Assembly (NCBI GenBank): GCA_031273805.1
Contig: JAISRE010000047.1
Span: forward strand, 1-34,328
Origin: Synergistaceae bacterium
GTDB taxonomy: Bacteria > Synergistota > Synergistia > Synergistales > Synergistaceae
Direction: 5' to 3'
DNA: 34,328 nucleotides
The notes under the pieces are model-generated. The model worked only from the letters and a program-made list of their open reading frames with translations, did no database searches and was not told the origin of the DNA. The position numbers and the translations under genes are program-made. Each line of letters opens with the position of its first letter. The first letter of the stretch is position 1. Positions 1 through 34,328 of this stretch are shown here, piece after piece.

Positions 1-44
1 TCTTCTGTCATCCTCACATTGCAAACAATATTTTTGGTCATCAT
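1..44 (-). CDS. Start of an unidentified gene running off the left edge (partial)
   Basis: Reading the minus strand, a GGGGGTG Shine-Dalgarno (SD) lies 5-8 bases before tandem ATG codons, followed by an open frame MMTKNIVCNVRMTE that continues past base 1. Only about 14 residues are visible, too few to identify it. The basic beta-like start (N-V-R-M-T-E) would fit a ribbon-helix-helix or mobilisation-type DNA-binding protein, but that is a guess. It lies just downstream of tRNA-Arg on the same strand and has its own consensus promoter (see 65-93), so it is not simply read through from the tRNA. A tRNA 3' side is a common integration site, so this may be the first gene of an island. Confidence 0.5.
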   Translation of the reverse strand, partial: MMTKNIVCNVRMTE

Positions 45-64
45 GAACACCCCCAAGTAAATAC

Positions 65-93
65 ATTATATAAATATCTTGTCGCCTTGTCAA
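65..93 (-). promoter_or_regulatory. Consensus sigma70 promoter of the left-edge gene
   Basis: On the minus strand TTGACA (88-93) and TATAAT (65-70) are both perfect and separated by exactly 17 bases. Transcription would begin near base 58, only about 14 bases before the ATG of the partial gene. A full consensus promoter usually needs a repressor, and the TTGTCGC repeats over its -35 region are candidate operators. Confidence 0.85.
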
Positions 94-134
94 TTTGTCG
101 CAAAGATAGGACTAAAGAATCAATTGTCGCCTTG
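79..134. repeat. Three TTGTCGC repeats over and upstream of the promoter
   Basis: TTGTCGC occurs at 79-85, 95-101 and 124-130. The first and third are extended to an 11-base exact repeat TTGTCGCCTTG. The first lies between the -10 and -35 boxes, the second just upstream of the -35 box, and the third about 30 bases further. This spacing suggests repressor binding sites; the regulator is unknown. Confidence 0.5.
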
Positions 135-238
135 ACGACGGGTTCTCGACAGTTAACTAAAAAGCCGGGACGGCCATTCGCAAGTAAACTGGAAAAGGGG
201 AAATTTTCTCGAATTGTTAGAACTGTGTTAGAACGGAC

Positions 239-266
239 AAAAAAGAGGTCCAGAGGAAATCCCCTG
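239..266 (-). terminator. Probable terminator of tRNA-Arg
   Basis: On the minus strand, about 15 bases after the tRNA, CAGGGG-attt-CCTCTG can form a 6-bp hairpin with one G-U pair. It is followed by GACC and CTTTTTTG. The stem is short but position and T-run fit an intrinsic terminator. Confidence 0.5.
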
Positions 267-281
267 AACCCTTGCTATCAC

Positions 282-358
282 TGGCGGGCTCGTGCGGAGT
301 CGAACCGCAGACCTACGGCTTAGGAGGCCGTCGCTCTATCCTACTGAGCTACGAGCCC
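282..358 (-). tRNA. tRNA-Arg (anticodon CCT)
   Basis: On the minus strand a complete 77-base cloverleaf is readable: acceptor GGGCTCG paired with CGAGCCC, D arm GCTC/GAGC, anticodon stem ACGGC/GCCGT around loop CTCCTAA, T arm TGCGG-TTCGACT-CCGCA, and an encoded 3' CCA after discriminator G. The anticodon CCT decodes AGG. The ORF called across it (87-323) is an artefact. Confidence 0.97.
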
Positions 359-601
359 ACGCGAAATACCACAACTTATAAATTGTACAGAATCTAGTGG
401 GTTTGTGTCAATAGATCATTCATCATTTGCGCAAGTACGCAAGGTCAAGGTGGGTCCTCCGGTCAAGCCGGAGGACGACAGAGGGGGGGGTGGAAGTTAG
501 TTTTGCAATCGAGGGGGAATAGATGATCCCTATGTGTTCACCGGATATACACATAACAGCGCCTCATTTTGTGATATCATCATGCGCGGAGGCGTAACGC
601 T
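359..601. other. Intergenic region upstream of trkH
   Basis: These 243 bases lie between the divergent tRNA-Arg and trkH. They hold the palindromic element at 454-476 followed by a run of G, and the trkH ribosome binding site GGAGG at 588-592. I see no clear consensus promoter for trkH; TATCAT around 572-577 is a weak -10 candidate. Confidence 0.5.
454..476. repeat. Short palindromic intergenic element (REP-like), copy 1
   Basis: GTCCTCCGG and CCGGAGGAC form a perfect 9-bp stem around the loop TCAAG, followed by GACAGAG and a G-run. A related stem-loop with GTCAAG in its loop, plus an exact inverted match to CCGGAGGACGACAGAG, occurs near 28075-28150. This suggests a dispersed palindromic repeat family rather than a terminator, since no T-run follows. 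Confidence 0.55.
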
Positions 602-2086
602 TTGAGAGTACTGGTTGTTCTTAAATTTCTTGGCTTTCTCACGTTGGTCATCTCAGCATGGATGGCAGTTCCCCTTACATACGCCATTATCAACAGCGGC
701 GCTGACTCGATGGCTTTCGCAAAATCCGCCTCCGCAGGGGTAATAATCGGCGTTGTGCTGCTCGCCGCGGCCAGAGGCGCTGATATGTCCAAAATGGGGA
801 TGCGCGAGGCTTTAGCCTCAGTTACGATGTCCTGGGTGATCGCGAGCGTCGTCAGTTGCTTTCCATACTGGCTGCACGGCGCCGCGCCAACCTTCACGGA
901 CGCTTTTTTCGAGGCCATGTCCGGCTATACTACGACTGGATCCACGATACTGCTTAATCTGGAATCAGTCCCAAAGGGACTCCTCTTATGGAGAGCGTTG
1001 ACTCACTGGCTTGGCGGCATGGGCATCATAGTGCTCACGCTCACAATTATGCCGCTGATCGGCGTCGGAGGCTTTCAGCTATACAGCGCTGAAGCGCCGG
1101 GCATGGTGCACGAGAAGATAACGCCCCGACTGCAGCAGACCGCTGTGATACTCTGGCTGATCTACCTGCTGCTCACTGTCGCGCTGACTGTTATTCTGAT
1201 GGCTGGAGGCATGGGCGTATATGACGCCATCACCCACTCCATGGGCACGATCTCCACGGGTGGATTTTCACCGCACGGCATGAGCGTGGCGCATTTCGAC
1301 AGCGCTTTTTACGATTGGATCCTGATATTCTTCATGTTTATCTCCGGCGCAAATTTCGCGCTGCACTTTTACGCGTTGAAACAGCGCTCGTTAAAATCTT
1401 TTTTCGCGGATCCGGAGTTTTGCTTCTACCTGACATCAGTCGCCTCGATCAGCATCATAGTATCGCTCTCCCTCTATCAAAGCGGCGTCTATAAAACATT
1501 GCCCGCTGCATTCCGCTTCGGCTCGTTTCAGGTCGTGAGCCTGGTGACCACAACCGGATTCGTCTCCGCAGACTATGACGCATGGCCCGCCTTCGCCAAG
1601 TCGCTGCTCTTCTTCTGCCTGTTTCTCGGCGGCTGCGCCGGCTCCACGTCAGGCGCTATAAAGCATGTGAGGCTGCTGGTCATGAGCCGTTATATCGGCA
1701 GACAACTGACGCGGGTATTGAACCCGCGCGCTGTAATACCCTTCCGCATTGGAGCGCAGACCCTGGAGAGCGAGGTCATATCATCCTGCCTGGCCTTCTT
1801 CGGACTTTACTTCATCGTATTTGCGGTCGGAGGATTTTTGATAACGCTGTTCGAGCCGGATTTATTTACGGCTATATCAGGAGCGGCAACCACGCTTGGC
1901 AACGTCGGACCAGGATTCTCAAAACTGGGCCCCACTCAGAACTTTGCGAATCAGAGCATCGCGTCTAAGTGGATTTACTCATTTTTGATGCTCTGCGGCA
2001 GGCTGGAGCTCTACACTGTGCTCGCGCTGTTTTCCGGAGTATTTTGGCGCGACGGAGTGATATGCTCGGGCAAGGATAGACATTAA
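602..2086 (+). CDS. trkH: TrkH-type potassium channel subunit (first copy)
   Basis: Integral membrane K+-translocating subunit of the Trk/Ktr system. The 494-residue protein has the four-fold pore-loop design of the family: selectivity loops at about residues 110-115 (TTTGST), 218-222 (STGGF), 316-320 (TTTGF) and 431-438 (TLGNVGPG), separated by hydrophobic segments, at normal TrkH length. The start is TTG, chosen because GGAGG sits nine bases upstream and no better in-frame start exists. It is followed 14 bases later by trkA, and a second trkH follows that, so the three form one operon. TrkA is expected to bind its cytoplasmic face and gate it with NAD(H) or nucleotide. Confidence 0.95.
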   Translation: MRVLVVLKFLGFLTLVISAWMAVPLTYAIINSGADSMAFAKSASAGVIIGVVLLAAARGADMSKMGMREALASVTMSWVIASVVSCFPYWLHGAAPTFTDAFFEAMSGYTTTGSTILLNLESVPKGLLLWRALTHWLGGMGIIVLTLTIMPLIGVGGFQLYSAEAPGMVHEKITPRLQQTAVILWLIYLLLTVALTVILMAGGMGVYDAITHSMGTISTGGFSPHGMSVAHFDSAFYDWILIFFMFISGANFALHFYALKQRSLKSFFADPEFCFYLTSVASISIIVSLSLYQSGVYKTLPAAFRFGSFQVVSLVTTTGFVSADYDAWPAFAKSLLFFCLFLGGCAGSTSGAIKHVRLLVMSRYIGRQLTRVLNPRAVIPFRIGAQTLESEVISSCLAFFGLYFIVFAVGGFLITLFEPDLFTAISGAATTLGNVGPGFSKLGPTQNFANQSIASKWIYSFLMLCGRLELYTVLALFSGVFWRDGVICSGKDRH

Positions 2087-2100
2087 GGGAGGTATGCAAT

Positions 2101-3477
2101 TTGCATATAGTAATAGTGGGCGCGGGTGAGGTAGGCTTCAACGTGGCGCGCAACCTCTCACAGGATGGACATGACATAGTCCTGGTCGAGGAGAACCCCG
2201 ACAGGGCGGCAAAGGCCGAAAATGAACTGGACGTAATGGTGATCAGGGGAAACGGCGCTAGGCCCAATATGCTGGAGAAGGCGGGGATAATCCCCGGCGG
2301 TAATGTCGAACTGCTGATAGCGTGTTCGAGCAAGGATGAGGTCAATATTCTGGCCTGCTGGATAGCGAAAAAAATGGGCGTTCGAAGGGTAATCTCCAGA
2401 GCGATAGGATTGGAATTCACCGATACGGACGCATGGAGCCACGATCTTGGCATAGACATGATGGTATCGCCCGAACGAAGCGTCGCAAGAGAGATCGAAA
2501 ATTTGCTCGAGACTCAGGGCGCGGTATATTCCTCGGAGTTCAACTCAAAGGCCGGCATCTACGCGTTCAAGGTCGAGGAGGAGAGCCCAGCCTGTGAAAT
2601 TTCTCTCCTCGATCTGCGCAAGAAAAACCCTGAGCTGGTGACCATCATCGTCTATGTACAGCGCGGAGACAACGGCTTTATTCCCCGCGCCACAGACACT
2701 CTCCTGGCAGGCGACCTCTGTTATTCCTTCTGCTACCTGGACCAGATTCAGGAGATCGCGGAGTTATATCAGCCGCACAGATCAAAAAAACTAAAGCGAG
2801 TCATGATAGTGGGCGCCGGCAAAGTCGGCTTTCAGACCGCGCTGCTCCTGCAAAAACACTTTAAGGGCGTCGATGTGCGCATCATCGAGAGCGACCGTGA
2901 AAAGTGCGGACGAGTCGCCTCAGAGCTATCGAAGGCTATGGTGCTGTGGGGGGACGGCGCCGACGAGGAACTGCTTTTGCGCGAGGGGATAGCTGCTGCG
3001 GGTGGATTCGTCGCCGCGACAGAGAGCGACGAGGTCAACCTGACGCTCGCGGTTCTTGCGAAATCACTTGGAGTGCGAAAGAGCATAGCGGTCATCCGAA
3101 GGAAGAACTACATGAAGCTCTCCGAATATATGCCAGTCGACGCTATAGTGAACAGAAATGACGCTCTGTCATCCGTGCTGATAAGCGCCGTTCGTTTTCC
3201 AGGACATGCCAACACGCTGGCCATACTCGATCAGATAGGGGCCGAGACTATACAGGTGACCATACCGGAGGACAGTCCGGCTATAGGCGTAGAGCTGAAG
3301 GATCTCTCCCTTCCCTCAGGCGCGCTCCTTGGACTCGTGATGAGGGGTAAGCAGGCGCAGAATATCTTCATACCCACTGGGAATTCCAGCCTGCGGGCCG
3401 GCGATAAGGTCATTCTATTTGCCACCATCGAAGTCTCTGACGCCTCGCTTATGGCTCTTGGGGTCAACACAGATTGA
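2101..3477 (+). CDS. trkA: TrkA, NAD-binding regulatory subunit of Trk K+ uptake
   Basis: Peripheral cytoplasmic protein that gates TrkH. The 458 residues contain two RCK halves, each starting with a Rossmann glycine motif: VGAGEVGFNVA at the N terminus and VGAGKVGFQTA near residue 240, each followed by a TrkA-C-like region. This doubled form is typical of full-length bacterial TrkA. It starts at TTG behind a GGGAGG site, 14 bases after the first trkH, and its TGA stop overlaps the TTG start of the second trkH (TTGA). One TrkA apparently serves two channel subunits; whether it partners both equally cannot be seen. Confidence 0.95.
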   Translation: MHIVIVGAGEVGFNVARNLSQDGHDIVLVEENPDRAAKAENELDVMVIRGNGARPNMLEKAGIIPGGNVELLIACSSKDEVNILACWIAKKMGVRRVISRAIGLEFTDTDAWSHDLGIDMMVSPERSVAREIENLLETQGAVYSSEFNSKAGIYAFKVEEESPACEISLLDLRKKNPELVTIIVYVQRGDNGFIPRATDTLLAGDLCYSFCYLDQIQEIAELYQPHRSKKLKRVMIVGAGKVGFQTALLLQKHFKGVDVRIIESDREKCGRVASELSKAMVLWGDGADEELLLREGIAAAGGFVAATESDEVNLTLAVLAKSLGVRKSIAVIRRKNYMKLSEYMPVDAIVNRNDALSSVLISAVRFPGHANTLAILDQIGAETIQVTIPEDSPAIGVELKDLSLPSGALLGLVMRGKQAQNIFIPTGNSSLRAGDKVILFATIEVSDASLMALGVNTD

Positions 3478-4925
3478 AAATAAACACGGTTCTGCGCTTC
3501 ATCGCCATGACTACTGGAGCGATAACAATATCATTCATCGTCCCTATTGCCTGGAGTGCGGCCTCGAGAGATCAGGGATTATGGCCTCTCTTCTGGTCAT
3601 TCTCGGTCGGAGTGATTACAAGCGTTATTTTGTTTTTTTGCGGGAGGAAGTCGTCATTTCTTGAGATGAGCATCAGAGAAGCCATTCTCTCAGTCGTTGG
3701 CTCCTGGATCTCCGTTTCGGTCATAGCTGGTCTTCCATATATATTCTCAGGAGCTGTCCCGAGCCTTCTGGACGCTGTATTTGAGGGCGTCTCCGGCTTT
3801 ACGACTACAGGGGCGACGGTAATAGGAAATTTGTCCGGGGTTCCGAGGAGTATATTGCTCTGGCGCAGCTTCTCGCAGTGGCTGGGGGGAGTGGGCATAG
3901 TAGTCCTGACACTGGCGCTCTTCCCAATGTCAGGGGCGGGAATGGAGCTCTACAAGGCCGAGGTCTCCGGCCCTATACATGAGCGCCTCACTCCGCGGAT
4001 ACAGCAGACAGCGGCATTTTTGTGGAAGACATACCTTATCCTGACATGCGCGGAGGTGGCGCTGCTCTCGATCGGAGGTCTCGACTTTTTCGACTCCGTG
4101 ACTCTCTCCTTCAGCACCTTGGCAACAGGGGGCTTTTCACCCTACTCAGACAATGTAGGACATTTTCAGAGCGATTACGTAAAAATAGTGAGCTGCGTAT
4201 TTTTATTCTTATCAGGAGCAAACCTCACTTTCTACCACACTCTTATAGTTCGCAGAAGCATCTCTCCTCTCCGTGAAAACGCTGAGCTGAGGTTCTATAT
4301 CAGCATCCTCGTCATCTTCGGGCTCTTCACATCCATCACGCTATACGCGGACGACGTCGTTCCATCTCTCGGGGAATCACTGCTGGAGGGTTTTTTTCAC
4401 ACCATAAGCACTCTCTCCACGTGCGGTTTTTTTACACTCGACTACAACCTCTGGCCTTCATCGGTGCGATATCTGACGCTGGCGCTGATGTTCTGCGGCG
4501 GATGCGCCATCTCCACGGCTGGAGGCATCACATGTATCAGGGTGCTTGTGATATTGAAGCACATAAGGACGGAATTCATACGCCTCCTCCATCCACGCGC
4601 GGTTGTTCCGACCAGGATCGGGAACGATACGCTGGAGACCAGGGTAGTATCCGCGTGCTTTGCGTTTTTCGCCGCATATATCGCAATCTTCAGCTTCGGC
4701 TTCATTCTATTGGGACTATTCGGACAGGATATGACGACCGCTCTGTCAGGTGTGGCAGCCACCTTGGGTAACGTAGGCCCGGGGTTCGGCATGACGGGGC
4801 CTACCGTCGGCTACGCTATGATGCCAAGCTCGGTAAAGGCGGTATTCATATTTTTGATGCTCTGCGGAAGGCTCGAGATCTTCACGCTGTTGGTGATCTT
4901 CACCCCGCGATTCTGGCGCGGATAA
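3474..4925 (+). CDS. trkH: TrkH-type potassium channel subunit (second copy)
   Basis: Second TrkH paralogue, 483 residues, clearly homologous to the first across its length. Pore loops are TTTGAT (about 110-115), ATGGF (217-221), STCGF (315-319) and TLGNVGPG (about 430). The third loop has Cys where the first copy has Thr before the conserved Gly, so ion selectivity or conductance may differ. It starts at a TTG that overlaps the trkA stop by four bases, implying translational coupling. It ends 37 bases from the convergent cbiO stop, with no obvious terminator between them. Confidence 0.93.
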   Translation: MKINTVLRFIAMTTGAITISFIVPIAWSAASRDQGLWPLFWSFSVGVITSVILFFCGRKSSFLEMSIREAILSVVGSWISVSVIAGLPYIFSGAVPSLLDAVFEGVSGFTTTGATVIGNLSGVPRSILLWRSFSQWLGGVGIVVLTLALFPMSGAGMELYKAEVSGPIHERLTPRIQQTAAFLWKTYLILTCAEVALLSIGGLDFFDSVTLSFSTLATGGFSPYSDNVGHFQSDYVKIVSCVFLFLSGANLTFYHTLIVRRSISPLRENAELRFYISILVIFGLFTSITLYADDVVPSLGESLLEGFFHTISTLSTCGFFTLDYNLWPSSVRYLTLALMFCGGCAISTAGGITCIRVLVILKHIRTEFIRLLHPRAVVPTRIGNDTLETRVVSACFAFFAAYIAIFSFGFILLGLFGQDMTTALSGVAATLGNVGPGFGMTGPTVGYAMMPSSVKAVFIFLMLCGRLEIFTLLVIFTPRFWRG

Positions 4926-4962
4926 CTTCGAACAGAGTATAGCCGATGCGAAAAAATTAACA

Positions 4963-5658
4963 TCACAATCCATACTGCTCAAGAGCCCCTTCGTCGGAGA
5001 TGATTTCATCCGTCGCGCCCTCAGCGCACAGAGTACCCTGCCGCAGGACGATTGTGCGGGGACAGAGGCGCTTTGCCATATCGAGGTCGTGAGTAGCCAC
5101 TAAAATCGCCTGCGGCAGTGAGCCAAGCATCTCGATCAGCGTCCTGCGCGAGCGCGGGTCCAGGGACGAGGACGGCTCGTCGAGAAGTATCGTGCCTGGA
5201 GACATCGACAGGATGGAGGCCACTCCCACCACTCGCTTCTCCCCAACCGACAGCCTGTCGGATATGCGTTCCTTCAGGCGTATGGCGCCCAGCCGCTCCA
5301 ACGCGGAGTCCACCCGGCAATCGACCTCTTCGTCCGACAACCCCATGTTACGCGGGCCAAATGCCACGTCGTCGCGCACAGACGCCATGAAGAGCTGATC
5401 GTCGGGATTTTGAAAGACAATCCCCACTCTTTTTCTCACCTCGGAGGCCGTTCGCTTCGAGAGGGTGATGCCGTCAACCTCTATCTCGCCGGCGGTTATC
5501 GGCAGCAATCCCATTATCGCCCTAAGCAGAGTGGACTTACCCGCGCCATTGGCGCCGATCAGTGCGACGCGTTCACCTCTCTCCAGCATAAAGCTGACGC
5601 CTGATAGGACGCGATGTCCACCAGGATAACTGGCGGAAAGATCTTTTACAATAAGCAT
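4963..5658 (-). CDS. cbiO: Cobalt/nickel ECF transporter ATPase CbiO
   Basis: Cytoplasmic ATPase that powers the CbiMQO metal importer. Visible motifs in a 231-residue protein are Walker A GANGAGKST (about 35-43), Q-loop FQNPDDQLF (about 82-90), signature LSVGEKR (136-142), Walker B ILLDEP (157-162) and the switch His in ATHDL (190). NPDDQ after the Q-loop is typical of ECF-type ATPases. The ORF track begins at 5724, but I choose the ATG at 5658 because MLIVKDLSASYPGG matches the family start. This overlaps the cbiQ stop by 13 bases; no strong ribosome site is visible, so translation is probably coupled. Metal specificity (Co or Ni) is not determined by this subunit. Confidence 0.92.
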   Translation of the reverse strand: MLIVKDLSASYPGGHRVLSGVSFMLERGERVALIGANGAGKSTLLRAIMGLLPITAGEIEVDGITLSKRTASEVRKRVGIVFQNPDDQLFMASVRDDVAFGPRNMGLSDEEVDCRVDSALERLGAIRLKERISDRLSVGEKRVVGVASILSMSPGTILLDEPSSSLDPRSRRTLIEMLGSLPQAILVATHDLDMAKRLCPRTIVLRQGTLCAEGATDEIISDEGALEQYGL

Positions 5659-6428
5659 CTGGGCAGGATAATAATGCCGCATACGATAAAAAGGCAGAGC
5701 AGATCGGAGGCTGTTGGCCGACATGTCGAAGAAGCGGGGTAAACGCCGTTAAATCCTCTGCATTTCATGGCGTCATAAACTCTTTCGGCCCGACCGATGC
5801 TGCGTAACAGCAGAACACCTATAAACGTCCCCATGTCCCTCATACGGACTCCCCGTGTCTCGGGCGACCTGAGCATGTAGCTGGAGAACATCGTGCCGGT
5901 CTCGTCGACGAGCACCGCCAGATAGCGATAAGTCAGGGTAAGTTGAAGCACAAGCACACCCGGGACCCCCATAGCGGCGAGCTGTCGCGACAGGACAGCC
6001 ATGTCGGTGGTCGACACGAGGAGAAGTATCGCCGAGACGGACAGGACGGTCTTTATCATTATAGAGATGAACGAAACTACGCCCCCGCTTATCACAAAAC
6101 CCTCCAGGAGGATCATCGGCGTGTGATCGAAAAATACGTTGCTCAAGCCCCCAAAGAGAGAAAATGGCAGGGCGGGCAGAAGTCTGCGCAGCAGAATCTT
6201 GCCTGGGGTCTCTGAGAGCGGTATCAGTATGGCCGGGTAGAAAAAATACGGCAAAAGAGCCGCTATCTCATACCGCCCAAATGAGATGACGACGGCCACA
6301 TATATCGTGGTCACCGCCATCTTCACAAGGGGATGCAGCCTATGTACGAGCGTATTCCCCTCGGCGCACAGCTCCAGCGTGTTCAGACCCGCAACGGCGT
6401 CCGAAAAAGCGGAGTCATGCCGACACAT
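5646..6428 (-). CDS. cbiQ: Cobalt/nickel ECF transporter transmembrane component CbiQ
   Basis: Membrane coupling (T) component of the metal importer, 260 residues with several hydrophobic segments. The family's coupling motif region, RSIGRAERVYDAMKCRGFNG, is present near the C terminus (about 212-231) and would dock into the CbiO ATPases. The ATG overlaps the cbiM stop by 14 bases and the stop overlaps cbiO by 13, so the three genes are tightly coupled in the order cbiM-cbiQ-cbiO. No separate cbiN gene is seen; its role is probably taken by the C-terminal part of CbiM. Confidence 0.92.
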   Translation of the reverse strand: MCRHDSAFSDAVAGLNTLELCAEGNTLVHRLHPLVKMAVTTIYVAVVISFGRYEIAALLPYFFYPAILIPLSETPGKILLRRLLPALPFSLFGGLSNVFFDHTPMILLEGFVISGGVVSFISIMIKTVLSVSAILLLVSTTDMAVLSRQLAAMGVPGVLVLQLTLTYRYLAVLVDETGTMFSSYMLRSPETRGVRMRDMGTFIGVLLLRSIGRAERVYDAMKCRGFNGVYPASSTCRPTASDLLCLFIVCGIIILPRCLL

Positions 6429-7473
6429 TCTTCCCCCCGTGTCTCTTGAAAACAGCCACTATCGCTCCGGCCGCGCAAGCCAGGAGGAGAGTCATCGCTC
6501 CTCCCACTATGCCGGCGGTGGTTGTGCCAAATGTCGATCCATCTTCACCCGCCGACTTGAAATCATAATCCGGCATGAACGCAGTCCTCTCCTGAATCAT
6601 GGCGGCAGTCTCGTATGCGCTCCCCGTTCTCTCGAGCTCTGTCGTTCCGGCGGTTTTTTCCATAGACCACTCCAAACCGTCAGGATAAGCCGAAGCGTAG
6701 AGCGACAGCCCGCCCCCGATCAGCGCGGCAAGAGCCAGAAGTACCAGCAAAGTCCTGCCGAACGACAACGCGCCCCTTCTCTCTCTCTGCGCCGTACCTG
6801 AGTGATCCGCGAAATCCAGCAGGTCTGGCCGCATCTGCAGCACAAAACAGAGCACGGCAGCCGTAATAATCCCCTCGCCAACCCCTATCGCCAGGTGAAT
6901 CGGCTGCATCAGCAGTACGAACGTGGAGAACGGAAGCTCTGTGACTCCGGACAACATGGTCTCCAGCACTACGCTCAGCGCGCCGATCTGCAGACCGACG
7001 ACTACGGAGACGATTGACGCCGCAGTTATCCTCCCAGCGCTCAGACAACGCTTCACCATCGGCTTGAATATAAACGGATACGCGACAAAACAGGCATAAA
7101 CTCCCATGTTGAAGATGTTGCACCCCAGAGCCATGAGTCCCCCGTCCGCAAAAAAAAGACACTGTATGATGAGAACAGCGGATATGGTCAGGAGCGCGGC
7201 GTAAGGCCCCAACATGGCAGCCAGCAGTATTCCGCCGCCTATATGGCCGCTCGACCCGGTAGCGGGTATGGTAAAGTTGATCATCTGCGCCGCGAAGACA
7301 AAAGCGCCCATCACTCCCATCACCGGAATTTTACTCTCCCCGTGACCGGCGAGAGACAACCCCGACTCGTCCTCTTTTTTCAACTTAGCCACCGAATACG
7401 CAATCGAGCCTATGCTCGCGGCGGTCATTACCGCGCTCACCGCAGGAGACAACAACGCGTCAGCCATGTGCAC
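6415..7473 (-). CDS. cbiM: Cobalt/nickel substrate-binding component CbiM fused to a PDGLE domain
   Basis: Membrane substrate-capture (S) component of the Co/Ni importer. The ORF track starts at 7518, but a GGAGGAG site eight to nine bases before a GTG at 7473 gives a protein starting M-H-M-A-D-A-L-L-S-P, as in CbiM/NikM, where the N-terminal Met-His helps bind the metal. The first roughly 210 residues are the multi-helix CbiM domain. The C-terminal part holds a PDGLEW motif (PDGLE family) between two further membrane segments and replaces CbiN. Length is 352 residues. It is the first gene of cbiM-cbiQ-cbiO. Nickel versus cobalt cannot be settled here. Confidence 0.92.
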   Translation of the reverse strand: MHMADALLSPAVSAVMTAASIGSIAYSVAKLKKEDESGLSLAGHGESKIPVMGVMGAFVFAAQMINFTIPATGSSGHIGGGILLAAMLGPYAALLTISAVLIIQCLFFADGGLMALGCNIFNMGVYACFVAYPFIFKPMVKRCLSAGRITAASIVSVVVGLQIGALSVVLETMLSGVTELPFSTFVLLMQPIHLAIGVGEGIITAAVLCFVLQMRPDLLDFADHSGTAQRERRGALSFGRTLLVLLALAALIGGGLSLYASAYPDGLEWSMEKTAGTTELERTGSAYETAAMIQERTAFMPDYDFKSAGEDGSTFGTTTAGIVGGAMTLLLACAAGAIVAVFKRHGGKNVSA

Positions 7474-7502
7474 GATTAAACTCCTCCTCAAAAAATTCAA
7501 AT

Positions 7503-7519
7503 TATGTGTGCAACACATA
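7503..7519. promoter_or_regulatory. Operator-like palindrome upstream of cbiM
   Basis: TATGTGT-gca-ACACATA is a perfect 7-bp inverted repeat lying 30-46 bases upstream of the cbiM GTG. On the minus strand a possible -10 TTATAT is just upstream of it with TTGTGC 17 bases before. It does not match the NikR consensus as I know it. It could be a repressor site or an mRNA hairpin. Confidence 0.4.
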
Positions 7520-7545
7520 TATAACTATAACTGACGGCGATGCAC

Positions 7546-7618
7546 AAGCCCCCCGGGGGGATATTCGCGCAAACAAAATCTAAAAATATTTGAATGCGAA
7601 TATCCCCCCAGGGGGCTT
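7546..7618. repeat. Large 23-bp inverted repeat upstream of cbiM
   Basis: Arms 7546-7568 and 7596-7618 match at 22 of 23 positions and flank an AT-rich 27-base loop. Each arm contains a C6/G6-type self-complementary core, so it can also fold alone. It sits between rpsI and cbiM. No T-run follows on either strand, so it is not a normal terminator. It may be a metal-responsive RNA or operator, or a miniature mobile element. Confidence 0.6.
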
Positions 7619-7760
7619 CACATCTGCCCATTTAGCTCCTATATTCATAGTGGTTAGCACAAAACGTTGTTTTTTCAGAAAAATATGCATTCAGCATGTT
7701 TTCTGCATGTTGTGCAGTACTCCCTTCAGGCAACCTTTCAAAAAAACCTCCCAATACCTG

Positions 7761-7796
7761 GAAGAGGCGCTCGTCAGATAACGAGAGCGCCTCTTC
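7761..7796 (-). terminator. Stable hairpin downstream of rpsI
   Basis: GAAGAGGCGCTC pairs perfectly (12 bp) with GAGCGCCTCTTC around a 12-base loop, 36 bases past the rpsI stop. On the minus strand a T7 run follows only after about 14 bases, so the spacing is unusual for an intrinsic terminator. It may end rplM-rpsI transcription or protect the mRNA 3' end. Confidence 0.45.
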
Positions 7797-7819
7797 TAAA
7801 CTTGTACGGGATCAAAAAT

Positions 7820-7834
7820 ATCAGCGGTTCCTTA
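7820..7834 (-). repeat. GGAACCGCTGAT repeat, copy A, fused to the rpsI stop
   Basis: On the minus strand the rpsI stop reads TAAGGAACCGCTGAT. The same 12-13 base motif recurs at 15279-15299, 23519-23536 (again directly at a stop codon) and 29257-29268. Confidence 0.5.
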
Positions 7835-8227
7835 GCGCTTGGAGAACTGTCTCTTTCCACGCGCGCCCTTCTGGCCGAACTTCTTGCGCTCCACCATGCG
7901 AGAATCGCGGCGCAGCATCCCAGCTTTCTTGAGGACGGGACGCGCTTCAGGATTCAGCTTCAGTATAGCGCGAGCTATGCCCATCCTTATAGCCCCACTC
8001 TGCCCTGTCAAACCACCGCCGTGAGCGTTCACCAAAATATCGACCTTGCCCTCCACGCCAGCAACCCTGAGCGGCTCCATTGCCTGTGACTTCCAGAAAT
8101 AGCGCGGCAGATAATCCTCCACCGTGCGATTATTGATGGTTATTTTTCCGCTTCCCGAGCGAAGGAGCACCCTCGCGACGGCATTTTTACGGCGTCCAGT
8201 TCCCCAGTAATTTACAACGTCCTGCAT
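7832..8227 (-). CDS. rpsI: 30S ribosomal protein S9
   Basis: Small-subunit protein whose basic C-terminal tail reaches the P-site tRNA. The 131-residue sequence begins MQDVVNYWGTGRRKNAVARV and ends in the conserved K-R-Q-F-S-K-R tail, as expected for S9. The ORF track is over-extended to 8362 through rplM. The true ATG at 8227 has GGGAGG seven bases upstream and follows the rplM stop by 11 bases. It forms a two-gene operon with rplM, the usual bacterial arrangement, driven by the promoter at 8758-8786. Confidence 0.98.
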   Translation of the reverse strand: MQDVVNYWGTGRRKNAVARVLLRSGSGKITINNRTVEDYLPRYFWKSQAMEPLRVAGVEGKVDILVNAHGGGLTGQSGAIRMGIARAILKLNPEARPVLKKAGMLRRDSRMVERKKFGQKGARGKRQFSKR

Positions 8228-8238
8228 AATATTCCTCC

Positions 8239-8685
8239 CTACCACTGAAAGCTGTCGACAGCTTCCGGAGTCTGCGATGCATGTGGATGGGTGTTCCCGG
8301 AATAGACCTTGAGTTTTTTGTACATTGCTCTTCCAAGCTTCGTCTTCGGCAGCATACCCCAAATCACTCTTTCGATCAGATGAATCGGGCGTTTCTTCAG
8401 AACCTCGCCGTATGTCGCGGACTTCAAACCACCGGGATAACCACTATATCTGTACAGCTTCGATTGTTCGCTCTTCCTGCCTGTAAGCCCTACCTTGTCC
8501 GCGTTGATAACGACCACGAAATCGCCGGTATCGACGTGCGGCGTATAAGTCGGGCGGTGCTTCCCGGTAAGAATACGAACAATCTGAACGGCCAACCGAC
8601 CGAGATGTTTCCCGGAAGCGTCAATCACATACCACTTCCGCTCCACCTCTTCGCGCTTGGCCACAAATGTGCGCGTACCTATCAT
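8239..8685 (-). CDS. rplM: 50S ribosomal protein L13
   Basis: Large-subunit assembly protein. The 148-residue sequence shows the L13 landmarks KWYVIDASGKHLGRLA, TGKHRPTYTPHVDTGD and WGMLPKTKLGRAMYKKL. AGGAGG lies seven bases before the ATG. It is first in the rplM-rpsI operon and is preceded by a strong sigma70 promoter and a leader of about 65 bases. Confidence 0.98.
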   Translation of the reverse strand: MIGTRTFVAKREEVERKWYVIDASGKHLGRLAVQIVRILTGKHRPTYTPHVDTGDFVVVINADKVGLTGRKSEQSKLYRYSGYPGGLKSATYGEVLKKRPIHLIERVIWGMLPKTKLGRAMYKKLKVYSGNTHPHASQTPEAVDSFQW

Positions 8686-8757
8686 AAAACTTCCTCCTCT
8701 TCAAAAAACACCGCCGTAGGGGGGGCAGTGCATAAAGCTACTTAGACAAACTCTCGA

Positions 8758-8786
8758 ATTATATTCCAACATAAACAGAGCGTCAA
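8758..8786 (-). promoter_or_regulatory. Sigma70 promoter of rplM-rpsI
   Basis: On the minus strand TTGACG (8781-8786) and a perfect TATAAT (8758-8763) are separated by 17 bases, upstream of rplM and downstream of secG. A GTCAAG/CTTGAC inverted repeat overlaps the -35 region (about 8782-8812) and might be a binding site. Confidence 0.85.
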
Positions 8787-8825
8787 GCGCAACTTAAGCT
8801 GACTTGACACATGGCATGTAAAAAA

Positions 8826-9062
8826 TTATGGTAAGTACACGAGTAAGACAGAGAACAACATAAAAATTGCCACCAAAACCACCGTGATCTTTGTCATTGC
8901 TGTCATTCGCTGCCATGAACCGCCGGAGAGATCCATCTGAGTGCCACCGCCGCCGAAACTGCCGGAAAACCCCCCGCTCTTACGATGCTGCATCAACACC
9001 ACAGCCATCACAGCCGCGCACAGCAGAAGAAACAAAACCTCTAAAAAGCCCTTTATGGTCAT
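8826..9062 (-). CDS. secG: Preprotein translocase subunit SecG
   Basis: Small accessory membrane subunit of the SecYEG channel. The 78 residues hold two hydrophobic helices (about 7-25 and 56-76) around the family's glycine-rich loop GGFSGSFGGGG, with VLMQHRKSGG at the first helix end as in typical SecG. It starts four bases after rdgB ends and closes the ltaE-to-secG run. A separate promoter for rplM begins just beyond it. Confidence 0.93.
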   Translation of the reverse strand: MTIKGFLEVLFLLLCAAVMAVVLMQHRKSGGFSGSFGGGGTQMDLSGGSWQRMTAMTKITVVLVAIFMLFSVLLVYLP

Positions 9063-9066
9063 CCGC

Positions 9067-9756
9067 CTAATAACCCTCCTCGTCAGAAGATGCTCTTAAC
9101 TTATCACACGTAGAAAAGTATTTTAACATATCAGGAAGTATTTGCGCTACCCCCTGCACGGCAATTCCTCTGTGAGAAATTTTTGATTTTACACCCGGCC
9201 CAAGGTCCGAAAAGGTCCTGTCGTATCCATCCGGAACAAAGACAGGATCATAGCCAAAGCCGCATACTCCCGACGGAGTATAGGCAACGTTCCCCCAACA
9301 TCTTGCCTCTATCGAGAAATAATCCCGTCCGAGGCGCGCATTCGAGAGCGGCGCGGCAATCACCAGACAGGCGGCAAAGCACGCCCTCCTGTCGGATGAT
9401 CCACTCATGCTGTCAAGCAGCCAGGCAACTCGCCCGGCATCGTCGCCAGGCGCCGCGCGAGCCGACAGAACACCGGGTCTCCAATCGAGGCATCGAACCT
9501 CGATACCGCTGTCGTCGGCAATCGCGGGTATACCGGCAAAGTCAGCCCAGGCGCGCGCCTTTATCAGCGCGTTCGCCTCATACGTCAAGCCGCTCTCCTC
9601 TATTTCGCCGGGAGAGCTGGCAAAATTCCCAGCATACAGCAACTCGATACCGCTGAATGATTTGAAAAAATCAACGAACTCGGCGTATTTATGGCTGTTC
9701 CCGCTTGCTAAAACCATGCTGATTTTTTTATCGTCACTTGGCGCAAAGCTCATCAA
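9067..9756 (-). CDS. rdgB: RdgB/HAM1 family non-canonical purine NTP pyrophosphatase
   Basis: Hydrolyses ITP, dITP and XTP to the monophosphate, keeping deaminated purines out of nucleic acids. The 229-residue protein shows the family motifs LASGNSHKYAEF (NTP and lysine motif), IADDSGIEV (catalytic acidic cluster), GFGYDPVFVPDG and KSKISHRGIA. It overlaps the rph stop by 23 bases, so the two are coupled; rph-rdgB pairs are common in bacteria. The start is TTG at 9756 or ATG at 9753; an AGGAG site upstream is better spaced for the TTG. Confidence 0.95.
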   Translation of the reverse strand: MMSFAPSDDKKISMVLASGNSHKYAEFVDFFKSFSGIELLYAGNFASSPGEIEESGLTYEANALIKARAWADFAGIPAIADDSGIEVRCLDWRPGVLSARAAPGDDAGRVAWLLDSMSGSSDRRACFAACLVIAAPLSNARLGRDYFSIEARCWGNVAYTPSGVCGFGYDPVFVPDGYDRTFSDLGPGVKSKISHRGIAVQGVAQILPDMLKYFSTCDKLRASSDEEGY

Positions 9757-10501
9757 ATAAAATGCTCTCCTGAGGCGAAAGTTCCAGAGAATTTCTCTGA
9801 AGCGAAAAAAGAGAGGACATGCCTATGGACGCCAATCTCAGCATGTCGTCCAGCTCAGTACGGGAGAAAAAACCACCCTCTCCCGTCCCTTGGAACTCAA
9901 CAAAATCACCGAGACCAGTCATCACTACGTTGCAGTCGACGTCCGCATGGCTATCCTCCTCGTAACAGAGGTCGAGCATGGGCGCGCCGCCAACCTTGCC
10001 GACGCTTACCGCCGCAACCTGGGACGTCAGAGGAAGCGCCCTCGATTGATTTACACTGAAGATGGCCCGGAGGGCGTCCACAAGACATACAAACGCGCAT
10101 GTTATTGACGCCGTCCTGGTTCCTCCATCCGCCTGAAGCACATCGCAGTCTATCAATATCGTCCGCTCGCCTATCAGCGTCAGGTCGACGGCAGCCCTCA
10201 TAGAGCGCCCTATGAGACGTTGTATCTCACTGCTTCTTCCGCTCATTCTGCCGCGCTGAACATCCCGAGGACTCCTGTCATGAGTGGCGCGAGGCAACAT
10301 CGAATACTCTGCCGTAAGCCATCCGGCGCCCAGTCCCCTCCTGAACGAAGGGACCTTGTCCTCCACGGATGCCGTACAGTGAACGACTGTATTTCCCCAG
10401 CGGATTATTGCCGACCCCTCAGCGTATCGATTCACTCCTCTTTCCAGAGAAACTGGCCTGAGTTCGTCATGCCGCCTGCCGTCAACTCTATACGGGCTCA
10501 A
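9734..10501 (-). CDS. rph: Ribonuclease PH
   Basis: Phosphate-dependent 3'-5' exoribonuclease that trims tRNA 3' ends. The 255-residue sequence has the family hallmarks: R-DGR-ELRP at the start, GWLTAEYSMLPRATH, RSSEIQRLIGRSMRAAVDL and the catalytic region VLQADGGTRTASITCA. Translation starts at a TTG that overlaps the TGA stop of the upstream GerMN gene (TTGA), a coupling style also seen between trkA and the second trkH. It is followed by rdgB with a 23-base overlap. Confidence 0.96.
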   Translation of the reverse strand: MSPYRVDGRRHDELRPVSLERGVNRYAEGSAIIRWGNTVVHCTASVEDKVPSFRRGLGAGWLTAEYSMLPRATHDRSPRDVQRGRMSGRSSEIQRLIGRSMRAAVDLTLIGERTILIDCDVLQADGGTRTASITCAFVCLVDALRAIFSVNQSRALPLTSQVAAVSVGKVGGAPMLDLCYEEDSHADVDCNVVMTGLGDFVEFQGTGEGGFFSRTELDDMLRLASIGMSSLFSLQRNSLELSPQESILFDELCAK

Positions 10502-11232
10502 CGGGACCTTGCGGAGATGCCCCAGGGCATAGTCAGATCAACCGGCCTTTTGTCCCTCACCTCTTCACCCTCGATATAAAACTTTATCTTGTTGACCGGC
10601 GCGAAGTTATCGGACATAGTCTTGACCATTCCGGTCAGGAGGAGCCTTGATTTGTCAGAACCAAGCGACTTTATGGAATCCAGAAAATCTTTGTTCATAT
10701 TCAGATAAAGCCAATCTCCGCTTTGGAAAATATTCAGGCTCTGAGCGCCGGACCCAAGCATCTGGCTCTCCTTCATCGCGTCCATATACGCAGATAGCGT
10801 CAGTTTCATGGCGTCCTCCCTCAAACCTGCGGGACAGCGAATCTGTCTCGTCAAAAACGAGCTGCCGTCAGGTATCGATATAGTGACGAGCATAAAACTA
10901 TCGGATTCAGGGGTGACATCCTCGGATCTAGCCACGGATATCTGCTGAGAGAGCAGGTCTTGGGCCTCTTCCGGTGTTCTCACCAGGTTGGACGGGGTTC
11001 TTCCCTCTCCGCGATTATCCATCCACTTGAAGACGAGTGACGTCACGCCATATCCAACGGCAAAAAATATCGCCACCAGAGATACCCACGCAATCAACCT
11101 GAAAAAAATATTGGCTTTCTCGGGAGACTCATCGTCCTCCTCATTCCACTCTCCCCTTTCTATCAACTCGCGCTTCTCTCGCGGGGAGGGTTCGTTATTG
11201 CTCTTCCACTTCCTTCTGTCAGATGCTCTCAT
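10498..11232 (-). CDS. GerMN-domain protein, membrane-anchored
   Basis: A 244-residue protein with a charged cytoplasmic N terminus (about 1-40), one membrane anchor (about 45-70, FFRLIAWVSLVAIFFAVGYG) and an extracytoplasmic GerMN-type domain (about 110-230; markers LYLNMNKDF and VNKIKFYIEGEEV). GerMN domains occur with peptidoglycan enzymes and in spore germination proteins. Here the neighbour is an N-acetylmuramoyl-alanine amidase, which it overlaps by four bases (ATGA), so a role in cell-wall remodelling is likely. The exact activity is unknown, and Synergistota are not known to sporulate. Confidence 0.85.
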   Translation of the reverse strand: MRASDRRKWKSNNEPSPREKRELIERGEWNEEDDESPEKANIFFRLIAWVSLVAIFFAVGYGVTSLVFKWMDNRGEGRTPSNLVRTPEEAQDLLSQQISVARSEDVTPESDSFMLVTISIPDGSSFLTRQIRCPAGLREDAMKLTLSAYMDAMKESQMLGSGAQSLNIFQSGDWLYLNMNKDFLDSIKSLGSDKSRLLLTGMVKTMSDNFAPVNKIKFYIEGEEVRDKRPVDLTMPWGISARSR

Positions 11233-12839
11233 CTGCGTCCTCCTTCTCCCGGTCTATTTTTTAGATAATCCAATATACCTGCGGCCAGAGAATCCATCAT
11301 TTTTTTTCTATATGCCCCTGTGTTCAGTTGCTTCGCCTCGCCCGAATCCGTTATATAACCCATCTCAACAAGCACTGCAGGCATACCTGCGCCCCTGAGG
11401 ACAAAGAATGGCGCCTGTCTGACCTTGCGAATTGAAAATTTTGCGGATCTCATTTTATCATAGAGATATTCGGCCAGAGTCGTGCTCTCGTTTATTTTGT
11501 CGCTCTGCTGCATGTCCCCCAGTATCTTGAGCAGGAGCTGGGTCCTCTTATCCGCCGCCGCATTGACCTCCGCCGCATTCTGAGCCTCTCCGCTGATTTC
11601 CCTGTTCTCCATTATAGCGAGGTTCAACGCGTCCCTGTCGGTATGCTCAGCCATCAGATAGAGCTCAGTGCCGGACGCGCGCTGTCCCTTTGGCAGAGCG
11701 TTGCAGTGCAGGCTTATGAAAATATCCGCGTTGTTGTTGTTGGCAAAAGCGGTGCGCTCTGCCAGCTTCAGGTATCTGTCGTCGGCGCGGGTCAATTTGA
11801 CGTCGAGGCCCAGAGCTTTCAGGCTCGCAGCAAGTTCGAGCGCGGCGAGGAGGTTTATGTTCTTCTCGCGAAGACCGTTGCCCATGGCCCCGGGATCATG
11901 GCCTCCATGTCCAGCGTCGACGACAACCAGGAACTTCCCTCCGGGGGTCATTGGCCTCGGATTCGTCTCAATTTGTCTCGCGGGCTGAGATGGCTGAGAT
12001 GGAGTCGAACTCTCCTGAGACGGAACACCTCCGAAATAAAAATCGACCACATACCTTGGCGGGTCAGGCAGCCAGAAGCTCTTCACGACACCGGGCGAAC
12101 GAATGAAGGTCAGGACGGCGTCGGTCCCGGACTGTCTCGCGGCGACGGCCAGAGGGAACCAGGGGCTCCTCTGGCTGAATGGCTCTACCCTGGCGTTGGA
12201 GAAAACAACCTCCACTCTGTCAGGATACTCCCTTAAAGCGGAGTCAACCTGTTTCGATATCTCGACGACCGCCCTGTAAGCCTCCAGCTGCTCGCCCCAG
12301 CGCACGCCGGAAATAAAACCTCTGTCGCCCGGGATCTGAGCCTTCGGCTCCGCAGGCGGAGTCTTAATCGCGGGCGCGACCGGCACTCCCGAGGATGGCT
12401 GAGACAGTCCGGACGGGAGGCTCTGCGCCCATTTAATATCGTGCGGTCTCGATACACTCGATAAAAAAGAGCTGACCACCTGCAAAGATGCGTTAGCTTC
12501 ACTCCACCAGTGGCCATTTTCAAAAAACACATTGACCGGCAGTGAAAAAACCGCGCCATTTATACGGGCCACGTTCGAACCGTTCCAGAACTCCATTTTT
12601 TTACCGGAGTAAGTCACCACAAAGCCGCCGGCAACAGAGCTGGGAGCAAAGGCCAAGCGGGTCATTATCTCGTCTATTGCCGCGTAGCGGATTCCTTCAC
12701 GCTCCAGTATGGACACTCTGCCCTTTCTTATGTCCCCCTGCATCAGGTCCAATTCAGCCGTGAGCGCCAACGAGGCAAATATCGCTAAAATTATGAATGC
12801 CAGCGACGCGACCGCATAAAAACGTCTAATCACCGGCAA
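11229..12839 (-). CDS. N-acetylmuramoyl-L-alanine amidase with AMIN domain
   Basis: Secreted zinc amidase that cleaves the MurNAc-L-Ala bond of peptidoglycan. In the 536-residue form there is an N-terminal signal/anchor, an AMIN-like region (about 180-270), a Ser/Pro/Gln-rich linker and a C-terminal Amidase_3 domain. The domain has DAGHGGHDPGA (zinc His about 311), LREKN (zinc Glu about 325), SLHCNA (zinc His about 378) and catalytic Glu in VLVEMGYI. The ORF track starts at 12857; I prefer the TTG at 12839 because GGAGG lies nine bases upstream. It overlaps the upstream tldE stop by 14 bases and the following GerMN gene by four. Comparable to AmiC/CwlD-type enzymes. Confidence 0.93.
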   Translation of the reverse strand: MPVIRRFYAVASLAFIILAIFASLALTAELDLMQGDIRKGRVSILEREGIRYAAIDEIMTRLAFAPSSVAGGFVVTYSGKKMEFWNGSNVARINGAVFSLPVNVFFENGHWWSEANASLQVVSSFLSSVSRPHDIKWAQSLPSGLSQPSSGVPVAPAIKTPPAEPKAQIPGDRGFISGVRWGEQLEAYRAVVEISKQVDSALREYPDRVEVVFSNARVEPFSQRSPWFPLAVAARQSGTDAVLTFIRSPGVVKSFWLPDPPRYVVDFYFGGVPSQESSTPSQPSQPARQIETNPRPMTPGGKFLVVVDAGHGGHDPGAMGNGLREKNINLLAALELAASLKALGLDVKLTRADDRYLKLAERTAFANNNNADIFISLHCNALPKGQRASGTELYLMAEHTDRDALNLAIMENREISGEAQNAAEVNAAADKRTQLLLKILGDMQQSDKINESTTLAEYLYDKMRSAKFSIRKVRQAPFFVLRGAGMPAVLVEMGYITDSGEAKQLNTGAYRKKMMDSLAAGILDYLKNRPGEGGRR

Positions 12840-14199
12840 CTGTAATATCCTCCACAACTATGGTCGAAGCCCCTGTAGAGCCGAAAAACTCAAGATCGCT
12901 TCCGACTGACGTGATTTTTTTCAAAAACTCTATAAGGTTGCCGGCTATCGTCACTCCGGTGACCGGCGCTCCGGCGGCGCCGTTATTGATCTGTACGCCC
13001 TTTGCCCCCAGTGAAAAGTCTCCGCTCACCGGATTGATCGTGTGAAATCCCAACAGCTCCGTCACGAAAAAGCCCTTGTCAACACTCTTGATAAGAGACT
13101 CCTGAGACTCAGAGCCGGGTTTCAGCACAAGGTTCGATGTTCCGACATCGGGCAAGCTGGACAGGCTTCTGAAGGCGTTCCCTGTTGACTCAACCCCATC
13201 CTTGGCAGCGTGCTGAAGGTTATAGAGATATGCGTTTGCGACTCCTGAGTCAATGAGGACGGTCCTGCCAGTCGGCACACCCTCACCGTCAAACAGGGCG
13301 GTTCCAAGACGACGAGGAAGCCTGGCGTCGTCCACAAGCGTTATGCACGAACCGGACACCTCATGCCCAAGACGTCCGGCCATAAGGGAGCGCCCCTTGT
13401 GTATCTCCGACGCGCAGAACATATCCCCTATCTCGTCGATTATTGAAGCGGATACCTCCGGGTCCAGTACCAGTGTATATTTTCCTGTGGGCAGAGGTCT
13501 GCCCCCAAGTACCTTTATGGTCTTGTCCACCGCCAACCTGGCGTATTCCACGCCCTCCAGATTCTCGATGTGCCTCATGCTGTGGCCGTATGCGCCCATC
13601 TCATATGACTCCCCGTCCTGCAAGACTACAGTTACGCCGCACGACGCGACGGTTCCGAGTCTCCAGAGGCACACGCCGGAAGTCGAGGCATAATAAGACT
13701 CCGCCGTACCGTCGCCCCAATGCGCGGCCCGCACAGAGACCACTCTGCTGTCGCGCGCGCGCGCGGCATCAGTCATCTCCAGACAGGTCGTCACGCGAAA
13801 CTCCTGCGGCACTCCGCGCGCTATTTTCTCGTCGCAGAGCTGAAGAGGGGAGGCATCATCTGAAATCTCGCCCGAATAAAGGGATATCCCCTCGTCCGGC
13901 TCGGAAGCGAGGCAGTTTGCGTGACTCCACTCTGCCATCTCACTCAAAGCGGCGCGCGAAAAATTATTCCCGAACGCAACTCCCTGACGTCCATCAGGAG
14001 CGATAGTGCGAATGCATATCCCACCCGAGACTCCGCAGGAATTTTCCTCCGGATGCCCGTCCAACAGGCTGAGAGAGTGAGATTCTCCAAAAACATACAT
14101 GACATCCGCCCCAAGGATGTCGTTTTTGCCCTTCGCCATCTTCAAGAGCGTATCGGCAATAGCTTCAACCTCGGATCGACTTTTAAATCTTCGATTCAC
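12826..14199 (-). CDS. pmbA: TldD/PmbA family protein, TldE (PmbA)-like
   Basis: A 457-residue member of the TldD/TldE family, which forms a heterodimeric metalloprotease acting on peptides. The family C-terminal half is clear (GEGVPTGRTVLIDSGV, AYLYNLQHAAKDG, FSLGAKGVQINNG). The HExxxH zinc motif of TldD is absent; the equivalent stretch reads SIIDEIGDMFCASEIHKGRS. It therefore looks like the non-catalytic TldE/PmbA subunit. No tldD lies next to it in this window, so the partner must be elsewhere. The start overlaps the ltaE stop by four bases (ATGA), and it runs into the amidase gene with overlap. Confidence 0.88.
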   Translation of the reverse strand: MNRRFKSRSEVEAIADTLLKMAKGKNDILGADVMYVFGESHSLSLLDGHPEENSCGVSGGICIRTIAPDGRQGVAFGNNFSRAALSEMAEWSHANCLASEPDEGISLYSGEISDDASPLQLCDEKIARGVPQEFRVTTCLEMTDAARARDSRVVSVRAAHWGDGTAESYYASTSGVCLWRLGTVASCGVTVVLQDGESYEMGAYGHSMRHIENLEGVEYARLAVDKTIKVLGGRPLPTGKYTLVLDPEVSASIIDEIGDMFCASEIHKGRSLMAGRLGHEVSGSCITLVDDARLPRRLGTALFDGEGVPTGRTVLIDSGVANAYLYNLQHAAKDGVESTGNAFRSLSSLPDVGTSNLVLKPGSESQESLIKSVDKGFFVTELLGFHTINPVSGDFSLGAKGVQINNGAAGAPVTGVTIAGNLIEFLKKITSVGSDLEFFGSTGASTIVVEDITVAGD

Positions 14200-15254
14200 T
14201 GATTGATTACCTCACAATATTTAAGAATGTCTCCTATGATAACGACCGCACAGCGAACGGAGCCCTCGTCAAGCCCAAGGTGCGTTACCATACGAATTCT
14301 GCCGGGGCCAGCCAGACTTATCAACAGGCCGCGCTCGCTGCAGCGATCGATTAAGGATATAGCGTCAATGCCCCGTCTGATTTTGAAGTATACCATATTT
14401 GTCCTTCTCCTCGCCGGTTCCACGTCGATTCCGTGTTCTTCCAGCCCGCTAAGGAGGCTCGCCAGCAGCGAGGCGTTCGAATGGTCATCCGAGAGACGGC
14501 CCCTCATCTCTTTCAGCGCTATCAAACCGGCGGCGGCCGCAACTCCCGCTTGCCTCTGCCCTCCGCCCAGGAGTTTTCTGAATTTCCGCGCTCTATCGAT
14601 AAAACTGCGGCTACCGCAGACAATCGACCCCATCGGGGCGCCTAATCCCTTGGAAAGGCAAATCTGAATGGAGTCCACGCGGCGCGAGTACTCCTTGACA
14701 TCCACTCCAAAATACTCCGCCGCGTCAAATATACGAGCTCCATCGACGTGCACCAAGAGCCCGATATCCTTGGCCAAATCGGCAGCCTCCGCGAATGCTC
14801 CGACTTCGGCGGGAATGCCTCCGGCGCTGTTGTGGGTGTTCTCCATCGCGAGCATAGTGGTATTGGCGTAATGAACATTGCCGGAGGGCATATATGACGA
14901 TTTAATCGATTCGAGCGACGGCAGGCCCGACGAATCATCCAGAGGAAACGGCATCACTCCGGCGACACAGGCCATATTCCCTCCCTCGTTCCGCCACATA
15001 TGAGAGTTGACTCCCAATAACACTCCTTCACCTCTGCAGCAGTGCGACATTACAGAGACGAGATTTCCCATCGTACCGGAACAGACGTAAAGCGAGGACT
15101 CCATTCCCGTCAGGGCGGCGGCATATTCCTGCAGCTCGTTTACCGTTGGGTCGTCGCCATAGACATCATCCCCTACGACTGCTGCAGCCATTGCCTCGCG
15201 CATCCGATCCGTCGGCTGTGTGACAGTATCACTCCTGAAATCCATAATATCCAA
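14196..15254 (-). CDS. ltaE: Low-specificity L-threonine aldolase
   Basis: PLP-dependent enzyme cleaving L-threonine or allo-threonine to glycine and acetaldehyde. The 352-residue protein starts with MDFRSDTVTQPTDRMREAM, has YGDDPTVNELQ, HVDGARIF (PLP-contacting Asp) and the Schiff-base lysine in CLSKGLGAPMGS. I keep the TTG start at 15254 because a GAAGGAG site sits eight bases upstream; the ATG three codons later is poorly spaced. It is the first gene of the long minus-strand run ending at secG, coupled to tldE by a four-base overlap. Confidence 0.93.
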   Translation of the reverse strand: MDIMDFRSDTVTQPTDRMREAMAAAVVGDDVYGDDPTVNELQEYAAALTGMESSLYVCSGTMGNLVSVMSHCCRGEGVLLGVNSHMWRNEGGNMACVAGVMPFPLDDSSGLPSLESIKSSYMPSGNVHYANTTMLAMENTHNSAGGIPAEVGAFAEAADLAKDIGLLVHVDGARIFDAAEYFGVDVKEYSRRVDSIQICLSKGLGAPMGSIVCGSRSFIDRARKFRKLLGGGQRQAGVAAAAGLIALKEMRGRLSDDHSNASLLASLLSGLEEHGIDVEPARRRTNMVYFKIRRGIDAISLIDRCSERGLLISLAGPGRIRMVTHLGLDEGSVRCAVVIIGDILKYCEVINQ

Positions 15255-15278
15255 CTTAATTGCTCCTTCACAGGAAAT

Positions 15279-15319
15279 TTAAGGGAACCGCTGATTAACA
15301 TGCTATGATCGCTGATCGC
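15279..15319 (+). repeat. GGAACCGCTGATT repeat, copy B
   Basis: TTAAGGGAACCGCTGATTAACATGC is followed at once by a second partial unit TGATCGCTGATCGC. The first 20 bases match copies C and D, in which the sequence after the motif is also TTAACACGC or TCAGCACGC. It lies in the gap between ltaE and the PHP gene, next to a hairpin GGGAATAG/CTATTCCC (about 15328-15351). Confidence 0.55.
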
Positions 15320-15432
15320 AATGAACAATGGGAATAGTGGCCAATCTATTCCCGTAGTAAATAACCTTCGGCTATAATGAGCAGATTCTCCTGCTCTATG
15401 CACGGTTGTCGCGAATAGGGAGTATTTTTAAT

Positions 15433-16287
15433 TTAAAAGGCAACTCCGAGGCGCGCCCAGGGAAGAAAATCATCGGACACTTGGACTCCGAGAGAGGCGT
15501 TGGGGCGTATTGATCCGTGAAAATCGGAACCAGCCGTGGGAAACAGATCGTGTTTCTCCGCTATGGAGAGGAATCCATACGCCTCCTGCGACGAGCAGTG
15601 CGAGGAGATGCACTCGAGCCCCCAGAGTCCGAACTGCTTCAGGTCCTCCAGAAAATCACCGAGTCCGTCGGCATCGAGACCGATCAGTGAAGGATGCGCC
15701 AAAACCGGCAACCCCCCAGTCTCTCTGATCACAGAGACGCATTCAGCGGGGGACAGGCCTTCACGAGCAACGTACGCAGGCGCCCCACGGCTGAGATATC
15801 TGGCAAAAGCATCCGACGTGTCACGGGCATACCTTTTTTTAACCAGCGCCGAAGCAAAATGCGGACGCGCAACCACTCGCCCGCTCGCCTCAGATTCTAT
15901 ATCCTTCATGTTAATGTCAAGGCCCATGTCAACCAAACGCCCAAGAATTCGCTCGTTTCTGTCTGTCCGATGAGCCCTCATCACGGAAAGGGCGTCCTCC
16001 AGCGGCTCTATTCTGTCCATTCTATAACCCAATATATGGACCGTCCTTGAATATTTAGACGACAACTCCACACCCATAACCGCCCGTATGGAGAACTTTG
16101 CGCAGCAGCGCTTAAACTCGTCCCATCCATCTATCGTGTCGTGATCCGTAAGCGCCAGGACAGAAACCCTTCCCTTATGAGCGGCCCGGACTATATCCGC
16201 GACAGGGCTGGTTCCGTCTGAGTGTACGCTGTGAACGTGTAAATCTATGATCTTAATTTTCTTCCTCCAACAGTTGCGTGATTTCAA
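15433..16287 (-). CDS. PHP-domain phosphoesterase (YciV/RNase AM-like)
   Basis: A 284-residue metal-dependent phosphoesterase. PHP motifs are DLHVHSVHSDGT (I), ALTDHDTI (II), GVELSS (III), LAHPSL and GSDFHG near the C terminus. The layout matches the YciV group, which acts on 3',5'-nucleoside bisphosphates and RNA 5' ends; substrate is inferred from family only. The annotated TTG start overlaps cheW by 35 bases and has no good SD. A GGAGG site lies inside the cheW end and would better serve a start near residues 11-14 (ATT/ATC/ATA codons), so the true N terminus is uncertain. Confidence 0.85.
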   Translation of the reverse strand: MKSRNCWRKKIKIIDLHVHSVHSDGTSPVADIVRAAHKGRVSVLALTDHDTIDGWDEFKRCCAKFSIRAVMGVELSSKYSRTVHILGYRMDRIEPLEDALSVMRAHRTDRNERILGRLVDMGLDINMKDIESEASGRVVARPHFASALVKKRYARDTSDAFARYLSRGAPAYVAREGLSPAECVSVIRETGGLPVLAHPSLIGLDADGLGDFLEDLKQFGLWGLECISSHCSSQEAYGFLSIAEKHDLFPTAGSDFHGSIRPNASLGVQVSDDFLPWARLGVAF

Positions 16288-16771
16288 ACAACTCCGCGAG
16301 ATCGAGCAGAACTATCAACCTGCCGTCGTCCATCTTGGCTATTCCGATAACGTATTCCGTCCCAATGGAGTCATTGCTGGCCGAGCCGTCGGATTCTATA
16401 AGGGAGTCCGGAACGCTGCGAACCTCCCTGACCGCGTCCACAAGAACTCCAAACTGTATTCCCTCGAATTCCGCAACTACTATACGAGACTCACTGGTGT
16501 TGGCGGTGAATGAACCGCCCATCTTCAATGCGCAGTCCAGAACCGGAATAACCGTACCCCTGAGGTTTATCACTCCACGGACATAGTGGGGAGCATTCGG
16601 AACCCTTGTTATTCTTGGCGGAACATGAACGATCTCACGCACGAGGTTGACATCCAGACCGCAGTACTCGCCGACCAAGTCGAATACCAGAAGAGTCCGT
16701 TCACTCTCCAGAGCGATGTTTTCACCTGTGTCCGCAGACCTGTTTACAGTTTCGGTCGTTGTCGCTGACAT
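16253..16771 (-). CDS. cheW: Chemotaxis coupling protein CheW
   Basis: Cytoplasmic adaptor linking methyl-accepting receptors to the kinase CheA. The 172 residues show the CheW core: LLVFDLVGEYCGLDVNLVREIV, NAPHYVRGVINLRGTVIPVLD and a C-terminal LIVLLDLAELF. A GGGAGG site lies seven bases before the ATG. It stands apart from other chemotaxis genes and overlaps a PHP gene. With flgB and flgC in the same window it indicates a motile organism. Confidence 0.95.
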   Translation of the reverse strand: MSATTTETVNRSADTGENIALESERTLLVFDLVGEYCGLDVNLVREIVHVPPRITRVPNAPHYVRGVINLRGTVIPVLDCALKMGGSFTANTSESRIVVAEFEGIQFGVLVDAVREVRSVPDSLIESDGSASNDSIGTEYVIGIAKMDDGRLIVLLDLAELFEITQLLEEEN

Positions 16772-17086
16772 ATATATTACCTCCCACGGAATATTGCCCG
16801 ATAAATTTATTCAATTTCTCATGGTATTATTGCACATACTGGAAAAACGCACAAATGAAATATACTTGAGGTCTCAGCTATTTTACGTAATTTGCGCCCC
16901 TTAACCCATCCGGCGGAAACATTCAGGTAATCTACTACTATATATAAGATTACTATAACATATTATCGAAGAACATTGAATGGGGCGTGATAATTATGAA
17001 TGAAGAAACATCTTCCGCATTGGACGGAACAGAAAAACTTGCGACTGTATGAGGCGGGGAATCAAATTAATATGGAGGGATTACAC
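16772..17086. other. Divergent intergenic region between cheW and the beta-propeller gene
   Basis: These 315 bases are AT-rich and separate two divergent genes, so both promoters should lie here. I find no consensus -35/-10 pair on either strand. An AT-rich stretch near 16930-16968 and the SD GGAGGG at 17074-17079 are the only clear landmarks. Confidence 0.4.
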
Positions 17087-18199
17087 ATGAAAAGATTGGT
17101 TACATTGCTTTGCACACTTTTTATTTTTTTGTCACTATCGTATGACAGTCTCGCGTTCGCGCAAAATTGGCCAACGTTCCGAGGAAACAACATGCGCACC
17201 GGCCAATCGGCGAATGTGACTGGGTCGAAACGCCTGTTCGCGGGAAATATCGCGTGGCAGATGCGGCTGCCGGAGGACCTTCGATCCTCTCCCGCCATAT
17301 CGAACGGGATCATATATATAGGCTGCAACGATGGAAATCTCTACGCGATAAGGGAGTCCGACGGACATGTTCTGTGGAGTTACCCGACAGGAAACTGGGT
17401 TGCGTCCTCTCCTGCCGTGGCGAACGGACTTGTGATATTTGGCTCTTACGACGGGAAAGTATACGCTCTCGACGCCTCCACCGGCGCTCTCAAGTGGCAG
17501 TTCACCACGCACAACATGGTGGCGTCCTCACCCGCTGCGGTCAACGGGAGAGCCTACTTCGGAGGCGTCGACGGCAACGTATACTGCGTCGATATATCGA
17601 CTGGGATGCAGAAGTGGAGCTACAAGGCAGGGCGTGAGGTCTACGGCTCTCCGTCAGTGGCGGACGGAGTCGTCTACATCGGAAACCACGACGGCAAGAT
17701 GATGGCCATAGACGCCTTGACAGGCAAACTCAAATGGAGAGCCATAGTCGGCGGTCCGGTGGTCGCCTCTCCGGCGGTGACAAACGGGATGCTGTACTTC
17801 GGGAGCTGGGACGGCATTCTCTACTGTGCTGATATAAAAAATCAGGCAGTGATATGGAGATATGACTCCGGCGGTTCGATAGAATCATCTCCGCTGGTTG
17901 AGAACGGGCGGGTCTACTTCGGAAACATAAAGGGAATGATGACCGCCCTTGACGCCAAAAGAGGAACTCCTATCTGGACGACGAACACTGAGGCCGCTAT
18001 CGCGTCATCGCCGTCGATCTCCGGAAACAGAATATTTTTCGGCAACAGCGGCGGAGATATATATTCCCTTGACGCGAACACAGGGGAGATCGCATGGAAA
18101 ATTCAGACGGGCGGAGAAGCAATCATGACCGCGCCGGCCATCGGCTGGAACGGGATATATGTCGCTGGAATGGACAATATGCTCAGAAGCATAAGATAA
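17087..18199 (+). CDS. Secreted PQQ-like beta-propeller repeat protein
   Basis: A 370-residue exported protein. The ATG at 17087 (not the ORF-track start at 17000) has GGAGGG upstream and gives a clean signal peptide, KRLVTLLCTLFIFLSL, ending near LAFA-Q. The rest is about eight propeller blades of the PQQ/BamB type, each with a pattern like YIGCNDGNLYAIRESDGHVLW or VYFGNIKGMMTALDAKRG. Such proteins fold as seven- or eight-bladed propellers in the periplasm. No quinoprotein catalytic residues or partner enzyme are seen, so it is more likely a binding or scaffold protein. It ends at a strong terminator. Confidence 0.9.
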   Translation: MKRLVTLLCTLFIFLSLSYDSLAFAQNWPTFRGNNMRTGQSANVTGSKRLFAGNIAWQMRLPEDLRSSPAISNGIIYIGCNDGNLYAIRESDGHVLWSYPTGNWVASSPAVANGLVIFGSYDGKVYALDASTGALKWQFTTHNMVASSPAAVNGRAYFGGVDGNVYCVDISTGMQKWSYKAGREVYGSPSVADGVVYIGNHDGKMMAIDALTGKLKWRAIVGGPVVASPAVTNGMLYFGSWDGILYCADIKNQAVIWRYDSGGSIESSPLVENGRVYFGNIKGMMTALDAKRGTPIWTTNTEAAIASSPSISGNRIFFGNSGGDIYSLDANTGEIAWKIQTGGEAIMTAPAIGWNGIYVAGMDNMLRSIR

Positions 18200-18243
18200 C
18201 GGCGTCCACCCCGTAAACACATAAGCCAAAAGAACCCTGTCCG

Positions 18244-18285
18244 CGCATCGACGCGTATGTTTATAGTCGATGCGTTATTTTTTTT
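18244..18285 (+). terminator. Intrinsic terminator of the beta-propeller gene
   Basis: CGCATCGAC (18244-18252) pairs with GTCGATGCG (18266-18274) around a 13-base loop, followed directly by TTATTTTTTTT. Confidence 0.92.
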
Positions 18286-18362
18286 GCGGGTCATCAACTT
18301 CAGGATGGTCGTGACAATGGTAGTTATGTTATGATATGGTACTTAAGGAGGTTCAAATCGTC

Positions 18363-18971
18363 ATGATGGAACTTGTTGCTCGTCACAGGACAAAATTTTC
18401 TCAGCTGTTGGGGTGCGCGCTTATTCTGGTTTTTGCGTTTTCCGATAAAAAGCTGGAGCACGCCGCGCCATTCGCGACAGGCGTGATGTTTATTCTGGGA
18501 TGCATTCTGGTGGGGTGCGCAATGGTCGGCAGACTCTGGTGCGCTCAGTATATAGCAGGCTACAAGACAAGCACTCTCGTCACTGTCGGCCCCTACTCCG
18601 TATGCCGCAATCCACTGTATTTTTTCAGTTTTCTCGGGGGCATTGGCGCGGGACTCTGCTCGGAATCACTTACAATAATTGCGGTCATCCTCATCGTATT
18701 TGCCGCCATATACCCGATAACAATCAAAACAGAGGAACGAAAATTATCCGGCATTTTCGGAGAAGCCTACAGCAGATATTCAGCGAACGTTCCCAGATTT
18801 ATCCCCGACATATCAAAATTCAGAGAACCGGCTGAATATGTAGTCAACACAAAGGTCTACAGGCGAGAGCTGGTGGACGCGATGTATTTTTTATGGATAG
18901 TTGGTTTTTTTGAGTTCCTAGAGGTGTTGATCGAAGCTCAGATCATACCGACATATTTCTCCATGTATTGA
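18363..18971 (+). CDS. ICMT/PEMT-type membrane methyltransferase family protein
   Basis: A 202-residue integral membrane protein. It carries the isoprenylcysteine carboxyl methyltransferase / phospholipid methyltransferase signature: GPYSVCRNPLYFFS (about 78-91), then EERKL...FGEAYSRYSANVPRFIP (about 125-152). This region binds S-adenosyl-methionine in the family. The ORF track starts at 18336, but AAGGAGG 11 bases before ATG-ATG at 18363 supports the later start. The C-terminal tail adds another membrane segment. The substrate is unknown in bacteria of this type. A tautomerase gene follows within 35 bases. Confidence 0.8.
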   Translation: MMELVARHRTKFSQLLGCALILVFAFSDKKLEHAAPFATGVMFILGCILVGCAMVGRLWCAQYIAGYKTSTLVTVGPYSVCRNPLYFFSFLGGIGAGLCSESLTIIAVILIVFAAIYPITIKTEERKLSGIFGEAYSRYSANVPRFIPDISKFREPAEYVVNTKVYRRELVDAMYFLWIVGFFEFLEVLIEAQIIPTYFSMY

Positions 18972-19005
18972 TAAAGCGGATATATACTGAAGGGAGAGGG
19001 TTATT

Positions 19006-19194
19006 ACGCCATTGATTCAAGTATCCATTTTAGAAGGACACTGTATCGAGGAAAAGCGCAAATTCGCGGCTGACGTTACGCGCCTGGCTTGTGAAGATTT
19101 CAAATCCGTCACTCCAGAGCAGGTAATAGTCAAGTTTACAGATATGCCGCATGAAAATTTTTCCGTTGCTGGAGTGCTGATCGCAGACAGGTAA
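19006..19194 (+). CDS. 4-oxalocrotonate tautomerase family protein, probable ACG start
   Basis: A 62-codon member of the small tautomerase family, whose catalysts use the amino-terminal proline left after Met removal. The ORF track starts at TTG 19012 and would lose that proline. Extending the frame gives ACG-CCA-TTG-ATT-CAA, that is (M)-P-L-I-Q-V-S-I-L-E-G, an exact family start, with GGGAG nine bases before the ACG. I therefore propose ACG initiation (or a sequencing change from ATG). The usual substrate-binding arginines at positions 11 and 39 are His and Ile here, while the Phe near 50 is kept, so the natural substrate probably differs from the classical enzyme. Confidence 0.75.
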   Translation, partial: TPLIQVSILEGHCIEEKRKFAADVTRLACEDFKSVTPEQVIVKFTDMPHENFSVAGVLIADR

Positions 19195-19211
19195 TCCCCA
19201 CAGTATAAAAC

Positions 19212-19254
19212 TTGAGTCAGGGATTGAGTCACAAGGACCCCATCCCTGACTCAA
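19212..19254. terminator. Bidirectional hairpin between convergent genes
   Basis: TTGAGTCAGGGAT and ATCCCTGACTCAA form a perfect 13-bp stem with a 17-base loop. It sits between the tautomerase (+) and the PHP gene (-). GTTTTA follows on the minus side and TTGATTTAT on the plus side, so it probably terminates both. Confidence 0.7.
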
Positions 19255-19259
19255 TTGAT

Positions 19260-20090
19260 TTATATTGCTTTGAAGATTGGCTTGCGCTGTTTAAAAAAGG
19301 CGCATCTCTCAAAACCGGCATCTCTCAGGCACTCAACGGCAGAATCGATTGCAGCGCCCACATGTGACGCGTCATGTGAATCAGAACCAGTCGTTACAAT
19401 CTCTCCGCCGACAGCGCGAAACATCTTTATCACTTCAAGAGGCGGAAGTGTCAAGTCAATACCACGCCACAATCCAGACGAATTTATCTCTATCCCCTTG
19501 TTGTTCTTTGCCACAACATCGAGGATTGCGCCAAGCTCACGGTAATATTTCGATAGATCGCCTCTGTTCCTTGCGACCGCACTCATATAACGCAACTGAT
19601 AGTTTATATGGCCGATTACGTCATAGCACCCGCACTCCACAAGCTCCATCAGCTCATCGTAATACCTGTACATGATCATATCGATATCCTCATGGTCATA
19701 ATCGATATAATAGTAGTCCTGCTGGCCCCGCGCGTGATGCAGCGACCCTATTACAAAGTCGATCTCCCCGTCGCAGAGCAGTTCGTGCGAAAGCGATAAA
19801 TCATGATGAGGCTGGCCGAGCTCTATCCCGAGGGATATCTCCAGCTTGTCGCCGAAGATATCCCGGGCTCGCTTTACATCCGACTTCAAACCCTTTATCA
19901 CCTTCAGGCAGGCGCTTATACCCTTATTCGTCTCACAGTGGTCTGTAAAAGCTATTCCCTTCAACCCGCAGGATATAGCCGCCTCGCACATCGAGTCCAC
20001 GGAACAGACTGAGTCATGAGAGTGCTCTGTATGAATATGGCTGTCGTAATACGATGTCAACCCTCCCTTTTCAGTGGCATTGACATACAC
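19260..20090 (-). CDS. PHP-family histidinol-phosphatase-like protein
   Basis: A 276-residue PHP-domain hydrolase of the HisJ/HisK type: DSHIHTEHSHDS (motif I), GIAFTDHCE (II), GIELGQ (III), DFVIGSLHH, CYDVIGHINY, GIEINSSGL and GSDSHDASHVG. This pattern is characteristic of the PHP histidinol phosphatases, but no histidine genes are near, so the substrate is unproven. The GTG start at 20090 has GAGG nine bases upstream and overlaps the arcA stop by 34 bases, making it a likely second gene of an arcA operon. Confidence 0.82.
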   Translation of the reverse strand: MYVNATEKGGLTSYYDSHIHTEHSHDSVCSVDSMCEAAISCGLKGIAFTDHCETNKGISACLKVIKGLKSDVKRARDIFGDKLEISLGIELGQPHHDLSLSHELLCDGEIDFVIGSLHHARGQQDYYYIDYDHEDIDMIMYRYYDELMELVECGCYDVIGHINYQLRYMSAVARNRGDLSKYYRELGAILDVVAKNNKGIEINSSGLWRGIDLTLPPLEVIKMFRAVGGEIVTTGSDSHDASHVGAAIDSAVECLRDAGFERCAFFKQRKPIFKAI

Positions 20091-21295
20091 CTGGGACCGC
20101 CTCTTCCCTTGCCTAGTTCAGAACCGTTTATCTCGTACACTGTTACGCCGTTGTCACGAAGAACCTTGTTGGAGACCGTGTTGCTCTCGTATGTTACAAC
20201 GACACCTGGCGCTATGGCCAATGTATTCGTTCCGTCATTCCACTGATCTCTCGACGCCGCAACGGGATCGCCTCCGCCTGTCTCTATGCTGCGAATTTTG
20301 TCGACACCAAGATTTTTCCTCATGCAATCGAAAAGATCACGTGACTCCGTTATTTTAGCCAGATTTCCATTTTCCTCATAATCCAGCTCCCAAACGCGCA
20401 TTGTCTCGTGAACCCCCGGATAGATGGTAAACGCATCCCTGTCAACCATCGTAAAAACAGTGTCGAGATGCATATAAGCTCTGTGTTTCGGTATGTCGAA
20501 CGCCAGAACCTTTTTGATCCCTATTTCGGAGGCCAGTTTACTGCCCACAGCCTGCACCGTGCCGGCAAGACTGCGCTGGCTTACGCCTATTGCCACGACG
20601 TTGTCGTTAAGCACCAGAAAATCCCCGCCCTCAACGGAGTTGGGGTGATGGTCGTTGTCGCTCTTACCGGCGCCGAATATAATTTTAACACCATTGAAGA
20701 GCGGATGATACTGGAAAATATATCTCGCGTAAAGAGGCTCCCTCTGCCTCGCCGGGAATCGCATGACCGAGAGGATTACCGCGTTATGAACAAAGAAATA
20801 TGGGTCACGCTGGAAGTAAAGGTTGGGGAGAGGGTGGAAAAAGAAAGCGCTGTCCTCAGTGGACGAAAACGTCAGGCTTTTGACGCTGCCTATCCTCTTG
20901 AGCGCGTCCTTTTTAGTCATTCCGCCAATCAAGGTGGCTGACACTTCCTCCGGCGCCATCTCCATGAGGGTTTGCTTGAGCGTATCTGCGAGCAGTCTGT
21001 CGTGCGTCTCCAGCAGAAGCGCGTCGTCAATCAGCTGGCTGCGAAGTTCTTTATCCTTCACAATATCGGTCAAACAATCCTGGAAGTAGATAACCTCCGA
21101 TCCGTTCTTCCTCAGCAGCTCCGCGAACTCGTCGTGGTTCTCCTGTGCCCGTTCGACCCACACTATTTCATCGATGAGCAGCTCGTCCTTATTGTCTATC
21201 GTTATGCACTTCAGCTCCTGGCCAGGCCTATGAAGGAACACTTTGCGCAGACTCCCAATCTCCGAACCAACGTATATCTCTTTTTTATCACTCAT
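20057..21295 (-). CDS. arcA: Arginine deiminase
   Basis: Converts arginine to citrulline and ammonia, the first step of the arginine deiminase energy pathway. The 412-residue protein has the full set of markers: FLHRPGQEL near the start, YFQRDPYF, HHPNSVEGGD, HLDTVFTMVD and the catalytic cysteine in GRGGPRCMSMPL at about residue 403. The second in-frame ATG (21295) is chosen because GGGGGAGGG is nine bases upstream; the first is only three bases away. No arcB, arcC or antiporter gene follows, so the rest of the pathway is elsewhere. A promoter-like sequence lies at 21344-21371. Confidence 0.95.
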   Translation of the reverse strand: MSDKKEIYVGSEIGSLRKVFLHRPGQELKCITIDNKDELLIDEIVWVERAQENHDEFAELLRKNGSEVIYFQDCLTDIVKDKELRSQLIDDALLLETHDRLLADTLKQTLMEMAPEEVSATLIGGMTKKDALKRIGSVKSLTFSSTEDSAFFFHPLPNLYFQRDPYFFVHNAVILSVMRFPARQREPLYARYIFQYHPLFNGVKIIFGAGKSDNDHHPNSVEGGDFLVLNDNVVAIGVSQRSLAGTVQAVGSKLASEIGIKKVLAFDIPKHRAYMHLDTVFTMVDRDAFTIYPGVHETMRVWELDYEENGNLAKITESRDLFDCMRKNLGVDKIRSIETGGGDPVAASRDQWNDGTNTLAIAPGVVVTYESNTVSNKVLRDNGVTVYEINGSELGKGRGGPRCMSMPLKREG

Positions 21296-21343
21296 TCGCA
21301 TAACCCTCCCCCTGTAGTATGTGCTCTAAAAACCACATTTTTC

Positions 21344-21371
21344 ATTCTACATAAGAAGCTAAAACCCGCAA
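21344..21371 (-). promoter_or_regulatory. Probable arcA promoter
   Basis: On the minus strand TTGCGG (21366-21371) and TAGAAT (21344-21349) are 16 bases apart, upstream of arcA and downstream of the flgC terminator. Confidence 0.45.
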
Positions 21372-21441
21372 GACGTAATTCCCTGAATTTCACGCTATGG
21401 AATCGAGACCATGAATAACGCTGAGGTACACATGCGGACAC

Positions 21442-21474
21442 AAAAAAATGCCGCATAACGTAAGTCGTGCGGCA
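21442..21474 (-). terminator. Terminator after flgC
   Basis: On the minus strand TGCCGCA (21468-21474) pairs with TGCGGCA (21449-21455) around a 12-base loop and is followed directly by T7. It closes the xerC-to-flgC run. Confidence 0.9.
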
Positions 21475-21517
21475 CTGCATTTTTTGCGCGAGCTCAATTA
21501 CCGCGTACGTTTAGCGG

Positions 21518-21970
21518 TTATCCTCGCATTATATCTATGGCCCCAGCCGCCATCGTCTTGCTCGTCTCAATCACCGTAAGATTTGCCTCATAGGCGCGGC
21601 TTGCTACCATCATATCCGCCATCTCGCGAACCACGTTGACGTTCGGATACGCCACATAGCCGTCCGCGTTCGCGTCTGGATGATCGGGCTGATAAGCCAT
21701 CCTGGGCGGCGTCGCGTCGGTGCCGATGTCAGCGATCCTGACTCCGGAGGCGGAATAAAATCCGAGCCACCCCTTTGACATGCGGTTATCCTGCACACCT
21801 ATCGCGTCCATAAGACGCTCCTGAAAAACAGGCACTCGTCTGACGTACGGGCCTCCATCGGGAGTGCGAGTGGTGTTCACGTTCGCCAGGTTGCCGGATA
21901 TCGTGTCCATCCACAGCCGATGAGCCGTGAGTCCGCTGCCGGCAATATCGATAGATCTGAATACCCTCAT
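21518..21970 (-). CDS. flgC: Flagellar basal-body rod protein FlgC
   Basis: Proximal rod subunit of the flagellum, 150 residues. The N terminus MRVFRSIDIAGSGLTAHRLWMDTISGNLANVNTTRT is the conserved rod-protein motif, and the C terminus (MVASRAYEANLTVIETSKTM) is the matching coiled region. It overlaps the flgB stop by one base (TAATG). A terminator follows, so fliE and the rest of the flagellar cluster are not directly downstream, unlike in many genomes. Confidence 0.96.
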   Translation of the reverse strand: MRVFRSIDIAGSGLTAHRLWMDTISGNLANVNTTRTPDGGPYVRRVPVFQERLMDAIGVQDNRMSKGWLGFYSASGVRIADIGTDATPPRMAYQPDHPDANADGYVAYPNVNVVREMADMMVASRAYEANLTVIETSKTMAAGAIDIMRG

Positions 21971-22374
21971 TATGCTCCGCCTCCTATGGCTCTCCTGTAC
22001 ATCGCTATCTTGCGAGTGAGAACCCTCGTCATTGCCTGATACATTATTCTGGTTTCCGCAAGGCGCGCCGTCTCAGTCTCGGGATCGACATTATTTTCAT
22101 CGAGTCTGTATATCTCGTATCCGACGGATCTCTCACTCGGCGTCACCTCCGCCACGCTGGTCTTGACATTGCTGAAGTGCCTATCGCTGCCGCGTTTCAG
22201 CGGAAGCCTGCTGGGGGAGTCTATGACCTCCTTGAGTTGATCCTCAAAAGAGACCTCCTTGCGCGCGTAACGGGGTGTGTTCACGTTCGCTATGTTCTGA
22301 GACGTGGCCTCCATGCGTTTTGCGAGCCCGCCCAGATCACGTTCTATAACACCCCATGTCATATCCCCAATCAT
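21970..22374 (-). CDS. flgB: Flagellar basal-body rod protein FlgB
   Basis: Proximal rod subunit, 134 residues. Markers are LAKRMEATSQNIANVNTPRYARKEVSFEDQL near the N terminus and a helical C terminus ending in LTRKIAMYRRAIGG. GGGAGG lies eight bases before the ATG. It follows codY by 165 bases and is translationally coupled to flgC. AT-rich sequence (GATATAAAAT) about 20-30 bases upstream may be part of a promoter, but no full sigma28 or sigma70 site is seen. Confidence 0.95.
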   Translation of the reverse strand: MIGDMTWGVIERDLGGLAKRMEATSQNIANVNTPRYARKEVSFEDQLKEVIDSPSRLPLKRGSDRHFSNVKTSVAEVTPSERSVGYEIYRLDENNVDPETETARLAETRIMYQAMTRVLTRKIAMYRRAIGGGA

Positions 22375-22539
22375 TTATAACACCTCCCGCCTAATATTTT
22401 ATATCGGATGCGGCGCTCGTGATCTTGAAGAAAAAACGATTCATCATTTGTGATATGGGGTAAATATCAAGAATTTGAGGCCGTTCAGCGCTTAGTCGCT
22501 CTGTGATGATTGACCGGCGTTTCTGATCGTTCGTAAACC

Positions 22540-23388
22540 TCAAATGAGACCCGCAGAGTTGTTAAACCTGGTCATCTTGTCATGATTGTCGATATGGATA
22601 CCGAGCTCCTCGAGGAAGAGACGGCTTATTACCTTGATATATGTTCCCTTCATTCCCAGGCTCCGGCTCTCGATGATACCGGCGCTTCCGAGTTTTCTCA
22701 GGGCGTTGACTATGACACTTCGCGTTACGCCGACTCTGTCCGCCACGCGGCTGGCCACGACCACCCCGTCTAATCCGCCGAGATCCTCTATGATGTGCTT
22801 GATCGACTCCACCTCAGAGAACGACAGAGCTCTCATTGCCATCTGCACCACCAGCCGCTCTCTGCCTCGCTCCTCTATGTTTCGGCCGCGTTCGTTCAAT
22901 ATCTCGAGCCCCACCACGGTGGCGAGATATTCGGCCAGTACGAGGTCCTTCGTTGTAAACAGATCGCCGAAGCGCGCCAATATGAGGGTCCCCAGCCTCT
23001 CAGCCATCCCATTTATCGGCACAAACAGAACATGTTTATCCGAGTACGTGCAGTGCTGTTCGGAGTATGCGCAGAGGCCGTTATCGGTGTGATTCAGCAC
23101 GGACTCCCTGGCCATATTCAGCTTTTCGACATATTCCTCAGGCATACAGTTGCCCTCGAGAAAACCCTCCATTATGGGGCAGTCATACTCGTTTATCCAG
23201 GAGTACCCCAGTATTCTCCCCTCTCTGTTTATCAAATACACATTGGCGGACGACAAGTCCGTCAGAAGTTTGGCCAGCTTCTGATAATCAGGCGTCCTGT
23301 TATTGAGCCTGCTTTGCAGGACACGGCTTACCATTCTTGTTTTTTCCAACAGGTCGTTTAAATCATCGTTGACCTGACATTCATTCAT
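22540..23388 (-). CDS. codY: CodY family GTP/branched-chain amino acid-responsive regulator
   Basis: Global transcriptional regulator that in Firmicutes senses GTP and branched-chain amino acids. The 282-residue protein has an N-terminal GAF-like sensor and the CodY winged helix near residues 205-255: ASRVADRVGVTRSVIVNALRKL then SRSLGMKGTYIKV. The ORF track starts at 23421; I choose the ATG at 23388 because GGAAGGGG lies eight bases upstream and it yields the usual N terminus. It sits in the xerC-hslV-hslU-codY-flgB-flgC order known from Firmicutes. I see no CodY box (AATTTTCWGAAAATT-like) in this window. Confidence 0.95.
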   Translation of the reverse strand: MNECQVNDDLNDLLEKTRMVSRVLQSRLNNRTPDYQKLAKLLTDLSSANVYLINREGRILGYSWINEYDCPIMEGFLEGNCMPEEYVEKLNMARESVLNHTDNGLCAYSEQHCTYSDKHVLFVPINGMAERLGTLILARFGDLFTTKDLVLAEYLATVVGLEILNERGRNIEERGRERLVVQMAMRALSFSEVESIKHIIEDLGGLDGVVVASRVADRVGVTRSVIVNALRKLGSAGIIESRSLGMKGTYIKVISRLFLEELGIHIDNHDKMTRFNNSAGLI

Positions 23389-23427
23389 CTCGATCGCCCC
23401 TTCCACTCCACAAGTCGGCAAAGCCCC

Positions 23428-23536
23428 AAGAATCGCTGATTAACACGCTCAAACAACATTTTGTCATTTGTGAATGCAACATGCGCCCGGCTTTTAATCA
23501 TTGTAATCAAAGGTTATTAAATCAGTGGTTCCTTAA
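23428..23536. repeat. GGAACCGCTGATT repeat pair, copy C
   Basis: Between hslU and codY, AGAATCGCTGATTAACACGCT (from 23429) faces AATCAGTGGTTCCTTAA (to 23536) about 70 bases away, giving an element with inverted ends. On the minus strand the hslU stop is part of the motif: TTAAGGAACCACTGATT. This matches copy A at rpsI. Confidence 0.55.
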
Positions 23537-24981
23537 AGCAGATATTTTCTGGCGTCTTCATCGAGCGCCAGTGTCTCGAGCCTGCACCTTACAAAATTTT
23601 CGTCAATATCTATGCGAGGTCCGCATGTTCCTCCCTCCCCGGCGTCGAAGCTGACCTCCTCCAGGAGCTGTTCCATCATCGCGTGCAGACGCCTCGCCCC
23701 GATATTCTCCATCTGGGCGTTCATTGCGGCGGCATACTCCGCTATCGTCCGCAGCGCGCTCTCCGTGAAAACGAGCTCCGTTCCCTCAGTGCCTATCAGT
23801 GCGACATACTGCTTTATCAGGCTGTTCTCCGGTTCAGAGAGTATCCGCATCAAGTCATTCTCGGACAATGGCTCAAGCTCCACCCTTATCGGCAATCTCC
23901 CCTGCAGCTCGGGCGCCAGGTCGGAGGGTTTGTTGTGATGAAACGCGCCGGCAGCGATAAACAGCATATGATCTGTCTCGACCGAACCGTACTTTGTCTG
24001 CACAGTCGATCCCTCTATTATCGGCAGAAGGTCGCGTTGAACGCCCTCCCTGCTGACGTCTGGACCGGACTTCCCGGCGGAGGAACCCGATGCTATCTTG
24101 TCGATCTCATCTATGAAGATAATGCCCTCCTCCTGGGCTTTCTCGATGGCCTCTGTGCTGATCGCCTCCATGTCGAGCAGCTTTTCGGCCTCCTCTGCCT
24201 GAAGCAGCCTGCGCGCGTCGTCCACGCGCATCCTCTTGCGCCTGGTCTTCTTGGGCATCATGCCTCCGATAAACTCGCCGATATTAATACCCATTTCCTC
24301 CATACCGCCACCGATGAAACCCATTCCAACCTTGGGACTCTCAGCCACGTCTATATCGACCTCACGACCGTCGAGCTTTCCATCCCGCAGCATATCCCGC
24401 ATCTTCTCACGAGTGTGAGATGTTCTGTCGTCGTCCTCCTCTTCGGACTCCAGCGTCTCACTCTCATGTTTTGCCTCGCCGTCATCTCCCAACACGCCGA
24501 AAATTCGCATTATGTCCGAGACGTTCGACGCGCGCGTCTTCTTCCTTCCGGGCAAAAGCGCATCCAAAAGACGCTCCTCCGCAATCTTGGCGGCGGCATC
24601 CTGAACCTCTTCAATTTTTCTTCGGCGCACCATCTGCACCGATGCCTCAAGGAGATCTCTTATCATGGATTCGACATCCCGCCCAACATAGCCCACCTCG
24701 GTGAACTTGGTCGCCTCCACCTTGACAAACGGAGCATCGACCAGCTTAGCCAGCCTTCTAGCTATCTCAGTCTTGCCGACACCGGTGGGCCCCACCATCA
24801 GAATGTTCTTAGGCGCTATCTCCTGCCTCAGTTCGTCCGGGAGAGCCCTTCTGCGAATGCGGTTGCGAAGCGCTATGGCGACGGACTTCTTCGCAGCGTC
24901 CTGTCCTATAACGTACCGATCGAGATACGCGACTACGGAGCGGGGAGTGAGGTTAGCCCCCAATTTAACGGAAATAGCCAT
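23533..24981 (-). CDS. hslU: ATP-dependent protease ATPase subunit HslU (ClpY)
   Basis: Hexameric unfoldase that feeds proteins into HslV. The 482-residue protein has LTPRSVVAYLDRYVIGQ at the start, Walker A GPTGVGKT (64-71), an intermediate domain rich in charged residues (about 130-270), Walker B IIFIDEIDK, the arginine-finger region LQGRLPIRVEL and the C-terminal tail ending K-Y-L-L that docks into HslV. The ATG at 24981 (not 25026) is used: GGAG is eight bases upstream and it overlaps the hslV stop by one base (TAATG). Confidence 0.97.
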   Translation of the reverse strand: MAISVKLGANLTPRSVVAYLDRYVIGQDAAKKSVAIALRNRIRRRALPDELRQEIAPKNILMVGPTGVGKTEIARRLAKLVDAPFVKVEATKFTEVGYVGRDVESMIRDLLEASVQMVRRRKIEEVQDAAAKIAEERLLDALLPGRKKTRASNVSDIMRIFGVLGDDGEAKHESETLESEEEDDDRTSHTREKMRDMLRDGKLDGREVDIDVAESPKVGMGFIGGGMEEMGINIGEFIGGMMPKKTRRKRMRVDDARRLLQAEEAEKLLDMEAISTEAIEKAQEEGIIFIDEIDKIASGSSAGKSGPDVSREGVQRDLLPIIEGSTVQTKYGSVETDHMLFIAAGAFHHNKPSDLAPELQGRLPIRVELEPLSENDLMRILSEPENSLIKQYVALIGTEGTELVFTESALRTIAEYAAAMNAQMENIGARRLHAMMEQLLEEVSFDAGEGGTCGPRIDIDENFVRCRLETLALDEDARKYLL

Positions 24982-25526
24982 TATCCTATCTCCTCCAGAA
25001 TTATCGAATCGTTGGTGTATATGCATATGCGTGAAGCTATCTCTATACTCTTGCGCGCTATCTCCGCAGCTGAGAGCCCGGTGTTGTCCAGCATTGCGAA
25101 GGCAGCCGCCTGGGCGAAAGCGCCGCCGGAACCAATTGCGGCGACTCCGTTTTCCGGCTCCAGAATATCCCCGGCGCCGGAGAGCAAAAAAACGTCGTTT
25201 TTATCCGCGACTATCATCATCGCCTCCAGCCGACGCAGATATTTATCTGTGCGCCAATCCTTCATCAGTGCCCCGGCAGCCCGAAGCAAATTCCCCTGAT
25301 GCTCGTCAAGCTGCTTTTCAAAGCGCTCCAGCAGAGTCATCGCGTCTGCGGTGCTGCCCGCAAAACCCGCGATTACATCGCCTCTGGCCTTGCCTCCTAT
25401 ACGCCGGACTTTACGGGCAGTCATCTTGACCACCTGAGAGCCCAGCGTAACCTGTCCGTCGCCTGCCATCGCGACACAATCGCCCCTCTTTACACAAATA
25501 ATCGTTGTTCCTTCCATACTATGCAT
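24981..25526 (-). CDS. hslV: ATP-dependent protease peptidase subunit HslV (ClpQ)
   Basis: Threonine peptidase forming the HslVU chamber with HslU. The 181-residue protein begins [16 protein letters not shown]; removal of the short prosegment would expose the catalytic Thr of the TT-I motif. Other markers are [21 protein letters not shown] and [16 protein letters not shown] lies eight bases before the ATG, which overlaps the xerC stop by one base. Most HslV start with Met-Thr-Thr or a short prosegment, so the six-residue leader is slightly long. Confidence 0.96.
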
Positions 25527-26461
25527 TATTCTGTCTGTCCTCCGCCGGAGCGCGGATGCGTCTCCATATAACTTTTTTTCATCTGTTCTACTGTTATTTT
25601 CAGATATCTCTGCGTAGTTGCAAGGCTCTCGTGCCCGAGCAGCTCCTGTATGACCCGCAGCGGCGCTCCTCGCTCGAGCATGTGCGTCGCGAAACTGTGC
25701 CGCAGGGTATGGGGCGTCACTCCATTAAGGCCGGCATTTTGCGCTATCGAGACAACTATTCTGTCAACTGTCCTCGCGGTCAGGCGTTTCCCGTTTATCT
25801 TTTCAGGGTAAAATATAGGCGCGTCACCGACAGTGAGGCGTCCGTTCGACTCGGCACAGATTTTCCACCGCCTGAGCATTTCCTGGGCAGTCCTCCCGAA
25901 ATACACAAGCCTCTCCTTAGATCCCTTGCCAATTACCCGCATCTCTCTCTCATCTATATTTACACACTCCCACGTAAGGGAGACAAGCTCATTCACCCTC
26001 AGTCCCGAACCGTACAACAACTCAAGTATCATGGAGTCACGAAGATTCTTTTTCCTTGCGGATGCCGCATATTCGAACATTTTCAGAATATCCTCGTACG
26101 CGATAGCCCTCGGCAGAGAGTTAACGGCCTTCGGCCCTCTCAATCCAACAGAGATATCCCTGTCCAAAACGCGCGCCTTAAAGAGATATCTTGCAAATCC
26201 CCTGAGCGACGAGAGCTTTCTGGCTATGGAGTTCCTGGAAAAGCCGAAGCCCGACAGATCCCTCAAGAACCCCCGAAGACAGTCCTGATTCAACTCTTCC
26301 ACAGACGTTATACCAGATGCTCCAAGATAGTCGGCAAATTGCACTAAATCCACAGCGTAATTCACGACAGTATTGTTGGAGCGCCCCATAACAGAACCAA
26401 TATACAACATAAACTCGTCAAGATGGCTAAAAATATTCATTATTTTCATAAATTGTATCAC
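25526..26461 (-). CDS. xerC: Tyrosine recombinase XerC
   Basis: Site-specific recombinase resolving chromosome dimers. The 311-residue protein has the SAM-like N-terminal DNA-binding half and the catalytic half with R154 (GSGLRVNEL), K179 ([11 protein letters not shown]), H251 and R254 (HTLRHSF), H277 (LLGHES) and nucleophile Y286 (TTQRYL). The XerC assignment rests on context, being first in xerC-hslVU-codY. The start is ambiguous between GTG 26461 and ATG 26449; neither has a strong SD. Confidence 0.94.
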
Positions 26462-26723
26462 TTTTTTTGAATTAGAACAAGAATTTCGAACAAACCCTCA
26501 AATGCTGTCGCTAGGCGCCGCAGAGGCATTTAAGACGCCGGACCTCTGGACTTCCCAATCTTCAAGGGCGAGGAAGGGTGGTATTGGGACTTCGTTCCAT
26601 GGATATGGTTTTGACTCACTCCTGCGGGAATATTCGTTAAATGAAGTGATATGCGCGCCCCGGGGGGGCAAATCCCAGGGGCGCGCAATATTTTTTATGG
26701 CGCTTATGTTCGTCAGTCAGGCG
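26462..26723. other. Intergenic region with a possible coding remnant
   Basis: No complete gene is supported here. A 26-codon plus-strand stretch (26534-26614) after a stop codon reads as a tryptophan-rich tail containing FKGEEGWYWDFVPWIWF, without a start codon; it looks like a decayed C terminus of a membrane protein. A plus-strand terminator follows at 26653-26696, which fits a lost plus-strand gene. Confidence 0.35.
26653..26696 (+). terminator. GC-rich terminator with no intact gene before it
   Basis: GCGCGCCCC pairs with GGGGCGCGC around a 16-base loop and is followed by AATATTTTTT on the plus strand. The nearest plus-strand coding signal is only the remnant at 26534-26614. On the minus strand it lies just after the surface-protein pseudogene but lacks a T-run. 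Confidence 0.75.
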
Positions 26724-27561
26724 CTATTTGGCCCTGCGCTTGATCAATATATCTCCGGCCAGGAGCATTAACGCCGCGCCAAAACCGCCAGCCGAGCATC
26801 CGCCGCCGCCTGGGTCGGGGGGATTAACGGGGTCAGCTACCGCTCATCAATTCCTGCGTACTCTTGCCTGAAGCATACTCCTGGCTGCCTTGTGATGTCC
26901 CCTGTAGGTCAAAGACGCTCTGCAACGCTGTTGTACTGCTCGTATATCCGTAAAGTCCTCCGGTATGACTTCCTGCCACTCTACCGGTTGCGAAACTGTT
27001 GGAAACATCGCCGGAAGAATTATATCCAATTAACCCTCCGATAGTGGGAGTGTTTCCATACGGACTATTAGCATCGTTTCCCTTGACGTAACCACTCGCC
27101 ATCGAATTGGATATTTGCGCTCCAGATTCGTTATGTCCAGCGAGCCCTCCCACAAAAAGGCCTCCGGTTACCCTGCCGCTCGCCGCGCTGTTTTCGATGT
27201 TGGAAGAATTATTTCCAACCAGCCCGCCGACATAAGCATAAGTCGCGCCTGCCGGTTGCGTCGTGATATCGGGCGCTTGCGCGTTTACAAGCGAATTCAC
27301 CGTAAAGCTCACGCTGAACGACTGGGATGTCACGTTAGTTCCGCTCACTGTCACAGTCGCGCTGTATGTTCCCGCCGCAAGGCTGTTATTCGGCACAACG
27401 GTGAAGTTATCACTGCCGCCTGCAGCTATGTTGGTAATAGAGGTTTTGGAAAGAGTGAAGCTGCCTGAATCTGTGCCTGAGAGCGCGATATTCAGGGCGC
27501 CGGTCGGCTGGTTGCCGGTGTTACTCACCGTGACGCTGTGGGAAGTCTGCGCCCAAGTCCA
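26724..27561 (-). pseudogene. Broken surface protein: Ig-like and GLUG repeats, Synerg-CTERM out of frame
   Basis: The longest open part (26833-27528) encodes SVTVSNTGNQPTGALNIAL..., an Ig-like/anchor-type domain, then GLUG-type repeats (YVGGLVGNNSSNIENSAASG, VGGLAGHNESGA, IGGLIGYNSSG). The coding-like frame extends upstream without a start to the stop codon of the lipoprotein gene at 27562, so the N-terminal part is missing. After an early TGA (26833) the adjacent frame encodes DPVNPPDPGGGGCSAGGFG, a hydrophobic run and RRAK: a Synerg-CTERM sorting signal ending at 26724. One base lost or gained near 26835-26842 explains the shift. It was probably a large exported, C-terminally processed surface protein. 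A sequencing error could cause the frameshift but not the missing start. Confidence 0.75.
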
Positions 27562-27990
27562 TTACTTTTTATAAACAACCTCTCCCCCATACGTATTTCT
27601 AATGTCTATTCCCTGGTCTTTGAATATGGCCTTTACATAGAAACTATAATACTCGTAGCCTGAAGCCGTAGTGTGTACCACTTTCGCGCTCATGTAGTCG
27701 GAGCCATTATTGTGAACATAAGTGTCGCCATCAGGGCTGCTAAACCTTAACCTTCCAAAATCATATACACCGATTTTTACATTGGCATAAGCAGAATGAC
27801 CGCTGTCTTGAAAATCAAATCCGCTGATTACAATGTCAGGATACCCTGCGGCTTTCCATGTGCCGTTGAACTGGCCTTCGTCCGGAAGGAAACTATCCAT
27901 AATATCATCCACTGGGCCACAACCGCCCGACGATAAAACGAAAAAAAACACAAGCAATGCAAACCACAACAGCCGGCTTCTTCTCTTCAT
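27562..27990 (-). CDS. Small lipoprotein, function unknown
   Basis: A 142-residue exported protein. The ATG at 27990 has GGGAGGG eight bases upstream and starts a lipoprotein signal MKRRSRLLWFALLVFFFVLS-SGGC; the Cys would be lipidated. The mature part (FNGTWKAAGYPDIVISGFDFQD...) looks like a small beta-rich domain similar in layout to the neighbouring lipoprotein at 28263. Both share the MKR-start, the SGGCG lipobox and a short C-terminal K-K end, so they may be paralogues. Its stop abuts the truncated surface-protein fragment in the same frame. No named family is recognised. Confidence 0.75.
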   Translation of the reverse strand: MKRRSRLLWFALLVFFFVLSSGGCGPVDDIMDSFLPDEGQFNGTWKAAGYPDIVISGFDFQDSGHSAYANVKIGVYDFGRLRFSSPDGDTYVHNNGSDYMSAKVVHTTASGYEYYSFYVKAIFKDQGIDIRNTYGGEVVYKK

Positions 27991-28074
27991 CTCAAAATCC
28001 CTCCCCAAAATTTTTTATTTCCTCTGCATGCGACGCAATCGATACGCACGGCTTATCTTATAAATGATCAGGGT

Positions 28075-28155
28075 TCCCCCGTCAAGCTGGGGACGACAGG
28101 ACAGGGGGGCTCTCCGTTGTGACTTTTCTCTGTCGTCCTCCGGCGCCGACAGGAG
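28075..28155. repeat. REP-like palindromic element, copy 2 (double)
   Basis: A stem-loop TCCCC-cgtcaagct-GGGGA followed by CGACAGGACAGGGGGG resembles the element at 454-490. About 40 bases on, CTCTGTCGTCCTCCGG is the exact reverse complement of CCGGAGGACGACAGAG in copy 1. The two halves face each other. Confidence 0.5.
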
Positions 28156-28211
28156 AACCTGCTTTTAACGCACGGATATCAGGCGCGCCGGCCAACTATT
28201 CAGCCGGATTT

Positions 28212-28246
28212 GCCAGCTGCAGAGATGTGCAGATTCTGCAGCTGGC
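28212..28246 (-). terminator. Perfect hairpin after the second lipoprotein gene
   Basis: GCCAGCTGCAGA pairs with TCTGCAGCTGGC (12 bp, 11-base loop), 16 bases past the stop of the 28263-28871 gene. No T-run follows, so it may stabilise the mRNA end rather than terminate. Confidence 0.5.
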
Positions 28247-28262
28247 CCGTACGCTTGCCCGT

Positions 28263-28871
28263 TTACTTTTTCTTCATGTAGAATGTCGCGCTGTAACTGC
28301 CGCCGGCAGCGGGGCCACCGGTCCCGATGCCGCCTATTTCGAGATACGCCTCAGTGGCGCTGATCAACGTCAGCTCCATCTTTTCGAAGCCCTCGCCGAG
28401 ACCGCCCGAAGTATCGCTCGCAAGGAGGACTTTATTGGTTCCGACAATGGTTGCGCTGAGATCCGTCACAAGCCCCTCAGGGTTCGAGTCGTTCCCCAAG
28501 CGCCCGGAGACGAGGCTATCCCCGTACGAACCGGCAGCAGGTACATCCCATGCCAAGTAGTATCTCGCGTCATACTTGAGTTTTGAGCCATTCACCGTTA
28601 CATTTCTGATAGTGGCCTCGCCCTCCGCCATGCGAAGTTCATATGTCCCGCCGTAGCCCGATGAAGGGGGCACAGTTATGCTCCCCGTGTTCGGCTTGCC
28701 GCTGTCGAACACCCATTCCCCATCCAGGTTCTCAAAGCCGACGGGGGCAGACGGGTCGCCGCCGCCGTCACCACCAGCATCTCCTCCCCCGCCTCCACCG
28801 CAGCCGCCGGACACAAAAGCAAACGCAAGGAGAACCAGAACTACCCACAACAGCCAAATACTTCTCTTCAT
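28263..28871 (-). CDS. Glycine-rich small lipoprotein, function unknown
   Basis: A 202-residue exported lipoprotein: signal MKRSIWLLWVVLVLLAFAFVSGGC with lipobox Cys about residue 24, then a run of glycines and aspartates (GGGGGGDAGGDGGGD) as flexible tether, then a roughly 155-residue beta-rich domain (LDGEWVFDSGKPNTGSITV...). AGGAGG lies seven to eight bases before the ATG. It resembles the lipoprotein at 27562 in signal, opening GTW/GEW motif and KK end. No enzyme motif is visible; a surface-exposed binding or structural role is the most that can be inferred. Confidence 0.8.
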   Translation of the reverse strand: MKRSIWLLWVVLVLLAFAFVSGGCGGGGGGDAGGDGGGDPSAPVGFENLDGEWVFDSGKPNTGSITVPPSSGYGGTYELRMAEGEATIRNVTVNGSKLKYDARYYLAWDVPAAGSYGDSLVSGRLGNDSNPEGLVTDLSATIVGTNKVLLASDTSGGLGEGFEKMELTLISATEAYLEIGGIGTGGPAAGGSYSATFYMKKK

Positions 28872-28926
28872 CTCAAAACCCTCCTAAAAATTTATGTGTG
28901 TCTTTAGCGCGTATTGCATTCAGCAG

Positions 28927-29011
28927 TTCGGCGCCGGGACCGCCTTCACCGTTAAGAGGCGTATGGCTGAATCATCCCTGTAAAATATTGGCGACGGTCC
29001 CCGGCGCCGAA
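28927..29011. repeat. Long inverted repeat flanking 52 bases
   Basis: TTCGGCGCCGGGACCG and CGGTCCCCGGCGCCGAA match as inverted arms with one extra base. The plus strand continues with CGCTTTTTATTCTTTT. No gene lies between the arms. It may be a stem of a plus-strand terminator, a structured RNA, or a miniature element. Confidence 0.5.
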
Positions 29012-29039
29012 CGCTTTTTATTCTTTTAGGCCGCTATCT

Positions 29040-29213
29040 TTAACCATAATTACGCTTTTTGGATTTTTTGAACTTTTTGCACGTCTTCAGGCTCAAAATC
29101 TTCTCCTTCACGCTCTCTGGCAGCTCGCTGCCGCGAAACATCCACATATACCCCAACGCTCGACGCGCGCTCATACTGCGCAACACCTTCGTTATCTCAC
29201 GCCATTTCCCCAT
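29040..29213 (-). CDS. Small basic protein of 57 residues, unknown
   Basis: This ORF is too short for the ORF track. It starts at ATG 29213 with GGGGAGG six bases upstream and encodes MGKWREITKVLRSMSARRAL... ending KKFKKSKKRNYG. The N-terminal half could be an amphipathic helix and the C-terminal half is strongly lysine-rich (about ten Lys in the last 23 residues). The SD is one of the best in the region, which supports translation. The GGAACCGCTGAT palindrome (copy D) lies just upstream. I do not recognise a family; nucleic-acid binding is possible from charge alone. Confidence 0.55.
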   Translation of the reverse strand: MGKWREITKVLRSMSARRALGYMWMFRGSELPESVKEKILSLKTCKKFKKSKKRNYG

Positions 29214-29230
29214 AAGCAGCCTCCCCTCTG

Positions 29231-29268
29231 GAATCGCTGATCAGCACGCCTGTCAATCAGCGGTTCCT
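29231..29268. repeat. GGAACCGCTGATT palindrome, copy D
   Basis: GGAATCGCTGAT and ATCAGCGGTTCC are inverted arms around 14 bases. This is the compact form of the element seen with a longer centre in copy C. Confidence 0.6.
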
Positions 29269-29770
<502 letters not shown>

Positions 29771-29884
29771 TTGAAAACTAAAGTCAAAAAACTTTATCCG
29801 CCTGGGTGCGGATGTTCCTTATATCCCAGCCCTAAAGTTCGGGGTTTTACGGAACGCCGGATAACAGCTGTCAAGCTGATATAA
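29771..29884 (+). CDS. Possible 37-residue ORF of unknown meaning
   Basis: A TTG at 29771 nine bases after GGAGG opens MKTKVKKLYPPGCGCSLYPS..., ending at TAA 29882-29884 within the promoter of the next small locus. The ribosome site is good but the peptide resembles no family I know. The DNA (CCCTAAAGTTCGGGGTTTTACGG) has a hairpin-rich look reminiscent of IS200/IS605 ends, so it may be a transposon scar rather than a gene. Confidence 0.25.
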   Translation: MKTKVKKLYPPGCGCSLYPSPKVRGFTERRITAVKLI

Positions 29885-29885
29885 T
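29877..29885 (+). promoter_or_regulatory. Extended -10 promoter of small-peptide locus 1
   Basis: TGATATAAT is a TGN-TATAAT extended -10 element. No good -35 is present, as is common for this promoter class. The mRNA would start near 29892 and have a leader of about 73 bases. In that leader CCCC, CCC and GGG, GGGG segments (29930-29956) can pair and cover the SD. Confidence 0.6.
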
Positions 29886-29964
29886 CAACCAGCGAGGCCC
29901 CAGCGCAACATCAGGGGCGCGGGAGGTTGCCCCGTCAATACCCGTAAGGGAGGGGGTGATGCGA

Positions 29965-30054
29965 ATGCCCGAAGGACTAGACAAAAAGAACCGCCCAGTT
30001 ATGACCTGGGCGGAACTCATGTGGAGAATCCTAAAAGCTATTCTGCAGTGGTAG
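29965..30054 (+). CDS. Candidate type I toxin-like peptide, locus 1 (29 residues)
   Basis: A 29-residue peptide, MPEGLDKKNRPVMTWAELMW then RILKAILQW: a polar N terminus with KK, then an amphipathic or hydrophobic, tryptophan-rich helix. GGGAGGGGG plus TGATGCGA precede the ATG. Inside the coding sequence (29982-30013) lies a perfect intrinsic terminator for the opposite strand. This is typical of toxins silenced by a cis-antisense RNA (type I systems such as Fst, TxpA, Ldr). A second locus with the same layout occurs at 31682-31825. Function is inferred from architecture only; no homologue is recognised. Confidence 0.55.
   Translation: MPEGLDKKNRPVMTWAELMWRILKAILQW
29982..30013 (-). terminator. 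Antisense terminator inside small-peptide locus 1
   Basis: On the minus strand CCGCCCAG-gtcataa-CTGGGCGG (8-bp GC-rich stem) is followed by TTCTTTTTGT. It lies wholly within the 29-codon ORF and points against it. Confidence 0.8.
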
Positions 30055-30064
30055 CCGCTAAAAC
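29982..30064 (-). ncRNA. Inferred antisense RNA of locus 1
   Basis: Inferred from the minus-strand terminator and a possible promoter downstream of the ORF (TTGAGT at 30096-30101, CATTAT at 30071-30076, spacer 19). An RNA of about 80 bases would be complementary to most of the peptide's coding sequence. The promoter is weak, so the 5' end is uncertain. Confidence 0.4.
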
Positions 30065-30077
30065 AGCAGGATAATGG

Positions 30078-30254
30078 CGTTTGGTTGAGCTACCGACTCA
30101 ACCGAACGTAAACCCGGCAGGGGCCTCGCATTTTTTCCCGACGCCGGGACTTGCCCGGCGCTCCCCGCAGGTCAAGGGAAAGGCTCTAAGAGCCTCCGCA
30201 CAGTAGGCAAAGGCTACGGAGCAGTGGAGATTTTTGGTGGTTCGTCTCCGTGCT
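30078..30254 (+). other. Hairpin-rich segment, candidate structured RNA
   Basis: At least five stem-loops follow one another: CGTTTGGTTGAG/CTCAACCGAACG (about 30078-30108), CGCCGGG/CCCGGCG (30142-30160), AGGCTCT/AGAGCCT (30181-30195), CTCCG/CGGAG (30194-30221) and AGCA+GGAGA/TCTCC+TGCT (30220-30254). There is no ORF. It could be the 3' UTR of the peptide mRNA or an independent RNA, for example a transposon-linked one. Confidence 0.45.
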
Positions 30255-30301
30255 GGCCCTACATTAAGCTAATTATACCACAACAGAGAGGGTAGGTAGC
30301 C

Positions 30302-30652
30302 ATGCTGATCACGAAAGAATTTTTAGACAAGGTGGGGCGAAACTCCCCAATAGCAAGGGCGGCGATGGTGCAAGCCGGAGACAAAGGTCGAATCAGGGCT
30401 CTTATGAAATTCCTTATTTCCGTTGGCTCCTGCGAGATCACTTTAGCCGAGGCAAGGGCTTTGGGCTTGCCAATCCAAGAGAAAAAATATTGCTTCATGT
30501 CAGACAGCATAACATATGTCCTGCTTGATGGTAGCACGTTCGAGCGTTACAAACCTTTGACAAACGCCGTTGATTTGCAGGTGGCCCATATCCGCAACGG
30601 CATCATTGGCATTCGGAGAGGGGACGAAGAATCATCTGATAGCGTCAAGTGA
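30302..30652 (+). CDS. Hypothetical protein, 116 residues
   Basis: MLITKEFLDKVGRNSPIARAAMVQAG... The frame has a reasonable SD (GAGAGGGTAGG) before the ATG, ordinary amino-acid composition and a mixed alpha/beta appearance, with IRALMKFLISVGSCEITLAEARALGLP as a likely helical core and a C-terminal acidic tail. No membrane segment, signal or catalytic motif is visible and I do not recognise a family. It lies between the structured segment and a convergent histidine phosphatase gene in the accessory region. Confidence 0.6.
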   Translation: MLITKEFLDKVGRNSPIARAAMVQAGDKGRIRALMKFLISVGSCEITLAEARALGLPIQEKKYCFMSDSITYVLLDGSTFERYKPLTNAVDLQVAHIRNGIIGIRRGDEESSDSVK

Positions 30653-30732
30653 AGGTTTCCTTGATGGCCTGAATCAGAACTCCAATATCATCAATGCTCA
30701 GGGGACAATACAAATACCGGGCTTACGCCCTG

Positions 30733-31350
30733 CTATTGTGCCTTTTTTATACTCCATTCACCTTTGCCGGAGTTCTGGAGCCTATAGACGGCGCAATTTG
30801 GAATCGGCAAACCTATGTGGAATTGCCTGAATCCTTTCATATCCGGCTGTGTTTCAGAATAAAACCCCATTTCCTGCCATATGAGCATTCCGAGCCAAAA
30901 ACCATGTACAAAACATACCGTATCGGGTTTCAGAGTCGGCAGCAATTCAAGCCTGAACCGCTGCACTCGCGCTCCAAACTCACGGAACGTATCTGCGCTG
31001 TCGCCCATCCGTTTATCAGGATCGGCCTCGGCCCAATACGCCTCTGATAATGGACGGCGCTCGATCCCGGTCATGCCCTGAATGAGATTTGCGTCTATGA
31101 CGGACATTTCGTTCAGCAACGGGTGAACGATAGGGTTAAGGCCATGTTTGCCGCAATACGGTCTTGCGGTCTGCTGAGTCCTCACAAACTCCGACACAAG
31201 CGCCTCTGGAGCCTTGAAATCAAGCAGTTCGGCGATGCCGGAAGCTTGTACCAATCCCGTGTCATTCAGAGGGATAAGGCGATTATCCATCGTTACCCCG
31301 CCAGCATTGGCGAAGCTCTCACCGTGCCTGACGAAGTAAACCCTTGTCAT
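30733..31350 (-). CDS. Histidine phosphatase superfamily protein
   Basis: A 205-residue phosphoglycerate-mutase-like phosphatase. VYFVRHGESFANAGG holds the catalytic His and first Arg; SEFVRTQQTA, the acidic residue in LLNEMS and VCFVHGFWLG (second His) complete the active site. The family removes phosphate from sugars, nucleotides or proteins; the substrate is not evident. The ATG at 31350 has GGGAGG eight bases upstream and replaces the ORF-track start at 31380. It stands alone, flanked by the two small-peptide loci. Confidence 0.88.
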   Translation of the reverse strand: MTRVYFVRHGESFANAGGVTMDNRLIPLNDTGLVQASGIAELLDFKAPEALVSEFVRTQQTARPYCGKHGLNPIVHPLLNEMSVIDANLIQGMTGIERRPLSEAYWAEADPDKRMGDSADTFREFGARVQRFRLELLPTLKPDTVCFVHGFWLGMLIWQEMGFYSETQPDMKGFRQFHIGLPIPNCAVYRLQNSGKGEWSIKKAQ

Positions 31351-31662
31351 TAATCGCACCTCCCTCAAATTTAACCTCATGGCTTCGATGGTTTATTGCT
31401 CCACACGATGGCATTTGGCCTTCAAAAAACATTCTCTATGTTGCGTCAAAAGGGCTAATTTTCACGAAGCCGGACAGAATCAGGGACTATAAGTCTGAAA
31501 ATCCCGGGACCGACAAATTGATGCCCTTGATGGCAGCCGCCGATCGGCACGGCGGCCAGGCCACGCAGCCGCGATTAAAATGAACTGTTTAGAGTTGATA
31601 ATTCATCAATCACGCCTAATGAATGCCGGCCCTCGTGGATAGGCGGTTGAGGGCCAACGTGG
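31351..31662. other. Intergenic region without a supported gene
   Basis: This stretch lies between the histidine phosphatase gene and locus 2. The plus-strand ORF 31344-31583 has no SD and no recognisable domain. Hairpins CCGCCGATCGGCACGGCGG (about 31540-31558) and GGCCCTC/GAGGGCC (31628-31655) are present; the second lies just past the peptide ORF of locus 2 and may end its mRNA. Confidence 0.4.
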
Positions 31663-31668
31663 TATAAT
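31660..31668 (+). promoter_or_regulatory. Extended -10 promoter for the locus 2 antisense RNA
   Basis: TGGTATAAT is a TGN-TATAAT extended -10 element on the plus strand. Transcription would start near 31675, just before the region complementary to the peptide ORF. Confidence 0.65.
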
Positions 31669-31674
31669 ACCTCC

Positions 31675-31792
31675 GAGCAAGTTATTTGATCACACCCGCA
31701 ATCTTGAGTATCAGCTCAAGAAAGTGGAGGATCAAAGTCAGTAGAGGGGCAAGGTCAATCACCCAGTCGAGGGGGCCTTGCTCCTCTTTTTT
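31675..31792 (+). ncRNA. Inferred antisense RNA of locus 2
   Basis: Bounded by the extended -10 promoter at 31660-31668 and the intrinsic terminator at 31744-31792, giving an RNA of about 118 bases. It would be complementary to about the last three quarters of the 47-codon peptide mRNA on the minus strand. No ORF with a ribosome site lies in it. This fits a type I antitoxin RNA. Confidence 0.6.
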
Positions 31793-31825
31793 GTTGCTCG
31801 GGAGGTTGTCTCCGTCTTGCGACAT
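31682..31825 (-). CDS. Candidate type I toxin-like peptide, locus 2 (47 residues)
   Basis: A 47-residue peptide: polar start MSQDGDNLPSNKKEEQGPLD, then a hydrophobic helix VIDLAPLLTLILHFLELI with LKIAGVIK at the end, so a likely single-span membrane peptide. GGGGGAGG and TGATTCG precede the ATG; CCTC just upstream can pair with GAGG and hide the SD. A plus-strand terminator lies inside the ORF. A minus-strand promoter (TTGTGC 31922-31927, 17 bases, TAGAAT 31899-31904) gives a leader of about 67 bases. The layout matches locus 1. Membrane-toxin function is an inference from these features. Confidence 0.65.
   Translation of the reverse strand: MSQDGDNLPSNKKEEQGPLDWVIDLAPLLTLILHFLELILKIAGVIK
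31744..31792 (+). terminator. Antisense terminator inside small-peptide locus 2
   Basis: GAGGGGCAAGG pairs with CCTTGCTCCTC (11 bp, one mismatch) around a 21-base loop and is followed directly by T6. It lies wholly inside the 47-codon ORF on the opposite strand. Confidence 0.85.
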
Positions 31826-31898
31826 CGAATCACCTCCCCCAGAGGGAAGAACCCAAAAATCCCCGACACCCTACTTCTGTCGGCGGTCCGCCAAGGAC

Positions 31899-31927
31899 AT
31901 TCTATCACTATACGGCAAAATGCACAA
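31899..31927 (-). promoter_or_regulatory. Probable promoter of the locus 2 peptide
   Basis: TTGTGC and TAGAAT are 17 bases apart on the minus strand, about 74 bases before the ATG. An overlapping TATAGT (31907-31912) is an alternative -10. Confidence 0.45.
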
Positions 31928-31943
31928 TAACAAATGAAAAAGG

Positions 31944-31971
31944 TTGACAACAGGAAAATAAATGATAATAT
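31944..31971 (+). promoter_or_regulatory. Promoter of the zinc-ribbon/excisionase-like pair
   Basis: TTGACA (31944-31949), 16 bases, TAATAT (31966-31971) with an upstream TGA that makes an extended -10. It is back-to-back with the locus 2 promoter and about 33 bases before the next gene. Confidence 0.65.
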
Positions 31972-32003
31972 ACTGCTATAAATAACGAAGGGAGAGCTTG
32001 TTT

Positions 32004-32261
32004 ATGGTATCTCTGCCAGAATTGGTGAATTGCCCGGAGTGCGGTATACAGCCGGAATTGACAAGGACGAAGAAAGACGAGACACGCGCGAGATCGTCAT
32101 ACCTGTATTTATACGTTTGTCCGAAATGCGGGCGTCAAGCGCGATGGGAGGCCAGCACAAAAAAAATGCAGTTAATGAATGGAACTATGGAAACTATAGA
32201 GAAAAAGAAAAGGTTGATAACAGGAAAAAAAGGAAGTAAAAGAAGTCATGACACAAGATAA
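32004..32261 (+). CDS. Small zinc-ribbon protein, unknown function
   Basis: An 85-residue protein with two CxxC pairs, NCPECGIQPEL (about 8-18) and YVCPKCGRQARW (about 38-49), expected to hold one zinc ion; the C-terminal third is rich in Lys and Arg. The ATG at 32004 is nine bases after AGGGAG (the ORF track uses a TTG two codons earlier). It overlaps the next gene by 14 bases, so the two are probably co-translated. Such ribbon proteins are common in phage and mobile elements; nucleic-acid binding is likely but unproven. Confidence 0.7.
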   Translation: MVSLPELVNCPECGIQPELTRTKKDETRARSSYLYLYVCPKCGRQARWEASTKKMQLMNGTMETIEKKKRLITGKKGSKRSHDTR

Positions 32262-32652
32262 ACCCAAGGCGGCAAAAGCTAGTGCGACGAAGGCGAGGGC
32301 TGAAGCAGAGGCGAAGGCGAGGGCTGAAGCAGAGGCAAAGGCAAGGGCTGAAGCAGAGGCAAGGACGGCAAAGGCGAGGGCGGCAAAGGCAGAACAGAAG
32401 GCAGTGGCTAAGAAAAACGCTGCTCGGTCTTCGAGAACGTTGACTCAGGAAATCTCGAACCCTGAAAACGTGAAGGAGCTGCGTGAAGCCCTAGGGAAAT
32501 TCTACACCGTTGAGGATGTCAGCGCGGCTTTGGAAGTTACAACCCGAACAGTATTTTCATACATTCGAAGTGGGCGAATCAAGGCCGTGAAAGTGGCAGG
32601 CACGTGGCGGGTAAGCGTTGAAAATCTTCGCCGCTTCATGAACGGTGAATGA
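32248..32652 (+). CDS. Helix-turn-helix (excisionase/MerR-like) protein with an Ala/Lys/Glu repeat arm
   Basis: A 134-residue protein. Residues 1-60 are a low-complexity helix of repeated KARAEAEA units encoded by a 24-base tandem repeat (about 32287-32370). Residues 85-131 are a winged helix-turn-helix of the excisionase (HTH_17) type: FYTVEDVSAALEVTTRTVFSYIRSGRIKAVKVAGTWRVS. Such domains bind DNA in excisionases and small regulators. The repeat arm is unusual and may vary in length. It overlaps the upstream zinc-ribbon gene. A hairpin TTGCCGG/CCGGCAA follows about 20 bases after the stop. Confidence 0.78.
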   Translation: MTQDKPKAAKASATKARAEAEAKARAEAEAKARAEAEARTAKARAAKAEQKAVAKKNAARSSRTLTQEISNPENVKELREALGKFYTVEDVSAALEVTTRTVFSYIRSGRIKAVKVAGTWRVSVENLRRFMNGE

Positions 32653-32737
32653 GCGGACGAAGATACGAAGATTTGCCGGAACCGTTAGGCCCGGCAAAGA
32701 TATACATTTCAGGTTTTTTGGGCTGTGTCATCGGGCG

Positions 32738-33346
32738 CTAAAACACCGCGCTGTCATCGGCGGTAAGCCCCAGAGTGCCTCGAAGATCATATAGCGCGTC
32801 ATCTTCCTCTGTCGCCATGCGGAGGAAAACACGATTTTGGCTTACTATCGAGCCCCTTGCATTGCGTTCAAAATCTACACGGTAAAGCTCGCCATTCGCG
32901 TGACGCTCGTAGACGTAGTTTATCCCGCCATCGGCATCGCAGTAACGAACAGGAAACCCCAGAGCCAGAACCTGCCGCATACGCTCACAGGCTCTACTGT
33001 GATTTAATTTTCGATAAATACTCATTTTAGCTTCACTTTTCTCATCGGACAGGCCAGTAAGTTTAAGTTTGAAGCCACGTGCCACACCATAACCTACATC
33101 GTCCCAAGGAAAACCTATCGGATAAGTGAACTTCCTTGTATGCCGTATTTCTTCGGGGACACTATTACTTTCTTCGTCCGTCAATGAGCGTACCGGCAAC
33201 TCTCCTTCCTGCATAATAATGGTTCCGACATCCTCATATCTGTCAACCTCAATCCCATAGCGCCTCTGTGGACGCTGTGGAAGGACTCGCTCTCTCTTTG
33301 ATTTTAGAGTGCCTTTATTTTCCATTTTTGCAACTTCTGTTGCCAT
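32738..33346 (-). CDS. Hypothetical protein, 202 residues
   Basis: The ATG at 33346 has AGAGGTGG eight bases upstream and is preferred to the GTG at 33358. The N-terminal 45 residues are charged and probably disordered (KSKRERVLPQRPQRRYG). The rest is a mixed alpha/beta region with aromatic residues (FTYPIGFPWDDVGYGVARGF; YCDADGGINYVYERHANGELYRVDFERN). No signal, membrane helix or catalytic motif is seen and I recognise no family. It is the last of three minus-strand genes downstream of the tnpB element and may belong to a phage-like or plasmid-like cassette. Confidence 0.6.
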   Translation of the reverse strand: MATEVAKMENKGTLKSKRERVLPQRPQRRYGIEVDRYEDVGTIIMQEGELPVRSLTDEESNSVPEEIRHTRKFTYPIGFPWDDVGYGVARGFKLKLTGLSDEKSEAKMSIYRKLNHSRACERMRQVLALGFPVRYCDADGGINYVYERHANGELYRVDFERNARGSIVSQNRVFLRMATEEDDALYDLRGTLGLTADDSAVF

Positions 33347-33410
33347 AATACGTACCACCTCTCTGGTCGGCTACTATCTCGCAAAATTACCCCTTGAAGA
33401 AGCAGTGTTC

Positions 33411-33689
33411 TCAATTCCAGTTACTGTCTATCGGTTCCCCGTCATCTGCTAATGTAGGCCAATGATTGAGCATTTCAGCGTTTTCTTCTGAAAACGCCTT
33501 TATCTCGTTTTGGATTATTTCTGCCGCTTCTGCGACGGTCAAACCGCTGAACCGTTCATTATTCTCTTTGCGGCGATCTTCTTCGCTGGCTCTGTATTCT
33601 TCATCGGTGAGCAAGCGGCCAAATACAGCCTTCTGGTGTTCGTCAACTTCTTTTGAGATTTCCCTGATCTTTGCTTCCGTGATGTCCAT
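33411..33689 (-). CDS. Hypothetical acidic helical protein, 92 residues
   Basis: MDITEAKIREISKEVDEHQK... is strongly acidic and helical (DEEYRASEEDRRKENNERF; AEAAEIIQNEIKAFSEENAEML). AAGGGG lies eight bases before the ATG. No known domain is recognised. The composition resembles small antitoxins or accessory phage proteins, but no partner toxin can be identified. It lies between two hypothetical genes on the same strand, with about 60 bases to the next one. Confidence 0.6.
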   Translation of the reverse strand: MDITEAKIREISKEVDEHQKAVFGRLLTDEEYRASEEDRRKENNERFSGLTVAEAAEIIQNEIKAFSEENAEMLNHWPTLADDGEPIDSNWN

Positions 33690-33781
33690 TTTGATAACCC
33701 CTTTCAGAATATGATATATTTTCTCGAAGTAGAGAAGGGCTTGAGGTTGCCCCGGCAGCCCTTCCCCCGCTGTGACTGCAT

Positions 33782-34099
33782 TTAAAAGGCATCACCTTTT
33801 GTCCAATTTAACTTATCGGGTAACTTTTCCTTTCCGGGACTCATCATCATTTCGCCAAAGCTATCATCACTCATGTCTTCGATGGTCGCGTTAAGAGATT
33901 TAATCTCCGCGTTCAATTCCTCGATCTTTGCGTTTAGTGCCGCGATCTCAGAATTTACCGCAGGGTTTTCGCTCGCGTTGCTTGGTTGACCCTTTATGCT
34001 ATGTCCTGCCACGAGGCCAATCGCCAGAGTTGCTAGGAGTATTGCCGCAAAAATAATCTTATTAAGCTGAACCTTGACATACTCCCCTTGCTTCAGCAA
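33782..34099 (-). CDS. Membrane-anchored coiled-coil protein, 5' end disrupted by the tnpB element
   Basis: The protein has a signal-anchor (LNKIIFAAILLATLAIGLVAG), then a heptad coiled coil built of near-repeats (NSEIAALNAKIEELNAEIKSLNATIEDM) and a short polar tail. The function is unknown. Its first seven codons (MLKQGEY) come from the terminal hairpin of the adjacent IS element, and the TTG start has no SD. The native start was therefore probably displaced by the insertion, leaving V-Q-L-N-K as the first native residues. It may be untranslated now. Confidence 0.5.
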   Translation of the reverse strand: MLKQGEYVKVQLNKIIFAAILLATLAIGLVAGHSIKGQPSNASENPAVNSEIAALNAKIEELNAEIKSLNATIEDMSDDSFGEMMMSPGKEKLPDKLNWTKGDAF

Positions 34100-34108
34100 G
34101 GGGAGTAT
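34079..34108. mobile_element. Terminal hairpin of an IS200/IS605-type element
   Basis: ATACTCCCCTTGC and GCAAGGGGAGTAT form a perfect 13-bp stem with loop TTCA at the tnpB stop codon. Subterminal hairpins near the end, recognised by TnpA, are characteristic of IS200/IS605 elements. A TCAAG follows just outside on the minus strand (about 34073-34077), similar to a right-end cleavage tetranucleotide such as TCAA. Confidence 0.75.
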
Positions 34109-34328
34109 AAGATCAACAAAGGCTGCTGGCCGAAACCAGTATATCCGCCATCTCCCTTAAGAGTGGATGCCCCCACTCTTTCTATATTTATCGCGGCGTT
34201 GACATCGCAATCATGTTCAATGCCGCATTTCGGACACTCCCATTCCCGGATAGACAAAGGGAGTTCCGGCAACACATAGGAGCACGACGAACAAGTCTTG
34301 CTCGATGGGTAGAACCGGTCGATCTTGA
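34093..34328 (-). CDS. tnpB: TnpB (IS200/IS605 OrfB), C-terminal part, runs off the right edge
   Basis: The frame is open to base 34328, so only the last 78 codons are seen. It contains the TnpB zinc ribbon, RFYPSSKTCSSCSYVL then WECPKCG (four Cys), followed by HDCDVNAAINI, which carries the last RuvC aspartate. TnpB is an RNA-guided nuclease ancestral to Cas12; its guide (omega RNA) normally comes from the 3' end of the gene and the element end, here about 34070-34150. The ORF track starts internally at 34275. The hairpin overlapping the stop marks the element boundary. Confidence 0.93.
   Translation of the reverse strand, partial: KIDRFYPSSKTCSSCSYVLPELPLSIREWECPKCGIEHDCDVNAAINIERVGASTLKGDGGYTGFGQQPLLILYSPC

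Follow-up and report, generated by a model that had tools for sequence, protein, structure and literature searches.

Comparison of sequences from related genomes indicates that the locus beginning at position 29877 of the window (the whole 34,328-nucleotide stretch of Synergistaceae DNA analyzed here) is probably a chromosomal type I toxin-antitoxin-like module, and that it belongs to a conserved, multicopy family that is apparently undescribed. An earlier note on this DNA had proposed a locus of this type between 29877 and 30101, a reading that the comparative evidence strongly supports. The extent given was too short, as the element reaches the 3' arm of an end-pairing helix at 30120 to 30129 and likely an antisense promoter at 30280 to 30272; the pairing between the two mRNA ends and the dispersed family were absent from that note and were found here.

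In the proposed mechanism, an mRNA of approximately 245 nt transcribed from an extended -10 promoter would encode a short cationic amphipathic peptide. An anti-Shine-Dalgarno sequence (GCCCC) in the leader would pair with the Shine-Dalgarno (SD) sequence, keeping the mRNA translationally quiet, and a helix joining both mRNA ends would add to this silencing. A convergent antisense RNA would start beyond the 3' end of the mRNA, be complementary to the 3' untranslated region (UTR) and the 3' half of the open reading frame (ORF), and end at a terminator within the ORF. Duplex formation with the mRNA would then presumably trigger decay by RNase III, as the excerpted text of PMC5848175 describes for bsrG/SR4 and yonT/SR6 of Bacillus subtilis.

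Anatomy of the mRNA and its peptide

The sense promoter, TGATATAAT (29877 to 29885, plus strand), matches TGnTATAAT exactly. Three such matches exist in the 34-kb window when both strands are searched, the others being the antisense promoter of a second locus (locus 2, see below) and a minus-strand site at 30280 to 30272. Homologs carry TATAAT at the same place, with the TGnTATAAT form present in most of the first seven. From this promoter, the mRNA would start at approximately 29891, and the plus strand then carries the 5' arm of the end-pairing helix, GCGAGGCCCC (29892 to 29901), a switch of conserved leader elements (29914 to 29933) made up of GGGGC (29914 to 29918) and the anti-SD GCCCC (29929 to 29933), the SD sequence GGGAGGGGG (29948 to 29956), and a 29-codon ORF, MPEGLDKKNRPVMTWAELMWRILKAILQW (29965 to 30054), encoding a putative membrane toxin. 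The promoter, SD, and ORF, together with the minus-strand terminator described below, were all present as claimed in the earlier note. Downstream lie a covarying hairpin in the 3' UTR, CGTTTGGTTGAG/CTCAACCGAACG (30078 to 30108), the 3' arm GGGGCCTCGC (30120 to 30129), and a run of six T's (30131 to 30136) that is the probable 3' end of the mRNA. No canonical sense terminator hairpin was identified at the locus, and a search of the locus against Rfam gave no match at the gathering threshold, the best being ftsZ-DE at an E value of 5.

The 250-nt window mRNA folds with a z score of -4.47 relative to shuffles and is closed by a perfect 10-bp helix between 29892 to 29901 and 30120 to 30129, an inverted repeat that was recovered independently by a second search. 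In a hand-made alignment of the end-pairing arms across copies, standard pairs occupied 188 of 204 cells and compensatory pair types were present at 7 of the 12 pairs; a copy's own ends paired at 92%, versus 81% for ends swapped between copies. Of 14 copies, 12 had an end helix with a predicted probability of at least 0.9. A good end helix was missing in three copies (G157a, G147, and G155a), and in G155a the -10 and arm were not clearly found. The 3' hairpin displayed changes on both sides in 7 of 10 pairs, with 96% of cells paired and covariation as high in none of 500 shuffles. The alignment behind these figures had been fitted to the model and includes a few matches on the reverse strand, so that it leans towards structure.

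Within the leader, the anti-SD can pair either with GGGGC or with the SD. GCCCC is kept in most leaders and a G-rich competitor in all, and the GGGGG core of the SD lies 7 to 10 nt upstream of the start codon in nearly all copies checked. This core was on average approximately 80% paired in silico (14 copies), with weaker pairing in G157a, G157b, and G157c. The ability of the leader to hide the SD, as suggested earlier for the window, was confirmed in silico and is conserved across copies, and the folding model predicts a translationally inert transcript. Loss of the 3' arm was considered as a way to open the SD and is unsupported: unlike the aapA model (PMC6733600), the thermodynamic model keeps the SD paired when the 3' arm is removed.

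Judged by its sequence and hydrophobic moment, the peptide is predicted to form a cationic amphipathic helix, and it is presumed to be a membrane-seeking toxin. Homologs in other genomes are 28 to 40 amino acids in length, with a first half rich in Lys and Arg, a hydrophobic, amphipathic second half rich in Trp and Leu that reads W..AL.LKL..L.R, and a C terminus that is often basic. At a net charge of +2, the window peptide is less basic than its relatives, as nearly all other main-subfamily copies in family f1 carry +9 to +15. The peptide has no match in Pfam, NCBIfam, PHROGs, or PADLOC, and its profile retrieved nothing at an E value of ≤10 from all PDB chains. In G154 and G150 (L110, 203 to 531, and L111, 221 to 595), a related RNA scaffold carries a different peptide (MARKKSLQMALWIALLALLLGAATRFLEALVDLIRIVL), a third subfamily that also has an antisense terminator within the ORF.

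Distribution of the family

An nhmmer profile built from the other copies (leave-one-out) finds the window locus at an E value of 2.7e-24, and a profile trained on copies from other genera alone finds it at 5e-25. Using the 29-residue peptide as a tblastn query across the phylum, we identified one clear relative, L003, which shares the leader and the hairpin inside the ORF, along with a probably degraded one (L002); hits L004 to L006 were rejected as chance matches. A search of 185 genomes with the leader pattern returned six further copies, L003 again among them. All six have a TATAAT a short way upstream and encode a short peptide rich in Lys, and their ends are complementary wherever the contig extends far enough. 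The leader pattern alone proves little, since some chance hits also came from running it in reverse. With models of the 3' region (R1) and the leader (R2), the family grew to about 25 to 30 copies. These lie in approximately 13 genomes that belong, like the window, to one Synergistaceae family and in two genomes (G099 and G103) that belong to a different family, with six R1 matches in G099 and five each in G153 and G157. Most copies come from fragmented metagenome-assembled genomes, and the isolate names read as those of termite or cockroach gut bacteria.

In a GTDB scan, the matches with an upstream TATAAT were all in Synergistaceae records; pattern matches in viral contigs and non-Synergistaceae genomes were without TATAAT or arms and were taken as chance. 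No copies were found in phages and plasmids searched by DNA. The window genome holds a single copy. No neighboring gene is shared among copies, which argues against an attenuator of one gene. Decay is frequent, as L105, L106, L101, L049, and L065 are truncated or frameshifted, and L053 (G141:C62, approximately 1490 to 1585) appears to be a deletion derivative that retains the promoter, the 5' arm, part of the leader, and the 3' arm and is without an ORF.

Several other features were observed around the window locus. A TTGC tandem run of approximately 13 units (29470 to 29523) is a possible slippage tract. Adjoining the locus is an ORF of 116 amino acids (30302 to 30652, plus strand) that has no match in Pfam, NCBIfam, PHROG, or PADLOC. 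Further downstream, a gene at 32248 to 32652 (plus strand) encodes an HTH_17/excisionase-like protein with an Ala-Lys-Glu repeat at its N terminus; it is preceded by a zinc-ribbon ORF, and the pair may be the remnant of a mobile element. Locus 2 (31685 to 31825, minus strand) represents a separate family of hydrophobic peptides of 47 amino acids, unrelated to the family described here. At least 20 copies of the locus 2 family were found, in 14 of 52 family genomes; all copies tested have an antisense terminator within the ORF, and many have an antisense promoter resembling TTGACG...TACAAT.

The antisense terminator and promoter

The predicted intrinsic terminator within the window ORF is read from the minus strand (30013 to 29982) and consists of an 8-bp stem (30013 to 29991) followed by a U-tract to 29982, with a folding energy of -19.8 kcal/mol. 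None of 200 synonymous recodings of the ORF gave an antisense terminator as strong as the native one. The loss of this hairpin in relatives had been named in advance as grounds for abandoning the idea; a strong in-ORF antisense terminator was present in 21 of 21 copies tested (-12 to -22 kcal/mol), and the native terminator was matched by 0 to 13 of 200 recodings depending on the copy. As the stem sequences differ widely between distant copies, the terminator is kept as a structure under coding constraint.

The antisense promoter is also conserved in position. The 3' boundary could be read in 18 other scaffold copies, and in all 18 an antisense -10 follows the 3' arm at a distance of exactly 2 bp, reading TATAAT, TAGAAT, or TATAAA (mostly TATAAT, and mostly extended); the third-subfamily copies G150b and G154b, where the scan is uninformative, were excluded. 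In the window copy, this position reads AAAAAT and is without a -10. The family's 3' boundary motif recurs, with one mismatch, approximately 140 bp beyond the canonical position as GCTAATTATACCACAA (30268 to 30283), the only match to that motif in the window at three or fewer mismatches. Within it, on the minus strand, lies an extended -10, TGGTATAAT (30280 to 30272), which is the probable antisense (antitoxin) promoter. An insertion probably displaced the promoter by approximately 140 bp. The segment between the 3' arm and this promoter (30130 to 30269) is absent from homologs, and no relatives of it were found in the Synergistaceae family; the one exception, a match of 28 nt within an unrelated coding sequence, was set aside as probably due to chance.

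In most homologs, the predicted antisense RNA is approximately 140 nt and spans the 3' UTR and usually about 73 to 96 nt of the ORF. Because the segment displaces the promoter, that of the window copy should be approximately 280 nt. The antisense RNA of about 80 nt proposed previously is probably wrong for this copy, as probably is the weak internal promoter from which it would start (CATTAT, 30076 to 30071), which scored low in a scan of the window and is not the conserved antisense promoter. Taken at face value, the signals are those of a cis antisense RNA that has its own promoter and terminator and is complementary to the mRNA. A role for the 5' arm of the antisense RNA as a free toehold was unsupported (21 to 48% unpaired).

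The displaced promoter raises the possibility, which we consider real but less likely than not, that the window copy is a decaying relic within a genuine type I toxin-antitoxin family. The copy may be decaying since its peptide charge is only +2, the canonical position has no antisense -10, and it is the sole copy in its genome, in a family in which decayed copies are common. However, it retains an intact ORF, SD switch, and in-ORF terminator, its 10-bp end helix is perfect, neither of its extended -10 boxes is damaged, and a search of the minus strand from the displaced promoter to the ORF found no terminator.

Alternative readings and known systems

For the family as a whole, the peptide could serve as a small membrane regulator under antisense control, or as an antimicrobial directed at competitors, rather than as a self-toxin, the family itself being real. 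Cationic amphipathic helices, as indicated here by the hydrophobic moment, are typical of antimicrobial peptides; however, no neighboring gene for export or immunity is shared, and tight antisense control combined with a hidden SD is what type I toxins typically show (PMC6733600), making a nontoxin role rather unlikely. Considerably less probable is a MITE-like dispersed inverted-repeat element with inward promoters at its ends and an incidental ORF. Such an element would account for the inverted ends, the TATAAT at both ends, the multiple copies, and the deletion derivative and truncated copies. A simple MITE is argued against because the end sequences vary yet stay complementary, unlike ends recognized by a transposase; in addition, the peptide is conserved and the in-ORF terminator is kept despite divergent sequence, with synonymous constraint largely shown. 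Short ORFs and hairpins are common and the leader pattern alone also matches unrelated genomes, but a chance arrangement is refuted by the leave-one-out homology (E value of 2.7e-24), the covariation, and the synonymous-recoding tests.

The type I toxin-antitoxin-like reading is best placed, in terms of mechanism, between the end pairing of aapA/IsoA and the 3'-overlapping antisense RNA of bsrG/SR4. With aapA/IsoA of Helicobacter and other Campylobacterota (PMC6733600, PMC8309996, PMC10537873), the Synergistaceae family shares a cationic amphipathic peptide of about 30 amino acids, an SD-masking leader, a predicted cis antisense RNA, long-distance pairing between the mRNA ends, and multicopy chromosomal loci. 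However, Pfam, NCBIfam, and PDB-chain profile searches detected no sequence homology, the Synergistaceae peptides resembling AapA1 (sequence from PMC10537873) in size and layout only, and the Synergistaceae antisense RNA would cover the 3' UTR and the 3' half of the ORF and terminate within the ORF. The B. subtilis systems bsrG/SR4, bsrE/SR5, txpA/RatA, and yonT/SR6 likewise have a convergent antisense RNA over the 3' part of a small membrane-toxin mRNA, with RNase III-dependent decay and, for yonT/SR6, extended -10 promoters (excerpted text of PMC5848175). No relation to the toxins of the bsrG/SR4 group was found in Pfam and NCBIfam searches, and covarying end-pairing arms that abut both promoters are not described for the Bacillus systems in the same excerpts. 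As in hok/Sok, a stable mRNA would be closed by end pairing and controlled by an antisense RNA; unlike in hok/Sok, there is no overlapping leader ORF (mok), the toxins differ, and a Sok-type antisense RNA acts at the leader. The putative cis-overlapping msoT1/msoA1 system of Microcystis (PMC12390103) also lies outside the classical phyla but involves a different peptide (calculated at 8.8 kDa with its tag) in a different phylum.

The known range of type I toxin-antitoxin systems has been given as Proteobacteria, Firmicutes, and Tenericutes only, plus one putative cyanobacterial case (PMC12390103, 2025). In an incomplete literature collection, no paper was found linking them with Synergistetes, or linking toxin-antitoxin and antisense RNA with Synergistaceae. 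If the reading is correct, the family would represent the first such system in the phylum Synergistota. We lean slightly towards the view that Synergistaceae have at least two unrelated short-peptide families that follow one plan, with an antisense-RNA terminator inside the toxin gene, and that in the family described here the two convergent transcripts share nearly all of their first ~12 nt, each promoter being directly flanked by an end-pairing arm. The layout, in which the arms form both the closing helix of the mRNA and the two transcript starts, would be a new one for control, and the requirement that a terminator function within a toxin ORF makes coding and termination signals overlap in an unusual way. 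With about 20 natural variants of one RNA architecture, the family would test whether AapA-like pairing of mRNA ends arose independently.
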